Shown here one piece after another: positions 1-64,000 of a stretch of 64,000 nt of DNA. Both the position numbers and the translations under genes were made by a program. Numbering within the stretch: position 1 is the stretch's first letter; every line of letters starts with the position of its first letter. The notes below the pieces were generated by a model. It did no database searches and was not told the DNA's origin. It saw only the letters and a program-made list of their open reading frames with translations. This DNA is from Acaryochloris sp. IP29b_bin.148 (GTDB taxonomy: Bacteria > Cyanobacteriota > Cyanobacteriia > Thermosynechococcales > Thermosynechococcaceae): the NCBI RefSeq assembly GCF_028285565.1, contig NZ_JANQOY010000080.1:1-64000 (forward strand). The letters are read 5' to 3'.

Positions 1-207
1 TCATTCAAACATTCCTCTTAAGCTAAGTGAAGTGAGACCATTGTAAAACCTCCAAAACTTAGACTGGGCAATGCAACCCGGAAAAATTTACAGGTGGGAC
101 TTTCCTTTCACTGTCATTTCGTTACTGTCTTATTACACCTAAAGCATAGGAGTAATGCAGATGGGGGTACAAGGATCTAAGGTACTAATCTGGCATGCCC
201 TATAGTC

Positions 208-912
208 CTAGTACTCAATCACATTGCGCGTTCCCCAATGCTGTTTTTGTAGCGTGTCCATCGCCTGTCGAGTAGCTGCCATTAGTGCCTTGACCTCGCT
301 AGCAGGAAAGATGGGTTTGTCCAGCACCACTTTGACTGATTGGTATTGAGGAATATGCTGAATTAACGCTAAATCATGGGATTGGGCGATGTGGCTTTGC
401 AAGGCAGGGGGAATGGTGAGACGGGTCAATTGCTCCTGTTGGGGACAGATCATCATGGGTACAATCGGAGCTTGGGCCTTTAAAGCGAGAACTGCAAAGC
501 CTGGATGAAAGTCTGCCAAGGGGGCTGCAAAATCATTCTGAAAAATATAGCGTTCACCTTCAGGGAAAATCCCCAGCAAGGCTCCACGGGCTAGAACAGC
601 TAGGGCTTGTTTAAAGGAACTGGGCTTCACCGGACCCTCCACCTCCATCAGCACCATGCCTGTTCGTCGAATCAGCCAATGGGTAAGGGGTAGATCCTGC
701 ATATAGGCTGCAGTCACCCAGGAGATATAGCGAGGAATTGCCACGCTGACAATCGACGGATCAATATTAGAGCGGTGGTTGCACACCAGAATACCTGCCC
801 CAGTGGATAAATGCTCTAAGCCAATCACCTCAATGTCGATCTGACGGCGAATCCAGGGTGCTAACAGCCACCGGCAACCGTGATAAAACCGCTGTTGGGA
901 TGCAGTGGTCAT
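208..912 (-). CDS. PlsC-like 1-acyl-glycerol-3-phosphate acyltransferase
   Basis: A 234-residue protein of the PlsC/LPLAT family, which transfers an acyl chain to lysophosphatidate or a related lipid at the membrane. The family's catalytic NHxxxxD motif is seen as NHRSNID (His46, Asp51), and FPEGER (about residues 116-121) is the acceptor-phosphate-binding motif. I chose the ATG at 912 rather than an in-frame start 36 bases upstream, because 912-909 reads ATGA and overlaps the TGA of the VWA gene before it, a sign of translational coupling. It is the last gene of a minus-strand run with the VWA, metallophosphoesterase and DUF4346 genes. Substrate specificity cannot be read from sequence; family assignment is firm. 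Confidence 0.88.
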   Translation of the reverse strand: MTTASQQRFYHGCRWLLAPWIRRQIDIEVIGLEHLSTGAGILVCNHRSNIDPSIVSVAIPRYISWVTAAYMQDLPLTHWLIRRTGMVLMEVEGPVKPSSFKQALAVLARGALLGIFPEGERYIFQNDFAAPLADFHPGFAVLALKAQAPIVPMMICPQQEQLTRLTIPPALQSHIAQSHDLALIQHIPQYQSVKVVLDKPIFPASEVKALMAATRQAMDTLQKQHWGTRNVIEY

Positions 913-2081
913 GAGGATGCTGTGACAATCTCTTCTTTTGCAGCCCACTGACCGATATCTTGGCGTTGGATTGCAGCGGCCATTAAGTCTGCAAACTTAT
1001 CGGGCGTGCAGGCAAAGGCGGGAATACCTAGAGCGGCAAATTTAGCAGCATTGCTATGGTCAAAATAAGGGGCACCATCATCACTCAGGGCCAATAGGGT
1101 CACCATCTGCACCCCTGAACTGACCAGGGAAGCAACACGTTTCAGCATGGCTGTCCGATTGCCCCCTTCATACAAATCGCTAATCAGAACTAAGATCGTT
1201 TCTTCCGGTCTGCGGATCAGACCCTGACAGTAGTTCAAAGCGCGGTTGATATCCGTGCCGCCACCAAGTTGGGTACCAAACAACACATCCACTGGATCTT
1301 GCAGCAGGTCCGTTAAATCGACAATGGCCGTGTCGAAAACGACCAGCTGGGTTTTGACCGCAGGGAGAGACGCCAAGACGGCCGCAAAGATACTGGCATA
1401 GACCACCGAGGTAGCCATTGAACCACTCTGATCCACACAGAGCACAATATCGCGGAGGGCTGAGCGTTTGCGACCAAAGCCAATCCGGGTTTCAGGAATA
1501 ATCGTCCGATACTCTGGCTGATAATGGCGCAGGTTAGCCTGAATCGTCCGGTGCCAGTCAATTTCATGATGGCGTGGGCGGCGATTCCGAATCGACCGAT
1601 TTAAACTGCCCTGGACAGCCTGCTGCATGGGGTTAGACAGCTGGCGAATCAAGTCCTCCACCACCTGCTGCACGACCAGCCGAGCCGTCTCTTTGGTCTT
1701 GCTGGGCATTACCTGACTGAGGGATAGCAGATTGGCCACTAAATGAACATCGGGCTCAACCGCAGCGAGCATTTCTGGCTCTAACAGCATCTGCTGTAGG
1801 TTCAGCCGTTCCAGGGCATCCTGCTGCATGACCCGGACAATAGCGCTGGGAAAGTAACTGCGGATATCGCCCAGCCAGCGGGCCACTTTGGGGGATGAGC
1901 TTCCTAAGCCACCGGAGCGTTTGCCTTGGGATTCGTACAGGGCAGCTAAGGTTTGGTCCATCGCCATATCTTGGGATTCAAGGGTTAACCCACTCCCCGC
2001 ACTAATGCCATCTGCCTCGCCACCCCCAAGGATCAGCCGCCATCGACGCTGGCGTTCGGAACTATTCTGGGATTCTGTCAT
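909..2081 (-). CDS. VWA-domain protein (CoxE-like)
   Basis: A 390-residue soluble protein. The C-terminal half is a von Willebrand factor A domain: the metal-binding MIDAS motif DQSGSMA lies at about residues 217-223, followed by a TDIN threonine/aspartate segment and a conserved SDLYEGG loop. The N-terminal half is helical and has no domain I recognise; this layout resembles CoxE-like VWA proteins that act with MoxR-type AAA ATPases. No ATPase is adjacent here; the nearest MoxR is about 55 kb away in this window. It overlaps the acyltransferase gene by 4 bases and follows the phosphoesterase gene after 32 bases, so co-transcription is likely. The partner and substrate are unknown. Confidence 0.82.
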   Translation of the reverse strand: MTESQNSSERQRRWRLILGGGEADGISAGSGLTLESQDMAMDQTLAALYESQGKRSGGLGSSSPKVARWLGDIRSYFPSAIVRVMQQDALERLNLQQMLLEPEMLAAVEPDVHLVANLLSLSQVMPSKTKETARLVVQQVVEDLIRQLSNPMQQAVQGSLNRSIRNRRPRHHEIDWHRTIQANLRHYQPEYRTIIPETRIGFGRKRSALRDIVLCVDQSGSMATSVVYASIFAAVLASLPAVKTQLVVFDTAIVDLTDLLQDPVDVLFGTQLGGGTDINRALNYCQGLIRRPEETILVLISDLYEGGNRTAMLKRVASLVSSGVQMVTLLALSDDGAPYFDHSNAAKFAALGIPAFACTPDKFADLMAAAIQRQDIGQWAAKEEIVTASS

Positions 2082-2113
2082 AACTGCCTATTTCCAGAAG
2101 GAGACGATCTGGT

Positions 2114-3082
2114 TTATTCAGAAGAAGAGGGGACTAGCGTTGGGATAACATCAGCAGGGGGAGCAGCCTGGGAGTATAAGGGGTCTGAAGAAACAATGTT
2201 ATGGTCGGCATTGACCCAGACGAGCTGCACATCGGTAACTTGATGGTCTTGTAAGGTTACGAGCGAGAAGTTGCGCTGTAGTCCTTGCTCGGTTTTGATA
2301 ATTCGAGGGACACAGGCGGCATTGAGATAGACCGTGCCTGCTGCATCTACACAAAGTCGCTTGCGCTGGACGGTTTTAGTATGGCGCAAGTTGTGGTGCA
2401 TATGGCCGAAGGTGACGAGGGGGACGCGTTTGCCGGTGGTTCTGGTGGTTGCGATCGCATCTCGCAAATCCGGGTCGCCAAAATCTCCACCCAGCTGCTT
2501 CCAATCCTTCCCACAGGGATCTTCTGCCTGGTCTCCTAACCCGGTCGGGCCATTATGTCCCAGAAAAATAATCGTATCTGCAGAGGCTTGGGCCGCAGCC
2601 TGAGCAATCCGTGCGGTAGATTCTTCAAAATTCTTGACGCCAAACCGATCGCGATAAAATCCAGCACAGCGCCAGTCGGGGCCACCCCAGCTAAAGGGCC
2701 GCCCACCCACGACGCTGAGATCAAGCTGGGGAAAGGTGCGGTGGGAATAGCCCACATGAGCCTCTGCGAGTAAGTCCATTTGCAACGAGACCCAATCTTC
2801 CTGGGTGCGATCATAGGGACAATGTTTTGTGCCCCACGGTGTGGCAGTATACCAGGCATCATGGTTCCCGAAAGATGCGGCATAGGGTAGTTCTAGAGTG
2901 GAGACCGCTTGCACCACCTCCACCGCTTCATTGCCAAAATCCCCCACAAATAGCACTAAATCGACGCCAAGCTGTGCCAACGCCTTTGGATCCTCTGCAT
3001 CCCAAGCGCCATGGATATCGCCAATCACAGCGATTTTGAGCGATGGAGAACAAGCGGGAGGAGTAGAGAGAGGCTCAGTCAT
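2114..3082 (-). CDS. Metallophosphoesterase (TIGR04168-like)
   Basis: A 322-residue calcineurin-like phosphoesterase. The metal-binding blocks are all visible: GDIHG (Asp22, His24), GDFGNE (Asp48), GNHDAW (about residue 73), GHNGPTGLG and, near the C-terminus, GHMHH. Length and the GHNGPTGL block match, from memory, a cyanobacterial/plastid family (TIGR04168). Such enzymes use a two-metal centre to hydrolyse phosphomonoesters or diesters; the substrate here is unknown. No signal peptide or membrane segment is seen, so it is probably cytoplasmic. It starts 10 bases after the DUF4346 gene and sits 32 bases before the VWA gene, inside a four-gene minus-strand run. Confidence 0.85.
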   Translation of the reverse strand: MTEPLSTPPACSPSLKIAVIGDIHGAWDAEDPKALAQLGVDLVLFVGDFGNEAVEVVQAVSTLELPYAASFGNHDAWYTATPWGTKHCPYDRTQEDWVSLQMDLLAEAHVGYSHRTFPQLDLSVVGGRPFSWGGPDWRCAGFYRDRFGVKNFEESTARIAQAAAQASADTIIFLGHNGPTGLGDQAEDPCGKDWKQLGGDFGDPDLRDAIATTRTTGKRVPLVTFGHMHHNLRHTKTVQRKRLCVDAAGTVYLNAACVPRIIKTEQGLQRNFSLVTLQDHQVTDVQLVWVNADHNIVSSDPLYSQAAPPADVIPTLVPSSSE

Positions 3083-3092
3083 TCATGTTTCG

Positions 3093-3476
3093 CTAGTCTT
3101 GGATATATTCTTGGTCCTGGGCCAAAGCCATTTCGGCCCGGATAAACTCGCGACCTAAATAAGCAGCATGATCCAGTTTGGTTACCAAACAGGTCTTTGG
3201 TTCTTCAAAAATAGCAATACAGAGTTCTTTGGCCGTTTTGGCTCGGAACTGGGCATCGGGTTTGCGCTCTACCTTGCCATGACAGGCTAGAGGTTCTCCT
3301 GTGTCAGGATCAACTGCTAAGCCCTTCTCATTAATGTCATTGGCATAATGATCGGCACAAATGGCTGGGGCTTGCCGATCCAGGTAAATCAAAAAATAGC
3401 CCCCCGGATCTAAAGCAATAAAGCGCTGGGATAACTGGTCATTAATGGCAGCTTGATCACTAACAATGGTGTTCAT
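3093..3476 (-). CDS. DUF4346-family protein
   Basis: A 127-residue protein starting at the ATG at 3476. The segment DPGGYFLIYLD followed by a short acidic stretch and, later, AKELCIAIFE and HAAYLGREFIRAE matches my memory of the DUF4346 family of small cyanobacterial and archaeal proteins. Function is unknown; some archaeal members are fused to pterin-binding domains, which does not establish a role here. It contains cysteines near residues 35, 64 and 85 but no obvious metal-binding pair. It is the first gene of the minus-strand run leading into the phosphoesterase, VWA and acyltransferase genes and lies 80 bases downstream of pyruvate kinase. Confidence 0.65.
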   Translation of the reverse strand: MNTIVSDQAAINDQLSQRFIALDPGGYFLIYLDRQAPAICADHYANDINEKGLAVDPDTGEPLACHGKVERKPDAQFRAKTAKELCIAIFEEPKTCLVTKLDHAAYLGREFIRAEMALAQDQEYIQD

Positions 3477-3556
3477 GAACTAAAAACGTCGAGTGGGTAG
3501 GATGCAACTCCAAGATCCAGTCTAGTACGCAAACTTTAATTCAGGGAAAAGCATCG

Positions 3557-5332
3557 CTAGTGTTTGGCCCGTAAGGCCATCATGCCAGAATAGACCAGCC
3601 CTTTTTTAATATTTAGGGTGAGGTGAGTCCCATCTCGAATCATCCGCGTGGCATTTTCAACGCCGACAATCACTGGAATGCGCAGTCTCAGACCTAATAC
3701 AGCGGCATGACTGTCCATTCCGCCCACTTCCGTGATAATCCCTGCGGCCTTCCGAATGGCATCCACATGGCGGGCATCCGTCTTCGTGGCCACTAGAATA
3801 TCACCCCGATTGAATTCCTTAATACTATTGGGCGTGGTGACAACGCGGGCCAGACCACTGACAGAGCCTTGACCGATGCCCATTCCCTTACCCATCACAG
3901 CAGTGACTACTTCTACCTTGATAAAGTCGGTAGAGCCCGCAACTCCCTGTAAAGTCCCAGCTGTGATCACGACTAGATCGCCTTCTTCGACGAGTTCTTT
4001 TTCCTGAGCAACATTCAAAGAGGCTTGTAGGGTTTCGTCAATGGACGGCAAATTGAGGACGAGTAAAGGCTGCACCCCCCAAACCATTTGTAATTGGCGG
4101 GCGACTTCCACATGGGGGGTAACCGCCAGGATGGGAATATTAGGCCGATACTTGGAGACATTCCGTCCCGTGGAGCCAGTTTTGGTAAAGGTGAGAACTG
4201 CTTTGGCTTTGAGTTGAGTGGCAATATGACCGACTGCTTGACTAATCGCATTGGGAATGGCAGTTTCTGAGGTATCGAGCGCCGTACTATTTTCCAGGCT
4301 TTGCTCACGGTCGATGCGTTCAGCAATTTTGGCCATGGTGGCAACGGCTTCCACGGGATAGTTACCGACCGCCGCTTCATTGGAGAGCATTACAGCATCG
4401 GTGCCATCCAAGATGGCATTAGCGACGTCTGACACCTCTGCCCGCGTGGGTCGGGGGGAGTTGACCATGCTGTCCAACATTTGCGTGGCCGTAATCACGG
4501 GGATGCCTAAACGATTGGCCGTGGCAATCAGCCGCTTTTGTAGAATTGGGACATCCTCTGCTGGCAGCTCCACCCCTAAATCGCCTCGGGCAATCATAAC
4601 CCCGTCACAGAGACTTAAGATGTCCTCCATCTGCGTGATGGCTTCATGTTTTTCGATTTTGGCGATGACGGGAATCGATTTACCTGCGTTGGCAATAATT
4701 TCTTTGATCTCGATCACGTCTTCAGGATTACGCACAAAACTCAGGGCAATCCAATCCACGCCATGCGTAAGACCAAATTGCAGATCTTCTCGGTCTTTGT
4801 CGGTTAGTGCCTTGACAGATAAATAGACGCCTGGAAAGTTAACACCTTTGGAATCCGAGAGCTTACCGCCAACCACCACCCGACAATGCAGGGTTTTAGA
4901 GGCTAAATCAACGTCCTCTACAACCATCTCTACGCGACCATCGTCTAAGAGAATAGTGGCGCCAACGGAGACTTCCTCTGCGAGCTTGGCATAGGTAACC
5001 ATACTGCTCGTCTGCGTTCCCGGAATCGTCTGGCTGGTCAGCGCAAAGGGATCTCCTTTTTGGAGCATGATCGGGCCATCTGCAAATTTGCCTAGACGAA
5101 TTTTAGGCCCCTGCAAATCCTGAAGGATGGCAACGGGCTGGTTCATCTCGTAAGAGAGTTGCCGGATCAGGCGAATGGAACGCAAATGATCGTCGTGGGT
5201 GCCGTGGGAAAAGTTGAGTCGCAGGGTGGTGGCTCCCGCTTCAATCACCGCCCGTAGCATATCTGGCTTGGCAATGGCTGGCCCTACGGTGGCCACAATT
5301 TTGGTACGACGATTGGACTCAGGCAAGGACAT
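3557..5332 (-). CDS. pyk: Pyruvate kinase with C-terminal PEP-utiliser domain
   Basis: A 591-residue pyruvate kinase, which makes pyruvate and ATP from phosphoenolpyruvate and ADP in the last step of glycolysis. The N-terminal TKIVATVGPA block, the substrate-binding IAKIEKHEAI and GDLGVELP motifs and ATQMLDSM identify the catalytic barrel. The protein is about 110 residues longer than a minimal pyruvate kinase: residues about 500-585 form an extra PEP-utiliser mobile domain with the GGMDSHAAVLG motif around its histidine, as in many cyanobacterial and Bacillus-type enzymes. It stands alone, divergent from the Rrf2 regulator, with about 140 bases between the two genes. Confidence 0.96.
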   Translation of the reverse strand: MSLPESNRRTKIVATVGPAIAKPDMLRAVIEAGATTLRLNFSHGTHDDHLRSIRLIRQLSYEMNQPVAILQDLQGPKIRLGKFADGPIMLQKGDPFALTSQTIPGTQTSSMVTYAKLAEEVSVGATILLDDGRVEMVVEDVDLASKTLHCRVVVGGKLSDSKGVNFPGVYLSVKALTDKDREDLQFGLTHGVDWIALSFVRNPEDVIEIKEIIANAGKSIPVIAKIEKHEAITQMEDILSLCDGVMIARGDLGVELPAEDVPILQKRLIATANRLGIPVITATQMLDSMVNSPRPTRAEVSDVANAILDGTDAVMLSNEAAVGNYPVEAVATMAKIAERIDREQSLENSTALDTSETAIPNAISQAVGHIATQLKAKAVLTFTKTGSTGRNVSKYRPNIPILAVTPHVEVARQLQMVWGVQPLLVLNLPSIDETLQASLNVAQEKELVEEGDLVVITAGTLQGVAGSTDFIKVEVVTAVMGKGMGIGQGSVSGLARVVTTPNSIKEFNRGDILVATKTDARHVDAIRKAAGIITEVGGMDSHAAVLGLRLRIPVIVGVENATRMIRDGTHLTLNIKKGLVYSGMMALRAKH

Positions 5333-5472
5333 GTATCAATTTCAAAAAATAGTCTAGGCAGTTAAGATAAACAGTCAATAGGGTTGACCATCAACTTAAC
5401 AGTTTAGGCTGAGACGTTACGCCAAGCGAATTTTTGGCTGAATTCCTATAGAACAATCAGACGGAGATTAGG

Positions 5473-5916
5473 GTGAAGTTAACGACGCGAGGGCACTATA
5501 GTGTGAAGGCGTTGCTCGATTTGAGTTTGCAGCCCAATTTTGGACCCGCATCGGTGAATGCCATTGCTAAGCGACAGTCTCTCCCGGCGCCCTATCTGGA
5601 AAAGCTCTTGATTGAGTTACGACAAGCGGGGTTGGTCCGCTCAGTTCGGGGTTCGAAAGGGGGATATCAGTTAGACCGTTCTCCGGGACAAATTTCTCTG
5701 GGGCAAATTTTAGAGGCGGTGGGTGAAACGATTGAACCGTTGGTGGACCAATCGACGCCCCCCCAACTCGCAGAAGATTGGGTGACGCAAACGCTGTGGA
5801 AGCGCCTCCACCAAAAACTCAAGGAATCCCTCTACAGCATTTCTCTAGAAGATCTTTACTACGATGCTCGTAGTTGGCAAGCTGCCCAAGGCGCTGAAAC
5901 GAGTTTTGTGGTTTAA
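5473..5916 (+). CDS. Rrf2-family transcriptional regulator, no Fe-S cysteines
   Basis: A 147-residue Rrf2/IscR-type regulator. The N-terminal winged helix runs from MKLTTRGHYSVKAL to about residue 70, and RSVRGSKGGYQLDR is the typical wing and DNA-binding loop. The start is a GTG at 5473, supported by GGAG at 5463-5466 and by the family N-terminus beginning right there. The whole protein contains no cysteine, so it cannot hold the three-cysteine Fe-S cluster of IscR/NsrR; it may sense something else, such as cysteine-synthase status as CymR does, or nothing. It is divergent from pyruvate kinase; its targets are unknown. Confidence 0.9.
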   Translation: MKLTTRGHYSVKALLDLSLQPNFGPASVNAIAKRQSLPAPYLEKLLIELRQAGLVRSVRGSKGGYQLDRSPGQISLGQILEAVGETIEPLVDQSTPPQLAEDWVTQTLWKRLHQKLKESLYSISLEDLYYDARSWQAAQGAETSFVV

Positions 5917-5996
5917 GGAGTGAATCACAAGCTGGCGGTTGGACCAGTATGACGAGAATTTAGGACTTATACAGATGCCGATTCAACGACTATCCT

Positions 5997-7346
5997 TTAG
6001 ACATCTGGTGTGATAGTCGCCAGAATCACTAGATCTTGATAATCATAAGAAGGATCACCTGGACTACGGCGTCCCAGCTCAAAAAGAAAAATAACTTGAT
6101 TGTCTGCAATGGTGACCCTTCCATTGGCATCGATATACCCTTGGGTAATGGTGGCAATCGGTAACTGACCGCCAAAGGGTGTGATGTTAGGCAGTGAATC
6201 TCCATTCTGTAGGGTTAAAACACGCTCAGAATTACTATCTGATGATGCAGAAATATTTCCTGTTCTACCAGGACATGTCCCATTAGTATTCCCATTCTCG
6301 TCTAATGTTGATGGTGTTGAGCTACCGTCCACCGATAGTTGAGTTCCGGGGGCAACTGAGATATTCGTCTGGGATCCTAATGGTGCAACGGTAGACAGAG
6401 AAGCCTGGCTGACAAGTTGTTGCCTTAGGGTGAGGCTATAACTTGCTAAAGTCTGAAGAGGATCTCCCCCTGAACCACAAGTTATTTCACTGCCTAAAAC
6501 CTGAACATCCAGTGTCGATGGTTCCAAGATGGTTACAGGGGTATCGTCTGAGGGGGGACTACCTGTAGGGATGCCACCTGTAGAGGTGCCACCTGTAGAG
6601 GTGCCGCCTGTAGAGGTGCCGCCTGTAGAAGTACTACCTGAAGGAGCAAAACTTTTAGAATTACGGGTTGCAACCGTAGTGCTTGCAGTGTAAGAATCTG
6701 AGCCTTGAATGGGAAGATCGTAAACACCTGCATGGAATAGTTGAGCAATTTTGCCAGTGGAGTCAACACACGCTCCAAAACCAAGATTGCCATTCGCAGT
6801 CCAATCGGCATTGGGACAATCCGGGGAAACGCTACTCGCTTGGATTGAATCAATCAGTGGTTCATGGCTCCAGTTTGCGGAGTCTGAAGGATCTGAATAG
6901 GTTCCATCGTTATTGTACTTAGGTCCCCATCTGAAAATGACTCTGGGGCCTACCCACAAGTCATTAGGCGAAGGGGCTGTGTAGTATACGACTGACTGTT
7001 GGCTGTCAGGTATATCTGACATTTTTAGTACGAGGACTGGCTCAGCCCCAGTGGGTAAATTGGTCGTAAAGTTTGGAGGCTCTGGCTCTTGGTCTGCATC
7101 GAAAACGATTCTGTCCGCATGGCGAATTTCGGTGGCAATGAACTCTAAAGACCGATTCAACTCGACCCGTCGTTCATTTTGGGCATTGGCGACCTGACTG
7201 GAGCGAAAGATGGAGACTAGGCCGAAGCCGCCCAAGGCCACCACCCCCAGAGTAATGGCGGCAGCGACGAGCACTTCAGGTAGCGTAAAGCCTTGCGAGG
7301 AAGGCTTTCGATCAATAATCTGTTGTCTTAATAATTGATTTACCAC
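5997..7346 (-). CDS. PilW/HpsC-like minor pseudopilin with repeat segment
   Basis: A 449-residue type IV pilin-like protein. The class III leader ends ...SSQG, followed by FTLPE (Glu at +5) and a hydrophobic helix of about 20 residues, the signature cut by prepilin peptidase PilD. The next helix and the long beta-rich region resemble PilW and the cyanobacterial HpsC pseudopilins. Around residues 230-262 lies a Ser-Thr-Gly-Gly-Thr repeat. It is the last gene of a minus-strand minor-pilin set (PilX-, PilV-, FimT-, PilW-like), separated from the FimT-like gene by 228 AT-rich bases, so it may have its own promoter. The HpsC assignment is from memory and less sure than the pseudopilin call. Confidence 0.82.
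   Translation of the reverse strand: MVNQLLRQQIIDRKPSSQGFTLPEVLVAAAITLGVVALGGFGLVSIFRSSQVANAQNERRVELNRSLEFIATEIRHADRIVFDADQEPEPPNFTTNLPTGAEPVLVLKMSDIPDSQQSVVYYTAPSPNDLWVGPRVIFRWGPKYNNDGTYSDPSDSANWSHEPLIDSIQASSVSPDCPNADWTANGNLGFGACVDSTGKIAQLFHAGVYDLPIQGSDSYTASTTVATRNSKSFAPSGSTSTGGTSTGGTSTGGTSTGGIPTGSPPSDDTPVTILEPSTLDVQVLGSEITCGSGGDPLQTLASYSLTLRQQLVSQASLSTVAPLGSQTNISVAPGTQLSVDGSSTPSTLDENGNTNGTCPGRTGNISASSDSNSERVLTLQNGDSLPNITPFGGQLPIATITQGYIDANGRVTIADNQVIFLFELGRRSPGDPSYDYQDLVILATITPDV
6558..6648 (-). repeat. 15-base tandem repeat encoding STGGT units
   Basis: About five to six near-identical 15-base units (core CCTGTAGAGGTGCC on the plus strand) lie inside the PilW-like gene and encode the pentapeptide Ser-Thr-Gly-Gly-Thr. 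The unit length is a multiple of three, so gain or loss of units keeps the frame and changes only linker length. Confidence 0.85.
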
Positions 7347-7574
7347 TTTTTTATATATTCTGAATAAGATTTTCTATCGAGATGAATGTCAGTTAGATGG
7401 TAAGTTGAGCGCTGTCGTTCAAGTTATTAAATAGGTTTAGTTAATGTTTTTTTGAAATATTCATTTTTAATCTTAGAAAAGAGTTTAGCTTACTCTGAAA
7501 TAATAGGGAAAGTGATCAAGGCTGGGACACAAGTACTGTTAGAAAAAACTCTTGATAGGTCACGGATGTTTCTA

Positions 7575-8108
7575 TCAAGAGGCATAACAATCTTTGGCCT
7601 CTGGTTGGTTCGCTGTTGGTGGATAGGCCCCTCTGAATTCACCTGTTCTAATAATGCCAATGCCAGCGGCAATCGCGATACAACGCATCCCTTGAGATTG
7701 ATCGGGATGATAAAACACTAAGACATTACTGGAAGCAGTCGATCCTTTCAGGGAAAATTCGATAGGGGTGTTGTTTGCAGCGATGAGATCAACCGCATTG
7801 GGGTTTGTGCCGCCACCCAATTGTGTCAAATCTCGCGCGCCTGTCGGCAAGCAACTTGGAGGAGTGGCTGTGATAGAAGAACTGCTAATCGTCAGGCTGC
7901 ATTGTTGGCTGGTGCGAATGGCGGTTGCTTGGCCTTCCTTGAGGGCTCCCTCTACTTGTCTGGAGACGTCTTCTATTCTTTTGTTGTTGACCCAGCTAAA
8001 AAAACTAGGCGCTGATAGGGCAGCCAATATACCTACAATGACTACTATTGCTAAGACTTCAGGCAATGAAAATCCGAAGTTTTTGCGTTGATATTGGGAT
8101 AATGTCAT
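7575..8108 (-). CDS. FimT/GspH-like minor pseudopilin
   Basis: A 177-residue pilin-like protein. After the short leader MTLSQYQRKNFG comes FSLPE with Glu at +5 and a hydrophobic helix, then a globular domain with the FimT/GspH-type start (IEDVSRQVEGALKEGQATAIR) and Cys residues that may form a disulfide. Minor pseudopilins of this type help start assembly of type IV pili or a related secretion pseudopilus in the periplasm and outer envelope. It lies 29 bases downstream of the PilV-like gene in the minus-strand set and was probably translated from the same message. Confidence 0.85.
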   Translation of the reverse strand: MTLSQYQRKNFGFSLPEVLAIVVIVGILAALSAPSFFSWVNNKRIEDVSRQVEGALKEGQATAIRTSQQCSLTISSSSITATPPSCLPTGARDLTQLGGGTNPNAVDLIAANNTPIEFSLKGSTASSNVLVFYHPDQSQGMRCIAIAAGIGIIRTGEFRGAYPPTANQPEAKDCYAS

Positions 8109-8137
8109 AGCGTTCGCTGGTCAGTTCAAACAATTAA

Positions 8138-8662
8138 CTAAGGACACTCAAGTGATTTATCAGGAATGACCTTAGTTTGAACGATGGCAATGGGAATACT
8201 ATCAGCAGAGACGACCTCATATTCTAAGCTCAGTACATTGAAAGGAGCATCAGAGGAAAGCGTTGGAGTACGTGTAAGGGTATACGGACGATTGCCAATA
8301 ACGCTTAGTTTGTCGGTATCCACTGGTGCATTTTGCTCAATTCTGGCTTGCAGGAGAGCGGCATATCCCGAGGTGTTATCCAGTGTTTGACACGCTGGTA
8401 AGTTAACGTCTTCTCCTAAACCCAAGCGCTTCGCTTCAAACCTTACCCGTTCTATATCTTCTTGGATCCAGGTTGTTGCTTCACTCAGTTCTTGACCTTT
8501 TACTTTGAAGGCAGTTGCAGTCACTAACGCTTGCATGGCAGTGCTAATAAAGCCAGTAATTACTAAGAGGCCGACTAAGACTTCTACTAAAGTAAATCCA
8601 GTGTGTTGAGGTTGATGTAAATTGGGTTTGGTTATCATGAAATTTGTAAACTGTGAGAACAT
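8138..8662 (-). CDS. PilV/HpsB-like minor pseudopilin
   Basis: A 174-residue protein with a prepilin leader ending ...QHTG, then FTLVE (Glu +5) and a hydrophobic helix with the PilV-like continuation TAMQALVTATAFKVK. The rest is short and lacks extra domains. In cyanobacteria this type is often annotated HpsB, linked to hormogonium polysaccharide secretion; that name is from memory and only indicates resemblance. An internal ATG at 8638 is an alternative start giving a 20-residue leader; I kept 8662 because GGA lies a few bases upstream. It sits between the PilX-like and FimT-like genes. Confidence 0.83.
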   Translation of the reverse strand: MFSQFTNFMITKPNLHQPQHTGFTLVEVLVGLLVITGFISTAMQALVTATAFKVKGQELSEATTWIQEDIERVRFEAKRLGLGEDVNLPACQTLDNTSGYAALLQARIEQNAPVDTDKLSVIGNRPYTLTRTPTLSSDAPFNVLSLEYEVVSADSIPIAIVQTKVIPDKSLECP

Positions 8663-8757
8663 ATCATCCGTCCAGCTTTTTATTGAAGTATATTTTAGAA
8701 TGTCTGAGTTTTAATTAGAGTTATTGATCAACAAAAACAATCTGGAATATTTTATTG

Positions 8758-10104
8758 CTAATTAACAGAACGCTCGTTGGTTATCCATGCTTGAATTGGA
8801 CTTATTTGTGGTGGATAAAGTACGTCTATAGGTGCATTACTCCATTTACGCGAACTTGCTGGTTTGATTTCTTGTACATTATCTAGAACTGGTGTTCTCA
8901 CGGTTCCGGTTCCACTATCCGACCAGCTCTCAACCCAAAAAACGCTTGTATTGAAGATTTCACGGCTATCATTATTGGTGCCACATATATTAGAGGTAGT
9001 CGGCATTAGGCCGCTTGCAGAATTCCGGACAGTATGGGACGGTGCATGGATAAAGACATTACATAAAACAGTACCTTTATCTAACAGAATATCTCCACTA
9101 CCTTGGCCATAAATTTTAACTTGAAATTCTTGGCAATTTTCTGCGGAACCTCCGCAACGAATTACAGTATTTTGTAAATTAATATCTCCACCTACCCATA
9201 GCTCAACGTTTTGACTTGCATTAACATCTATAAAACTGATTGAACTATTATTGGGATTTCCTAGGCCATTAGGATTAAAAGATTTAGATATACTGCTGTT
9301 CACTTGAATATTGCTATTTGTTGAATCTCTTAGAGGTAAAGAAGGACCAGCGGGAGGTAGTGGTGGGTCAGGGATCGAAAGACTTAAGTTCTTAGTAAAG
9401 TGGTTATTTTGAGATTGTGCAGTGATGGAGCTACTGCAAGATCCAACAACGTCTGTGTTTATGGGGCCAACATCAGCATTATCCGCAACCCATAGACCTG
9501 CAAGAGGGACTTCTTCTACTGGAAACTCTACTTCCAATTCAGAAATTGATTCGCTGGGTTGGCCTGCGTTAACCCGTCCTTGAACTCGGAGTATGGAGTT
9601 TTGATCATCATAGGTTAGCAATCGATATTCGCCTTGACTAGGTTCGCTAGGATTAATATCCTGCCATTCTCTGTTCGCAATGCTGACGATCTCAGATGTT
9701 CGATTAATCCCACATTCAGCCAAGATGTTACGAATGTTGTTGGGTAACGCCCAGCTTTCAATAGAGTTGCCACTATCTGGACAAGTACCATCAGGATTTC
9801 TAGTGGGGGGAGTATTCAGATCTGTTGTACAGGCAGGATGATTTGCGATCGCACGATGCTGATTCATCAAAGCTCGGATTTCATTGACCCCGGTTTCGGC
9901 AGCGTTGAGGCTTTTGGCGGTATCTTTTTGTGCGATCGCACTGACTTGACTATCTTGCGATCGCAATAACAGAGTCAAACCCACCAATAGAATGATCAAT
10001 CCCATGCCCATCGCGACGGGTAGAGCAAATCCAGCTTGGCCTCTACGGCATTTCAGCGAATATTCAATCCATCGATTCATAGTTGATGGTCTCAACGAAA
10101 ACAC
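8758..10104 (-). CDS. PilX-like minor pilin/pilus assembly protein
   Basis: A 448-residue protein that starts the minus-strand pilin set. Its leader ends ...GQAG, then FALPVAMGMGL and a hydrophobic helix, followed by KSLNAAETGVNEIRALM, the PilX-type AAE(T/A)G block. Unlike its neighbours it has Val, not Glu, at +5, as PilX and GspK-type tip pseudopilins often do. The C-terminal region is a Ser/Asn-rich, beta-like segment with several cysteines. An internal ATG (10080) is an alternative start. By position and type it is the counterpart of the larger HpsA-like gene in the opposing set. Three HIP1 octamers fall in its 5' end. Confidence 0.8.
   Translation of the reverse strand: MFSLRPSTMNRWIEYSLKCRRGQAGFALPVAMGMGLIILLVGLTLLLRSQDSQVSAIAQKDTAKSLNAAETGVNEIRALMNQHRAIANHPACTTDLNTPPTRNPDGTCPDSGNSIESWALPNNIRNILAECGINRTSEIVSIANREWQDINPSEPSQGEYRLLTYDDQNSILRVQGRVNAGQPSESISELEVEFPVEEVPLAGLWVADNADVGPINTDVVGSCSSSITAQSQNNHFTKNLSLSIPDPPLPPAGPSLPLRDSTNSNIQVNSSISKSFNPNGLGNPNNSSISFIDVNASQNVELWVGGDINLQNTVIRCGGSAENCQEFQVKIYGQGSGDILLDKGTVLCNVFIHAPSHTVRNSASGLMPTTSNICGTNNDSREIFNTSVFWVESWSDSGTGTVRTPVLDNVQEIKPASSRKWSNAPIDVLYPPQISPIQAWITNERSVN
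9845..9964. repeat. Cluster of three HIP1 octamers
   Basis: GCGATCGC occurs at 9845-9852, 9932-9939 and 9957-9964, three copies in 120 bases, inside the 5' end of the PilX-like gene. HIP1 is over-represented in many cyanobacteria; elsewhere in this window copies are typically more than a kilobase apart. Confidence 0.9.
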
Positions 10105-11008
10105 AAATGTAAAGTGATCTGTATAGATAATGCGCGATTAGATTTGTATTAAGACTATACCGAATTTTTGTATGTAATTTAAGTACTTCTTCCCATGACA
10201 ATCAGTAATATTTAATTATGAATACTGCCGCGATTCCTCAATGCTATGTTTATAGACCTTGATCAGACTATAGAACATATACACTGTCATTTTTGGGAAT
10301 CTAGCGAATTTTTGTCGACGCTCAGATAAAAATTATATTCAGTGATCTAGATCACACTGGCAGGTGATTTCGATTTCTACACTGGGTTCAAAGAACGAGA
10401 GCTAGGAGTGGACTTCAGACCTATCCTGAACCACTGTCTTCTTTATCTTTAAAAGATTCAATAGTGTGTTGCTTGGGTGTTAGCGCAGACTAGGAATTAA
10501 GGCTTATTAACAATAAATACTCGTAATCCTGAATTTCTTCAAAGTTATTGGAAGATTAGGGATATTGTATTGCCGTATTAATTATAGTCGGCAATATTTT
10601 TTGCAACTTACTATTTTGTTTTGTCTATTTTTTAACCATTAATGCTTGATTAGTATTTTTCTCTTACCAGAAGTTTGTTGCTATTTTTGTCTGTTTTAGC
10701 GTCTAAGAAGTAGAACTTGTAAGATTTCCGCGATATCACTGAGGTGAGCCAGGAAGATTTTATATAGAGTGATGGTTGGGGATAGAAAAGCTTTGTAGCA
10801 ATATCTACCAGACCTGTGTTTGTCGATCGGTGCTTGGGAGCAACTGAGGCGAACATTGGGCTCAGTCAAGGGACAGTTTTTGTTGGATCTTGGCGGGCTT
10901 TCGCTTGGCCAATTTTGACGCCACAAACCTCTATGTTATATCGCCATTTCAGTGATCAATTTTGTTGAAGTTGCGTCCATCCTAAGGATCAAGAAGAGAG
11001 TTTATCCC
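10105..11008. other. Divergent intergenic region between the two pilin sets
   Basis: This 0.9 kb AT-rich stretch separates two minor-pilin operons that are transcribed away from each other and must hold both promoters. The one clear element is the CRP-type palindrome at 10341-10357. Two short minus-strand reading frames at 10650-10926 show no family features and I do not call them genes. A region around 10800-10930 is richer in GC than its surroundings and may be a decayed coding fragment; I cannot identify it. Confidence 0.6.
10341..10357. promoter_or_regulatory. CRP/SyCRP1-like binding site
   Basis: The 14-base perfect palindrome GTGATCTAGATCAC (10342-10355) lies in AGTGATCTAGATCACAC and matches TGTGA-N6-TCACA at 9 of 10 fixed positions. 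Its inner bases are also those of the Escherichia coli CRP consensus. It is about 240 bases upstream of the PilX-like gene and about 650 upstream of the plus-strand FimT-like gene. In Synechocystis the cAMP receptor SyCRP1 controls pilus and motility genes, so the location fits. Binding is inferred, not shown. Confidence 0.6.
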
Positions 11009-11557
11009 ATGCGTCGAAACACCCTATCTTTTGTATTTTATAATCGCCTGATTCGGTATCAACACACAGCAAATCTAAATGCTGGTATGTCATTAATTGA
11101 AATTTTGGTTGTGGTTGCATTGACAGCAATGTTGGCTGCATTTGCAGCCCCAGCCATCACCTTTGGTACCAATCCACTGAGAGATACATCGAATCGGATG
11201 GCCGCCAATTTCAAGTTAGCAAGGGCCAAAGCGATGGCAAAGACCGCTGCCTATCGGATTCGCCCCCTATCCGTTGGTCAAGTCGTTATCGAGCATGCTA
11301 ATAACTGCAACGAAACCACCTGGACCACAGCCTCAGAATTTGTAACAGAGGATCTGACCTTCGATACACCGACCGAAGTGATTTCAGCACAGGTAGATGG
11401 TTCGGGTGTAGCTAATACGGGCTGGAATGTGTGCTTTAACAGTAGAGGCCGAGCGAATCAAACATTAGAACTGACCTTCCAAGATACAAATACCAATCAA
11501 CAACGAACCTTAGAGATTTTTGTGGGGGGAAATGTTGACCTTAGTGAGATTAGTTGA
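11009..11557 (+). CDS. FimT/GspH-like minor pseudopilin
   Basis: First gene of the plus-strand minor-pilin set, 182 residues from the ATG at 11009, which is preceded by AAGAGAG about 8 bases upstream. A longer in-frame start at 10952 has no such support. The leader ends ...NLNAG, followed by MSLIE (Glu +5) and a hydrophobic helix, then a FimT-type globular domain with an internal Cys pair (NNCNE and WNVCFNSRG). It is clearly a paralogue of the repeat-tailed pilin at 16795-17781: the NFKLARAKAM, WTTAS and CF(N/D)SRG blocks are shared. The PilV-, PilW- and HpsA-like genes follow at short spacing. Confidence 0.86.
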   Translation: MRRNTLSFVFYNRLIRYQHTANLNAGMSLIEILVVVALTAMLAAFAAPAITFGTNPLRDTSNRMAANFKLARAKAMAKTAAYRIRPLSVGQVVIEHANNCNETTWTTASEFVTEDLTFDTPTEVISAQVDGSGVANTGWNVCFNSRGRANQTLELTFQDTNTNQQRTLEIFVGGNVDLSEIS

Positions 11558-11603
11558 CACAGGTACAGAGAAAAACTCATGAATTGTGAAACAGGTTAAC
11601 GTT

Positions 11604-12071
11604 ATGAGCACTAGAGCTAACAGTAAGATTTACAACCATCTTTTAGGTAGGGTACAGCCTAAGAAGAAAAGCGAACAAGGACTCACTTTAGTTGAAGCAG
11701 TAGTCTCTATATTGATCTTTTTTATTGCCCTAGCTGGTATTGTTCCCATCTCTCTAAACTATTCTCTGGCTGCTATTAGAAATGAGCAACGAACTGGGGC
11801 AATTGCCATGTCCCAACAGATTTTGGACGAATTGCGTCAAGTTGATGCTTCCACTTTGCCGGATGGTAATACGACTTTAACAACGTTGCCTTCTGGAGAA
11901 TCATTAACTGATGTTCCATTGATGGGTAAAGAATACAGCTCCCAAATTACTTACTGTCAAACTTCTAGTGCTAGTTACTGTGATGCAAATTCAAGACATA
12001 TCAAAATCGAGGTGCTTAGGGATGGTCAATCAATTTATGAAGTTGAGACTGTCTACACGAAGTTCGAATAA
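11604..12071 (+). CDS. PilV-like minor pseudopilin
   Basis: A 155-residue pilin-like protein with leader ending ...KKKSEQG, then LTLVE (Glu +5) and a hydrophobic helix. The C-terminal part has a closely spaced Cys pair (TYCQTSSASYCD), probably a disulfide. I prefer the ATG at 11604 (AGG 8 bases upstream) over a GTG 18 bases earlier that lacks a ribosome-binding site. Its last 35 bases overlap the start of the PilW-like gene, so the two are probably translationally coupled. It is the second gene of the plus-strand set. Confidence 0.83.
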   Translation: MSTRANSKIYNHLLGRVQPKKKSEQGLTLVEAVVSILIFFIALAGIVPISLNYSLAAIRNEQRTGAIAMSQQILDELRQVDASTLPDGNTTLTTLPSGESLTDVPLMGKEYSSQITYCQTSSASYCDANSRHIKIEVLRDGQSIYEVETVYTKFE

Positions 12072-13062
12072 GGGATTCACCTTAGTTGAGCTGCTGGTAA
12101 CTACGCTGATCTCATCGATTATTTTGGGAGCATCGTTGTCTCTGATTGTTGACCAACGTAAACAGTTTGTCACCGATCAAAATCGGACCCAAGCTAGTCA
12201 GAACCTAAGAACGGGTATGGACTTAGTTGGGACTGATGTGAAATTAGCAGGCGAGCGCTTAGAAGAGGATTTTGAGCAACCTGCTGTGGTGTTGATTGAT
12301 GAGAGCCATAGCAATAACACATCAGATGCAGATGAACTGGTGGTACAGCGAAAACTCATCCCGGAAAAACTAGGTGTTTGCGCAGATGTAGCAGCTGGTG
12401 CTTCTAGCATCACAGTATCCATTGCTTCAGGCTCCGATCTATGTACTTTTTCTAGTAATGAAACACCGACAGCGGATGAATATACAGATCTGCTCAATAT
12501 TTTCCGAGACTACCGTTGTGAGGAGGATGGAACTGCAGGCTGTGCAAGAACGACAGCCCCGGGAGCAGGGAATTGTGATGATGAATGCACTTGGGCTTAT
12601 ATTTATAATCCCAATACTAACTCGGGTGAATTCTTTCAGTATGCCTTTGAAGATGTAGATAGTACCGATCCTGAATTGAACCGCATTTATCTGGGGGGCT
12701 CTTCAACCTTAGCCTCAAATTACCCCGCTGCTGACAACCCAGAAATTTATCTGCTAGAGGAACGGGAGTACAGATTGAATGGTGAGGTCCTTGAGCTGGT
12801 CATTAATCGTCAAAATAGTGAACCACTGCGCTTGATTAATGAAGTCCAAGACTTTGAAGTAACCGTTCAAGCGTCGGGGGCATCTAATTCTTCCTTTAAC
12901 CCTGATGGTGTGCCCACCACAGCGCTTAATTGGCGTGACATTGAGCATATCGAAGTGGAATTAAAAACCAATAACCCTGCTACATCTGATTTGATTGAAC
13001 TTTCAGAAGATAAGCGCACATTATCCTCCAAATTTTTCCCACGTAATATTATCTCCAAATAA
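12037..13062 (+). CDS. PilW-like minor pseudopilin
   Basis: A 341-residue pseudopilin. From the ATG at 12037 the leader is MKLRLSTRSSNKG, followed by FTLVE (Glu +5) and a hydrophobic helix. Next comes the PilW-type helix SQNLRTGMDLVGTDVKLAGERLEE and a large domain with five cysteines between about residues 110 and 190. The start lies inside the end of the PilV-like gene; an ATG at 12022 is an alternative and neither has a strong ribosome-binding site. The HpsA-like gene follows after 9 bases. It is the counterpart of the PilW/HpsC-like gene at 5997-7346 but without its STGGT repeats. Confidence 0.83.
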   Translation: MKLRLSTRSSNKGFTLVELLVTTLISSIILGASLSLIVDQRKQFVTDQNRTQASQNLRTGMDLVGTDVKLAGERLEEDFEQPAVVLIDESHSNNTSDADELVVQRKLIPEKLGVCADVAAGASSITVSIASGSDLCTFSSNETPTADEYTDLLNIFRDYRCEEDGTAGCARTTAPGAGNCDDECTWAYIYNPNTNSGEFFQYAFEDVDSTDPELNRIYLGGSSTLASNYPAADNPEIYLLEEREYRLNGEVLELVINRQNSEPLRLINEVQDFEVTVQASGASNSSFNPDGVPTTALNWRDIEHIEVELKTNNPATSDLIELSEDKRTLSSKFFPRNIISK

Positions 13063-13071
13063 TTTGCAGCT

Positions 13072-15375
13072 ATGAAACGCCAGCCTAAATATTTCCAAAA
13101 GTCCTTATTCCATCTTTATCTGCGGTTGCAGCGACAACAGCAGGTGGAGGGAGGCTACAGTTTAGTGGTCACTGTTGCCATGCTGCTGATCCTATCTACG
13201 CTACTGATCAGTGCCGCCATCATTAGCAAGGTGGATACTGTGAGCACAACCGCTTCCGCCAAAAGTAATATTGGTTTCTATGCTGCTGAAGCAGGACTGA
13301 ATATACGGGCACAGGAAATTAGGAGAGAATTTGAGGGCTATAACCGTCCTTCCGGGACTTCACCTACTTCATGGCAAGACTGCGTGAATGGCACAACAGG
13401 TGCGCAAGGAACACTCGACTTTGGGTGTGATGAAGAACCTTTCCAGGGACAACAAGTCTGGACTTACGTTGAAGAATTTCCGAATAACCCAAGACCAACT
13501 ATCGTTGCCGATGGGCCTTTTGCAGGGCTATCGGCCCAGGAATATATTTATGATGTGGTATCCGTTGCCACTGACCGAGATACGCTTACTAATGAAACAT
13601 CACCGTCTACCATTTTGGGCATGAGATTCAAAAGCCGTTTAGTCCCACTGTTTCAGTTTGCGGCTTTTTATGAGCAAGATATGGATTTTGCCGTTCCGCC
13701 CAGTATGACTGTTAATGGTAGAGTCCATAGCAATAACGATTTATATTTGGATGCCAGTAGCAGCGGCACCTTCTCAATTAATGGCCAAGTCACTTCAGTT
13801 GGGAAGCTCTACCGGGGTGAAAAAATTGATGATGATTGCAGTGGTATTGTCCGAATCGATGATGGATCAGGTTATCGGACCTTAGGATGTAGTGGTAGCA
13901 GGCAAGAGTATACTCAAAGCGATGTTGAATCAGATTGGAATGGCAATATCAATGTTGGCATTGACAAATTAACTGTTCCAGAACCCGATCAGTTTGATGC
14001 ACAAGCTGGCAAACTTTATTGGGACAAAGCTGATTTGAGAGTAGCCCTTGTTTTAGACTCGGGTGGTGATCCAACTGGCATCGAGGTGCAAGACGTAGAT
14101 GGCTCTTCCAACAGCACAGCTACAACCGATTTACGGAGCTGTAGTGCTGATGGTGTTACCACAACATTGCAAAATGAAAACGGTAGTGATGCTAACTATG
14201 AAGCCAACGATACCCAAGTCAAAATAACGAACGGCACAGGGAGCCAGTTTAGCACTGGTGATGTTGTAGTTGTAGGTGATGATATTGACAGCAATGTTAT
14301 TACTTCTGTCACAACTGCAGGTAGCCCTGATCGACTCGATTTTAAGAGGCAGCTTGGACATAGCTATCAATCTGCTTTTCCGAGTGCTGGCGACACTGTT
14401 CGTAAAGCTGTTGTTTCCACTTCTGATACCTTCTATAACTATCGTGAAAAAGAGGGTAGCTCTGGTACAGAGCAAGGTAGATATATCCGCATGTTAGATA
14501 TCAACATGGAAGCCCTGTTCGACTGCGTACAGTCAGAAAGCTTGATGGGGTCTACCAATCTGGATGATGATACCGATGGTGGACTCGTTTGGTTCTTTAC
14601 AGTCAAAGGACCAGACTCTAATACAGATGTGACGGCTAGCGGTAGTCCCAACAACTATGGTGTTCGGATGTACAATGCTGGGACATTAGCATCTACAATA
14701 TCTGGAGCCCCTACCATTCAAGGGTTGACTGTGGTTTCCGATCAAGCTATTTACACTCGGGGCGACTATAACCGCTTCAACAAAAAACCGGCTGCCATAC
14801 TGGGTGATACGATTAATGTCCTTTCCGACGCCTGGAAAATGGACGATTCTAATGGTCGTATTTATAACCCTTTGACAAATATCCCTGGCCCCGAGGACAG
14901 TACTTCTTTTGATGTCATTGTAGGTGCTCTTCGCCAAGCAAGTTCAACTACGATTAATGCTGCCTTTTTGGCTGGGATTGATATTTCTGGCGGTGTGAAT
15001 CAAGGCGGGCAAGATGGTGGGTGGAGTTCTTCTGGTGGTGGATGGAACAACTATCCTCGTTTTCACGAAACATGGTCTGGGGCTACCTTAACTTATAGAG
15101 GGTCAATGGTGACTTTGGGATCACCTCGACGTGTGAATGGTAGCTTTTGTGGTAGTCAGTCCATTAACTCTAGTTGCAACATCTACACTCCTCCAACTCG
15201 TAACTGGGATTACGATACGGATTACGATAATGCTGCAAACTTACCTCCGTTAACCCCCCAAGCAGTTTATCTAGAGCAAGAGTTGTTCCAACGTGAATTT
15301 GATGTCTCTTTCTCAAATAGTGGAAAGCAATATATTGCAACCTTACCCACCATTCAGCCAAGCTTTACGTTTTAA
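13072..15375 (+). CDS. HpsA/PilX-like large pilus-associated protein
   Basis: A 767-residue protein closing the plus-strand pilin set. The N-terminus has a pilin-like hydrophobic helix (GGYSLVVTVAMLLIL), but +5 is Val, not Glu, as in PilX/GspK-type components. FYAAEAGLNIRAQEI is the PilX-type block right after it. The long remainder is Ser/Thr/Gly/Asn-rich and beta-like, with ordered motifs such as FAAFYEQDMDFAVPPSMTVNG and VHSNNDLYLD, which I recall from the HpsA family of hormogonium polysaccharide proteins. It would be exposed at the pilus tip or outer surface. It starts 9 bases after the PilW-like gene and is followed by a clear terminator. Confidence 0.8.
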   Translation: MKRQPKYFQKSLFHLYLRLQRQQQVEGGYSLVVTVAMLLILSTLLISAAIISKVDTVSTTASAKSNIGFYAAEAGLNIRAQEIRREFEGYNRPSGTSPTSWQDCVNGTTGAQGTLDFGCDEEPFQGQQVWTYVEEFPNNPRPTIVADGPFAGLSAQEYIYDVVSVATDRDTLTNETSPSTILGMRFKSRLVPLFQFAAFYEQDMDFAVPPSMTVNGRVHSNNDLYLDASSSGTFSINGQVTSVGKLYRGEKIDDDCSGIVRIDDGSGYRTLGCSGSRQEYTQSDVESDWNGNINVGIDKLTVPEPDQFDAQAGKLYWDKADLRVALVLDSGGDPTGIEVQDVDGSSNSTATTDLRSCSADGVTTTLQNENGSDANYEANDTQVKITNGTGSQFSTGDVVVVGDDIDSNVITSVTTAGSPDRLDFKRQLGHSYQSAFPSAGDTVRKAVVSTSDTFYNYREKEGSSGTEQGRYIRMLDINMEALFDCVQSESLMGSTNLDDDTDGGLVWFFTVKGPDSNTDVTASGSPNNYGVRMYNAGTLASTISGAPTIQGLTVVSDQAIYTRGDYNRFNKKPAAILGDTINVLSDAWKMDDSNGRIYNPLTNIPGPEDSTSFDVIVGALRQASSTTINAAFLAGIDISGGVNQGGQDGGWSSSGGGWNNYPRFHETWSGATLTYRGSMVTLGSPRRVNGSFCGSQSINSSCNIYTPPTRNWDYDTDYDNAANLPPLTPQAVYLEQELFQREFDVSFSNSGKQYIATLPTIQPSFTF

Positions 15376-15420
15376 GTATTGCTAATAAGAAGTTCAACTG
15401 GAATTCCTGAATAAACTAGG

Positions 15421-15458
15421 AAGCGAGAGTTAGAGATAAATCTAGCTCTTGCTTTTTT
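15421..15458 (+). terminator. Rho-independent terminator of the plus-strand pilin operon
   Basis: A 13-base stem (AAGCGAGAGTTAG at 15421-15433 pairing with CTAGCTCTTGCTT at 15442-15454, with two G-U pairs) and an 8-base loop run straight into a T stretch. It lies 46 bases after the HpsA-like stop codon. Confidence 0.85.
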
Positions 15459-16794
15459 ATGATTGGCATGACTAAAACTATATAAAGATTAGGATAACTT
15501 GTTTATCAAACGAGTTGAGCTTGTAAATATCCTGCTGACAGTCGTCTAGTTTTTAGTAAATTCATAGGAGTCAAAACTCTAGACAGTTAATACTAATTCC
15601 TCATGAGAATGTTTTTTTATCTCGATGAATTGACAAATTTTCAATGTTTTTGAAAACCTATATAGGTCATTTATATGGGAAATTCATATTAGTAAAAAAT
15701 CTATAATATTTACAGTGCACTCAGCTTGTAAATTTTTAATTTAACTGAAATTAGATTTTACACAAGCATTAGTCGAAATATTTCATCAACGCAGGATCTA
15801 AACTGAAGATCCATAGAAAAGAAAGGCTCGGAGTATTGATCAAAAAACTATTCTTTTGTCAAAATCACATTAATAATGTAAGTTGATAGTTAGTTAAGCT
15901 TGACTTAAATATATATATTTTTCCTCTTTAAGAACCGATCATATAAAACAAAAAATGTGCGAGATCGAGTTGGTTCTAATGCTGAAAACTAGCTAAGAGA
16001 ACTCTCTTATACAAATTTCGTATAGAGTATAAACTACTTGATCTACTGAATTAACGGGTTTGAAGTGCCTTTACAGATTAATACAGGTCATCTTACTGAG
16101 TAATGTTGATTTAGAAGCTGAGTTTGATAGTAGTAAACCTAAATGTTTTAACTCTGCAATCTAGCTGAGATACAACAAACTTTTCGACCGAATTATGGGC
16201 CTCTATCCTACTATAGGCATAATGGTAAAGCCATTGACTATAGGATTTAGCAAGAATAGTAACGTAGACCAATATACATTGGCAACTTAGGAACATATCG
16301 CCGTTGCAATTCAGTATTTTAACTTCAGAAATCTTGACTAGTCTTACTTTCAGATATCAAGTTTTCGATTCCAAACTTTATGCATCTGCAAAGATGACAT
16401 GCTCCCCGGCAACTTCAGCCAGCCTGCTGTCTGATCTGCATAAATCTTTTCACCTGTGCAAGCTAAGTATCTATTTAATTAGCATCTGAATCAGGAATAT
16501 TTGAGTTTCAATTCTTACTAGTATACAGACATAATTTTGCTACTTCAAGTAGCAGAACCGACATGTAGATAGGCTCTCTTCATTATTTTTTTATGAATTC
16601 CTTATGTCTGCTATATAATTAAAAGCTGCATATGCTTTTAGTCCAATTTTTACATAACAAAGAATCGATGAAGTACTTGTAGATAAAAGTCTTCATCGAT
16701 TCTTTGGCTATGCCCTTTGTCTAGAGAGGCCGAAGCCACTTAGCGAATAGGCTTGAGAAAGTTTTGGAGATTTTGAGAGAGCTTATCTTAGGAA
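15459..16794. other. Long AT-rich non-coding stretch
   Basis: About 1.3 kb without a supportable gene between the pilin operon and the repeat-tailed pilin. The two short reading frames here (16111-16296 minus, 16304-16489 plus) have no family features or ribosome-binding sites. The only strong structures are the hairpin at 16658-16706 and a small TAAAAGC/GCTTTTA stem near 16619-16640. A small RNA is possible but cannot be shown from sequence alone. Confidence 0.6.
16658..16706. other. Perfect 16-base inverted repeat
   Basis: CAAAGAATCGATGAAG (16658-16673) is an exact inverted repeat of 16691-16706, with a 17-base loop. It lies 89 bases beyond the stop of the repeat-tailed pilin gene, so it could end or stabilise that transcript, but no T-run follows on either strand, unlike a standard terminator. 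Confidence 0.8.
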
Positions 16795-17781
16795 TTACCT
16801 AACGAACTGAGTTAACCAATTGTAGAAGTTACCATAGTGATTGTAGCTGTTGCTACTGCTGTTGTTATTAGGGTTGCTATTGCTGCTGCAGTTGGTCCTA
16901 TGGCCGCCATAGTTACTGCAGTTGTTGCCACTATTGTTGCTATTTCGGTTATTTCCGTTATTTCGGTTATTTCGGTTATTTCGGTTATTTCGGTTATTTC
17001 GGTTATTTCGGTTATTTCGGTTATTTCGGTTATTTCCGTTATTTCGGTTATTTCGGTTATTTCGGTTATTTCGGTTATTTCCGTTACTTTGGTTGTTTCC
17101 GCTACTTTGGGTGCTGTTTGAAGATGTTGTCGAAGTTGTAGGCGTTGTCGAAGTTGTAGGCGTTGTCGAAGTTGTAGGCGTTGTCGAAGTTGTGGGTGTT
17201 GTAGGTGCTGTTGCACTGGCAATAGTAGTTGTACCCAAAGAAGTATCTACGCCCATGGCAATTGTACCCCCTCTAAAAATTTCAACCTCTGCTTGCTTAT
17301 TACTATTTGCTAGCGTGAGTTTAAGATTTTTATTAGCACTTCCTCGGCTATCAAAACAAACACTCCAATCAGCATTATGGGAACCACTATTTTCAGTTGC
17401 TTCTGTGATTGATACCCCATCATTAAGGGTTAAATCTTCACCAACGAAACTTGATGCTGTTGTCCAATCCCCAGACGCTGCATTACAAGAATTTGCCTTT
17501 TCAATAATCATCTCAGTGCTTGAGCTAGAGATAGGTTTGACACGATAGGCAGCGGTTTGAAACATCGCCTTAGAACGAGCCATTTTTAAATTTGCTGACA
17601 CACGAGAGGCAGAATCTCGAACAGAATTTTGTCCAAATGAGGCGATAGTTGGGAAAGAGATAGCAGCTAAAAAACCCGTGATAGCAACGACCGTCATGAC
17701 CTCAAGCATACTAATGCCTGCTTCATTGTTAGAGAGAGCAATACGAGAATAGGTTTTATGGAGATAGGTGTGGTGGTTCAT
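16795..17781 (-). CDS. FimT-like pilin with Thr-Pro and Asn-Asn-Arg repeat tail
   Basis: A 328-residue pilin-like protein. Residues 1-190 are a normal FimT/GspH-type pseudopilin: leader ending ...NNEAG, ISMLE with Glu +5, hydrophobic helix, and a globular domain with a Cys pair, closely resembling the product of 11009-11557. The added tail is unusual: four TTSTTP units, then about 16 Asn-Asn-Arg/Gly triplets, then a Ser/Asn/Tyr-rich end with two cysteines. The tail is strongly basic and probably disordered and surface-exposed. The gene stands alone, downstream of nothing pilus-related on its strand, and looks like a duplicated FimT gene that acquired repeats. Function of the tail is unknown. 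Confidence 0.82.
   Translation of the reverse strand: MNHHTYLHKTYSRIALSNNEAGISMLEVMTVVAITGFLAAISFPTIASFGQNSVRDSASRVSANLKMARSKAMFQTAAYRVKPISSSSTEMIIEKANSCNAASGDWTTASSFVGEDLTLNDGVSITEATENSGSHNADWSVCFDSRGSANKNLKLTLANSNKQAEVEIFRGGTIAMGVDTSLGTTTIASATAPTTPTTSTTPTTSTTPTTSTTPTTSTTSSNSTQSSGNNQSNGNNRNNRNNRNNRNNGNNRNNRNNRNNRNNRNNRNNRNNRNNGNNRNSNNSGNNCSNYGGHRTNCSSNSNPNNNSSSNSYNHYGNFYNWLTQFVR
16941..17099 (-). repeat. 9-base tandem repeat encoding Asn-Asn-Arg
   Basis: Around sixteen copies of a 9-base unit (AATAACCGA on the coding strand, with occasional G/A variants giving NNG) make up the tail of the pilin gene. Because no stop codon occurs in the unit, other frames and the opposite strand also stay open here; those are shadows. 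Confidence 0.92.
17126..17197 (-). repeat. 18-base tandem repeat encoding Thr-Thr-Pro/Ser
   Basis: Four copies of an 18-base unit (plus-strand GTTGTCGAAGTTGTAGGC) start at 17126, 17144, 17162 and 17180; the last differs by two bases. They form the Thr/Pro linker between the pilin domain and the NNR tail. Confidence 0.92.
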
Positions 17782-17947
17782 GACGGTTAATCAATAGTTA
17801 ATTACAAAACTTGCAGGTAGTTCTATATAAATTATTGACAGATATCTGGTGCAATCTTACATTTTTTGCAAAATTATTTTTCAGTATAAAAAAGGATGCC
17901 AACCTTAAAAAAATATGATGGATATCCATTTGAAATTTATGAATTTC

Positions 17948-18003
17948 TGTCTAACTTATGTATATGAATAGATTATTTTTTGTCTAACTTATGTATATGA
18001 ATA
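17948..18003. repeat. 23-base direct repeat pair
   Basis: TGTCTAACTTATGTATATGA plus ATA occurs at 17948-17970 and again at 17981-18003, exact, 10 bases apart. It is upstream of the repeat-tailed pilin gene (170-220 bases from its start) and might be a regulator-binding repeat or a duplication scar. Confidence 0.8.
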
Positions 18004-18045
18004 AACTTCTCTCCTCAGCGTATTGCCAAGCTAGCTTGTATTTTT

Positions 18046-18061
18046 CAGCCCTAAAGGGCTG
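18046..18061. repeat. CAGCCCTAAAGGGCTG hairpin
   Basis: A 6-base stem with a TAAA loop. Hairpins of this form are found at the ends of IS200/IS605-type elements in cyanobacteria (from memory); no tnpA or tnpB gene is nearby, so at most it is a remnant. Confidence 0.6.
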
Positions 18062-18168
18062 GTATAAGAATGTAGGTATCAAGAAACATTCCAGCATGGT
18101 TGCGATCACCCCTCTAGCAAAAAAAACAACTTATTTGCATTAATGCTCACTATCCCTACGATTCAGCC

Positions 18169-18301
18169 CAGGGCTGTTTCAAGTTCGCCAGAGCTAATTC
18201 AAAAGTGCTGAAAATTCGTTAGTCGCAAAAGTACTTGTGAAGATCGATGTACGCAAGAATAGTAGCTCCAGATTTTCTCTCAGGAATTTGAAACAGCCCT
18301 G
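18169..18301. mobile_element. 133-base MITE-like element with 11-base target duplication
   Basis: CAGGGCTGTTTCAA (18169-18182) is repeated exactly in inverse at 18288-18301, giving 14-base perfect terminal inverted repeats. The element is flanked immediately on both sides by the direct repeat ACGATTCAGCC (18158-18168 and 18302-18312). That arrangement is the mark of a transposition event. The element is too short to code for a transposase. An 11-base duplication would fit mobilisation by an IS4/IS231-type transposase, but that is inference. Confidence 0.85.
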
Positions 18302-18465
18302 ACGATTCAGCCCAACTTCTCCTTGTAAAGGGGAACAGATAAAGTAAAACCATAGCAGAGGGTGAGTTTCAGGGAAACCTAGACCCACCCTCCGCTTCAT
18401 CCGTTCCACACGGCTCCCCAACCAACACAATCCCCTCCCAAAAGGGGATAGGTGTAGGAATCATA

Positions 18466-18571
18466 TATAGCGGTTCTTTCTCAAGTGAGGTAGAGCGTGG
18501 CAACTGCAATGAATATATAGCAAAGGTTCTAAGACCCTTTACTGTATTTCATCTGTCTGGGAACCGCTATA
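18466..18571. mobile_element. 106-base element with 11-base terminal inverted repeats
   Basis: TATAGCGGTTC (18466-18476) is exactly inverted at 18561-18571. No convincing target duplication flanks it beyond the TA-rich ends, so it is a weaker MITE candidate than the one just upstream. Confidence 0.55.
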
Positions 18572-18669
18572 GTCTCAAAGATAATCTGTTCAGGGAAAGA
18601 GAATAGCTGCTCACTTTATCCCCTATCAACCTCATCTAATAAGAACTAGCCCGTCAACTGCGACAACAT

Positions 18670-18969
18670 ATGCCCCCCAGTGAAGTCATTTTGTGGCAGC
18701 ATCGGAAACAAAAACAAATGGGTGGCTACGACTTTGATCGGCAACGACCCATTGACGCTTACATCGTAGACTTTTACTGCAAATTTCTGATGTTGGCGAT
18801 AGAAATCGATGGTAGCAGCCATGACAACCCAACAGCCCAGCAGAACGATCACCTCCGTCAAGCCCGGCTCGAATCTCTAGGCATCAGATTCCTCAGATTT
18901 CGTGAAGCGCAAGTGTACCACCAAGCACCAACCGTCATCCAAACCTGGATAACCCATCATCCCCTTTGA
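18670..18969 (+). CDS. DUF559 endonuclease-like protein, N-terminus possibly lost
   Basis: A 99-residue DUF559-family protein with a predicted PD-(D/E)xK nuclease-like fold related to Vsr. GYDFDRQRPIDAYIVDF, LAIEIDGSSHD and LGIRFLRF cover the core, with the acidic residues in place. The ATG at 18670 falls inside the family's usual N-terminal helix: the nine codons before it still read ELARQLRQH in frame, just after a TAA at 18640-18642, with no ATG, GTG or TTG among them. So the original start seems to have been lost and the protein may be shortened by about ten residues or poorly translated. The role of DUF559 proteins is unproven; a spread of gene plus repeats by transfer is likely. Confidence 0.75.
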   Translation: MPPSEVILWQHRKQKQMGGYDFDRQRPIDAYIVDFYCKFLMLAIEIDGSSHDNPTAQQNDHLRQARLESLGIRFLRFREAQVYHQAPTVIQTWITHHPL

Positions 18970-19010
18970 TACATCCCCTCCCAGAAGGGGCGAAGTGGGT
19001 TCAAGACCGA

Positions 19011-19862
19011 TCACAAATGCACATCAAGCCACTGCTCCAATTCCGCCATCTCCGCAAACTCCAATAGTGCTTCACCCAATGCCTCTAGCTGCTCTAGAGA
19101 CAGCGTTTCAATTTGCACTTGCGTCTGCTCAGGAATTGTACCCAAACGGTGAGTCAGCAATCTCAACACCAACAGCCGTTCTCCTTCCTGTCGTCCTTCC
19201 TGTCGTCCTTTTTGTAGCCCTTTTTGTAGCCCTTCTTCTAGAATATCCTGGTAAATCACTGATTCCCGCATCACGTCCTCCCGAAACAACCGCTGAATCA
19301 CATCCTTCTTGAATTTTAACCCAGCCAAAATCTGGATATAGCTAGACACCTCAGCTTGTTGCGCTGGCCCCAACTCATCAACACGCTGCACTACACGCTG
19401 CAACAATCCCTCCGCATTCAGCGCAGATGTTAGCGGGGCAAACGGCAGTAATGCCGGATCACTCAAAAACAACTCAGGAGGCTCTTGCCACAAACGGATC
19501 ACCTGGTACTGATGCTGGGTCTGCTCCACCCTAAAAGCAGACTCAATTACAGTCCCAGCAGAAGGTGGCAGCAACAAGATCACCACTTGGGTAATCGGCA
19601 GCCGATACAGTCGATACAACCTCACCCAATAATCCAGCATCCGCAGCGGTAGAGGGGGCTGAGAGTCCAGCTTGGTTTGGAACTCCAGGTGAAGAATGCG
19701 CCCTTGCACTCGCAAAAAGGTGACCGCATCCGCCCGAATGGGTTCAATACTTAGTTCTGTTTTGAGCACCTCAACCTGTTTCAGAGATTCTCCTAAAATC
19801 CAACTCGCAAAGCGATCAGGATGTTTTTCGCACAGGAGCTTACACAGGTTGTCAAAAGACAT
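19011..19862 (-). CDS. Rpn-family nuclease-like protein with DUF4351 tail
   Basis: A 283-residue protein of the Rpn/PDDEXK-2 group (formerly transposase_31). The N-terminal nuclease-like core includes RADAVTFLRV followed by LHLEFQTK, the D...ExQ variant of the catalytic motif. A low-complexity hinge (about residues 215-230: LQKGLQKGRQEGRQEGE) precedes a C-terminal DUF4351-type helical domain with LEQLEALGEALLEF. Rpn proteins of Escherichia coli are DNA endonucleases that promote RecA-independent recombination; cyanobacteria carry many divergent copies of unknown role. It is convergent with the DUF559 gene and begins about 100 bases after the Uma2 gene on the same strand. Confidence 0.87.
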   Translation of the reverse strand: MSFDNLCKLLCEKHPDRFASWILGESLKQVEVLKTELSIEPIRADAVTFLRVQGRILHLEFQTKLDSQPPLPLRMLDYWVRLYRLYRLPITQVVILLLPPSAGTVIESAFRVEQTQHQYQVIRLWQEPPELFLSDPALLPFAPLTSALNAEGLLQRVVQRVDELGPAQQAEVSSYIQILAGLKFKKDVIQRLFREDVMRESVIYQDILEEGLQKGLQKGRQEGRQEGERLLVLRLLTHRLGTIPEQTQVQIETLSLEQLEALGEALLEFAEMAELEQWLDVHL

Positions 19863-19960
19863 AGAAGAAAGTAGTCAGGATACAAACTTAGCCCACCCTC
19901 CAAAATACACCGATACCATCCCCTTCTAGACAAGGTGCCTGTGCGAGAACCATTGGAAAT

Positions 19961-20536
19961 TTAGAGAATGTCAGACAAATCCAGCTCAAAGTCAGATAAC
20001 ACATCCTCTCCCAACAAAACGGCAGGCGAAATTAGCACTTCCGGTAATTGCCCAAGACGATAAATTTCTACCTGCTGACCTTGCGGATCAATCAGCCAGC
20101 CCAACCGAGCCCCACTAGCCATGTACTCCTGCATCTTTTCTTGTAGCTTGGTCAAACTATCGCTCGGAGAACGGAGTTCTACAACAAAATCAGGGCATAA
20201 GGGCAGAAACTTTTGGCGTTCCGCCAGCGTAAGAGCTTGCCAGCGTTCCAGTGTGAGCCAGGAAGCATCTGGAGAACGATCCGCCCCATTGGGGAGCTTA
20301 AAGCCGCCAGAAGAATCGAAAGCAATACCCAGTTTACATCTCTGATTCCATTGATATAGTTGGCCAGCAATAGATAAGTTTCGACGACTAGTTTCACCAC
20401 CCGCAGGGGACATAATAATCAAAGCTCCTGCGGCGTTACGTTCAAATCGGTAGTCGCGATGATGCTGACATAGTTCAAAAAACTGGTCATCAGTCATCTG
20501 GATAAAAGGGGCTAAGTCAAGCGTGATAGCGTCCAT
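19961..20536 (-). CDS. Uma2-family (DUF820) putative endonuclease
   Basis: A 191-residue Uma2/DUF820 protein, a PD-(D/E)xK-fold family greatly expanded in cyanobacteria. Visible blocks are FFELCQHHRDYRFE, the RSPDASWL aspartate, the PDFVVELRSPSD block with its catalytic glutamate, and GARLGWLIDPQ with an aspartate near the end, as usual for the family; length is typical. Biological function is unknown although a nuclease fold is predicted. With the Rpn-like and DUF559 genes it makes three PD-(D/E)xK-type genes in 2 kb, next to insertion-like elements, so this is the most mobile-looking corner of the window. Confidence 0.9.
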   Translation of the reverse strand: MDAITLDLAPFIQMTDDQFFELCQHHRDYRFERNAAGALIIMSPAGGETSRRNLSIAGQLYQWNQRCKLGIAFDSSGGFKLPNGADRSPDASWLTLERWQALTLAERQKFLPLCPDFVVELRSPSDSLTKLQEKMQEYMASGARLGWLIDPQGQQVEIYRLGQLPEVLISPAVLLGEDVLSDFELDLSDIL

Positions 20537-21044
20537 CGTTTTTACTATCCGGGGCTTTGGGCAATTAGTAAATAAAAGCGGTTCAGGTGCTTGTGCCAGA
20601 GGAAATTACAGAGATTACCAGTAAGACGAGTAGAAAAGTGAAAAAGCTCTACAGTTCCGCAACCAACGCTACTGCTGCCTCTGTAACCAGAGTCCTAGGC
20701 CATTTCTGACTACAATTAGCAAACTAGCTGCCGTGATCACATCGACTTTTGTAAGCAACCGATCCAGGTGGGTCAAGACTTGCCATTCTAAAATAGTTGG
20801 ACGCTTAAGAACTCGATGATGTCATTTTGGAAAGGCATTGGTATGGTGGATGTTAACTGGAGTTGCCTTAATCATAACAAAGCCATGTTTCAGCAGCCTC
20901 TCAATACCATCCACCACAAGGCATCGGAGTCTGTGCAGTGAGCGACGGGTCCATTTCTAGAATCACTGGCTTGGCAATGGGGCAAACACAGAGGCAATCA
21001 GACCGATTAACGCGTCTGAGTCTGTGATTATTTCTGACGGTGCG
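20537..21044. other. Intergenic stretch, nothing recognised
   Basis: About 500 bases between the Uma2 gene and cbiB. Fragments around 20840-20930 contain loosely inverted GTATGGTGGATG-like sequences, but no intact reading frame, tRNA or cobalamin-riboswitch box (GCCACTG-type B12 box) was seen. Confidence 0.5.
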
Positions 21045-22040
21045 ATGGTTTTCGACCAGCCTTTAGCCATCGCAGTTCTATTGAGTGCTGCCATCCTCGA
21101 TTTCGCAATTGGCGATCCGTGGGGATGTCCTCATCCTGTACAAGCTATGGGGTGGGTGATTCAGCGATATACCAAAGGGGCATTGCGGTGGTGGCATCAA
21201 CCGTGGCAATTGCGCTTAGCTGGACTCCATCTAACCTTTGCGTTAGTTTGTAGCGTTGGCCTGGGTAGCTGGTTATTGCTCTACGGTCTGAATCAGTGGG
21301 TTTGGCCGATCAGTTTGGGGACTGAAGTCGTATTGTTAGCCAGTTGTTTTGCGGGGCGAAGTCTCCGGGATGCAACAGATGATGTCCTTAGACCGCTAGC
21401 CGTAGGGGATATGATGGTGGCGCGATCGCGTCTACGCCGATACGTGGGTCGAGACACAGATACCCTCGCCGAGCAGGATATTTTGCGTGCCCTTCTCGAA
21501 ACCGTGGCAGAAAATGCGACTGATGGCGTGATGGCTCCTTTGTTTTATGCTTTGGTCGGCATTGCTATTCCTGGTGTAGGGCCTGTTCCCTTGGCCTTAT
21601 CCTATAAAGCGGTCAGTACCCTAGATTCCATGATTGGGTATCGAGAATCTCCCTATACCGATCTGGGTTGGTTTAGTGCCCGGTTAGAGGATCTGCTCAC
21701 CTGGCTTCCCTGTCGGTTGACGGTTCTGACAGTAGGGCTATTATCCGGCAAACTCAAATCCATTTTGATCTTGGGCTGGCGAGATGCGAGGAAAGATCCG
21801 AGCCCTAATTCCGGGTGGAGTGAATGTGCCTATGCTGCCATTCTGGGTGTACAACTAGGTGGGAATAATTGGTATCGAGGAGTTGCCAAGTTCAAACCCT
21901 TATTGGGTAATCCGATTCACCGCATTATTCCCCAACATGTTGAGGTAGCAATCCGGCTGACACGCAATTGTTTTTTGATCTGGTTGGGGTTGACCCTAGC
22001 AACTGCTTTGCTCCTTCTACCTATCCCCAAACTCACGTAA
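21045..22040 (+). CDS. cbiB: Adenosylcobinamide-phosphate synthase CbiB/CobD
   Basis: A 331-residue membrane protein of the CbiB/CobD family, which attaches the aminopropanol arm to adenosylcobyric acid in cobalamin synthesis. The N-terminus ILDFAIGDPWGCPHPVQAMG is the family signature; ENATDGVMAPLFYALVGIAIPG and YKAVSTLDSMIGYR, and near the end ILGVQLGG, are the conserved loops. Several hydrophobic helices are seen. I prefer the ATG at 21045, which places the signature at the usual distance; a GTG at 21024 would add seven residues. No other cobalamin gene and no B12 riboswitch is nearby. Confidence 0.93.
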   Translation: MVFDQPLAIAVLLSAAILDFAIGDPWGCPHPVQAMGWVIQRYTKGALRWWHQPWQLRLAGLHLTFALVCSVGLGSWLLLYGLNQWVWPISLGTEVVLLASCFAGRSLRDATDDVLRPLAVGDMMVARSRLRRYVGRDTDTLAEQDILRALLETVAENATDGVMAPLFYALVGIAIPGVGPVPLALSYKAVSTLDSMIGYRESPYTDLGWFSARLEDLLTWLPCRLTVLTVGLLSGKLKSILILGWRDARKDPSPNSGWSECAYAAILGVQLGGNNWYRGVAKFKPLLGNPIHRIIPQHVEVAIRLTRNCFLIWLGLTLATALLLLPIPKLT

Positions 22041-22073
22041 TTGGATGACTACACTGGGGTATTTCAGGGATGA

Positions 22074-22604
22074 CTAATGCAAACTCCCAAGCAGGGTGAG
22101 TACTTCATCGATTCCCACATTGTGATCGACAAACGAAAACATGTGACAAAAGCGGATTTTGCCGTCTAAAGCCACAATATATTGAGCAGGTAACGGGGCA
22201 AGGGCTTGTCCTGCCCCATAGTTGCGGAAGCTCTTACAGGTCGGATCATATAAAAAGGGATAAGGCAGGTCTAAGTCAGAGACAATTTGCTCACTCTGCA
22301 CGTGATCCGTACTCGAGATCATCAGTAGCTCTGCCCCTCGATCTACTATCTCTGAGTAGCGCTGTTTTAAGTCTTGAATATGGGGATAGCAAAAGGGGCA
22401 AAAGAGTTTTTCGGTAAAGATACGAGTAAAGGCGAGAAAGACGGGCTGCTGTCCGCGATAGTCGGAGAGTTTGACTAGGTCGCCTCCGACCTGGGGCAGC
22501 TCAAAGTCTGGCGCAGGCCGTCCGACAGCAGGCTCCCCTTGACCTGGCAGGGGCACAAAGTTATCTATATAGCATCGATTAAAGAACCCTGAACTTTGAG
22601 TCAT
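22074..22604 (-). CDS. Peroxiredoxin-like (AhpC/TSA) protein
   Basis: A 176-residue protein with a thioredoxin-like peroxidase fold. VGRPAPDFELPQVGGDLVKL opens the domain; FTRIFTEKLFCPFCYPHI carries two cysteines as CPFC where peroxiredoxins have their peroxidatic cysteine region, and the later LMISSTDHVQ and YPFLYDP blocks are typical. A further cysteine occurs at PTCKSF. No signal peptide is seen, so it probably acts in the cytoplasm against peroxides, with an unknown reductant. It is convergent with cbiB, 33 bases apart. Which subfamily it belongs to is uncertain; the CxxC arrangement is not that of 2-Cys AhpC. Confidence 0.82.
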   Translation of the reverse strand: MTQSSGFFNRCYIDNFVPLPGQGEPAVGRPAPDFELPQVGGDLVKLSDYRGQQPVFLAFTRIFTEKLFCPFCYPHIQDLKQRYSEIVDRGAELLMISSTDHVQSEQIVSDLDLPYPFLYDPTCKSFRNYGAGQALAPLPAQYIVALDGKIRFCHMFSFVDHNVGIDEVLTLLGSLH

Positions 22605-22737
22605 TGGTCACTGTAATTCAATAGCCAAATGCAAGTGCATATTACCAATGAGTGTACGTTAGTATGCATTAGCCCCGATAGATTAGCTAGAAACCTGGAT
22701 CAACCTTAGGTCTAAGTGCTATATTCATAGACGCAAT

Positions 22738-22811
22738 GGCGGGCGTAGCCAAGTGGTTAAGGCAGTGGATTGTGGTTCCACCATTCGTGGGTTCGAGTCC
22801 CATCGTCCGCC
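22738..22811 (+). tRNA. tRNA-His (GTG)
   Basis: A full cloverleaf: 7-base acceptor stem (22739-22745 with 22804-22810, one G-U pair), D stem GCC/GGC, anticodon stem GTGGA/TCCAC with anticodon GTG at 22772-22774, and T arm GTGGG-TTCGAGT-CCCAT. The extra G at 22738 faces C73 at 22811, the G-1:C73 pair that marks tRNA-His. No CCA is encoded. It stands alone, upstream of citrate synthase. Confidence 0.97.
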
Positions 22812-22960
22812 CTGAACGCTAGTATTAATCAAGGTGCCGTGTTTTTGAATGCCCGGCTTACCGTTAATTATTGACACGCTAGGTAATAGTCTGCCAGACG
22901 GGTTAAAGGCAGACTCTGAACGTGAAGTGGGCTGAAATAATCCTCATCGGAGCAAAGCAG

Positions 22961-24097
22961 ATGACAACGTGTGATTATGAACCCGGATTAGATGGAATTC
23001 CAGCAGCCCAATCTCGCATTAGCTATGTGGACGGTCAGACGGGGCAACTTGAGTATCGTGGCATTCCCATTACCGACCTCGCCCAGCATAGTAATTTCCT
23101 CGAAACCGCCTTTTTACTGATTTGGGGGCATCTACCGAACCCTGAAGATTTTGAGGCATTTCAGTACGAAGTGCTGCACCATCGCCGGATTAAATATCGG
23201 CTAGTGGATATGATGAAATGCTTCCCTGAGCGCGGTCATCCCTTGGATGCAGTTCAAGCGGCAGTGGCTGCTTTAGGGTTATATCATTCTCGGCGAGCCT
23301 TTAATGATCCAGCCTATATTCGTCGAGCTGTAGTACGACTGCTGGCCAAGATCCCGACAGCAGTGGCCGCCTTTGAGCATATTCGTCAGGGCAATGATCC
23401 CTTGCGATCGCGGGATGATCTAAATTACACCGCTAATTTTTTGTATCTACTTGATGAGCAGGAACCTGATGCCAAAAAGGCACATATTTTTGATCAGTGT
23501 TTGATTCTCCACGCCGAACACACGATGAATGCCTCCACATTTTCTGCCAGAGTCACTGCATCCACGCTCACGGATCCCTATGCCGTCGTGGCTTCGGCCA
23601 TGGGCACCTTGGGGGGGCGGTTACATGGGGGCGCCAATGAAGAGGTGATGCAGATGCTCACGGATATTGGCTCTGTGGAGAATGTGAAACCCTACCTCGA
23701 TCAGCAATTAGCCGCAGGTCGGCGAATCATGGGGTTTGGTCATCGGATTTATAAGGTCAAAGATCCACGAGCCCGGATTATGCAAGGTTTGGCAGAACAG
23801 TTATCCGAGAATTATGGCTGCGATCGCTACTACGGTATTGCCCTAGCACTGGAGCAAGCGATGGAAGAACGACTGGGCGATCGTCAAATTCATGCCAATG
23901 TGGAATTCTATTCTGGGTTAATCTTTAGACAATTGGGATTTCCTGCCGATATCTTTACGTCCATTTTTGCCATTGCTCGGGTCGCCGGATGGCTGGCCCA
24001 CTGGAAAGAACAGCTCGATGCCAACCGGATCTACCGTCCCTCGCAAATCTATATAGGACAACATGATCAACCCTATATTCCTGTGGTGGATCGGTAG
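22961..24097 (+). CDS. gltA: Citrate synthase
   Basis: A 378-residue citrate synthase, condensing acetyl-CoA and oxaloacetate to citrate at the entry to the cyanobacterial TCA cycle. LDGIPAAQSRISYVDG begins the family domain; LHAEHTMNASTF, GGRLHGGANEEV and GFGHRIYKVKDPRA hold the active-site histidines. At the position of the catalytic aspartate (NVDFYSG in characterised enzymes) the codon is GAA, giving NVEFYSG. The ATG at 22961 has GGAG 8 bases upstream, better than the GTG at 22922. Length is of the short, gram-positive/archaeal-type class. 2-Methylcitrate synthase activity is an alternative, less likely without prp genes nearby. Confidence 0.94.
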   Translation: MTTCDYEPGLDGIPAAQSRISYVDGQTGQLEYRGIPITDLAQHSNFLETAFLLIWGHLPNPEDFEAFQYEVLHHRRIKYRLVDMMKCFPERGHPLDAVQAAVAALGLYHSRRAFNDPAYIRRAVVRLLAKIPTAVAAFEHIRQGNDPLRSRDDLNYTANFLYLLDEQEPDAKKAHIFDQCLILHAEHTMNASTFSARVTASTLTDPYAVVASAMGTLGGRLHGGANEEVMQMLTDIGSVENVKPYLDQQLAAGRRIMGFGHRIYKVKDPRARIMQGLAEQLSENYGCDRYYGIALALEQAMEERLGDRQIHANVEFYSGLIFRQLGFPADIFTSIFAIARVAGWLAHWKEQLDANRIYRPSQIYIGQHDQPYIPVVDR

Positions 24098-24120
24098 CTC
24101 CTTAGTTTCAGGAGAGAAGG

Positions 24121-25104
24121 ATGAGCCCAAAAACGCAACGACGCACGTTTCTAGCTAGTAGCCTCGCAGCTGCAGGAGGCCTGTTGGGTAGCTTAATGCT
24201 GCATCAGGATCGCCGCTCTGCGTCCCGACCTGAGCCATCCCCACCTAAAAATTCACCCCTACCGAAACGAGTGTTGGGAAAAACAGGTGTGAAGTTGCCG
24301 ATTTTAGGTCTAGGGGGCGCTGGCCAAACGCCCTTGTCTCAACCGGGGTCTGAAAAGCAAGCCGTAGAGATGATTCAGGAAGCCTGGAACTTAGGGATTC
24401 GCTATTTTGATACGGCAGCCAGTTATGGCCCTAGTGAAGATTACTTAGGCAAAGTGCTGCCGCAGTATCGTTCTCATCTGTTCTTGGCGAGTAAGACCGC
24501 GAGGCGCGATCGCGATGGGGCATGGCAAGAATTAGAGCGTTCCCTTAATCGTCTCAATACGGATCATCTCGATCTTTGGCAACTGCATCACGTTTCTTTT
24601 GCCGATGAGATTGACACTATTTTTAGTGCTAATGGTGCCATTAAAGCCATTGAAGAAGCCAAATCCCAAGGCATTATCAAATTTGCAGGGATTACCGGTC
24701 ACCATGAACCGAAGATTATCATCGACGGTTTAAACCGCTACGCCTTTGATACCACGTTGATTCCAGTCAATGCCGCAGATGTGCACCATCCTCGCCCGTT
24801 TATTTCCTCGGTGTTGCCCGTCGCTCGTCAACAGCAAATTGGTGTAATTGCCATGAAGGTGCCAGCCTATGGCAAGCTGTTGCGCCCTGGGGTGTTGTCG
24901 GGAATGTCGGAAGCGATGGGTTATTCCTTATCGCAACCTGGGGTGCACACCTGTATCATTGCCGCCGAAACGGTGGAACAACTCACGGCTAATGTGCAAA
25001 CAGCACAAGCATTTCAAGCATTAGATGCGACAACCCTGGCCAACATCGAAAAACGAACCCAATCCACTTGGGAAGATCATTCTTTCTTCCGGGCATGGGC
25101 TTGA
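24121..25104 (+). CDS. Tat-exported aldo/keto reductase
   Basis: A 327-residue aldo/keto reductase. Residues 6-30 form a twin-arginine signal (RRTFLASSLAAAGGLLGSLM), so the protein is probably exported folded, perhaps with NADPH bound. The barrel shows the family's catalytic set: Asp in FDTAASYG, Tyr in the same segment, Lys in ASKTARR and His in LWQLHHV. GLGGAGQTPLSQPGSEKQA is the N-terminal strand and loop. It follows citrate synthase after 23 bases with AGGAG-like sequence before the ATG and may share its transcript. Substrate is unknown. Exported AKRs of this type are common in cyanobacteria. Confidence 0.9.
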   Translation: MSPKTQRRTFLASSLAAAGGLLGSLMLHQDRRSASRPEPSPPKNSPLPKRVLGKTGVKLPILGLGGAGQTPLSQPGSEKQAVEMIQEAWNLGIRYFDTAASYGPSEDYLGKVLPQYRSHLFLASKTARRDRDGAWQELERSLNRLNTDHLDLWQLHHVSFADEIDTIFSANGAIKAIEEAKSQGIIKFAGITGHHEPKIIIDGLNRYAFDTTLIPVNAADVHHPRPFISSVLPVARQQQIGVIAMKVPAYGKLLRPGVLSGMSEAMGYSLSQPGVHTCIIAAETVEQLTANVQTAQAFQALDATTLANIEKRTQSTWEDHSFFRAWA

Positions 25105-25212
25105 CGCAGAGGATTTTGGCAAGTCTGCCACTGACCGTTGGGGACAGTGATTTGGCAAGGATATACTGGTGATCAATTATCCTGCCATCCTGCAAATATA
25201 GCGGGTTTATCC

Positions 25213-25413
25213 ATGGCATCATCCCCAGATGACTTTCAAGATCCTCAACAACAAGTACTGACAGAGTTGCGAGAATTAAAACAAGACGTTGAGCAATTTA
25301 ATCAGAAATTCGATAACTATCAAAAAACTACCCAATGGGTTGTGCAGCTGGCGTTTAGTTTGATTACGGCTGCAACGGTGATAGTCATTGTTTCAACGGT
25401 GCTGGGTAAGTAG
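25213..25413 (+). CDS. Small coiled-coil, single-TM protein
   Basis: A 66-residue protein. Residues 1-40 are polar and heptad-like (VLTELRELKQDVEQFNQKFDNY), and residues 44-64 are one hydrophobic helix (WVVQLAFSLITAATVIVIVS) ending in a short tail. The ATG at 25213 is preferred to an in-frame upstream start because the added residues look non-coding. I recognise no named family, but small proteins of this design are frequent in cyanobacteria. It lies about 110 bases after the aldo/keto reductase gene. Confidence 0.6.
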   Translation: MASSPDDFQDPQQQVLTELRELKQDVEQFNQKFDNYQKTTQWVVQLAFSLITAATVIVIVSTVLGK

Positions 25414-25486
25414 TCTCGCTATTTGGTTGTCGAACGCTTTGTGCTGCTGATTGATGTGATCTCGCGTCCAAACTTTGATTTAGCGT

Positions 25487-26320
25487 ATGGGCTTCACAGT
25501 AAACGAACTACACTCAGCTCGCCAACACTTGCTTGACACTGTTGTTGATTACTTCTTAGCAAAGCCAGGAATTGAAGCCCTGTATCTGCAAGGTTCTGTG
25601 GCAGCAGATTCAGCCGATGAATACTCGGATATTGATTTGCGGGTTGTGGTGCAACCCGATGCATATCTGCAATATCTTTCAGAGCGATTTGCAGCCCCTA
25701 TGCAGTGGGGAGAGTGGCTGTATAACGAATGGGCCAACCGAGCTTGGGTCTGTGTTTCACACTTCAAGCCTTTCAACAAAATTGATGTTTTGTATTTTCA
25801 ACCGCATGAGCTGCAGCCTTCTCCCTGGTTTTTGCTCCCCACACAAGTGATCTATGATCCCAAATCTTTGCTCAGAGAGGTCATGCAAGCATCTCTGGGA
25901 TTAACCTTTACCTGGAATATCCAAGAAGTGGATCGACTCATCAGCAAGGGGTTAGCTTACGCTGAAGAAGGATATCGTCGCATTATGCGGGAGGAACTGT
26001 TTTATGCCCAGTCTCTCCTTGACAGCTTTAGAGCAATTCTGATGCAGTTTGATGATATGTGTCGCCAGTCTCCTTCGGCCGCATCGCCTGCCGCTCATTT
26101 TGAGCAACAGGGTAGTCAAGCGTGTATTCAAAGCTTGAATCACTCCTACACATCATTAGATAAGCATTTACTGCTTCAAGCTTTAAGCGAGTTGCTACAA
26201 TTTTATTATAATCAGGTTGCCCAAATCCACAACACATTAGCATTACAGCGAGATATGCAAACTGATTTATTTTGGATTTATACCATCCTTGAATTATGCA
26301 AAGAGCATATTGAAGTGTGA
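25487..26320 (+). CDS. Nucleotidyltransferase-fold protein
   Basis: A 277-residue protein with a polymerase-beta-type nucleotidyltransferase N-terminus: GSVAADSADEYSDIDLRVVV (residues about 36-55) has the G-S and D-x-D motif, and KIDVLYF near residue 100 supplies the third acidic residue. The C-terminal 150 residues are helical with no family I can name. The shape is that of aminoglycoside adenylyltransferases or kanamycin-nucleotidyltransferase-like proteins, but resistance activity cannot be inferred. It stands just upstream of the toxin-antitoxin pair, without a shared operon sign (126-base gap). Confidence 0.75.
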   Translation: MGFTVNELHSARQHLLDTVVDYFLAKPGIEALYLQGSVAADSADEYSDIDLRVVVQPDAYLQYLSERFAAPMQWGEWLYNEWANRAWVCVSHFKPFNKIDVLYFQPHELQPSPWFLLPTQVIYDPKSLLREVMQASLGLTFTWNIQEVDRLISKGLAYAEEGYRRIMREELFYAQSLLDSFRAILMQFDDMCRQSPSAASPAAHFEQQGSQACIQSLNHSYTSLDKHLLLQALSELLQFYYNQVAQIHNTLALQRDMQTDLFWIYTILELCKEHIEV

Positions 26321-26445
26321 AGTAACTACAAGAAAAATCTAGCTGTGATTGAGTATTATGATTTCCTGTATTTTCTGTAGTCTTTCTTGTTCTCGACTTA
26401 AAATTCAAAATTGAGTGAAATTAATGTCCCTTCAACAGTGAGCTT

Positions 26446-26676
26446 ATGTCTGCTGCCGCTATCACTACAATTGTGAAAATGGTTGAATCCCTGCCTGATC
26501 AAGTGCAGGAAAAAGTCATAGAGCATATTCGAGAGTTCATTGCTGAGTTGGAAGAGGAACATCTGTGGGATACCTCTTTCCAGCAAACACAGGATAATTT
26601 AATCGCAGCAGCTCAAAAAGCGAAACAAGAAATTGCAGCAGGTCAATCAACGCCAATGGATTTCGAAAAGTTGTGA
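26446..26676 (+). CDS. Antitoxin of a type II toxin-antitoxin pair
   Basis: A 76-residue acidic, helical protein. The first part (ITTIVKMVESLPDQVQEKVIEHIREFIAEL) resembles the DUF2281-like start of small cyanobacterial antitoxins, and the C-terminal QKAKQEIAAGQSTPMDFEKL is a typical toxin-binding tail. Its stop overlaps the toxin's GTG start by 4 bases (GTGA at 26673-26676), so the two are translationally coupled in the usual antitoxin-first order. It probably represses its own promoter, but no operator was identified. Confidence 0.78.
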   Translation: MSAAAITTIVKMVESLPDQVQEKVIEHIREFIAELEEEHLWDTSFQQTQDNLIAAAQKAKQEIAAGQSTPMDFEKL

Positions 26677-26936
26677 AATCTGCAACTTTGCCCTCTTTTT
26701 GGTCTAAATATAGAGAACTAAACAGTTCAGCAAAGGCAGGGGCACGGAAAGCCTATCAGTTGTGGGTAAAGAATCCGTTTCATCCATCCCTACATTTCAA
26801 ATGTATCAACGGCCAGGAAAATATTTGGGCTGTACGAGTAACACGAAGTTATCGTGCACTTGGCGTTTGGGAAGGTGATACAGTGACATGGTTTTGGATC
26901 GGAAACCATGATGATTATGAGCAATTCTATTCATAA
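26673..26936 (+). CDS. RelE/ParE-like toxin
   Basis: An 87-residue basic protein of the RelE/ParE superfamily. SFWSKYRELNSSAKAGARKAYQLW is the N-terminal helix pair; NPFHPSLHFKCI, WAVRVTRSYRALG and TWFWIGNHDDYEQF form the beta-sheet core and end exactly like plasmid-maintenance and HigB/RelE toxins. Family members cleave mRNA at the ribosome or poison gyrase; which applies here is not visible. The GTG start overlaps the antitoxin stop. Together with the antitoxin it is a complete chromosomal module. Confidence 0.85.
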   Translation: MKSATLPSFWSKYRELNSSAKAGARKAYQLWVKNPFHPSLHFKCINGQENIWAVRVTRSYRALGVWEGDTVTWFWIGNHDDYEQFYS

Positions 26937-27182
26937 TGCTCTAGCTTCGTGAAGGTTGGCATCGGCAATCATCCTTGCCAGGCTTTGGATTTATCATTCT
27001 ACCTACGGTTTGGCAGCAGCTCATGTCTGGGGAAATCTATGGATTGAGCGACCTGCGATCGCACACCTTGCTCAATGGGCACCCTAACAATGATCGAGAT
27101 CGCTATCGTGGACTAAGGTACGACACACCAGCCTTCTCAGCCTTTGCCTAGACTTTAGGCAACCGACAATACCTCAAAAATC

Positions 27183-27506
27183 ATGATCTCACTCAAACTG
27201 ATGTTGCCGCTAGTTGTAGGCACACTCGCGACCCTATGGGGATTCCCCACTTGGGCAGGCACTATTGATCAGAATTCTGATATCCAACGCACCCCTGCTC
27301 AAGCTCTGGGCGGCGAAGTCACCCCCTCCATTACGCTATTTCCTCCAGTGGAGCAGCCAGCGGCCTCCCAAACACCAGACCTCAATTTGCAAGTCTCCGG
27401 GAAATCTCCCTTAGTGACCACCGCTAACCCTGACCTTTGGGAATCTGAATTGCTAGACGAGCAACGACGGAGCGATCCAGGCTTTTTTACGATTACCGCT
27501 GATTAG
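27183..27506 (+). CDS. Small secreted protein, unknown
   Basis: A 107-residue protein with a signal peptide: hydrophobic residues 4-22 (LKLMLPLVVGTLATLWGFP) and a likely cut after TWA-G. The mature part is polar, Pro/Thr/Ser-rich and lacks cysteines, so it is probably a periplasmic or exported disordered protein. I recognise no family. The 246 bases before it carry no gene. It is convergent with the DUF1816 gene, 32 bases away. Confidence 0.55.
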   Translation: MISLKLMLPLVVGTLATLWGFPTWAGTIDQNSDIQRTPAQALGGEVTPSITLFPPVEQPAASQTPDLNLQVSGKSPLVTTANPDLWESELLDEQRRSDPGFFTITAD

Positions 27507-27538
27507 CCCAAGTGTTAGACCACCACCGTTGGCGCCCC

Positions 27539-27835
27539 TTAACAGCGACTTAAAACCGTCGGTTGTTCATGCAGGGATAACGTTGGCAGAGTGCCGATCA
27601 TCTCTGACATATAGCTCTCTTCTTCCTCATAGAGGGTGAGGGTTTCGGGTTGGCAGCGCGTAATCTTAACAATGATTTCGAGCGCATTTTCACGGACTAA
27701 ATCTTCTACATAGCCCGACTGATACGCTTCGGCCTCTTCAACGCTGGTAAAAGGACCAAAATAATATTGGCATTCAGGAATGGTGGTTTGAATATGCACC
27801 CACCAATACATAAAAGCATTTCTGAAAGAAGACAT
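27539..27835 (-). CDS. DUF1816-family protein
   Basis: A 98-residue protein. WWVHIQTTIPECQYYFGPFTSVEEAEAYQSGYVEDL is the characteristic DUF1816 pattern of cyanobacteria, followed by an acidic C-terminal part. The start at 27835 is set by ATGAGG six bases upstream; earlier in-frame starts would run into the DUF2949 region and lack such a site. Function is unknown; members are small soluble proteins, some near phycobilisome or redox genes. It lies 46 bases after the DUF2949 gene on the same strand. Confidence 0.82.
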   Translation of the reverse strand: MSSFRNAFMYWWVHIQTTIPECQYYFGPFTSVEEAEAYQSGYVEDLVRENALEIIVKITRCQPETLTLYEEEESYMSEMIGTLPTLSLHEQPTVLSRC

Positions 27836-27881
27836 AAAAAACCTCATTATGAATTGATATTGATTTTTAAAAGTGGGTTCT

Positions 27882-28091
27882 TTAAATTTCATCGATACTG
27901 AACGATGTCTCTGCCCAATGAAACACTTCATTCAGCTGTTCCAAGGTAATTAATCCGTACTGCCATAAAATGACGGGCAACGGACCTTGTTGTTGATGGC
28001 ATGACTTCAGGGCAATATCAATGGATGCTGTGGATATACCCAAATCTTGTGTGAGAAATTCAATGAGTTTTTGCGATCGCTGGGGTATCAT
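27882..28091 (-). CDS. DUF2949-family protein
   Basis: A 69-residue protein of the cyanobacterial DUF2949 family: LIEFLTQDLGI, a run of helical residues, then LPVILWQYGLITLEQLNEVFHW, which is the conserved core. The ATG at 28091 gives the usual length; a GTG nine bases earlier is possible. Function is unknown. It is upstream of the DUF1816 gene on the same strand, so the two small cyanobacterial families may be co-expressed. A 9-base inverted repeat (AATATAACG, 28213-28221 and 28272-28280) lies about 120 bases upstream of the start. Confidence 0.83.
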   Translation of the reverse strand: MIPQRSQKLIEFLTQDLGISTASIDIALKSCHQQQGPLPVILWQYGLITLEQLNEVFHWAETSFSIDEI

Positions 28092-28326
28092 TGCTAACAC
28101 CTAAACACGCCTAATGTCGGCCCATTGCATTTGAGAAACGGCATGCGTTCACTGAGCATTGCTGACTCATGAAAGCTGTAGAATGTCGTCTTCAACATCG
28201 AGATTATCGCTGAATATAACGCAGCCTACCCCTTAAACATGAGGAAAGTGTGAGGACCGCCTGATTCCGTTCGTTATATTGCGCCGTTATCTTGCGGCCA
28301 ATCCCATAAATTTGAGGGAAACGGGC

Positions 28327-29433
28327 TTAGTCAAAGACAGGTACTGTCTCAGGTAGGGGCTGATTATCTTGCTCCGCCTGGCGTTTGGGTTGCAAATATA
28401 AATTTTCGATCAACACGCCCCCCGCCGCGATCCAAGGAGGGGTAATTAAAGCACCGATAATGCCTAACACTTGGGTGCCGCCTAAGACCGCCAAGAGTTG
28501 ATAGAGCGGCGGGACATTTACAGATGGACTCACCACTAATGGATCGAGGACATAGGTTTCTAGATTTTGGATCACCACAAACAGCAAGAGCACCCACAAC
28601 GCCGTCCAGCCGCCTTGAGCGACGGCAAATAATAACGCTGGGATGGCTCCCAAAACCGGTCCAAAAAAAGGAATGAGATTGGTTAATCCTGCGATCGCAC
28701 CCAACCCTAAGGCCACCTCCGTAATCCCAATCAGCTTTAAGCCAATACTGACCGTCGTACCTAAGATCAGGGACACCAGCAACCGCCCTTGAATATAGGC
28801 TCCCATACGCTGACTGACAGGATGAACTTGATCGGCAAGGCGCTGCTCCCACGGCTGGGGGAATAACACCACTAATCCGTGGAGCAGCCGTTGTGAATCC
28901 GACAACATATAAGCGGAGAGAATAAGTGCGAGCAGTAAATTGAAAACGCCCCCTAATAAGCCTTTGGTGAGATCAACGGACTGCAAAATCAGCTTTTGAC
29001 TGGATCGGAATGTCCAAGCCGTCAGGGCTTGCAAATCGAAGACTTGATTGATCATCCCTAGGTCTTCCGGCTTGCTGATGCCCAGTTGCAGAATCGTATC
29101 TTCTAGCGATGTCGTCAGCACTTCTAAATATCCTGGCAGAGCATTGAAGATGCGCTGAATTTGTTCCGTGACCGTTGGCCCGATCACTAAGGTGAGCGTA
29201 ATAGCGACGCCAATCAGACCTCCATAAACCGCTAGTACAGCTAGCCATCGCGGCAGCCGTAATGCCTCCACCCGCTGAATCATAGGGGCTAAGGTCGAGG
29301 CCAAGACGATAGCAATCATCAGCACCACTACTAAGTTCTGTAATTGCCACAGCAGTAGCAGTCCCAGGCTGATGGCTCCCACTCTGATCAAACTGGCCAA
29401 AGAAAGGGAGGTGGATGCATCAGATGGCTTCAT
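28327..29433 (-). CDS. AI-2E/PerM-family transporter
   Basis: A 368-residue inner-membrane protein of the AI-2E (UPF0118, TqsA/PerM) family. Hydrophobic helices open the protein (LQNLVVVLMIAIVLASTLAPM); MGAYIQGRLLVSLILG is the family's mid-domain and GLTNLIPFFGPVLGAIPALLFA the conserved loop before the last helices. TqsA in Escherichia coli exports autoinducer-2, but most family members transport other or unknown solutes, some as Na+/H+ antiporters. It is directly downstream, 31 bases, of the receiver protein of the two-component cluster, so it may belong to that message. Confidence 0.9.
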   Translation of the reverse strand: MKPSDASTSLSLASLIRVGAISLGLLLLWQLQNLVVVLMIAIVLASTLAPMIQRVEALRLPRWLAVLAVYGGLIGVAITLTLVIGPTVTEQIQRIFNALPGYLEVLTTSLEDTILQLGISKPEDLGMINQVFDLQALTAWTFRSSQKLILQSVDLTKGLLGGVFNLLLALILSAYMLSDSQRLLHGLVVLFPQPWEQRLADQVHPVSQRMGAYIQGRLLVSLILGTTVSIGLKLIGITEVALGLGAIAGLTNLIPFFGPVLGAIPALLFAVAQGGWTALWVLLLFVVIQNLETYVLDPLVVSPSVNVPPLYQLLAVLGGTQVLGIIGALITPPWIAAGGVLIENLYLQPKRQAEQDNQPLPETVPVFD

Positions 29434-29464
29434 GTCAAAGCAGAGAAGGAATAAAAAGACAAAG

Positions 29465-29845
29465 CTACAGCTGCCAGCCTAATACATCCGCAATTTGATT
29501 GGGGAGTTGCAACGGGTCAAAGGGTTTAGGGATGGTCGCTAAAACACCTAATTCCTTGTAGCGATTCTGATCCACCGTTTGAACTTTGGCCGTCAGTAGT
29601 AGGACAGGAATTTGTTGAGTATGGGGATTGGCTTGAAGTTTTTGGTAGGTGGTGGCTCCATCCATATCCGGCATCATCACATCTAACAGAATCACATCAG
29701 GTTGCGCTTGCTCTGCTTTGAGTAACCCCTCAGCCCCTGAACTGGCTGTGACCACTTGCCAATGTTTAATGGTTTCCAACGCAATCTGGACAACTTCTTG
29801 AATATAGTGTTCGTTGTCAATTACCAGGATACATTTTGCTGTCAT
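29465..29845 (-). CDS. Single-domain response regulator
   Basis: A 126-residue lone receiver domain. The phosphorylation site is Asp55 in VILLDVMMPDMDG, with Lys106 in TIPKPF and Thr/Ser at LLLTAK. The acidic pocket reads IDNE, with the second acid replaced by Asn, a mild departure. There is no output domain, so it probably acts by phosphotransfer or protein binding. It starts 3 bases after the histidine kinase gene ends, and kinase, this receiver and the large regulator form a cluster with the AI-2E-type transporter downstream. Confidence 0.93.
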   Translation of the reverse strand: MTAKCILVIDNEHYIQEVVQIALETIKHWQVVTASSGAEGLLKAEQAQPDVILLDVMMPDMDGATTYQKLQANPHTQQIPVLLLTAKVQTVDQNRYKELGVLATIPKPFDPLQLPNQIADVLGWQL

Positions 29846-29848
29846 AGA

Positions 29849-32458
29849 CTACGTCTCACTTGCGCTAAACATATCTTGAGCATGAATGGGGAGTGTGAAT
29901 GTAAACGTGCTACCTTTCCCGAGCTGACTTTCCACCCAAATTTGGCCACCATGTTGCTGAACAATACTATGGCAAATAGCCAGCCCTAATCCAGTACCCT
30001 CATGGTTGCGAGCGTCAGAAGAATCCGCCTGCTGAAAGCGCTCAAAGATCGTGTCGATTTTATCGGCGGGAATGCCGCGCCCTTGATCCTCAACCTGAAT
30101 ACACACTTGCAGCGGTTTTTCAGCAGCAGAACGAGCGGGTGTCGCCTCGGCCAAGGTACAGCTGGGCGGCTGACTACTCCGATGGGCCGTAAGCCACACG
30201 GTTCCGCCAGCATGGGAAAATTTAATGGCATTACTCAGTAAATTGGTCAAAGTCTGGACGATGCGATCACCATCTACATCCGCCAAAATCGGCAAGGGTT
30301 GCACAGCAATATTGACCTGCATTTGACGAGCCATACCCTGCATAGTGTCGGCAGCTTGAGTCATTAAATCCGCAATATTGCATGGGTGTTTGGTCATACT
30401 GACTTGGCCCGATTCAATTCGTTCCACATCCAGAATGTCGTTAATTAAGCGGACTAATCGGTCCGTGCTATCTGCCGCAATATTAATCAGCCGCTGACTT
30501 TTATCAGGTTGGGCTGCTAACAAGCCGCTCGCGAGCATCCGCAGTGACCCATGAATCGAGGTGAGCGGTGTGCGTAATTCGTGGCTCACCACGGAAATAA
30601 ACTCATTCTTCATCCGTTCGACCACTTGGCGATCGCTAATATCTTTGAAAGTGATCACAGCACCAACAATTTGAGTCTGCTCCCGGATCGGCGTACTGAC
30701 ATATTCGACCGGAAACAGCGATCCATCCCGTCGTCGAAAGTGATCCGTAATAAACCGATGGGTCGCACCAGAGGTTAAGGAGTCTAGAAAAGGAGCGGGA
30801 ATCTGGGGCAGTTGAGGCTCTAAAATCAGCTCTATCGGTTGACCAATAAGCGCGTTGATCGTATATCCCAACAGTTTTGCAGCCGCTGGATTCACAAAGG
30901 TAATTTGAGTCTCTAGATTTAGACCACAGAGCCCTTCTCCCATCGAATTCAAAATTAATTCGTTTTGGCGCGTCAGCTGCATCAACGAGGATTGGGCTTC
31001 CACCCGTTCCGTAATGTCCCGCAGAATCGCCGTAAAGACTTGTTCTGTTCCCAACTGCAATTTCGAAATCGAGGCTTCTACCGTAAAGCAAGTGCCATCT
31101 CGCCGTTTGGCCAAAATCGGTTGCCGTTCACTCCGATGGCGGGCGAGCATATCAGCCTGTTCATAGGTTTGCATATAGCGCTGATGGGTCTGTAGAAATT
31201 CCGGAGGCAGCAAGACCTCTAAGGATTGCCCTAAGATCTCGTCACGGCGATAGCCAAACATTTTTTCCGCTCCCTGATTAAACAGGGTAATGGTTTGGGA
31301 CGCATCCACGGAAATAATTGCATCTTCCGCAATTTCTAAAATGCCAGAGAATCGCTTTTGGGATTGCTGCAATGCTGCTTCTGCCTGCTGACGGGTGTGC
31401 AGTTCAGCTCGCAACTGTTGATTGGCCGTGCGCAGCGCAGCCGTCCGTTCAGAGACTCGCTGCTCTAAGTTATATTTCGCTTCTTGCAGCACCACTTCCA
31501 CTTGCTCGCGTTCGGTCAGTTCAGATTGCAGTTGGCAATAGAGCTGTGATTGCTGAATAGCGATGGCCAGGTGTGTAGCCAGTCGACTGAGGAGTTTGAT
31601 TTCTAAAGATTCCCAAGGACGGGGACTACGACAATGATGGGCCATCAACAGTCCCCATACCTGATTCTCCAGGATAATGGGCACCACCAAATTGGCCTGG
31701 ATTTGGAATTGAATGAGTAGTTCCAAATGACAGGGGGTCAGGTTAGCGGTGTAGATATTCTCAATGGCACTCGCGTGGAGTTGGTCGGGAGAGCCGCCGT
31801 AAATATCTGGGAAGCAAGGATCTCGGATTTGGGTGCCCAGAATGGAGGGCCACTGATCCGTATCCACAGATTCCACCAAGACGATGCCATTCCAGTTTTT
31901 TTCTAGCTTAAAGATCAGAACGCGATCGGTCTCTAGAAGGTGGCGAACCTCAGCAACGGTGGTATTGAGAATGGTGTGCAGGTCTAATGATTGACGAATG
32001 CGGGCTGCGATCGCACTCAGTAACTGCTCATGCTCTATTTGCTGTTGGAGTGCGAGTGCTGATTGCTGCTGTTCCGTAATATCAATGCCTGTCCCAATCA
32101 CCCATTGGACGGTATCGCTTTGTTTAACCACCGAATGCGACCAAGCGATCAGGCGGTCACCGGTTTTTGTCCGCCAGCCGTGTTGATGCTGGTAGGGTAT
32201 CTGGTGAGTGAGCAACTGCTGGAACATCGATTGGACCTGTTCTTGCTCCTCTGGCACCAGCAATACCTGCCACAGGCAACGCGATTGGACCTCCGCAAAG
32301 GTATACCCAGACACCCGCTCACACGCTTGGTTAAACCCCACAATCCGCCCCTGGATATCCATTACCACCACTAAGGCTGGCAAGGTATTCAAGAGGGTGG
32401 TCATCCACTCCTGTTGGTCGGGCAACAGATGCGGGGCACACTCACGTTCAATGGTCAT
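29849..32458 (-). CDS. PAS-GAF-PAS-PAS sensor histidine kinase
   Basis: An 869-residue soluble sensor kinase. Order: PAS (about 17-133), GAF (about 155-310; lacks the chromophore cysteine pattern I can identify, so not a clear phytochrome), a coiled linker, PAS, PAS, then HisKA with ISVVSHELRTPLTSIHG (phosphorylated His about 626) and HATPase_c with NLLSNAIKF, DQGRGIP and GTGLGLAI. No transmembrane segment. I set the start at the ATG 32458 because AGGAGG lies 7 bases before it; the longer frame (32554) would overlap the upstream gene by 107 bases. This start overlaps that gene by 11 bases, so they are coupled. The ligand is unknown. Confidence 0.92.
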   Translation of the reverse strand: MTIERECAPHLLPDQQEWMTTLLNTLPALVVVMDIQGRIVGFNQACERVSGYTFAEVQSRCLWQVLLVPEEQEQVQSMFQQLLTHQIPYQHQHGWRTKTGDRLIAWSHSVVKQSDTVQWVIGTGIDITEQQQSALALQQQIEHEQLLSAIAARIRQSLDLHTILNTTVAEVRHLLETDRVLIFKLEKNWNGIVLVESVDTDQWPSILGTQIRDPCFPDIYGGSPDQLHASAIENIYTANLTPCHLELLIQFQIQANLVVPIILENQVWGLLMAHHCRSPRPWESLEIKLLSRLATHLAIAIQQSQLYCQLQSELTEREQVEVVLQEAKYNLEQRVSERTAALRTANQQLRAELHTRQQAEAALQQSQKRFSGILEIAEDAIISVDASQTITLFNQGAEKMFGYRRDEILGQSLEVLLPPEFLQTHQRYMQTYEQADMLARHRSERQPILAKRRDGTCFTVEASISKLQLGTEQVFTAILRDITERVEAQSSLMQLTRQNELILNSMGEGLCGLNLETQITFVNPAAAKLLGYTINALIGQPIELILEPQLPQIPAPFLDSLTSGATHRFITDHFRRRDGSLFPVEYVSTPIREQTQIVGAVITFKDISDRQVVERMKNEFISVVSHELRTPLTSIHGSLRMLASGLLAAQPDKSQRLINIAADSTDRLVRLINDILDVERIESGQVSMTKHPCNIADLMTQAADTMQGMARQMQVNIAVQPLPILADVDGDRIVQTLTNLLSNAIKFSHAGGTVWLTAHRSSQPPSCTLAEATPARSAAEKPLQVCIQVEDQGRGIPADKIDTIFERFQQADSSDARNHEGTGLGLAICHSIVQQHGGQIWVESQLGKGSTFTFTLPIHAQDMFSASET

Positions 32459-34757
32459 CGATCTGCCTCCTGATGCACGTCCATGGCTGAGACTGCTGAT
32501 CGGCTCTTTTGTAGAGTTCAGATAGGGTTCCTCCGGCTTGAGGATACTGGACAACGCCCATGGTTAACGCAATGGGGACCGCTTCTCCAGACGGCTGACG
32601 GTAGGTCTGGCAACTCTGGCCAAGATGCTGGATATGATGGGTCGCTTCGGCCGCTTGCACACCATACAGTCCCATGAAAAACTCATTACTACTCCAGCGC
32701 GCCACCACTGCTTCATCCCCACAGCCCTGATGCAATTCATGCCCCACATAACGGAGGATGGCATCGCCTATCCCCAAGCTATAGTCATCGTTAATTTGCC
32801 GTAAATTCGTGACTTTTACTAGGGCTAAACAGAGGGGTTGCTGTAGCTCCTGCGCCCGTTTCATCTGATGTTCGAGCATCGGTACCGCAGGTTGCCGTTT
32901 ATAGGCTTTGGTTAAGGTATCCATCTGCCAGAACTGCTGAGATAACTGCATACGCTCCAGGCGATTGACGAGGCGAACCACCAGTTCTGGTCCAATGACC
33001 GGCTTACTCACAAAATCATCTGCCCCCAAGGCAAAAATCTGGTTGACGATCTCTGCTTCGGTGTGAGCGGTCAGAAAAATAATCGGTAGGTTATGCCAAT
33101 AGGCGTCATTCCGCACCACCTGACACAGTTCCATACCGCTCACATGGGGCATTTCAATATCTAAAATCAGTAGATCGGGGGAGACGGCAACCAGCGTTTG
33201 CCAAAAGAGTCTGGCATCTGCAAGAGTACTGACCTTAAATCCCCAGGGCTCTAGCAAGGGCGGTAACATCTGTAACATCTGAGGGTCATCATCCACAATC
33301 ATGATCTTGGCGGTAATCGCCTGAGTGTGCTGGAGTGCCCGATCCACCTCATGTAATACCTGCATAGGCGTGAGGGGCTTTTCGAGATAAGCTCTACCGC
33401 CCAATCGAGCCACTTCCAAACGAGAGTGCAACCCATCGGGAGGCCCATAAAATAATACGGGTATGGCGGGATGATGGTGAGCCACCGCTTGCAGAAAGGT
33501 CAAGATCTGCTGCGCGTCTCTATCGACCGCTGGATCGATCAAAATCACCTGAGGAGGCTGTTGATTGAAAACCCGTTGAGCCGTGTCTAAGTCAGCTACA
33601 GTCTGTAGTGTCCAATTCCAGTGTCTAGCTTGTTCCGTTAAGTCGGTGACCCATTTGTCATCACTGTCGATAATCAGTAAAGACGGTAGGGTAGGCATGG
33701 CCTCTGGGAGATCAGCAGAGGCAGAATAACCTGATTGATCCACGGTTTGTCTGAGGGTTGCCACCTGGTGATGGAATTGCTCGATATGCTCTGGTGCCAG
33801 AGGCTGAGGCATTTTGAGCAGTTGTTCAAGGGTCCGAGCCAGCTGGGTGCCCTCATGCAGACCAAACATTCCTAAGGCGCCCGCTAACGTATGCGCTTCC
33901 TGCTCTGCCTGCTGCTGCTGGTCAGGGTCAAGCTGGCCGGACTGGGTCTGTAGAGCAGAGCACGTTTGTTCTAGAACCTTTACTTGGTCACTGATCCGGG
34001 AGTGATACCGCTGCCAAATCGTTGCGATCGCAGCCGAGTTATCCATCTGAGGAGTCCCCTCTTCTGTTGTCAGGTCTAGTTCAGATAAAGGCTTGAGCCG
34101 ATAGCCAATCCCATAGACCGTTTCAATCACATCTGGGGGTGCTTTTGCATCTCGTAATTTATGGCGGAGGCCCTTGATATGGGTTCTAACCGCCTCTTCT
34201 CCCGGCATATCCGCATAGGTCCACAGATGCTCTAACAACATCCCACAGCTAAAGACACGGCGAGGGTTACGCAGCAAGAGTTCTAACAGCGCATACTCCT
34301 TGGGCGTTAGCGCCAGCGGCTGCTGTTGATAACTGACCTGGGTAGAGCTAGGGTCGAGCTGAATATCGGCCCATTCTAAGATAGGGGTCGTATAGAGCCG
34401 ACCGCGACGCAGTAAGGCCCGGATACGAGCTTCCAGCTCTTCTAGATCAAAGGGTTTCACCACATAGTCATCCGCCCCAGCATCGAGTCCCACCGCTTTA
34501 TCATGGCTATTGCCCTGCCCTGTCAGGAGCAGAATGGGCATGGTATAGCCTTGATTACGCAGTTGACGACACAGCGTAATGCCATCCAGCTTGGGTAAGA
34601 TGACGTCCAGCATCAGCAAATCATACTCAAACGCCTCCACCATATCGGCAGCGCTCTCACCATCGGTCGCCGTTTCCACGGCATAGCTGCACTGGGTTAG
34701 CAGCGTGATTAAGGCATCCGCCGTCGGCTGATCATCCTCAACGACAAGTATTTTCAT
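32448..34757 (-). CDS. Multi-domain response regulator REC-wHTH-HPt-REC-REC-degenerate GGDEF
   Basis: A 769-residue regulator. Receiver 1 (Asp51 in LMLDVILPKLDG), OmpR-type winged helix (about 130-222), HPt (EAHTLAGALG, His about 289), receiver 2 (about 355-475), receiver 3 (LLILDIEMP, Asp about 531) and a diguanylate-cyclase-like domain (about 615-765) in which GGDEF reads SSNEF, so it should not make c-di-GMP. It can bind DNA, take and relay phosphate through its HPt, and serve as a phosphate hub. It is the first gene of the cluster; the kinase gene overlaps its end by 11 bases, making them likely partners. Confidence 0.9.
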   Translation of the reverse strand: MKILVVEDDQPTADALITLLTQCSYAVETATDGESAADMVEAFEYDLLMLDVILPKLDGITLCRQLRNQGYTMPILLLTGQGNSHDKAVGLDAGADDYVVKPFDLEELEARIRALLRRGRLYTTPILEWADIQLDPSSTQVSYQQQPLALTPKEYALLELLLRNPRRVFSCGMLLEHLWTYADMPGEEAVRTHIKGLRHKLRDAKAPPDVIETVYGIGYRLKPLSELDLTTEEGTPQMDNSAAIATIWQRYHSRISDQVKVLEQTCSALQTQSGQLDPDQQQQAEQEAHTLAGALGMFGLHEGTQLARTLEQLLKMPQPLAPEHIEQFHHQVATLRQTVDQSGYSASADLPEAMPTLPSLLIIDSDDKWVTDLTEQARHWNWTLQTVADLDTAQRVFNQQPPQVILIDPAVDRDAQQILTFLQAVAHHHPAIPVLFYGPPDGLHSRLEVARLGGRAYLEKPLTPMQVLHEVDRALQHTQAITAKIMIVDDDPQMLQMLPPLLEPWGFKVSTLADARLFWQTLVAVSPDLLILDIEMPHVSGMELCQVVRNDAYWHNLPIIFLTAHTEAEIVNQIFALGADDFVSKPVIGPELVVRLVNRLERMQLSQQFWQMDTLTKAYKRQPAVPMLEHQMKRAQELQQPLCLALVKVTNLRQINDDYSLGIGDAILRYVGHELHQGCGDEAVVARWSSNEFFMGLYGVQAAEATHHIQHLGQSCQTYRQPSGEAVPIALTMGVVQYPQAGGTLSELYKRADQQSQPWTCIRRQIDDH

Positions 34758-35257
34758 AATCGGGCTCCTGACATCAGGTCCGATGAAATCTCTAAGGCAA
34801 TGGCTACTTCAATTATCGGTAAAAATTTGCGATCTCACCATAGAGACGATTGGCGAACCCCCAAAAGCAGCCGCCTTGAGCCTCAATGGACTGTGCTCAA
34901 GACAGTCTGGTGATGTGTCCCTGAGCGAAACCGTTGGTAAGACCGCACATCGAGCAGACGTCCAATTAAGAATAAATAAGCCATGAGAAAAAGTTGATCG
35001 GCTCTCCATTACTTAGGCTAAAGCTATTGCATGAATCACAAGCTTCCCTGAGGCGATCAACCCGCGACCTGACCCCTGAGCAGAGCGTAGGAGGACCTGA
35101 AAATATTTTATCGAACCAATCGTTTCAAAAATGATCGTTAAATTGATGACTCTTTCTTGACGATATAGTACTGTTGAGGGCAAAACTTATTCCCCTATTC
35201 AGGGCACTGACTGTCGCTTGAACTGAGTTCAGGTTGCAATCAACATCAACCATTTGA
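34758..35257. other. Intergenic region between divergent genes
   Basis: About 500 bases between the response-regulator operon (minus) and the 819-residue gene (plus); it must hold both promoters. No repeat, palindrome or RNA structure stood out. A plus-strand reading frame at 34783-34986 has no family features. Confidence 0.5.
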
Positions 35258-37717
35258 ATGTCTAGACTTCCTACTATTTCTGATCAGCGACTGGGTATGG
35301 TGTTACAGCAAGCTGGGCTAGTGTCAGCCCAGCAAGTGGAAGTAGCGCTGGAAGAGCAGCATCACGCTGGACGCCGGATTGGAGAAATCTTAGCGAGCCA
35401 TGGATGGCTCAAGCAGGAATCAGCTGACTTTTTCGCAGAGGTATGGCCCTGGATCCAAGATCAAACTTGGCAAGAACCCCTGGGACAGTATCTTAAACAA
35501 GCCGCTCTCTTAGATGAAGCTCAAATTCAGGCTATTTTGCGAGAACAGCGACAAACACCACTCAAGTTCGGCACTTTAGTCATTTTGAAGGGATGGGTGC
35601 GAAGACAAACCGTTAACTTCTTTTTAGAGCATCTCGATCCGAAGCAAATACAGGCCATCCGTCAACGTGAGCGTGGCCGTAAAGGGGCTCTAGCGGCTGA
35701 AGCAATTCGAAGGAAGCTGCTGGAGAACAAAGTAGTCAACCCTTTCTTGCTGCTATTAACGTATCAGAAGGTACTAGAGCTAGGCGCCATTACAGCAGAT
35801 GATAGCCGTGAACAAAACGAGTTGTTGCGCCTGGGTCTGGTAAGAACAGACCATCAGATACTGAGACTGGCAACGGACCTGGACCCATTGCTCCTCAACC
35901 CACAGTGGGTTGTTCAGGAACTGAACCAACGTCGCCCCTATAGCCACATCCGGCTAAAACTACTGGAGCTGAGTAAAAAATCTGAGCATCCTTACCAAGT
36001 GCTATCGGCCATCCAAGCCTGGACTGGCAACCAGGCGGATCTAACCCAAATCCTCTATCAAGTTACGGTTGAGGCGAGTGTCTTTATTGAAGCTGGAGAA
36101 GAAGCCACCCAGGTTGAAAAACTAGTTGATGATCACATTCTTCAGAACTGGGAGTCAGGGGCTGCGGCTGAACACTTGCGAGGGCTTCGCGATCGCTGGC
36201 TGAATCACCAGCGTTGTCGCCCCCAATACTTGCTGGATCTGTATGGCCGTATTTTAGAAGAGTTTGATATTCCGGCTGAAGACAGCTTAGAAGAACAGGT
36301 GTTGTTGACGCTGGGTTTGGTGACCCGTCACAACCAGACGCTGAGCATTGCCAACCTCATCTATCGACATGTCTTTAATCATCATTGGATTACTCAAGCC
36401 ATCATCGATGTATTAGAGTCACAGGCAGAGGGATTAGAGTCACAGGCGCTAGAGACTTCAGAGCCGCCTAACATCAGTGACGACGAGTCCGGGACAATAT
36501 CTGAGACCCAACCGTCTTATGACACAGACGACGACAGTCCTATCCCTGTCGTCAAAGAAGAAGCTGAAGACCCGTCGGTCCCAAACGTCATATCTGAGGA
36601 TGAAGAAGAGGATGAAGATAGCAGCTCTTTGTCTTCACCGATAGAACTGGAGGATGCTGACGTCCTGACCACCAATAGCGAGTCAGAACAGTTCTTACTC
36701 AAGATCATGGATATCAGTAAAGAGCTATCCGAAGACGACATTACCTCCTTCTTTGCATCCCCAGCAGAATTGGAGGATGCTGACATCCTGACCACCGACA
36801 GCGAGTCAGAACAGTTCTTACTCAGGATCATCGATATCAGTAAAGAGCTATCCGAAGACGACATTACTTCCTTCATGTCCCCTCGTCTAGACATCTCAAA
36901 GGCTAGCTCGAAAGGGTCCCCCTTTGTCGGCATTCCTGAGGCCAGTGCGGCGTTGCCCGCCCAAGATTCCTTCTCGTTATCTACCCCTGCAAAACCAAAG
37001 CCACGTCGGCAAGCGCTCTGGCTAACGTTGGGAACACTGATGTTGGGGGGAGCGATCACTATTGCAGTCTTCTGGCGGCCATCCAGTGAGATGACTCCTG
37101 TAACATCTGCTCCTTCAACGCTGTCTGAAGGATCCTCAGGAACCCCTCAGTCGGGCGAGAATCTAACACCTGCAGGGAATGGGAATAGCAATACTGCGGT
37201 TAGGGCAGATCAAGCCCTGACGATAGCAACACCGTCTAGCACTCAATCAATGGCCACTCACGCATCCACATCAAGCAGCACGGTTGTGATTAGTGCCCTG
37301 GATCCAACCGTTAAGGTGCCTATTGTCACGACGGGGAGCACACAAAAACAGCTCCTCAACACCTTAGGACTCCCTACTTGGGAGCGGAAAGGATACTATC
37401 CAGGGAGTCGAGCCTTCTTTTACAAAGGGATTGTGCCTGATCGGATTGATTTAGGTTATTTAGTGCACAAGACGACGGGAAAACTGCTGCAAACGGAAAT
37501 AGCCTTCGCCCAATCGGTTCCATTGGAGACCATTCAAACAACGCTACGCCAGCTTTTGCAAGGGACACTCCCTCCGTCTGTTCAAGAGCGCTTAACGCAA
37601 ATTTATCAGCGACGCATTAACCAGCACACTTTTGCAGTCAAAGCCTGGAAGGGTGAAATTCATCGAAACCAAAAGGGCTGGATTTATATTGGTATTTGGG
37701 ATACAGGCTTTCACTAA
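35258..37717 (+). CDS. Large single-TM protein with internal duplication, unknown
   Basis: An 819-residue protein I cannot name. The N-terminal ~370 residues are helical; LGMVLQQAGLVSAQQVEVAL is like the GspE/MshEN-type helical module, and LLRLGLVRTDHQILRL and LGLVTRHNQTLSIANLIYRHVF resemble the ends of cyanobacterial AAA-like NTPase domains, though no Walker motif is present. Residues about 390-560 are acidic and contain two copies of a 41-residue unit. A transmembrane helix (about residues 588-608) is followed by a Ser/Thr-rich linker and a C-terminal domain (LLNTLGLPTWERKGYY ... QTEIAFAQSVPLETIQ) that I recall from the C-termini of cyanobacterial kinases and surface proteins. It probably spans the membrane once. 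Confidence 0.7.
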   Translation: MSRLPTISDQRLGMVLQQAGLVSAQQVEVALEEQHHAGRRIGEILASHGWLKQESADFFAEVWPWIQDQTWQEPLGQYLKQAALLDEAQIQAILREQRQTPLKFGTLVILKGWVRRQTVNFFLEHLDPKQIQAIRQRERGRKGALAAEAIRRKLLENKVVNPFLLLLTYQKVLELGAITADDSREQNELLRLGLVRTDHQILRLATDLDPLLLNPQWVVQELNQRRPYSHIRLKLLELSKKSEHPYQVLSAIQAWTGNQADLTQILYQVTVEASVFIEAGEEATQVEKLVDDHILQNWESGAAAEHLRGLRDRWLNHQRCRPQYLLDLYGRILEEFDIPAEDSLEEQVLLTLGLVTRHNQTLSIANLIYRHVFNHHWITQAIIDVLESQAEGLESQALETSEPPNISDDESGTISETQPSYDTDDDSPIPVVKEEAEDPSVPNVISEDEEEDEDSSSLSSPIELEDADVLTTNSESEQFLLKIMDISKELSEDDITSFFASPAELEDADILTTDSESEQFLLRIIDISKELSEDDITSFMSPRLDISKASSKGSPFVGIPEASAALPAQDSFSLSTPAKPKPRRQALWLTLGTLMLGGAITIAVFWRPSSEMTPVTSAPSTLSEGSSGTPQSGENLTPAGNGNSNTAVRADQALTIATPSSTQSMATHASTSSSTVVISALDPTVKVPIVTTGSTQKQLLNTLGLPTWERKGYYPGSRAFFYKGIVPDRIDLGYLVHKTTGKLLQTEIAFAQSVPLETIQTTLRQLLQGTLPPSVQERLTQIYQRRINQHTFAVKAWKGEIHRNQKGWIYIGIWDTGFH
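36644..36873 (+). repeat. Tandem duplication of a 123-base unit
   Basis: Unit 1 (36644-36766) and unit 2 (36767-36873) are almost identical, each beginning GAA(C/T)TGGAGGATGCTGAC, and encode ELEDAD(V/I)LTT(N/D)SESEQFLL and ISKELSEDDITSF. The period, 123 bases, is exactly 41 codons. High identity points to recent duplication. Confidence 0.92.
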
Positions 37718-37719
37718 AC

Positions 37720-37757
37720 ACTGCTCAGAACAGTGCTTGTTGTGTGGCCTGAGCAGT
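37720..37757. terminator. Bidirectional terminator between convergent genes
   Basis: ACTGCTCAG (37720-37728) pairs with CTGAGCAGT (37749-37757), a 9-base perfect stem with a 20-base loop, just past the stop of the 819-residue gene and before the CP12 gene on the other strand. T-rich sequence follows on the plus side. Confidence 0.65.
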
Positions 37758-37789
37758 ATCTTCTTCAATCGCAGCGGCAGAGCGCCAAC

Positions 37790-38056
37790 TTAAACGTCGT
37801 AGACGCGACACTCCTCAGCATTGGGGTGACCATCACAATAGCTTTCAAACTGAGAAGGCTGCGCTTGTACTTTCTGGTGGGAATATTCAGCTTGCAGTTC
37901 TTCGACAATATCCCAAGCAACGGCGCAAGCTTTAGAGCTGCTTCCTTCATTAGCGCAGGTTTCACGCGCTTGTGATAGCGCATCTTGCATACGCTTTTCC
38001 ATCGCTACAGATTGCTCAAGGGTAGGATTTGGGGCTGTCTCTAAAGTAAGTGGCAT
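37790..38056 (-). CDS. CP12-domain protein (first copy)
   Basis: An 88-residue CP12 protein. CP12 is an intrinsically disordered, redox-controlled linker that binds GAPDH and phosphoribulokinase and switches off the Calvin cycle in the dark. Both disulfide pairs are seen: ETCANEGSSSKACAVAWDIVEELQAE (nine residues between cysteines) and YCDGHPNAEECRVYDV (eight). Compared with the second copy it has about 15 extra N-terminal residues and a divergent middle (YSHQKVQAQPSQFE). It lies downstream of the fructosamine-kinase gene on the same strand. Because it retains all residues known to matter, it is probably functional. Confidence 0.93.
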   Translation of the reverse strand: MPLTLETAPNPTLEQSVAMEKRMQDALSQARETCANEGSSSKACAVAWDIVEELQAEYSHQKVQAQPSQFESYCDGHPNAEECRVYDV

Positions 38057-38243
38057 TTTTAATCACATTCCTAAGTTTGGGGTCAGAGTTGAGGCTTTTT
38101 AAGTCGCATCATCACGCCGATGACTTCCCTTCTAACCTAGCGATGCTTTCCTCGTACCGACAGCAGTAGAAACCCGTAACTCCTCGGTCGGTTTATTCGC
38201 TAAAACGGACGTTAACTCCGTGATAGCACCGACCCAGTGCCCC

Positions 38244-39116
38244 CTAAACCATGGCCACCACTTGCTCAATCATTCGCTGGGCCTGAGATGCATAGCCCCC
38301 CCCAAATAGGTTGAAGTGATTGAGGATGTGATACAGGTTATAGAGAATTTTGCGCTGTTGATAGCCCTCGGCTAAGGGCCAAGTCTCTTGATAACCTTGA
38401 TAAAAGGCTGGCGGAAAGCCGCCAAATAATTCTGTCATAGCAATGTCCACTTCTCGATCGCCATAATACGTCGCTGGATCGAGAATAATAGGTTCACCTG
38501 CCTGACTAAAGGCTGCATTGCCTGACCAAAGATCACCATGCACTAGGGATGAGGTAACCGGGTGAGCTAACAAAGCAGGGCTTTGATCCAAAAGCACGTC
38601 TCCCTGACGAAAATGGCCACCGTTCCGCTGGGCGAGCTGAAGTTGATAATGAATCCGATGTTCGGTAAAAAATTCTCCCCAGTTTGAGGTCCACGGATTG
38701 CGTTGTGGGGTATCGCCAATCGTATTGTTTTGGTGCCAGCCAAAGCCCTGATCGTGAGCTTGGCGGTGCATTGCTGCCAGTTGTTGTCCCATGGCAAACC
38801 AGGCCTGCGTGTCACCATGGCCGAAGGGAATCCATTCCAGGATGATGTAACTTTGCCCTGCGGCTGTTCCCCAACTCAGCGGTTTGGGTACCCGAATGCT
38901 CTGGGAAGCATGCATTTCCTTCAGACCTGCTGCTTCCGCTTCAAACATGGCCACTTTGCTGGCCTGATTCAGCTTGACGAAATAGGAGTGCTGACTGTCG
39001 CTGATCTGATAGGCCTGGTTGATGCTGCCGCCCCCAACAGACTTGCGATCGCAAACAACAAACTCTCGTCCCTGAACTTGACTGATATTGCGTTGAATCT
39101 CTATCCAGACTGACAT
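38244..39116 (-). CDS. Fructosamine/ketosamine kinase family protein
   Basis: A 290-residue kinase-fold protein of the fructosamine kinase family, thought to phosphorylate glycated amines so the sugar is released (protein deglycation). VGGGSINQAYQI is the nucleotide loop, YFVKLNQ the ATP lysine, HGDLWSGN the catalytic block and ILDPATYYGDREVDIA the metal-binding block. Start at 39116 is firmly set by AGGAGG 7 bases upstream, preferred to 39152. It lies between the two CP12 genes on the same strand, 93 bases after the second CP12. The link to CP12 may be chance, but glycation by sugar phosphates is a plausible Calvin-cycle connection. Confidence 0.88.
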   Translation of the reverse strand: MSVWIEIQRNISQVQGREFVVCDRKSVGGGSINQAYQISDSQHSYFVKLNQASKVAMFEAEAAGLKEMHASQSIRVPKPLSWGTAAGQSYIILEWIPFGHGDTQAWFAMGQQLAAMHRQAHDQGFGWHQNNTIGDTPQRNPWTSNWGEFFTEHRIHYQLQLAQRNGGHFRQGDVLLDQSPALLAHPVTSSLVHGDLWSGNAAFSQAGEPIILDPATYYGDREVDIAMTELFGGFPPAFYQGYQETWPLAEGYQQRKILYNLYHILNHFNLFGGGYASQAQRMIEQVVAMV

Positions 39117-39209
39117 GTTTCGCCTCCTCACCCTCATCAAAAAAAAAGACAACCTCAGCAGGCTGCCTTTTGGAAATGTTCGTAAATATCCTAGTCGGGG
39201 AAATCGAAA

Positions 39210-39437
39210 TTAATCGTCATAGATGCGGCACTCTGCGGCATCAGGGTTATCGTCACAATATTGCTCAAGGGAATTTTTGTCTTGATTGTTGCCACCACGC
39301 TGATGGGAAGCTTCTGCTTGCAATTCTTCAACAGCATCCCAGGCAGCCGCACATTCACCAGACGTGGCTCCGCTGGTGTCACAGGTTTCGCGAGCTGTCT
39401 CCAACTCTTTCTCGATCTTTTCTTGAATATTGCTCAT
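39210..39437 (-). CDS. CP12-domain protein (second copy)
   Basis: A 75-residue canonical CP12. The cysteine pairs are in RETCDTSGATSGECAAAWDAVEELQAE and YCDDNPDAAECRIYDD, with usual spacing; AAAWDAVEELQAEASHQRG is the consensus core for PRK binding. It is closer to the textbook form than the first copy and is the upstream gene of the run CP12-fructosamine kinase-CP12. Regulation by thioredoxin-dependent redox state is known for the family; no promoter motif was identified. Confidence 0.95.
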   Translation of the reverse strand: MSNIQEKIEKELETARETCDTSGATSGECAAAWDAVEELQAEASHQRGGNNQDKNSLEQYCDDNPDAAECRIYDD

Positions 39438-39771
39438 AGGTCAGTTTTCAACCACTCTTATCTATGTGTTTATCTGAGCGAACAACAGCGTTTAATGGCT
39501 GAAGTTAAGCTGTTCTAATACGTTTCTGGCTTATGCATATTAGTGTAGCCTTAACTCAGAATAGTTGACCAAGTCTAGAAATAGGGTGCCTTTTAACACT
39601 GTTTTAGGAATGTTCTAGCAGCAACCCAGCCGGATTGAACCAAAGATGGATAACAAAATGCATTTTTTGTAAATCGAGATACACATTTTTTTACAAGGTG
39701 TAGGCTGTGCTACACCCATTTATTGAAAGCGTAGCTATACTTCATGGATATCAAAGTTAGCGGAGTCTCTC
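39438..39771. other. Intergenic region with NtcA-like box and hairpins
   Basis: About 330 bases between the second CP12 gene (minus) and a 47-residue ORF (plus). It holds TGTA-N8-TACA at 39668-39683, a TTGTAAA/TTTACAA stem around it (39667-39673, 39690-39696) and a 7-base hairpin GGTGTAG-GCTGTG-CTACACC (39697-39716). Confidence 0.6.
39668..39683 (+). promoter_or_regulatory. NtcA-like palindrome
   Basis: TGTA-N8-TACA contains the NtcA consensus GTA-N8-TAC and lies 89 bases before the 47-residue ORF. A TAN3T -10-like TAGGCT starts 18 bases after it rather than the usual 22, so an NtcA-activated promoter is only a possibility. Confidence 0.35.
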
Positions 39772-39915
39772 ATGACTACTATCTGCGACAACACAGATCA
39801 AAAAGAGTTGCTGCGTTTCTGGGTAAGAGAACTGACCCAATTGCCTCCCAACAAAGTTGATGAGATTGTAATGGCTCTGAATGAAGACGCCCCCACCCTC
39901 AATCCCATCGCATAA
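39772..39915 (+). CDS. 47-residue ORF, possible small protein
   Basis: ATG at 39772 with GGAG six bases upstream, reading 47 codons to TAA at 39913-39915. The product begins MTTICDNTDQKELLRFWVRE, is helical and acidic with one cysteine, and matches no family I know. Support for a real gene: an upstream palindrome, a fitting ribosome-binding site and a stem-loop just downstream. It lies alone between genes on opposite strands. Too short for confident coding statistics; it could instead be the leader of a small RNA. Confidence 0.45.
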   Translation: MTTICDNTDQKELLRFWVRELTQLPPNKVDEIVMALNEDAPTLNPIA

Positions 39916-39945
39916 CCCACGAAGGGGGATTGATTATTGCAGAGT

Positions 39946-39985
39946 AAACCGATGGCGTTAGGTCTAATGCCATTGGTTTGTTGTT
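39946..39985 (+). terminator. Terminator-like hairpin after the 47-residue ORF
   Basis: AAACCGATGGC (39946-39956) pairs with GCCATTGGTTT (39969-39979), 11 base pairs including one G-U, followed by GTTGTT. It ends 79 bases before the glycosyltransferase start. Confidence 0.6.
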
Positions 39986-40057
39986 ACAGTTCTCAGCCTG
40001 CGTTAGTCCATTGCTCACTCTGTTAGACTGCTGGGGTTATTTAATCGGTCTTTAGCG

Positions 40058-41146
40058 TTGGTGTCTGCGGGTAAATCCTATCGATTACTATTGGTCTCTA
40101 CACCCCTCGGCCCTCTGGGATCCGGGGTAGGAGGTGGAGTAGAGCTAACTCTTCTGAATATGCTGGATGCTCTGGCCCAGCGGGGTCATTGCATTCAGGT
40201 AGTTGCACCTCAGCAATCTCATTTACCCAACACACCAGTCATCACCGTGGCTGGCTCGCCCCAGATTCCAGCCCAAACCCAAACTCGCCAGACCCCGATT
40301 CATCTGCCTGAAAACTCAGTTCTAGCCAATATGTGGTGGCAGGTGATGACCCTACAATCCGAGTTTGATCTGATTATCAACTTTGCCTACGATTGGCTGC
40401 CCCTGTACCTAACGCCTTTTTTAGACACCCCCGTTGCCCATCTAATCAGTATGGGGTCGCTTTCGGACGCGATGGATCAAATTATTGGTCAAATAGCGGA
40501 GCAGTTCCCCCATACAATTGGTGTCCATACTCAAGCCCAGGCCAATACCTTTCCCTTTGCCCAGCACTGTCATCCTGTCGGCAACGGTTTCAATTTAGAT
40601 CGCTACCAATTCACCCCTACCCCCAAAGACTACTTATGCTGGTTGGGGCGGGTTGCTCCCGAGAAAGCCTTGGAAGATGCGGTCACTGCCATCGATCAAA
40701 CGGGGCAAGCTCTCAAAATTATGGGCCATATTCAAGATCAGGCCTATTTTGACCAAATTCAGGCTCAGTTCCCCCAGGCCAATATCGACTATCTAGGGTT
40801 TCTGGATACCGCAGCCATGCAAGCAGTCTTACGCTATAGCCGAGGGTTGCTCGTAACGCCTCGCTGGGTAGAAGCCTTTGGCAATGTTGTGATTGAAGCC
40901 CTGGCCTGCGGTGTTCCCGTGATTGCCTACCATCGGGGCGGTCCCGCCGAAATTGTGCAGCCAGGACAAACAGGCTGGCTGGTGGAACCCGATAGCGTCG
41001 CTGGCCTAGTAGAGGCCATTCACAAGCTGCCCGAGATCGATCGACAGACCTGTCGCCAGCAGGCCGAGCAGGAGTATTCTCTGACGGCCTTTGCTCAGCG
41101 TTTAGAGCAGTGGTTTGCTAAAATCCTGTCTCAACCCAGTACATAA
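40058..41146 (+). CDS. GT4-type glycosyltransferase
   Basis: A 362-residue GT-B glycosyltransferase. The N-terminal half shows the opening glycine loop (TPLGPLGSGVGGGVELTL); in the C-terminal half, GRVAPEKALEDAV and EAFGNVVIEALACGVPVIAYHRGGPAEIV are the nucleotide-sugar-binding blocks of family 4. The start is TTG at 40058 or GTG at 40061; neither has a strong ribosome-binding site. The LD-carboxypeptidase gene follows 4 bases after its stop, so the two are co-transcribed. Acceptor and donor sugar are unknown; glycolipid or cell-surface glycan synthesis is most likely. Confidence 0.88.
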   Translation: MVSAGKSYRLLLVSTPLGPLGSGVGGGVELTLLNMLDALAQRGHCIQVVAPQQSHLPNTPVITVAGSPQIPAQTQTRQTPIHLPENSVLANMWWQVMTLQSEFDLIINFAYDWLPLYLTPFLDTPVAHLISMGSLSDAMDQIIGQIAEQFPHTIGVHTQAQANTFPFAQHCHPVGNGFNLDRYQFTPTPKDYLCWLGRVAPEKALEDAVTAIDQTGQALKIMGHIQDQAYFDQIQAQFPQANIDYLGFLDTAAMQAVLRYSRGLLVTPRWVEAFGNVVIEALACGVPVIAYHRGGPAEIVQPGQTGWLVEPDSVAGLVEAIHKLPEIDRQTCRQQAEQEYSLTAFAQRLEQWFAKILSQPST

Positions 41147-41150
41147 ATCC

Positions 41151-42044
41151 ATGCAAGTCTGTCAGCTCCCTCCTTTTTTGCAGCCAGGCGATCACCTTTG
41201 GGTGACGCTGCCCAGTGGCACCCTCCGAGAGCGGCAGGATTTTGATCAGGGAGTTGCGGTATTGCGATCGCAACACTACACCATCCACCTGTCTCCAAAC
41301 ATCACCGCCCAGTGGGGCTATCTCGCCGGAACGGATCCTCAGCGCAGGCAAGCTCTGCTCGACGGCCTCAAAGGCAATTACTCCGGCATTTTTTGTGGGC
41401 GAGGCGGCTATGGCGGCGCTCGACTGTTAGAAGATTGGCAATGGCCTCCCACCCCTGCCAAATGGCTGGTGGGATTTTCCGATGTCACGGCTCTCCTCTG
41501 GGGACTCGCTACCCAGGGAATCGCCAGTGTTCACGGCCCAGTGATGACCACCTTGGCCCAGGAACCCGACTGGTCGCAGCAGCGACTGTTTGATTGGCTC
41601 GCCGGTCGTCCCATACCCGCCCTCACAGGCAAAGGCTGGGGCCAGGGCAAAGCAACCGGCATCTTATTACCCGGCAATTTAACGGTAGCGACTCATATCT
41701 TAGGAACATCTCTCTGCCCGCAGCTCGATCAGGTAATCTTAGCCTTAGAAGATGTGGGAGAAGCCCCCTATCGGCTGGATCGGATGCTGACCCAATGGCG
41801 CATGAGTGGGGTATTTAAGCAGGTAAAGGGCATTGCCCTCGGACGCTTTAGTGATTGCAAAGCCCCTGCCGGGGTGCCTAGCTTAACGGTGGAAGAGGTG
41901 CTGCAAGATCGCTTGGGGGATTTAGGTATCCCGATTGTGTCAGCGTTACCCTTTGGTCATGGTGCGCCCAACGCAGCCTTACCCGTGGGTGTCCCTGCCC
42001 AGTTAGATGGCGATCAGGGGATATTGACCGTTGGCGCTCCCTAG
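41151..42044 (+). CDS. LD-carboxypeptidase (S66 family)
   Basis: A 297-residue S66 peptidase, which trims the terminal D-alanine from murein tetrapeptides during cell-wall recycling. CGRGGYGGARLLEDWQW and VGFSDVTALLW (nucleophile Ser), LALEDVGEAPYRLDRML (Glu) and PFGHGAPNAALPVG (His) make up the Ser-Glu-His set. I use the ATG at 41151, 4 bases after the glycosyltransferase stop; the frame also extends upstream to 41115 inside that gene. No signal peptide, so it is cytoplasmic as expected for LdcA. Confidence 0.92.
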   Translation: MQVCQLPPFLQPGDHLWVTLPSGTLRERQDFDQGVAVLRSQHYTIHLSPNITAQWGYLAGTDPQRRQALLDGLKGNYSGIFCGRGGYGGARLLEDWQWPPTPAKWLVGFSDVTALLWGLATQGIASVHGPVMTTLAQEPDWSQQRLFDWLAGRPIPALTGKGWGQGKATGILLPGNLTVATHILGTSLCPQLDQVILALEDVGEAPYRLDRMLTQWRMSGVFKQVKGIALGRFSDCKAPAGVPSLTVEEVLQDRLGDLGIPIVSALPFGHGAPNAALPVGVPAQLDGDQGILTVGAP

Positions 42045-42103
42045 AGTTCAGTCCTCTAATCCGTACGCTATCGTAAAAGGTAGAGACCATAGAGACCCTA
42101 GGC

Positions 42104-42922
42104 ATGAACGAGCTGAGGCAGGCACTGGAATTAGCGACGGAAGAAGAATTACAAGATCTGACAGATTTGCTATTTCGGCGTCGATATAATCCCCTCGATT
42201 ATCTGCGAGAACCCACCCCAGGTCAGGTCCAAGCGGCCAGTCGCCAAGATTGGTTGGAGGCCATCGAAAATCGCTTTCGGTTTGTGGCTGCCGACGGATT
42301 TACAGTCTTGAAAGGTCAAACGGAAACCTTGAGCTATCGCCAAGTCCTGGTGCAAGTCAGCCGCCATTTAAAGATTAAATATTCCCCAACCCTATCCACT
42401 ACCGATTTAGAAGCTGAGATCTACTTACATCTGATCAAGGAAGCTTGGCAAAAATTACCAGAAACCCAAAAGGAGCAGCTGCAACAGCGGATCCAAAAGG
42501 CTTTGGCTGAGGCTCCTGGGACGCCCTTACCCGTCAATTGCCAAACGGATTTTCGGCGATGGCTGCTGGAAGGAAGCAGCGCTTTAGCCGTATCATCAGT
42601 GTTGCGCCCCTTGCTGTTAAAGCAACTGGCGCGGCAATTTGCGGCTCAGATGGCAGTGTATCAAGTGGCTCGACAAGCAGCCCCCCAACTCGAAGGACAA
42701 ATCGCTGTGCAAGCAGCACGACGCGGTATGGCTTGGAATGCAGCTCGATATGGCGTGATGCGCGGGGCGTTAACGGTGGTGAGTTCAGCCCTGTGGGTTG
42801 GCTTATTTGCAGACCTGGGTTGGCGTGCGATCGCAACCAACTACGGGCGCGTCATTCCGGTGATCTTTACCCTGGCCCAAATTCGCCTGATTCGGGGGGA
42901 CGCGTCTTGGCAGTCTGTTTGA
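42104..42922 (+). CDS. YaaW-family (UPF0174) protein
   Basis: A 272-residue protein. The opening LRQALELATEEELQDLTDLLF matches the start of the YaaW/UPF0174 family; a soluble helical middle is followed by an Ala-rich, hydrophobic C-terminal third (VMRGALTVVSSALWVGLFADLGW and VIPVIFTLAQIRLI), so it is probably membrane-associated. Function is unknown. It follows the LD-carboxypeptidase gene after 59 bases and ends 12 bases before the NnrU gene, within a forward run from 40058 to 44043. Confidence 0.8.
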   Translation: MNELRQALELATEEELQDLTDLLFRRRYNPLDYLREPTPGQVQAASRQDWLEAIENRFRFVAADGFTVLKGQTETLSYRQVLVQVSRHLKIKYSPTLSTTDLEAEIYLHLIKEAWQKLPETQKEQLQQRIQKALAEAPGTPLPVNCQTDFRRWLLEGSSALAVSSVLRPLLLKQLARQFAAQMAVYQVARQAAPQLEGQIAVQAARRGMAWNAARYGVMRGALTVVSSALWVGLFADLGWRAIATNYGRVIPVIFTLAQIRLIRGDASWQSV

Positions 42923-42934
42923 GTATGATTCGAA

Positions 42935-43657
42935 ATGTCCACTAATCCCCATTCTTGGTTTGCTCCCTCTCACTTCATTATGTTGGCCTTACTGGGCAGC
43001 TTTGGGTTAACCCATAGCGGCTTGGCCTCCCTGCGCATGGCCGCAGAGAAAAAGTTAGGAGCCCGACTCTATCGCGTGATTTTTGCCTTAGCGAGTATCA
43101 CTGCAGCCGTGATTGTAATCGGCTATTTTCTCAAGCATCGTTACGATGGGGTGCTGCTCTGGCAGCTACAGGGCACCCCTGGCTTGAAAAGCTTGGTTTG
43201 GGCTTTGTCAGCAATTTCCTTTATTTTTCTCTATCCCGCTACGTTTAACCTGCTCGAAATTGCGGCGATCCAAAAGCCCCAGGTCCATCTCTACGAAACG
43301 GGCATTATTCGCATCTGTCGCCATCCCCAAATGGTAGGCCAGGTGATTTGGTGCATCGCTCATTTGCTCTGGGTCGGCACCTCCTTTACCCTAGCCACCT
43401 GTTTGGGATTGATTGGCTATCATCTCTTTGGAGTTTGGCATGGCGATCAGCGCTTAGCCAAACGCTATGGAGAGGCCTTTGCCGCGGTCAAGGCCCGCAC
43501 CTCCATCGTTCCGTTTCTGGCCATTGCCCAAGGCAAACAGACCTTCCAGCTTCAAGAGTTTTTAAAGCCTGCCTATGTCGGGGTGGCTGGCTTTGTTTGG
43601 CTATTTTGGATTGCTCATCCCTTAATGATGCGTGCAGCATTCAACGTTCGCTGGTAG
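42935..43657 (+). CDS. NnrU/Z-ISO-family membrane protein
   Basis: A 240-residue membrane protein with about six hydrophobic segments. It belongs to the NnrU family, whose plant and cyanobacterial members include 15-cis-zeta-carotene isomerase (Z-ISO), a haem-dependent step of carotenoid synthesis. HSGLASLR near the N-terminus and ETGIIRICRHPQMVGQVIW are the conserved histidine-containing blocks. Cyanobacteria can also isomerise carotenes with CrtH, so the exact role is uncertain. It starts 12 bases after the YaaW-like gene. Confidence 0.85.
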   Translation: MSTNPHSWFAPSHFIMLALLGSFGLTHSGLASLRMAAEKKLGARLYRVIFALASITAAVIVIGYFLKHRYDGVLLWQLQGTPGLKSLVWALSAISFIFLYPATFNLLEIAAIQKPQVHLYETGIIRICRHPQMVGQVIWCIAHLLWVGTSFTLATCLGLIGYHLFGVWHGDQRLAKRYGEAFAAVKARTSIVPFLAIAQGKQTFQLQEFLKPAYVGVAGFVWLFWIAHPLMMRAAFNVRW

Positions 43658-43692
43658 CATGATCCCAGTCGTTCAAATCATCTTTCTTGAGC

Positions 43693-44043
43693 ATGCTGCC
43701 TGCGACTAATACCCAGACTTTTAATCCAGACGTTTTGCAATCTAAAACGCCCGTTCTAGTTAGTTTTTGGGCACCTTGGTGTGGAGTCTGTCGTTGGGTG
43801 GAGCCGATGCTGATCCAGGTCCAAGCAGATTACGATTCGGCACTCAAAATTGTCACCATCAATGCCGACGAAAATTTTCCTATTGCTAGCCAATATCGAC
43901 TGACGAATATTCCGAGCTTGCTGCTATTCCAGCAGGGCCGTCTAGTTCACCGAATTGACCAATTTTGCGATCGCACCGAGGCATTGAACTTGTTAGAGGC
44001 AGCTTTCAATCAGGTTGTTCCATCGCTATTGCCTGCGGGGTAA
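43693..44043 (+). CDS. Thioredoxin-like protein, WCGVC active site
   Basis: A 116-residue thioredoxin-fold protein. FWAPWCGVCRWVEPM is the active site; the usual Pro between the cysteines is Val, which should change its redox potential. The cis-proline loop is seen as TNIPSLLLF. Cytoplasmic, single domain. The start is the ATG at 43693, with an in-frame TTG two codons earlier as the alternative. It is the last gene before the ndhF promoter region. Confidence 0.9.
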   Translation: MLPATNTQTFNPDVLQSKTPVLVSFWAPWCGVCRWVEPMLIQVQADYDSALKIVTINADENFPIASQYRLTNIPSLLLFQQGRLVHRIDQFCDRTEALNLLEAAFNQVVPSLLPAG

Positions 44044-44173
44044 CCTAACTTTACATCTCTAAGCATTCAGATGTCGAGTTCGTAATAATACCTCAAACAG
44101 TGTTTGGGTATAAGATTCGATTGGTTAATCTTAAGATTTGCGGGTCGAGGAAGGGCCTGATATTGTGTAACAA

Positions 44174-44189
44174 TGTAAATTGTTTTACA
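44174..44189 (+). promoter_or_regulatory. NtcA-like palindrome upstream of ndhF
   Basis: TGTA-AATTGTTT-TACA at 44174-44189 contains GTA-N8-TAC, the NtcA consensus, 38 bases before the ndhF start. No TAN3T -10 box at the canonical 22-base distance is seen, so it could instead act as a repressor site or be chance. Confidence 0.35.
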
Positions 44190-44227
44190 AACTGTAAAGT
44201 TTTTTTGTATCGACAACAGCGTCAACG

Positions 44228-46291
44228 ATGGATTCGTTATATCAATTTGCTTGGCTTATCCCTGTATTGCCACTCGGCGGTGCATTTCTCGTGGGTTTGG
44301 GGTTAATTTCCTATAACAAACAAACCAACGCCCTCCGTCAACTCAATGCGGCCTTTATTGTGTCCTTGATGGGAGCGGCGATGGTCCTCTCCTTCTCCAT
44401 CTTATGGAGTCAGATTCAAGGCCATGACCCTTATCTGATGACCTTTGAATGGGCCTCAGCAGGAGCGTTTCACCTGACGATGGGTTATACCATCGATCAC
44501 TTGACCTCTCTGATGTTAGTGGTGGTAACGACGGTTGCCTTCCTGGTGATGATTTATACCGATGGGTACATGGCTCATGACCCCGGTTATGTAAGGTTTT
44601 ATGCATATTTAAGTCTATTTAGCTTCTCCATGTTGGGGCTCGTGGTTAGCCCAAACTTGGTACAAATTTATATTTTCTGGGAATTGGTAGGGATGTGTTC
44701 CTACCTGCTGGTGGGATTTTGGTATGACCGCAAGCCCGCCGCCAACGCCTGTCAAAAAGCATTTGTAACGAACCGAGTCGGTGACTTTGGGTTACTGCTC
44801 GGCATCTTAGGCCTGTACTGGGCCACCAATAGTTTTGAATTCGACATTATGGGAGAGCGGTTGCAGTCCCTTGTGTCGACCGGTGAACTCAGCGGAGTGG
44901 TGGCTGCCATCTTCGCTATTTTGGTGTTTATGGGACCCATGGCTAAGTCAGCCCAGTTCCCTCTCCATGTGTGGCTACCGGAAGCCATGGAAGGTCCGAC
45001 TCCCATTTCTGCCCTAATTCACGCAGCGACCATGGTTGCCGCTGGTGTTTTCCTCGTGGCTCGGATGTTCCCCGTGTTCTCGGGCATCCCCACTGCCATG
45101 CAATTTATTGCCTGGACGGGCGCGATTACCGCCTTCTTAGGGGCTACGATTGCGGTGACTCAAAACGATATCAAGAAAGGTCTGGCCTACTCCACCATCT
45201 CTCAGTTGGGCTATATGGTGATGGCCATGGGCATCGGGGCCTACTCTGCAGGTCTATTTCACCTGATGACCCATGCCTACTTTAAAGCCATGCTGTTTCT
45301 CGGCTCTGGCTCCGTCATCCACGGCATGGAAGCCGTCGTCGGCCATAATCCTGCGCTGGCTCAAGATATGCGTTTGATGGGGGGCCTGCGCAAGTACATG
45401 CCCTATACCGGCATTACCTTTTTAATCGGTTGCCTAGCCATTTGCGGTATTCCGCCTTTTGCGGGGTTCTGGTCCAAAGACGAGATTCTCAGCTCTGCTT
45501 TTGCAGCCAATCCAGCCTTGTGGTTGGTGGGCTGGCTAACCGCGGGTCTAACCGCCTTCTATATGTTCCGGATGTATTTCTCCACCTTTGAAGGAGACTT
45601 CCGAGGCAATATCAATGCCTTACGTGAACAGATTGATGGCAAATCTCCGGCCCTCAACTTTGGCCCCGGTGCTATGGATCCCCGCGAATTGACTATGGTT
45701 GCCGAGCAAGAGGCTCATCACCATGACGATCACCACCATGCGGATGAACCCCATGAATCTCCAATTACCATGACCCTGCCATTGATGGTGTTGGCATTGC
45801 CCTCCATTGCCATCGGTTTGTTGGGCATGCCCTTTAATAACCGATTTGAAGCCTTTATTTATGCTCCCGGCGAAGCCAACGCGGCCCTAGAAGCAGCGGC
45901 TGAGTTTGAATGGTCCGAGTTTTTGTTGATGGCTGGAAATTCCGTCGGTATTGCTTTAATCGGCATTACTCTGGCCTCGCTGATGTACCGGACTCGGCAA
46001 GTGGATCCGGCTGCGATCGCAAATCGGTTCCCCTCCTTGTATGAGTTCTCCCTCAACAAGTGGTTTATTGATGACCTCTATGAGCGCACCATCATCAAGG
46101 GTTGTCGCCGGATTGCTCGTCAGGTTCTAGAGGTTGACTTCAAAGTTGTGGATGGCATCGTTAACTTCGCTGGGTTCCTCGCCGTATTGACTGGAGAAGG
46201 GCTGAAGTACTTAGAAAGTGGCCGTATCCAGTTCTACCTGTTCATCATCTTTATGGCAGTCTTGGGGATCTCGATTGCCACGGTCATCTAA
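44228..46291 (+). CDS. ndhF: NAD(P)H-quinone oxidoreductase subunit 5 (NdhF)
   Basis: A 687-residue NdhF, a proton-pumping membrane subunit of NDH-1 in the thylakoid membrane, used in respiration and cyclic electron flow. Many hydrophobic helices; IYIFWELVGMCSYLLVGFWY and PLHVWLPEAMEGPTPISALIHAATMVAAG are the antiporter-type signature, with the lysine and glutamate residues of the channel visible. A His-rich loop (HHHDDHHHADEPHE, about residues 496-510) may be a soluble insert. It resembles the NdhF1 (respiratory NDH-1L) form. ndhD follows after 56 bases. Confidence 0.97.
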   Translation: MDSLYQFAWLIPVLPLGGAFLVGLGLISYNKQTNALRQLNAAFIVSLMGAAMVLSFSILWSQIQGHDPYLMTFEWASAGAFHLTMGYTIDHLTSLMLVVVTTVAFLVMIYTDGYMAHDPGYVRFYAYLSLFSFSMLGLVVSPNLVQIYIFWELVGMCSYLLVGFWYDRKPAANACQKAFVTNRVGDFGLLLGILGLYWATNSFEFDIMGERLQSLVSTGELSGVVAAIFAILVFMGPMAKSAQFPLHVWLPEAMEGPTPISALIHAATMVAAGVFLVARMFPVFSGIPTAMQFIAWTGAITAFLGATIAVTQNDIKKGLAYSTISQLGYMVMAMGIGAYSAGLFHLMTHAYFKAMLFLGSGSVIHGMEAVVGHNPALAQDMRLMGGLRKYMPYTGITFLIGCLAICGIPPFAGFWSKDEILSSAFAANPALWLVGWLTAGLTAFYMFRMYFSTFEGDFRGNINALREQIDGKSPALNFGPGAMDPRELTMVAEQEAHHHDDHHHADEPHESPITMTLPLMVLALPSIAIGLLGMPFNNRFEAFIYAPGEANAALEAAAEFEWSEFLLMAGNSVGIALIGITLASLMYRTRQVDPAAIANRFPSLYEFSLNKWFIDDLYERTIIKGCRRIARQVLEVDFKVVDGIVNFAGFLAVLTGEGLKYLESGRIQFYLFIIFMAVLGISIATVI

Positions 46292-46347
46292 CGTCTTTTC
46301 CTGCCTTCCTCGTCGTTGCTCAATCCGTTGAATAGAGATAGCGGTTC

Positions 46348-47952
46348 ATGAATCCAGATACATTTCCTTGGCTGTCAACCCTGATTTTCTTCCCAATTGT
46401 GGCCACCGTCGCCCTGCCCTTTATTCCGGACCCAAAGGGTAAAGGTGATCCCATTCGCTGGTATGCACTGGTGATTGGCCTGATTGATTTTGTGTTATTG
46501 ATCTACGCCTTTTACACCCAGTACGACTTTGCCGAGTCTGGGCTACAAATGGTAGAGCGATATGACTGGCTTCCCCAACTCGGGGTGCAATGGTCTGTGG
46601 GGGCAGACGGCTTATCCATGCCCCTGATCTTGCTTACAGGATTTATCACCTCTTTGGCGATCCTGGCCTCTTGGCCTGTTACCTACAAGCCCAGACTCTT
46701 CTATTTCTTGATTCTGGCGATGTACGGCGGTCAAATTGCGGTGTTTGCCGTCCAAGATTTGCTGGTCTTTTTCTTAGTCTGGGAATTGGAATTAGTGCCG
46801 GTGTATCTGTTGCTCTCCATTTGGGGTGGCTACAAACGGCTTTATGCAGCGACGAAATTTATTCTCTATACCGCCATCAGCTCCCTATTTATTCTGGTGG
46901 CAGCCCTGGCAATGGCCTTCTTTGGCCCCGACCTTACCTTTGACCTGCAGTCGCTAGCAGCAAAAGATTATCCGTTAACCTTCCAGCTGCTGTGTTACAC
47001 AGGCTTTCTGGTGGCCTTCGCGGTTAAGTTGCCCATCGTGCCCCTGCATACCTGGTTACCGGATGCCCACGGCGAAGCTACAGCCCCGGTCCATATGCTG
47101 TTGGCCGGAATTCTATTAAAGATGGGTGGCTATGCCTTAATTCGCATGAATGTGGAACTGCTCCCTGACGCCCATGCCTATTTTGCCCCTGCGCTAATTA
47201 TTCTGGGTGTTGTCAATATTATTTACGCCGCCCTCACCTCCTTTGCCCAGCGCAATCTCAAACGCAAAATTGCCTATTCATCTATTTCCCATATGGGATT
47301 TGTCCTAATCGGAATTGCTTCCTTTACGGATTTAGGAATGAGCGGTGCCGTTTTGCAGATGGTCTCTCATGGCCTGATTGGTGCCAGTCTCTTCTTCTTA
47401 GTGGGAGCCACCTACGATCGCACCCACACTTTGATTCTGGAAGAGATGGGAGGCGTAGCCCAGAGCATGCCTAAAATCTTTGCCATGTTCACCACCTGTT
47501 CGATGGCGTCTTTAGCTCTACCTGGGATGAGCGGTTTTGTCGCTGAGCTAATGGTGTTTGTGGGACTAGCCACCAGCGATGCCTATAGCCTCACCTTCCG
47601 CGTACCGGTGGTAATTTTGGCAGGCATTGGCGTGATTCTGACGCCGATTTATCTGCTATCCATGCTGCGGGAAATCTTCTATGGACCTGAGAACAAAGAA
47701 CTCACGTCCCACGAGAAACTAGTCGATGCCGAACCTCGGGAGATCTTCGTGATTGCCTGTTTGCTGGTTCCTATTATTGGTATTGGTCTCTATCCCAAAA
47801 TCATTACTCAGATTTACGATGCCAAGACGACTCAGTTGGTCGCCTATATTCGTCCCTCTGTGCCTTCTATCGCCATGCGAGAAGCCGCAACAGTCGCCTC
47901 TGTCTCCGATGTTGAGCTAGACAGTCCTTACCAAGCTCCTGCAATCAAGTAG
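46348..47952 (+). CDS. ndhD: NAD(P)H-quinone oxidoreductase subunit 4 (NdhD)
   Basis: A 534-residue NdhD, another antiporter-like membrane subunit of NDH-1. [20 protein letters not shown] and [37 protein letters not shown] are the Nqo13-type signatures, and [12 protein letters not shown] the later loop. The order ndhF-ndhD on one transcript matches the NDH-1L (D1/F1) arrangement more than the CO2-uptake operons, which carry cupA/cupB; no such gene is here. A strong terminator follows 35 bases after the stop. Confidence 0.96.
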
Positions 47953-47987
47953 GTCATACCTCCATCGAATTGAATAGGTAACAGAAT

Positions 47988-48025
47988 CCCCACGCTGAAA
48001 CTCTCTGCGTGGGGTTGGTCTTTTT
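47988..48025 (+). terminator. Rho-independent terminator of ndhF-ndhD
   Basis: CCCCACGC (47988-47995) pairs with GCGTGGGG (48007-48014), an 8-base G/C-rich stem with an 11-base loop, followed by TTGGTCTTTTTG. Confidence 0.9.
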
Positions 48026-48511
48026 GTAGTTCTGAATCTATCCCCAAGTCTGCGAAATTTTGGACTTTTGCTAACAAGAGCAGCCCAGACAATAAGCTCT
48101 ATTCATAACATGCTGATACATAAACTAAAGTAAGGGTTTCGAACAGTACAGAATAATTTGCGAACCATCGATAAATATTGCGAGTCAACTTCAGCGATAT
48201 CTAAATAATCAGCTCATTTATACTACTGATATCCCAAAAGAATCTTAAGATCTGCGATTTATAAAAACCTCAGAATTCAAGATTGATAGAAAGTTAAACA
48301 AAAAGAGCTTTATTGAATTACGTAATTCTACTGCACTCTTTAGTTTTCTAAATCAGCTATAAAAGGTATAGATATGGCTTCTCAGAAATAATAAAGCAAG
48401 AACTTAGCCTGCTTGATCACTGATTTTGCTGAGTTTTTACACAAATCAAATAATTGATATCGTGATATTCGCATAATCTGATTATTCACAAAAAATCAGG
48501 TGCGACCCATA

Positions 48512-48556
48512 TTAATAAATCAACAGACTTTCGCAGTGATTTATTAACAGATTTTT
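48512..48556 (+). promoter_or_regulatory. AT-rich 11-base hairpin with T-run before the CAP gene
   Basis: TTAATAAATCA (48512-48522) and TGATTTATTAA (48537-48547) form a perfect 11-base stem with a 14-base loop, followed by CAG-ATTTTTT. It lies 75-120 bases upstream of the CAP-protein start and could act as an attenuator, leader structure or operator. Confidence 0.5.
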
Positions 48557-48630
48557 TCGTGCAACGGTTTTCAGCTACTAATCGGTGTGGCGGGCCAACC
48601 GTTGTTTAAAAGTGTGTTCCCTCTTCCTTT

Positions 48631-49305
48631 ATGTCTTACAAACAGTACTCTATACCACTCATTGTCTTCAGTATTATGAGTGTGGGGGTAGTCTCTTCTA
48701 CCGTCTCCTTAGCTCATAGTGAACCTTCAGCTCATCCACAAGCAACATCCGAATCTCAGCAAACAGCCTCCAAGACCTCTTTCCGTCCTGCTTGGTCACA
48801 AGAAATGTTGCAGGCCCACAATCAATGGCGACAGCGAACAGGCATTCCTCCTCTAACGTGGTCAGATAAATTGGCAAACCATGCCCAAGCCTGGGCCAAC
48901 CATTTAGCCCATGACAATTTTAAGCTCTACCACCGTCCCAATAATCCTTATGGTGAGAACTTAACCTGGGCTGCTCACCAACAATTGTCTCCCACACAAG
49001 TCGTCAATATGTGGGGAGATGAAGTCCAGCATTATAATTACGACACCAATCAATGCTCAGCAGTCTGCGGTCATTACACTCAGCTCGTTTGGCAAAACAC
49101 CACTGAAGTGGGTTGCGCCAACGTCCGGTCAGGTCATCAAGAAATTTGGGTATGCAACTATAATCCCCCCGGCAATTATCGTGGCCAAAAGCCTTATCAA
49201 GCGGTGTTCAAGTCTGATCATTCTTCAAAGCAGGCACAAAATACGGTCCAACCCGTTTTACCCACTCAACCCAGCAGAGGACTGTTGCCGCAGCATCCTC
49301 TTTAA
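48631..49305 (+). CDS. CAP/SCP-domain secreted protein
   Basis: A 224-residue protein with a signal peptide (hydrophobic residues 8-27) and one CAP (SCP/PR-1-like) domain. HNQWRQRTGIPPLTWSDKLANHAQAWANHLA opens the domain, and the pathogenesis-related signature GHYTQLVWQNTTEVGCA is intact, with the zinc-ligand histidines (His in ...LYHRP and GHYTQ). The C-terminal tail is disordered. Bacterial CAP proteins are periplasmic or secreted and of unclear function (some are proposed to bind lipids). It is convergent with the phosphodiester glycosidase gene. Confidence 0.92.
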   Translation: MSYKQYSIPLIVFSIMSVGVVSSTVSLAHSEPSAHPQATSESQQTASKTSFRPAWSQEMLQAHNQWRQRTGIPPLTWSDKLANHAQAWANHLAHDNFKLYHRPNNPYGENLTWAAHQQLSPTQVVNMWGDEVQHYNYDTNQCSAVCGHYTQLVWQNTTEVGCANVRSGHQEIWVCNYNPPGNYRGQKPYQAVFKSDHSSKQAQNTVQPVLPTQPSRGLLPQHPL

Positions 49306-49365
49306 CGACGATTTCAGGGTATTTCACGGTTAATTCAACGCTTATAGTGCGCTTGTCTGAGGACC

Positions 49366-50244
49366 TTACTCTACGGCGTGGGCATAGATACCTAAATGAG
49401 TAGCAACCGGTCGTTCCTTCATCGGCCATTTACCATGAATCGGTGCATTTAAAAGGCTTGCCCCTGATACTGTAGAAGCCACCAGGGTGGCAGAACCCCC
49501 TCCATCAAGGTTGAGTGCAACCTCTGCTCCAAGCTGTTGAACCAATTGCTCAATCTCAGCTAAAGTCGCCCCTTCGCTATAAGTGGGCTGCTTGCCATCA
49601 ACCAAGATCAGCCAGAGTGTTTGTCCAGCCTGGTCTAATGCCGCTACTGAACGAGCATAGGGTTTATCTTTCTCCAACTGTAGTGGTTTATGGGGGTCCA
49701 GAATATGACTCCCAGCAACAGCATTGAGGGTGTTAGGTGGACACTGGCCTCCTTCTATAATCTGGGCACGTTGATTGACGTCAAAACAAAGGACAGGCCA
49801 TTGGGCCTGGCTGGGAGAATATTCTTGTCCTCCAGCCACAGACTGCCCCAAAACATTGACACGGTCCCCTGTTCGAGGAGCAAAATCCCAAGGGGTGTTT
49901 TCGTAAAAACGATAGAAATAGCCAGCATTCACCGCCAATTGCAGCTGATGCTTCGTCAAAAAGCTTGATGTTTGATCGGCATGAAATTCGTTCTGATCAT
50001 CCGCAAGCTGCCCTGGCGTTGTCATCACTCTAATTCCCGGATGAGTCAGATCAATCTGGGCAATATGAGCGATATAAGGCCGAGGATGATGAAACACTTG
50101 TCGGCGATAGGTAATCCCTGCAAACAATTGCTTCGTCTGAGGGGTCTGGAATGGACGCTGCCATTGCGATTTGCCATAACAGAATAAAGGAGCCAATAAA
50201 CTAACACTGATAGCTGCCCATCCTAAAAGTTTTAGACGTCGCAT
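49366..50244 (-). CDS. Phosphodiester glycosidase (NAGPA-like)
   Basis: A 292-residue exported protein of the NAGPA/phosphodiester glycosidase family. An N-terminal hydrophobic segment (residues 8-22) is a signal anchor or peptide. VNAGYFYRF, the central IDLTHPGIRVMTTPG strand and LNLDGGGSATLV near the C-terminus are the family blocks; the last is the catalytic loop. Vertebrate NAGPA removes GlcNAc from mannose-6-phosphate; bacterial members act on cell-wall or exopolysaccharide phosphodiesters. Its start codon overlaps that of the pentapeptide-repeat gene head to head. Confidence 0.88.
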   Translation of the reverse strand: MRRLKLLGWAAISVSLLAPLFCYGKSQWQRPFQTPQTKQLFAGITYRRQVFHHPRPYIAHIAQIDLTHPGIRVMTTPGQLADDQNEFHADQTSSFLTKHQLQLAVNAGYFYRFYENTPWDFAPRTGDRVNVLGQSVAGGQEYSPSQAQWPVLCFDVNQRAQIIEGGQCPPNTLNAVAGSHILDPHKPLQLEKDKPYARSVAALDQAGQTLWLILVDGKQPTYSEGATLAEIEQLVQQLGAEVALNLDGGGSATLVASTVSGASLLNAPIHGKWPMKERPVATHLGIYAHAVE

Positions 50245-51049
50245 GGTTAAAGTGCAAAAATTTTCGAATCGGAACTTACGAAATCATTCATTTCGGGGCC
50301 AGAATCTGCAGCGGGCTAATTTTAGCGGGTCTGACCTACGGGGTTGCAATTTTGATTTAGCTCAATTGCAAGGAGCAACATTTGATCACGCTAGAGTGGG
50401 CTATGGTCCTGAATCTATCATAATTGGGCTGTTAGCCATTGCGACGTTCGGGGGGCTGGCCTTCTATGCCATCAGTCGGATGGTGTTTGGCGGGCTGGGA
50501 CTCGCAGCAGAATCACCCACCTATCCTTACCTCATCACTTTACTGGGCTTTCTCGTCAGTGCGGGGGGCTGCTGTGCTTTTTCTCTGTGCAGGCGATGGT
50601 TACGGCTCATTGCCGCTCTGACTACAGGGGCATTATTAGGATTGTTTTATGGTGGAGTTATCCAACAGAATGATCCGCAAGCTGCTATCATCACTGCCAC
50701 CATAGTTGGCGTCTTAACCGCAATCGTCAGTTACACGGTCCGATCTCGCCTAGTTCCCCTGGCTATCTTCAGTATCGGGTCCTGTGCAGCCTACGGATTT
50801 TGCTTTTTTTGTGGCACGAGAGCCAGTAGTCTTTTTAATGTCCAAAAACTTGTTGCTGGAGGTGGTTGGAGTTTGCTGTGTTTAATTTTTTGGGGACTAA
50901 CCCTCAAAATTTTGGCGAATATCTTGACCGAACTCCAGGACTTCGCCCACACTTCATGGCGGGGTGCAGATTTATCCGATGCGAGCTTTGATGGTATTCA
51001 AATAGACGTAAACACAAGGACTCGCTATGGATTACCCAGCGATATCTAA
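50243..51049 (+). CDS. Pentapeptide-repeat membrane protein
   Basis: A 268-residue protein. Residues 9-50 are pentapeptide repeats (NHSFRGQNLQRANFSGSDLR), forming a right-handed beta helix; the middle has several hydrophobic helices, and a short second repeat patch lies at DFAHTSWRGADLSDASFDG. Pentapeptide proteins are abundant in cyanobacteria and mostly of unknown function; this layout, repeats on both sides of a membrane domain, is common among them. The ATG at 50243 overlaps the start codon of the glycosidase gene; a GTG at 50252 is an alternative start that would remove the overlap. Confidence 0.85.
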   Translation: MVKVQKFSNRNLRNHSFRGQNLQRANFSGSDLRGCNFDLAQLQGATFDHARVGYGPESIIIGLLAIATFGGLAFYAISRMVFGGLGLAAESPTYPYLITLLGFLVSAGGCCAFSLCRRWLRLIAALTTGALLGLFYGGVIQQNDPQAAIITATIVGVLTAIVSYTVRSRLVPLAIFSIGSCAAYGFCFFCGTRASSLFNVQKLVAGGGWSLLCLIFWGLTLKILANILTELQDFAHTSWRGADLSDASFDGIQIDVNTRTRYGLPSDI

Positions 51050-51184
51050 TTCATCATGAACCAAGACGCTTCCCAGGCCATATCATCGGGATAATAGACA
51101 AGCCAACAATGTCATTATTTACGAAGAATAATAGACGGTGCCTATCTTAATATTTGAGTCTTTTTTGTGATATGAGCTTTTGGT

Positions 51185-51940
51185 ATGCCGATTAGTAAGC
51201 CTTACTTTCAAATACCGATTGTGGAATCAGGAGAAACGCTCTTACCGATTCCTCAAGATCTGTTTGCCTTTGAGACACCACACCCTTACGAAGTGTTAGG
51301 CGCGCCTTACGAACAGGCATCTCCCTACTTCTTACGGGAAGGCGTACTAGATGCCCTCAAAACAGCCCAAAGCCATCTACAGCAGCAGCAGCCTCACTGG
51401 CAAATCATGATCTTTGATGCCTATCGACCGATCGCAGTGCAGGCGTTTATGGTGAATTTTACCTATGCTCAAGTTTTGCAAGAGAAAGGCTGGCAAAACG
51501 AGGGTCTATCTCCGACGCAGAAAGAGGAGGCTTGGCAAGCAGTGTATGAGCTGTGGGCACCGCCCAACCAAGATCCCCAAATGCCACCCCCTCACAGTAC
51601 AGGGGCTGCGGTAGACATTACGCTCTTTGATACACAGACAGAAGAACCGATATTTATGGGGTCAGAGATTGATGAATTGTCGGCGCGATCGCATCCCCAC
51701 TATTTTGCCGATCTCGCCAATCATCCCCAAACCCCACCTGCCGAAAAACAGCTTGCTCAACGCGCCGATCAAAATCGCAGCATTTTATATCAGGCCATGC
51801 GACAGGCAGGCTTTCAACGCCATCAACAAGAATGGTGGCACTTTTGCTTAGGCGATCAAATGTGGGCTTGGCTCACTCAACAAGAACAGCCCCAATCGAC
51901 CTACAAGGCTCGTTACGGACGCATCGAGCCTGCTTCTTAG
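51185..51940 (+). CDS. D-Ala-D-Ala dipeptidase, VanX-like (M15D)
   Basis: A 251-residue zinc peptidase of the M15D (VanX/DdpX) family, which splits D-Ala-D-Ala. Metal ligands are visible: PPHSTGAAVDITLFD (His, Asp) and EWWHF (Glu, His); the arginine/tyrosine in FDAYRPIAVQ is the substrate-binding block. No signal peptide, so cytoplasmic. Cyanobacteria use such enzymes for murein recycling rather than resistance; no vanH/vanA genes are near. It is convergent with the UDP-glucose dehydrogenase gene. Confidence 0.93.
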   Translation: MPISKPYFQIPIVESGETLLPIPQDLFAFETPHPYEVLGAPYEQASPYFLREGVLDALKTAQSHLQQQQPHWQIMIFDAYRPIAVQAFMVNFTYAQVLQEKGWQNEGLSPTQKEEAWQAVYELWAPPNQDPQMPPPHSTGAAVDITLFDTQTEEPIFMGSEIDELSARSHPHYFADLANHPQTPPAEKQLAQRADQNRSILYQAMRQAGFQRHQQEWWHFCLGDQMWAWLTQQEQPQSTYKARYGRIEPAS

Positions 51941-51963
51941 ACCCGATGCGATTGCTTTCAAGG

Positions 51964-53343
51964 TTAGTGGCCAATGCCCACATACTGAAAGCCCACTTCT
52001 TCCAATCGCTTGCGATCTAGGAAATTACGGCCATCGATCATCACAGGGTGATTCATAAGAGTGGCCATCCGTTTGTAATCCAGAGACTGAAAGGCTTGCC
52101 AATCCGTGACCAGCACAAGGGCATCACAATGATCGGCTAACCGCTCAGGATCTGCTTCCACACTGACATTAGACAGACCTTGACTGGACCCGCTTTGGGA
52201 GAGTAAGGGATCATACGCCTTCACTTTGGCCCCCAAACGATTCAATTCGTCGATTAGCGTTAAGGCAGGTGCATCGCGCATATCGTCGGTATCGGGTTTA
52301 AAGGTGAGGCCGAGTAGCCCCACGGTTTTCCCTTTTAAAATTTTGAGGGTTTGCTGTAATTTTTCAATCACAATCACTCGCTGACGCTGGTTGACGCTAA
52401 TGGCGGCCTGCAGCAAAGTGGCTTCATAGCCATAATCGGTGGCCGTGTGTACCAACGCTGAGACATCTTTGGGGAAACAAGAGCCGCCCCAACCTAAGCC
52501 TGCTTGCAGGAATTTGCTGCCAATCCGGGAGTCTAAACCAATGCCCTTGGCGACCTGAACGACATCAGCACCGACGCGATCGCAAATATTGGCGACTTCA
52601 TTGATAAAGCTGATTTTAGTAGCCAAAAAAGCATTCGCTGCATATTTCACCATTTCGGCGGAGCTGAGATCGGTCACCACCACGGGGACAGGCGGAAGGG
52701 ATTGATCTTCCGCAAACTGGCGCTTGACGATCGGCTCGTACAGCTCCTGCATTTTTGCGATCGCATTGGGGTCCGCGCCGCCTAAGACAATGCGATCGGG
52801 ATTAAAGGTGTCATAAACCGCAGATCCTTCCCGCAAAAATTCAGGATTACTGACCACATCAAACAAGCCTTTACTGTCTAAAGTCGACGTATCCACGGCT
52901 TGTCCCGCCTGCTTTTTGGCCTCTGCCAGACCATCTAGCACAATCATCTTCACCCAGTCGCCAGATCCAATCGGAACCGTCGACTTATTGACAATCACTT
53001 TGTAGGCTCCAGTCACATGAGAACCAATGCCTCTAGCCACTGCCTCCACATAGCGGGTATCGCTTTCGCCAGTGGGGAGTGCTGGGGTCCCCACCGCAAT
53101 AAACAAAATATCGCCATGTTCGACGCCAGCTTTTAAGTCCGTCGTGAACTCAATATTTCCTGCATCAATCGATTCGCGCAAGATCTCTGATAAGCCAGGC
53201 TCAAAAATTGGAGACTGGCCAGCCTGCATGACTTTGACTTTTTCTTCGTTATTATCCACACAGATCACATGATGACCAATGCGTGCTAGACAAGCACCTG
53301 TGACAAGGCCCACATACCCTGTTCCAATCACACAGACTTTCAT
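51964..53343 (-). CDS. UDP-glucose 6-dehydrogenase
   Basis: A 459-residue UDP-glucose dehydrogenase, oxidising UDP-glucose to UDP-glucuronate with two NAD+. GTGYVGLVTGACLA is the NAD-binding loop; FLREGSAVYDTFNPDRIVLG and AGLGWGGSCFPKDVSAL (catalytic Cys) are the active-site blocks. The start at 53343 puts the NAD loop at residue 6-7 and is preceded by GGAG; a longer frame to 53376 is not needed. It follows the UDP-glucuronate decarboxylase gene on the same strand after 127 bases; the two consecutive enzymes probably serve exopolysaccharide synthesis. Confidence 0.94.
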   Translation of the reverse strand: MKVCVIGTGYVGLVTGACLARIGHHVICVDNNEEKVKVMQAGQSPIFEPGLSEILRESIDAGNIEFTTDLKAGVEHGDILFIAVGTPALPTGESDTRYVEAVARGIGSHVTGAYKVIVNKSTVPIGSGDWVKMIVLDGLAEAKKQAGQAVDTSTLDSKGLFDVVSNPEFLREGSAVYDTFNPDRIVLGGADPNAIAKMQELYEPIVKRQFAEDQSLPPVPVVVTDLSSAEMVKYAANAFLATKISFINEVANICDRVGADVVQVAKGIGLDSRIGSKFLQAGLGWGGSCFPKDVSALVHTATDYGYEATLLQAAISVNQRQRVIVIEKLQQTLKILKGKTVGLLGLTFKPDTDDMRDAPALTLIDELNRLGAKVKAYDPLLSQSGSSQGLSNVSVEADPERLADHCDALVLVTDWQAFQSLDYKRMATLMNHPVMIDGRNFLDRKRLEEVGFQYVGIGH

Positions 53344-53470
53344 ACTCAATAAGACTCCTTTATAACCAGCAATCAACTTAGAGATGCGTCATCATGGGGA
53401 AAAATGTCAGCCTGCTCATGGCAGCTTCTTCTTATTATTGGTCAGCTTTGCCTAAATTCGGAAATTTTGT

Positions 53471-54394
53471 CTACAGCCGGGCTTGAAAATCGGCAACGGT
53501 CCGCTTTAAACCCTCTGGCAAAGCAATCGTCGGTTGCCAACCTAATTCTGTTTGGGCTCGAGTAATATTAGGCTGGCGTTGCTGCGGATCATCTGCAGGC
53601 AGAGGTTTATATTCAATCGCAGTATCAGGGTTTACCATGGTTTGAACAGTTTGTGCGAGCTCCAACACTGTATATTCATCGGGATTCCCCAAGTTGACGG
53701 GACCGATACAGTTGCCGTTCATTAGCCGAATCAGCCCCTCCACTAAATCTGACACATAGCAAAAACTGCGGGTTTGTTGGCCAGACCCATAAACGGTCAA
53801 GGGAATCCCTTTTAAAGCTTGGACGATAAAGTTACTGACGACTCGCCCATCTTGTTCAAGCATCCGTGGACCATAGGTATTAAAAATTCGGGCCACTCGG
53901 ATATCGACATTATTTTGACGGTGATAGTCAAAGGCAAGGGTCTCAGCAACCCGTTTGCCTTCGTCATAGCAACTGCGAATCCCAATCGGATTGACATTAC
54001 CCCGATATTCTTCTGTTTGGGGATGCACTTCTGGGTCACCGTAGACCTCAGACGTGGACGCCAGCAAAAATCGAGCTTTCACACGCTTCGCCAGCCCCAG
54101 CATAATCAGCGTCCCCATCACATTGGTTTTAATCGTTTTGACAGGATTGTATTGATAGTGAACAGGGGATGCAGGACAGGCTAAATGATAAATTTGATCG
54201 ACTTCTAGCCGGATAGGCTCCGTCACATCATGGCGAATGATTTCAAAATTAGGATGGTTCAACCACTGGAGAACATTCTGTTTGCGTCCCGTATAGAAGT
54301 TATCCAAGCAGATGACTTCGTGATCGGCCTCCATCAAACGGTCAATTAAATGAGATCCAATAAAACCAGCACCACCGGTAACCAATATTCTCAT
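53471..54394 (-). CDS. UDP-glucuronate decarboxylase (UDP-xylose synthase)
   Basis: A 307-residue short-chain dehydrogenase/reductase of the UXS type, converting UDP-glucuronate to UDP-xylose. [10 protein letters not shown] is the NAD-binding loop, STSEVYGDP the catalytic Ser/Thr segment, YDEGKR the YxxxK pair, and [10 protein letters not shown] a typical UXS block. No transmembrane segment (unlike plant UXS1). It precedes the UDP-glucose dehydrogenase gene, whose product is its substrate, a direct pathway link. Confidence 0.94.
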
Positions 54395-54796
54395 AATTAG
54401 AGTTTTTTACAACAAAACTAGACTGAAGACCAAAAAGGTAGCTCGTGCTTCCTCAGTGTGCCTGACAATTGGGAGCATGTCACCTTTGCAAAAGCAGAAA
54501 TTTTGGGACCAAAAAATCAACATCTAGGGCAATCTAAAAATCATTTTAGTGAGACAAAATCTTGACCAGTGCTCATTCAGGTTGAATATGATAGTCACAA
54601 ATCATTTCAGAGTGCTGTATTCAAGAACGGCTAGCAAGGATTTGCGAAATGAGTATATTGACTAGATTGCCAAAGTGACAGACTCCCTTGACCTTTCAGG
54701 ACAATACAAATTCTATGGCACAACAACGTGATTTAAGATGAATCACTGAGCGTGAAAAAACCTAGATAGGGGTGATACAGGTCGTCGGCAGAATGA
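54395..54796. other. Intergenic stretch, nothing recognised
   Basis: About 400 AT-leaning bases upstream of the UDP-glucuronate decarboxylase gene. It must hold that gene's promoter, but no box, repeat or hairpin with strong support was seen. Confidence 0.5.
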
Positions 54797-55384
54797 TCAA
54801 GATCTTCTATCTCTAGACGCTTTAGTGCGAGTCGGCAAGGACATAACGTCTGTGGGTGGAGCGTAGTCTGAGTCCTGCAAGGCTGAATATAATCGCCGGT
54901 TCTCTAGCTGCAAAGATTTCACCTTTGTTTTTACCTGGTCTAATCGATTCGAAAATTTCTGTCGATAGACTTCAGGCAATTCTTGAACCAGATGTTCCAG
55001 CATTTGGTTGCGCTCGCTGAGGCTTTGGCAAGAACTTTGCAAGTGAGCAATTTGTGCATCTCGTTTGTCGATTTGAGTCTGATAAAACTCGATTTGGGAC
55101 TCCAGCGTCATCAACTCCTGGCTGAGGGCATCTCCTGGAGGCGTAGAGCGGTTTGAGGTCACTGGCGCAACAGCACTCGCACTGGCTGGCGGAAGTGCTG
55201 CTGGGTTCGCCTTAATTAATCGATAGAGCTCCATCGACAGCTGATCAACCAGCTGATCCCGCACCCGCAACTGTTCGTTGAGTTGTGAAATTTCAGATTG
55301 GACATCATCCGGAAGATGGGTTTTGGAATAATCCACGCCTTGACAACTCCCACATAGATACATTTCAGTCTGCTGTTGAGGCAA
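54797..55384 (-). CDS. Coiled-coil protein with N-terminal CxxC, unknown
   Basis: A 195-residue protein without a recognised domain. A CGSC motif (residues 11-14) near the start could bind zinc or a thiol partner. Two coiled-coil stretches flank a Pro/Ser/Ala linker: residues 25-60 (EISQLNEQLRVRDQLVDQL) and 85-165 (LESQIEFYQTQIDKRDAQ and onwards). The end is basic. Similar small proteins exist in other cyanobacteria (from memory); a structural or cytoskeletal-like role is possible but unproven. It lies 135 bases downstream of the TPR gene on the same strand. Confidence 0.6.
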   Translation of the reverse strand: MPQQQTEMYLCGSCQGVDYSKTHLPDDVQSEISQLNEQLRVRDQLVDQLSMELYRLIKANPAALPPASASAVAPVTSNRSTPPGDALSQELMTLESQIEFYQTQIDKRDAQIAHLQSSCQSLSERNQMLEHLVQELPEVYRQKFSNRLDQVKTKVKSLQLENRRLYSALQDSDYAPPTDVMSLPTRTKASRDRRS

Positions 55385-55519
55385 GACTGCAGTGGTCAGC
55401 TCACCGACTCAAAGCATTGGGCTCCAAGCCTAGAATAACGGTGTTTCAACCATGAAGAATAAATATTTTCACTTTAAGTATTCCCCACTTCGATCCAAAT
55501 CATAGCTTGCCCCGTGCAA

Positions 55520-56053
55520 CTAGCCTAGCCAAATCAATCCACCGAGAATCATAAGGAGGACCACTAAGGCAACCCCAACAAGATGGCTTTCTCTTGTATC
55601 GACCTGACTTAAGTCAATCGGCTCTGGAGGATTTTGAGGTGGAGTAGGTTTAGACGCTGATAAGGGAAAGGTGCCCACGCCCATCCGCTCATTCACATCT
55701 TCTTCATTGACGTCGCTTAAATCAGGGATCTGAGTCAACCATTCTGCTTTTTTCTCGAGTTGAGGAGCTTCCAAGATATAGAGCAGTCGCTTGCTTTGTT
55801 TACGAGTTTCCCAGTGGGCATGCATCTGTAGTTTTCGACATAGACTAAGGGCCTCTTGCTGTTGCCCTGCCGCTTGGTAGGCGGTCACAAGCCACATTTG
55901 CATTTCACCGTCCAAAGGGGAATTCCGATTGACTAGGGCAATGGCTTGTAAGAGGCATTCCACAGCTTCTCGATAGCAGCCATGTTCAAAGGCGTCACGA
56001 CCTTTGGTATAGGCGTTCATCATTTGCAGGTGGGTATCGACTTCGGAAGACAC
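55520..56053 (-). CDS. TPR-containing protein with C-terminal TM helix
   Basis: A 177-residue protein. Residues 10-90 carry TPR-like helix pairs (KGRDAFEHGCYREAVECLLQAIAL and WLVTAYQAAGQQQEALSLCRKL); the linker is Pro-rich, and residues 158-176 (HLVGVALVVLLMILGGLIWLG) form a tail anchor. It begins 40 bases after the DUF58 gene of the MoxR operon and is probably its last member. A scaffold role at the membrane is inferred from domain type only. Confidence 0.75.
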   Translation of the reverse strand: MSSEVDTHLQMMNAYTKGRDAFEHGCYREAVECLLQAIALVNRNSPLDGEMQMWLVTAYQAAGQQQEALSLCRKLQMHAHWETRKQSKRLLYILEAPQLEKKAEWLTQIPDLSDVNEEDVNERMGVGTFPLSASKPTPPQNPPEPIDLSQVDTRESHLVGVALVVLLMILGGLIWLG

Positions 56054-56093
56054 AGTTGATTAAGAAACAGTTGATTCAGGTAGGCCCTGCATT

Positions 56094-57557
56094 CTACAAA
56101 CGATTACGGGCTTTTAGCAAGAGATACCGATCCACCAACTGCTCGCTAATGCTCGGGGCAGGTGCATCCAAAACCAGGACTCCCTGTTGCTGTAGTTGGG
56201 CAAAGGCCACCGAGCGCTGATGGAGTAAGTCTAAGGCAACGGCTTGTTCGTATAACCGCTGAATTTGAATATCATTGGCTTCTGATGTTAAGGCTAGAGA
56301 TTGATGGGCCTGACTATCGACTAAGGGATCGCGGAAGGCAACACAGAAGGGCAAAAATCTAGGGGATAGACGAGCCATGGCGGCTAGGAGTTCGCTGGAT
56401 GCGATCGCATCCACAATATCCGTCAGCAACACCACCAAAGCTCGCCGGGTATATTGACTAAGCACCCGACTGGCCACTGCCACATAGTCCGATTCCGTCA
56501 TCACGGGTTCCAGGTTATATACCTGCTCTAGAATCCGAGAGAGGTAGGAGTTTCCTGATTGCGGAGGAATCCAGGTGTGAATGTCATGGTCAAATACACA
56601 GACGCCGACGCGATCGCCCCGTCGTAGCCCTGCCATCGCTAAAGACAAAGTGGCATTTAAAGCCCAATCAAACCGCTTTAGGCCCGCTACCTGAGCGGTC
56701 ATCAATCGACCGCGATCCAGCAGAATAAGCAACGGCTGGTCTCGCTCAGGCTCACAGACACGCACCAGGGGATGCCCTCGACGGGCCGTGGCTTTCCAAT
56801 CGATGAGTCGCAGATCATCGCCTCGATTGTACTCCTGTAATTCGGCAAATTCAGTGCCCCCTAAGGTGCGCTGACGACGACGCAAACCGCCTGCTGATTC
56901 CAAACTTAAGCGCACAGACAATAGCCGCAACCCCATCAAATCGGGATAGACATCCACCTCCGTCTCAATCGGAATTTGCCATGCTTTCCAGGCGAGTCCT
57001 TGAAGGCTGAGCAACCGTAAGGTGACGCCTTGCCATTGAAAAGCGCCCCGCTGCGGCGGGAACACATGATAGGTCACATCGGTTTCAGTGTGGGGGGCAA
57101 TTTTAAGAATCAGGAGGTCCTGGTCGGCCTGAAAGTCTTGGGGATAGCTATCTCTCAGCTTTAATCGGGCTTGTCTGGCTTTACCTGGCCCCGAGCCCAC
57201 AGTCACGGTTAAGTGAATTGGATTATCTCGACCAATGGATAGACGGGAGTCACACTGGCGAGTGACTTGGATGTCCCACCGTTGCGATCGCAAATAATCC
57301 ACCCAGGCCACAGTCAGCACGACAATATCGAACAGCAACATGACTGCCCAGCCTAACTCAATTCCCTCGCCTGGGATCCAAGCGAGACCTAAGGGAATCA
57401 GGAGTCCTAGTCCTAACACCCAATACAGACGAGAGGTGGGTAATAAATGGGGAACGGTAGGTTGAGGGGGGCTGTTTTTTGCAGACGGCGGCGGTACCAC
57501 CGGATCGGACTGCCGATGGAAGGGAGAGATAAACTCAGGTTTAGAGGCGGGGGTCAT
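56094..57557 (-). CDS. DUF58-domain protein
   Basis: A 487-residue membrane protein. Two hydrophobic helices lie near residues 45-85; the DUF58 block GTEFAELQEYNRGDDLRLIDWKATARRGHPLVR is at about 225-258, followed by a VWA-like domain in which the metal motif is degenerate (LLDRGRLM). DUF58 proteins accompany MoxR ATPases and are thought to act as their membrane-bound substrates or adaptors. Its ATG overlaps the MoxR stop by 4 bases (57557-57554). The TPR gene follows. Confidence 0.88.
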   Translation of the reverse strand: MTPASKPEFISPFHRQSDPVVPPPSAKNSPPQPTVPHLLPTSRLYWVLGLGLLIPLGLAWIPGEGIELGWAVMLLFDIVVLTVAWVDYLRSQRWDIQVTRQCDSRLSIGRDNPIHLTVTVGSGPGKARQARLKLRDSYPQDFQADQDLLILKIAPHTETDVTYHVFPPQRGAFQWQGVTLRLLSLQGLAWKAWQIPIETEVDVYPDLMGLRLLSVRLSLESAGGLRRRQRTLGGTEFAELQEYNRGDDLRLIDWKATARRGHPLVRVCEPERDQPLLILLDRGRLMTAQVAGLKRFDWALNATLSLAMAGLRRGDRVGVCVFDHDIHTWIPPQSGNSYLSRILEQVYNLEPVMTESDYVAVASRVLSQYTRRALVVLLTDIVDAIASSELLAAMARLSPRFLPFCVAFRDPLVDSQAHQSLALTSEANDIQIQRLYEQAVALDLLHQRSVAFAQLQQQGVLVLDAPAPSISEQLVDRYLLLKARNRL

Positions 57558-58495
57558 CGGGGTACAGGGACGCGGGTCAGCAAGGTCTGAATCACTTGAT
57601 CCATCGATACACCGTCTAACTGGGCTTCAGGCTTAAGAATCAGGCGATGTTGGAGGAGAGGGGCTGCAATAGCCTTCACATCATCTGGGGTGACAAAATC
57701 CCGCGCCGCCAGCCAAGCATGAGCTTGGGCAGCTCGTAGCCAGCCCACCGCCGCTCGGGGTGACGCTCCGAGCATCAACTCTGTTTGTTGACGACTGGCC
57801 ATCACCAGCTCTAGTAAATAATCGAGGACCTGGCCTTCTACTCGAATCCGACGCACCTGTTGCCGCGCCTCCAGCACTTGATCCACCGTTATCACAGGCT
57901 CAAGCGGCATTTGCTTTAAATCGCGAGGTTCAAAGCCACTGAGGATATTGTGAAGCATCTGTTGTTCAGCGGCTTTGCCAGGGTAGGAGACCACCAGCTT
58001 CAATAAGAAGCGGTCTAACTGAGCTTCAGGTAAGGGGTAAGTGCCTTCAAACTCCAGGGGGTTCTGGGTGGCAATCGTCCAAAACAGCTTTGACAGGGCA
58101 ATGGTTTTACCATCCAGGGTGACTTGGCGCTCTTCCATTGCTTCTAGCAGGGCCGCCTGGGTTTTAGGTGGGGTGCGGTTGATTTCATCGGCCAGCAGGA
58201 TTTGGGTAAAAATCGGGCCTTTGCTGAGGGTAAAGCTTTTGCTATTGAAATCAAAAATATTGGTCCCCAAAATATCGGCAGGCAAGACATCTGGGGTGAG
58301 TTGAATGCGGCGAAAATCTGCACTAATCAGCGTAGACAGCAGTTTAACAATCAGGGTCTTGGCCGTTCCTGGAACCCCTTCGAGAATCACATGTCCCTCT
58401 GCCAGCAGAGCAATCAGCAGTCCTTCGACGATGGAGTCTTGACCGATGACGATTTGGCTAAGCTGCTGTTGCAGTTGTTGAAAGGATGAGTTCAA
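57554..58495 (-). CDS. MoxR-family AAA ATPase
   Basis: A 313-residue MoxR-type AAA+ ATPase. Walker A GVPGTAKT (residues 40-47), Walker B LLADEINRTPP (about 103) and the sensor blocks ATQNPLEFEGTYPLPEAQLDRF identify it. MoxR proteins act as chaperones that assemble or activate VWA-bearing partners, here most likely the DUF58 protein downstream. I set the start at the TTG at 58495: it overlaps the upstream TGA (TTGA), has AGGA 6 bases before it, and gives the normal MoxR N-terminus. An earlier ATG at 58627 would overlap the DUF4350 gene by 136 bases. Confidence 0.9.
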   Translation of the reverse strand: MNSSFQQLQQQLSQIVIGQDSIVEGLLIALLAEGHVILEGVPGTAKTLIVKLLSTLISADFRRIQLTPDVLPADILGTNIFDFNSKSFTLSKGPIFTQILLADEINRTPPKTQAALLEAMEERQVTLDGKTIALSKLFWTIATQNPLEFEGTYPLPEAQLDRFLLKLVVSYPGKAAEQQMLHNILSGFEPRDLKQMPLEPVITVDQVLEARQQVRRIRVEGQVLDYLLELVMASRQQTELMLGASPRAAVGWLRAAQAHAWLAARDFVTPDDVKAIAAPLLQHRLILKPEAQLDGVSMDQVIQTLLTRVPVPR

Positions 58496-59637
58496 GGGAG
58501 ATCCTGCAAAATAGCGTCGGCTTGATTGACCCAAGCTAACAGCATCTGATCGGTGATCGATGGCTGGCTTGATTGTTGTAATAACTCTAATAACTCTTGG
58601 CCGTTCCGTCCAGTGACCATCGCCCATTGAGCGGCCAAGGATGCATCAGGCGGCAATGGCCCTTTGAACCCACTCATGAGGCCCAGACGCTGGGCTAAGG
58701 ATTGCCGCAGATATTGACTCAGCTGAATGAGGACCAGTTCTTGTTGCTGGGCATGATTCAAAGTACCTGCTAGAGCTTGAATATATTGTTGGCTATTATC
58801 TTTGGAAGATTGTGGCAAGCGCAAGGCTAAGCCAAACCGATGATTCTGCCCCCAAATCCAAATCACGGTCAGGAAAACTAACTGGGCTGCCATAGCGGCG
58901 ATCGGGGTTTGGGCGAAAAAGAACCAGAGATTCTCAGGATTGCGCCCCGCTTCGGTGGCTTGCTCTTGCTGATCTCGATGGCCATGCAACCCTTCATCCA
59001 TCCAAATCGTCTCTGCCTCAGGAATCAACTGCTCCAAAAAGGGATAATTCCCCGGCTGATCCGCATAAATATTGGCCCCAATCCAAGGATAGGTGGCGAA
59101 AATCATCTGACCTTTACCCAAGGATTGTGACCACACGACACTGCCATAGTTATCCTTGAGTCTGCTTTGATCGGCTGCAGCCAGTGTTTTACGTCGAGTC
59201 GTGTCGATTCGCACTGGTCCTGCTTCACTCGTGAGATCGCTACTAAAAGGGGCCGCTGAGACCGATCCATCCCAGGTCAAGAGCAGAACGGTATTGCCTT
59301 GCTTGACCCATGATTCAACATTACCCCAGGCGAGCGATTGCGCTTGGGCTTCCTCCAAGTTGGGGGTAATCCAAATCAAGGCTTGATTCTGGCCTTGTAG
59401 CTCGGCGTAGGATTTTTGCCAGCGCTCGATGGGATGGCCTTGCTCGATCATATAGTCATACCAACTGCGATAGCCCTTATTGGAGCGACTATAGGTGGAC
59501 CCCTCTTGTAGGTTAGGGGCGCTGATCACCAGCAGAATTAGCAAAACGATTGCAACTAGGATGGCCCATAACCACAGTCTCCTAGGACCTTCCCTAGGGG
59601 TAATTGGGGTGGGTGAAGATTGGGTGGTTTGGGTCAT
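58492..59637 (-). CDS. DUF4350-domain protein
   Basis: A 381-residue membrane protein with transmembrane helices near residues 22-42 and about 245-265. The middle part (GYRSWYDYMIEQGHPIERWQKSY, then ITPNLEEAQAQ and WMDEGLHGHRD) is the DUF4350 region. This family recurs in MoxR-DUF58 operons and is of unknown function; an extracytoplasmic GATase-like domain has been proposed (from memory). It overlaps the DUF4129 gene by 4 bases (59634-59637) and the MoxR gene by 4 bases. Confidence 0.82.
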   Translation of the reverse strand: MTQTTQSSPTPITPREGPRRLWLWAILVAIVLLILLVISAPNLQEGSTYSRSNKGYRSWYDYMIEQGHPIERWQKSYAELQGQNQALIWITPNLEEAQAQSLAWGNVESWVKQGNTVLLLTWDGSVSAAPFSSDLTSEAGPVRIDTTRRKTLAAADQSRLKDNYGSVVWSQSLGKGQMIFATYPWIGANIYADQPGNYPFLEQLIPEAETIWMDEGLHGHRDQQEQATEAGRNPENLWFFFAQTPIAAMAAQLVFLTVIWIWGQNHRFGLALRLPQSSKDNSQQYIQALAGTLNHAQQQELVLIQLSQYLRQSLAQRLGLMSGFKGPLPPDASLAAQWAMVTGRNGQELLELLQQSSQPSITDQMLLAWVNQADAILQDLP

Positions 59638-60311
59638 GGCTTGACCTCAGGGGGCTGCTCCAACGCTCCTTCTAAGGTCTGATAGGCTTGCTGACAGGCA
59701 TGAAACGTCTCAGGAGAAACCGATGCAGCTCCATAGTAGGCGGTTTCATGGACTTGAAAGATCTGTCGCCAAGCAGCCTGTAAACGGGTGGGTTTGGCCT
59801 TCAGCACCCATTGGGATTCCAATCGGCGTAAATATTCCTGATTGGTAAAGGTGCGATCGCCATTAATCCACCCCGTTTCTTCTAAACGCAGCAGTAAGGC
59901 CATATAGAGAGCACGACAGCCTGCTGCATAATCCCCTTTTGTTTGGGCCTGCATGGCTTGCTGGAGCCAATCTTGAACGGTCGTTTGATCTGAAACTAGG
60001 GACTGTTGCAGAGCATCACTTAGGGCCACCTTGCGGGTAAACCAGCGCCGCCACCCTCGCAGCTGCTGAAATAACGCCCGGATCAACCAAAGGATGATTA
60101 AAACCGCTAAACCACGGGCAATCCAGAGGAGAAGATCGCCCCACCACGTTGGCGCACTTAATCCTGTCGATTCATTGCCCCATACCCAATTCCCCAAGCG
60201 TTGCCATTGCCACTCAACCCACTCTCCGGTTTGCCGAATTGAGTTTTCAACTTGCCAGATTGTCCGGTCAAACTGGCTCACAGTACTGATTAAAGGTATG
60301 GTAGAAGCCAT
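59634..60311 (-). CDS. DUF4129-domain protein
   Basis: A 225-residue membrane protein, first gene of the MoxR-type operon. One hydrophobic helix lies at about residues 60-80 (GDLLLWIARGLAVLIILWLIR); the C-terminal DUF4129 domain has DYAAGCRALYMALLLRLEETGW and FTNQEYLRRL. Such proteins are usual MoxR-operon members and may contact the ATPase through the cytoplasmic C-terminal domain. ATG at 60311 is preferred to the GTG 24 bases upstream. The promoter must lie in the roughly 130 bases shared with panD. Confidence 0.82.
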   Translation of the reverse strand: MASTIPLISTVSQFDRTIWQVENSIRQTGEWVEWQWQRLGNWVWGNESTGLSAPTWWGDLLLWIARGLAVLIILWLIRALFQQLRGWRRWFTRKVALSDALQQSLVSDQTTVQDWLQQAMQAQTKGDYAAGCRALYMALLLRLEETGWINGDRTFTNQEYLRRLESQWVLKAKPTRLQAAWRQIFQVHETAYYGAASVSPETFHACQQAYQTLEGALEQPPEVKP

Positions 60312-60438
60312 AGTCCTGAATCTTAGGATAGGCACGTAGGAGAACGATCGGTTCAGCTCTCTATCTTAGGGTATGTAGGCGAGGATCAGTGTTCTGGCCT
60401 ACAGTCAGACTAGCTTGACTGACGATAAGATGGGATCT

Positions 60439-60834
60439 ATGAATCGCACCTTTTTATTTTCCAAGATTCACCACTGCACGTTAACAGAGACCAATCTCGA
60501 GTATGTGGGCAGTATTAGTATTGACCAAACCTTACTGACTGCCGCGGGCATCTTGGCCCATGAGCAAGTCCAGGTGGTCAATATGAATAATGGTGAGCGG
60601 CTGATCACGTATGCGATCCCTGCGCCTGCGGGTTCAGGGGCGGTTGAGTTAAATGGGGCCGCAGCGCGTTTGGGCACTCGTGGTGATCGGGTGATTATTA
60701 TGACCTATGCTCAACTGTCTGCCGAGGAATTAGAGGGCTTCCAGCCGACGGTGGTCTTAGTCGATCAGGATAATCGGATTATGGACGACCCACTGCCCTT
60801 AGATCCGCCTCGCCCCCCCCTATGCTTAACCTGA
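60439..60834 (+). CDS. panD: Aspartate 1-decarboxylase PanD
   Basis: A 131-residue PanD, making beta-alanine for pantothenate and coenzyme A from aspartate. The pro-enzyme self-cleaves at Gly24-Ser25 in [10 protein letters not shown], forming the pyruvoyl group; Lys9 and Tyr22 are in the usual places. I use the ATG at 60439 ([12 protein letters not shown] is the family N-terminus), with GGGA just upstream, not the TTG eight codons earlier. It is divergent from the MoxR-type operon. Confidence 0.95.
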
Positions 60835-61022
60835 TGGTTCTGACCTAAGTAGACTGTTCTCCACCCTTCATTGGCAGTGCTGTACACCATCCATAGGTCC
60901 CACCATCATGACAACTATCTCCCTTCTGAAGCGATGATGGGATAGGAGCATGGGCGATTGATGATGGTTGGAGGGATGGGGATAAACGACATGCACAGCA
61001 TGTTGATGGGTCTGGCAACCCA

Positions 61023-62033
61023 TCATCCGAAATGCTGATATCCAGATTGCATGTTCAAAGGATGTTCTATTCCTTGCCTATCCAATACGTTGACATTCCT
61101 CTCCAGCGTAATATGGCCAATGATGGCTGACCCTGCTCCCATTGTGGCAATCAATGCTTGGGCAGAGGGGAGCGGTAAACAAAGCACTAACTCAAAATCT
61201 TCTCCGCCATACAGCGCCCATTCTAGAATTTGCTCTGAGGTTAAAGCTTGAGTGGCTTGCAAACTCTTGGGTATGGGTATGTGAGTTTGCTGGATCTCAG
61301 CCCCGACCCCACTCGCTCGACAAATTTGCAGAACCGCATCGGCCAGCCCATCACTGCTGTCCATGCCAGACACTCGCACTTCAGGAGCAATTTGCCGTAA
61401 GCACTGAATCACATCTAAACGAGGCTGTGGATGCTGATGGGCCTGCTTCAGCTCTAATTGCTCAGCCGTACTTAAGGTCTGGCCCCAGTCTGGGTTGAGT
61501 AACAGTTCCAATCCAGCCCGCGCAGCGCCGTGAACACCCGTCACCACAATTGCATCTCCGGGTTGAGCCGTCGTGCGCAAAATTTGCGCAGAGGGCAAGA
61601 CCTCTCCTAACGCCGTCATACTGACGGTGACCACAGCGGAGCGACTTAAGTCACCACCAATAATGGCTGTTCCATAGGTGTTTAGGCAATCAGCAATCCC
61701 CTGATAAAGCTGGTCAAGCCAGTGGACCGATAACGTTTCAGGTAAGCCTAGACTGATGGTTAACCCTAACGGCATAGCCCCCATAGCAGCAATATCTGAT
61801 AAGTTTGCAGCGGCTGCTCGCCAACCCACATCAGCGGGAGACGTGGTGCGATCGCTAAAGTGAATCCCATCCACCAACATATCCGTCGTCACCACAATGT
61901 GATGTCCTGGACGAGGTGTCAGCACCGCCGCATCATCCCCCACCTTACTGGGAGAACAAAACTGATATAGCCTCTGTAACAGCTGTTGCTCGCCTAAGTC
62001 GGCAATGGTGAGATTGGGATTGCTATGTTCCAT
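61023..62033 (-). CDS. thiL: Thiamine-monophosphate kinase ThiL
   Basis: A 336-residue ThiL, phosphorylating thiamine monophosphate to thiamine diphosphate. GDDAAVL, TTDMLVDGIHFSD, and the central RAAAANLSDIAAMGA and GGDLSRS blocks are ATP- and metal-binding motifs; SGMDSSDGLADAV completes the family. Length is normal. It is downstream of the CYP38-like gene on the same strand, but a terminator hairpin lies between them, so it may have its own promoter. Confidence 0.95.
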   Translation of the reverse strand: MEHSNPNLTIADLGEQQLLQRLYQFCSPSKVGDDAAVLTPRPGHHIVVTTDMLVDGIHFSDRTTSPADVGWRAAAANLSDIAAMGAMPLGLTISLGLPETLSVHWLDQLYQGIADCLNTYGTAIIGGDLSRSAVVTVSMTALGEVLPSAQILRTTAQPGDAIVVTGVHGAARAGLELLLNPDWGQTLSTAEQLELKQAHQHPQPRLDVIQCLRQIAPEVRVSGMDSSDGLADAVLQICRASGVGAEIQQTHIPIPKSLQATQALTSEQILEWALYGGEDFELVLCLPLPSAQALIATMGAGSAIIGHITLERNVNVLDRQGIEHPLNMQSGYQHFG

Positions 62034-62045
62034 CTGTACCTCATT

Positions 62046-62080
62046 AAAAAGGCTTGGAAACTGAACGCTGTTCCCAAGCC
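62046..62080 (-). terminator. Rho-independent terminator after the cyclophilin gene
   Basis: On the minus strand GGCTTGG (62080-62074) pairs with CCAAGCC (62057-62051), followed directly by TTTTT (62050-62046). It lies 27 bases past the CYP38-like stop and before thiL. Confidence 0.8.
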
Positions 62081-62106
62081 GATTAGAGTTGATACGGGTC
62101 TCAGTG

Positions 62107-63201
62107 CTAGACCAGGTTCTCGGCCCCTTTCGTCACCCGAGCTGATTCAATCACATCGCCTGGCTTAATTGTGCCAAGTACATCTTGACCTTCGACAACA
62201 TAGCCAAAAACCGCATAGCGACCATCCAATAAATTGGAGCCAGCAGGTGTCAATTCAGGCTCGAACAATAAGAAAAAGAACTGAGAAGAACCGCCATTGG
62301 CATCGTCTCCTGGTCGAGCCATCGCCATGGTTCCATAGGAAGAGAAGGTCAAAACTGGCTCATCCAGGTAAATTCCAGCATCCTCTAGAGTTGTGCCATA
62401 AATTGGCTCAGAGTCGCCTTTAACCATTATTTCGAGGGGAATCGCCCGGTATTCTCCGGTCTTAGGATCAATAAAACCCGCATCAGGGCCATCTGGATCA
62501 CCCGTCTGCACCACGTAAGACTCTTCCGCCCGTGTAAATTTGAGGCCATCGTAAAACTTACGTTGTACGAGATCGACAAAATTACCCGCCGTGACAGGGG
62601 CTGTATAGCCATCGACCACAACCGTCATGTCACCCTTGTTGGTCTTAATATCAATGGTTGCCCTTCCCTTTAATTGAGGTAGATCTTGGTATTCTTCGGG
62701 CACCTCAAAAGGAAATTCTGTGATCATCGCTTCTTCGATAATGCCCACCCGATCTGCTAGGGGCTTGCGAACCGCGTTGAATTGGTCAATATCCTTAGCA
62801 GCAACCGCATCTTCCAATTCCAATAAGGCCTGAGCAATCCGATCCAACTGTTCAGCTGCAATGGCTTGCTGATCCGGGACAACCGCTGTCAAAATATCGT
62901 CACGATGACGCTCAATCGTTCTTTTCGCTTTACCCAGTCCTTTGCGAATTTCCGGCCATCGCTTGCCTCGAATTTGAGGAGTGGTTCCCTCTACGGCATT
63001 CTGAATATCCCGAATATAGGGTTCATCGATGGGGAGGGCAAAGCGCAGAATGCTGCTGCCATCTTTGACTGCATTCGCCGTGGGCAACACCGATAGCGGC
63101 AACAATGGTGTAGACCAGGCTGGGCCAGATAGCCCCAGAGAGAATGCGAGGGTGAGCAGCACCAGGGCTGTTCTTTTCAACCAAGATTGAAGACTATACA
63201 T
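62107..63201 (-). CDS. CYP38/TLP40-like lumenal cyclophilin
   Basis: A 364-residue exported protein. Residues 9-30 are a signal peptide ending PAWS-TP. A helical N-terminal domain (IRDIQNAVEGTTPQIRGKRW, KGLGKAKRTIERHRDD) precedes a cyclophilin-like domain (TNKGDMTVVVDGYTAPVTAGNFVDLV, GSSQFFFLL). This two-part structure is that of plant CYP38/TLP40, a thylakoid-lumen chaperone needed for photosystem II assembly, and several catalytic residues of active cyclophilins are changed, so it may lack isomerase activity. It is followed by a terminator. Confidence 0.9.
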   Translation of the reverse strand: MYSLQSWLKRTALVLLTLAFSLGLSGPAWSTPLLPLSVLPTANAVKDGSSILRFALPIDEPYIRDIQNAVEGTTPQIRGKRWPEIRKGLGKAKRTIERHRDDILTAVVPDQQAIAAEQLDRIAQALLELEDAVAAKDIDQFNAVRKPLADRVGIIEEAMITEFPFEVPEEYQDLPQLKGRATIDIKTNKGDMTVVVDGYTAPVTAGNFVDLVQRKFYDGLKFTRAEESYVVQTGDPDGPDAGFIDPKTGEYRAIPLEIMVKGDSEPIYGTTLEDAGIYLDEPVLTFSSYGTMAMARPGDDANGGSSQFFFLLFEPELTPAGSNLLDGRYAVFGYVVEGQDVLGTIKPGDVIESARVTKGAENLV

Positions 63202-63401
63202 AGATCCTAAAATTGCAACTTAAATCAAGCCAGCTCGATCGTGAGCCACCCCACGAGGCTAGGAGGGTTGAGCAATCACAACAACCTCCATCAATCTCGT
63301 CAAAACGGTCAACCATTGTTGAACAGAGTCAACAATAGAGACAATGACGCGTTTGCGAGTTTCTGCCTTGCCTTAAGGACAATAAGATTGATCGGGTAGC
63401 C

Positions 63402-64000
63402 TTAAATCTGCTCAACAACCTCAACAGCTTGCGGTGCGGTGAGTTCAGGCAAGATGACCTTCTCAACAACTGGCAGAAACCCTAGCCATTGGTAGGATAA
63501 CTCAGCGAACTGTTCGGGACAACCACTGACAAAGAAACGAGTCGATTGAGCCGTGCGTACGTTCTGTAATTGTAAAAGTTCTAGCTCTTGTTTGGCAGCC
63601 GCAGTGATATGTACTGCTGGGTCAACCGTTTTGACATAAGCAGGCAAGACTTTCTGAATCAGATCAGACAAGTGAGGGTAATGGGTACAGCCATAGACAA
63701 GGGTATCGATTCCCTGGTGCAGCAGTGGTTTTAAGTGTTGGTAAACAATGTGAAGGGTTTGAGGGTCACGAAGGCGGTTGTGCTCGATCAGAGGCACAAA
63801 TTCTGGACAAGCTTCTTGAAATACCTGAGCAGTGGTATTGACCTCTTGAATCGCGTGTGGATAGCTCTTGCTGGCCACTGTGGCAGGTGTGGCAATAACA
63901 CCAATGCGTTTTCCTTGCTTCACCGCAGCTCTCGCGCCGGGCAGGATAATGCCTAAGATGGGAATATCAAACTCAGCACGCACCTCATCTAAGGCTAGGG
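63402..64000 (-). CDS. murI: Glutamate racemase MurI, N-terminus off the window
   Basis: The C-terminal part of MurI, which makes D-glutamate for murein. In frame to the window edge it begins LALDEVRAEFDIPILG; the N-terminal first cysteine region is missing beyond 64000. The second catalytic cysteine is seen in LVYGCTHYPHL. A GTG at 63983 lies in frame but is an internal codon, not the start. The end at 63402 is 200 bases from the CYP38-like gene, on the same strand. Confidence 0.93.
   Translation of the reverse strand, partial: LALDEVRAEFDIPILGIILPGARAAVKQGKRIGVIATPATVASKSYPHAIQEVNTTAQVFQEACPEFVPLIEHNRLRDPQTLHIVYQHLKPLLHQGIDTLVYGCTHYPHLSDLIQKVLPAYVKTVDPAVHITAAAKQELELLQLQNVRTAQSTRFFVSGCPEQFAELSYQWLGFLPVVEKVILPELTAPQAVEVVEQI

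Follow-up and report, generated by a model that had tools for sequence, protein, structure and literature searches.

The window analysed here, a stretch of DNA of 64,000 nucleotides from an Acaryochloris genome, contains a 47-residue open reading frame (ORF) situated between a divergent CP12 gene and a glycosyltransferase gene. The features that surround it, in order along the forward strand, are the following.

39210 to 39437, minus strand: CP12 gene, divergent neighbour (PF02672, 1.5e-33)
39669 to 39682, plus strand: distal NtcA-type box GTAAATCGAGATAC, extended TGTAAA-N6-TACACA, with GTA-N8-TAC in 6/6 Acaryochloris copies
39700 to 39713, plus strand: putative proximal NtcA box GTAGGCTGTGCTAC in class II activator position, 22-23 bp to TAnnnT
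39736 to 39741, plus strand: predicted -10 box TATACT (TAN3T), conserved
39762 to 39765, plus strand: Shine-Dalgarno GGAG, read from the sequence, six bases to the ATG
39772 to 39915, plus strand: 47-aa ORF, subfamily A of an unnamed family (frame and start conservation, dN/dS, two-helix model)
39945 to 39980, plus strand: 16-bp hairpin resembling an intrinsic terminator (z=-5.2; hairpin in the same place in G001, G002 and G004)
40058 to 41146, plus strand: GT4-type glycosyltransferase, downstream neighbour (PF00534, 4.8e-25)

An initial annotation had placed an ATG at 39772, preceded by GGAG at a spacing of six bases and opening a frame of 47 residues, and all of this is confirmed in the sequence, where the stop codon occupies 39913-39915. 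The length of the ORF by itself does not distinguish it from many random ORFs in the window; it stands out because of its conservation. A protein search of 58 related genomes recovered it in five further Acaryochloris genomes at 66-77% identity (E 4e-20 to 4e-16, with alignments that span the whole ORF or almost the whole of it), and homologues with 40-46% identity are carried by five genomes of the same family (G015, G019, G017, G014 and G009). With the window copy included, the start codon and frame are kept in six of the seven Acaryochloris genomes, and GGAG is retained in five of the six copies, G005 having GGGAAA. Across these six copies the differences at the three codon positions number 178/72/330, and dN/dS, where dS is estimable, ranges from 0.09 to 0.32 and is mostly 0.09-0.18. 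Conservation of frame and start in related genomes had been proposed as a check, and it holds in the five further Acaryochloris genomes; conservation of the RNA in the absence of the frame, named as the outcome that would point away from a protein, is not what is found, given the codon-position pattern, the dN/dS of 0.09-0.32 and the kept frame. Judged from these comparisons, the ORF at 39772-39915 (+) is a genuine conserved gene of Acaryochloris and related cyanobacteria.

The same evidence bears on the reading in which the locus makes a small RNA and the ORF is incidental. While the short predicted transcript, the strong terminator hairpin and the NtcA-type promoter would all suit such an RNA, the codon-position pattern and dN/dS indicate selection on the protein, the protein similarity extends to other genera, and a paralogous protein family (subfamily B, below) exists. 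Moreover, Rfam has no family over the region, its only match in the window being a tRNA. This reading is extremely unlikely, and a small RNA as the sole product was rejected on the codon-position pattern.

The description of the ORF as an orphan proved wrong, as 13 A-type and 12 B-type sequences were collected, whereas the statement that it belongs to no known family stands: Pfam, NCBIfam and PHROGs hold no model with a significant match, and a sequence search of the PDB returned nothing significant. When 390 genomes of the class were searched with profiles, a small family centred on the Acaryochloris lineage emerged, with weak relatives in one distant genus (G053, G067 and G080). The family divides, with a support of 99/100, into subfamily A, to which the window gene belongs (consensus MxxICDnxNQxExLRFWVxELTxLxPxxVDxVV), and the paralogous subfamily B (consensus LKxWLxELTxYTPxQVDxxIAQIEQ), of which the window's own genome has two copies (C212 and C174). 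The B paralogs of Acaryochloris and other genera lie mostly between two genes that we take, from their sequences, to be hrcA and aroC (L086, L088-L092, L094 and L098). A cysteine occupies position 5 in all aligned A members and is found at that position in no B member. None of the phage, plasmid and viral contigs searched encodes the gene. Some larger proteins match the ELT motif weakly; they were set aside, as this short local similarity was taken for chance. The family is undescribed and new, and belongs to a kind of gene already known.

The position of the A gene is itself conserved. It lies between divergent CP12 and the GT4 glycosyltransferase in six Acaryochloris genomes, in Petrachloros mirabilis, in G014 and in G009; within the fetched sequence, one flank is visible in each of two further genomes, CP12 in G019 and the glycosyltransferase in G017. 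In the sole Acaryochloris genome without A (G006), CP12 and the glycosyltransferase remain adjacent, separated by only about 325 bp in which no GTAN8TAC occurs. Since the two still adjoin there, the A gene has probably been lost from G006. As a separate observation on that genome, its ntcA is split by a frameshift before the DNA-binding part, which could be an assembly error or real decay of nitrogen control; the loci behind these two observations are G006:C35:800-2300 and G006:C63:21500-24000.

Such a neighbourhood raises the idea of a carbon-fixation regulator that acts on CP12, GAPDH or PRK and brings nitrogen status to the Calvin cycle. CP12 adjoins A in A-bearing genomes wherever the contig allows the test, and the A-less genera examined have CP12 widely separated from the glycosyltransferase or on another contig. 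However, the glycosyltransferase side is linked as strongly as the CP12 side, and one ancestral rearrangement explains both; further, CP12 stays at the G006 locus without A, and the A-like gene of G012 sits at another locus. A link of A with CP12, suggested by linkage, is possible, and the regulator as a whole is unlikely. The window itself has two CP12 genes, at 37790-38056 and 39210-39437 (-), which flank a gene of the fructosamine-kinase family (38244-39152), and a further tandem CP12 copy appears to be present in G003.

Upstream of the ORF, the TGTA-N8-TACA palindrome that had been reported is real (39668-39683) and encloses the distal box. The reported upstream hairpin (39697-39716, GGTGTAGgctgtgCTACACC) is likewise present, but it contains a second GTA-N8-TAC box at 39700-39713 and, folded as RNA, has a z of only -1.9, so that a DNA site bound by a dimer is the better reading. 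As a correction to the suggestion of an NtcA site, there are two boxes, and of these it is the proximal one, formerly the hairpin, that occupies the activating position. At a canonical NtcA-activated promoter, GTAN8TAC is centred about 41.5 nt from the transcription start, with a -10 box of the form TAN3T (PMC3898017); here, a start predicted near 39748 would place the centre of the proximal box 41.5 nt away. The class II layout of GTA-N8-TAC, 22-23 bp and TAnnnT is present at 6/6 Acaryochloris copies, with the proximal box about 72 bp before the ATG. Five copies from four other genera share the layout, some exactly and some with altered half-sites. Three of them are the A genes of G015, G019 and G009; for the latter two a 24-bp spacing was picked by the automatic pattern, although TATACT and TATAGT sit 22 bp from the box. 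The other two are copies in G014, one with GTAN8CAC and one with GTGN8CAC, each spaced 22 bp from TATACT. G017 was left out of the promoter comparison, as its contig starts 44 bp upstream of the gene. In the distal box, the half-sites are invariant and the middle is variable across the six Acaryochloris copies, which is the pattern expected of a dimer-binding site; it precedes the proximal box by 31-32 bp (41 bp in G003), a distance of about three DNA turns, or four in G003. None of the 12 B paralogs has GTAN8TAC in 300 bp, and the A-like gene at a different locus in G012 has no box.

How much weight the pattern bears can be gauged from its frequency. In the 64-kb window it occurs at only two places, 39700 (+) and 16277 (-), and 249 kb of strand-bases taken from related loci yield only six matches, all of them promoters of A genes. 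In the window's own genome it is found 66 times on both strands of 5.07 Mb, or a chance of about 0.2% per 300-bp upstream region. Genome-wide it is not enriched over a reversed control; an isolated match therefore means little, and the argument for NtcA rests on conservation and position. Two features expected of a class II NtcA regulon member are found, namely the box layout and an NtcA encoded in the same genome (TIGR03697, 373 bits, over the cut-off). The conserved class II layout strongly supports the proposed involvement of NtcA, and the A gene is predicted to be activated by NtcA and induced by nitrogen shortage. An HLR1/RpaB light-response reading of the distal box was set aside, as the match was partial, made by eye and not kept in the window copy. 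The second pattern in the window has the form GTATATTGGTCTAC-N21-TATAGT at 16277 (-), and no ORF of at least 80 aa starts just downstream of it on the same strand.

At the other end of the unit, a downstream stem had been noted; it is present, but of 16 bp and not 11. Its arms (39945-39960 and 39965-39980) enclose a 4-nt loop, the predicted energy is -20.9 kcal/mol, and 0/200 shuffles were as stable (z=-5.2). At the same place G001, G002 and G004 have ACCGATGG...CCATCGGT and then a T run, typical of an intrinsic terminator, and the window copy keeps the stem with a poorer T run than these. With a conserved class II NtcA promoter, a Shine-Dalgarno sequence, a conserved frame and a hairpin terminator, the locus appears, as had been suspected, to be a complete small unit, which would be transcribed as a single-gene mRNA.

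The encoded protein is acidic and soluble (pI 4.3, net charge -4); the Acaryochloris copies are all acidic, and some from other genera are neutral. An AlphaFold model built with 28 family members predicts a two-helix hairpin (helices 7-22 and 26-38, with flexible ends), with a pLDDT of about 90 for residues 11-30 and a whole-model pTM of only 0.48. These properties, together with the promoter, bear on whether the protein could be an NtcA-repressed inhibitor of the GifA/GifB, PirA or NirP1 kind, active on the return of nitrogen. Small size and NtcA boxes are what such a protein would have, and such inhibitors are common in cyanobacteria. However, the proximal box is in an activating and not a repressing position, the NtcA box in a repressing position that marks GifA/GifB, PirA and NirP1 is lacking, and the high share of positive charges that characterises PirA and the glutamine synthetase factors is not seen in this acidic protein. 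An inhibitor of this kind is very unlikely.

Another possibility is that the protein is a distant, shortened relative or analogue of NblA, a nitrogen-starvation adaptor handing a protein complex to a Clp protease; the complex would be one other than the phycobilisome, since phycobilisomes are mostly lacking in these genomes. The two-helix pattern and the order of motifs are similar, the NblA profile aligns in the same register (residues 7-37 on 9-39), and NblA is absent over the cut-off from all seven Acaryochloris genomes (G000-G006). On the other side, the profile-profile probability is 1.4-1.9%, and 13/200 column-shuffled NblA profiles score as well; PF04485 matches 0/28 family members; the protein has nothing equivalent to the C-terminal part of NblA; A and NblA co-occur in other genera; and a fold search of the PDB gave 43 matches, none significant and none an NblA entry. 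Homology to NblA was rejected, as the profile-profile score falls within the shuffled range, and the wider reading of a relative or analogue is improbable. The ancestor of A. marina is reported to have lost genes for the production and disassembly of phycocyanin (PMC11633204). Quite unlikely, too, is a nitrogen-starvation adaptor specific to the Acaryochloris line that was kept after the loss of phycobilisomes and NblA and plays the part of NblA towards some other target, such as the chlorophyll d antenna or a Calvin-cycle complex. Matches to the phycobilisome family PF00502 number only two or three in each of G000-G006, and six or more in each of four other searched genomes of the family.

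Overall, the unit is probably a single-gene member of the NtcA regulon that encodes a lineage-restricted nitrogen-starvation microprotein acting by protein contact. Upon nitrogen shortage, 2-oxoglutarate would rise and NtcA would bind the proximal box, where it would contact RNA polymerase at the TATACT promoter and start transcription; the distal box, which faces about the same side of the DNA helix, probably strengthens or sharpens activation. The resulting mRNA of about 230 nt, ending at the hairpin, would be translated into the acidic, soluble protein of 47 aa, folded as a two-helix hairpin and carrying the conserved N-terminal cysteine. This microprotein would most likely bind one partner, be it an enzyme, a signalling protein or a protease, and thereby reset metabolism in starvation. 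Several small cyanobacterial proteins regulate metabolism by protein contact under nitrogen control (PMC7760959), and action by protein-protein contact is a guess by analogy with these.

Nitrogen-controlled microproteins constitute an important regulatory layer in cyanobacteria, and many have been found in one model strain. The present locus adds an undescribed family, the promoter of which predicts when the protein is made, in a lineage from which NblA and most phycobilisome genes have disappeared. Looking for conservation of a promoter together with a micro-ORF can uncover such genes when family databases offer no match.

Finally, the gene can be compared with the closest known systems. NblA (PF04485) and A are both small, mostly helical and expected under nitrogen starvation; A is shorter, has no significant profile similarity to NblA and lacks its C-terminal part and, unlike NblA, is present in genomes with few phycobiliprotein genes. 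With GifA/GifB, PirA and NirP1 it shares small size, predicted nitrogen control and a predicted link to NtcA, whereas those proteins are NtcA-repressed, PirA and the glutamine synthetase factors being also positively charged, and A has the geometry of activation and is acidic. Subfamily B has the W-xx-ELT-xx(T/S)P core and the expected fold in common with A, but has no NtcA box, lies at another locus, and has a longer and different N terminus without the ICD motif. The canonical class II NtcA promoters of glnA, nirA, urtA and ntcB (PMC3898017) have the same GTAN8TAC, spacing of 22-23 bp, TAN3T and distance of about 41.5 nt from box centre to start, which at the A gene is a predicted start, and the Acaryochloris promoter differs from them by an extra distal box that is helically phased.
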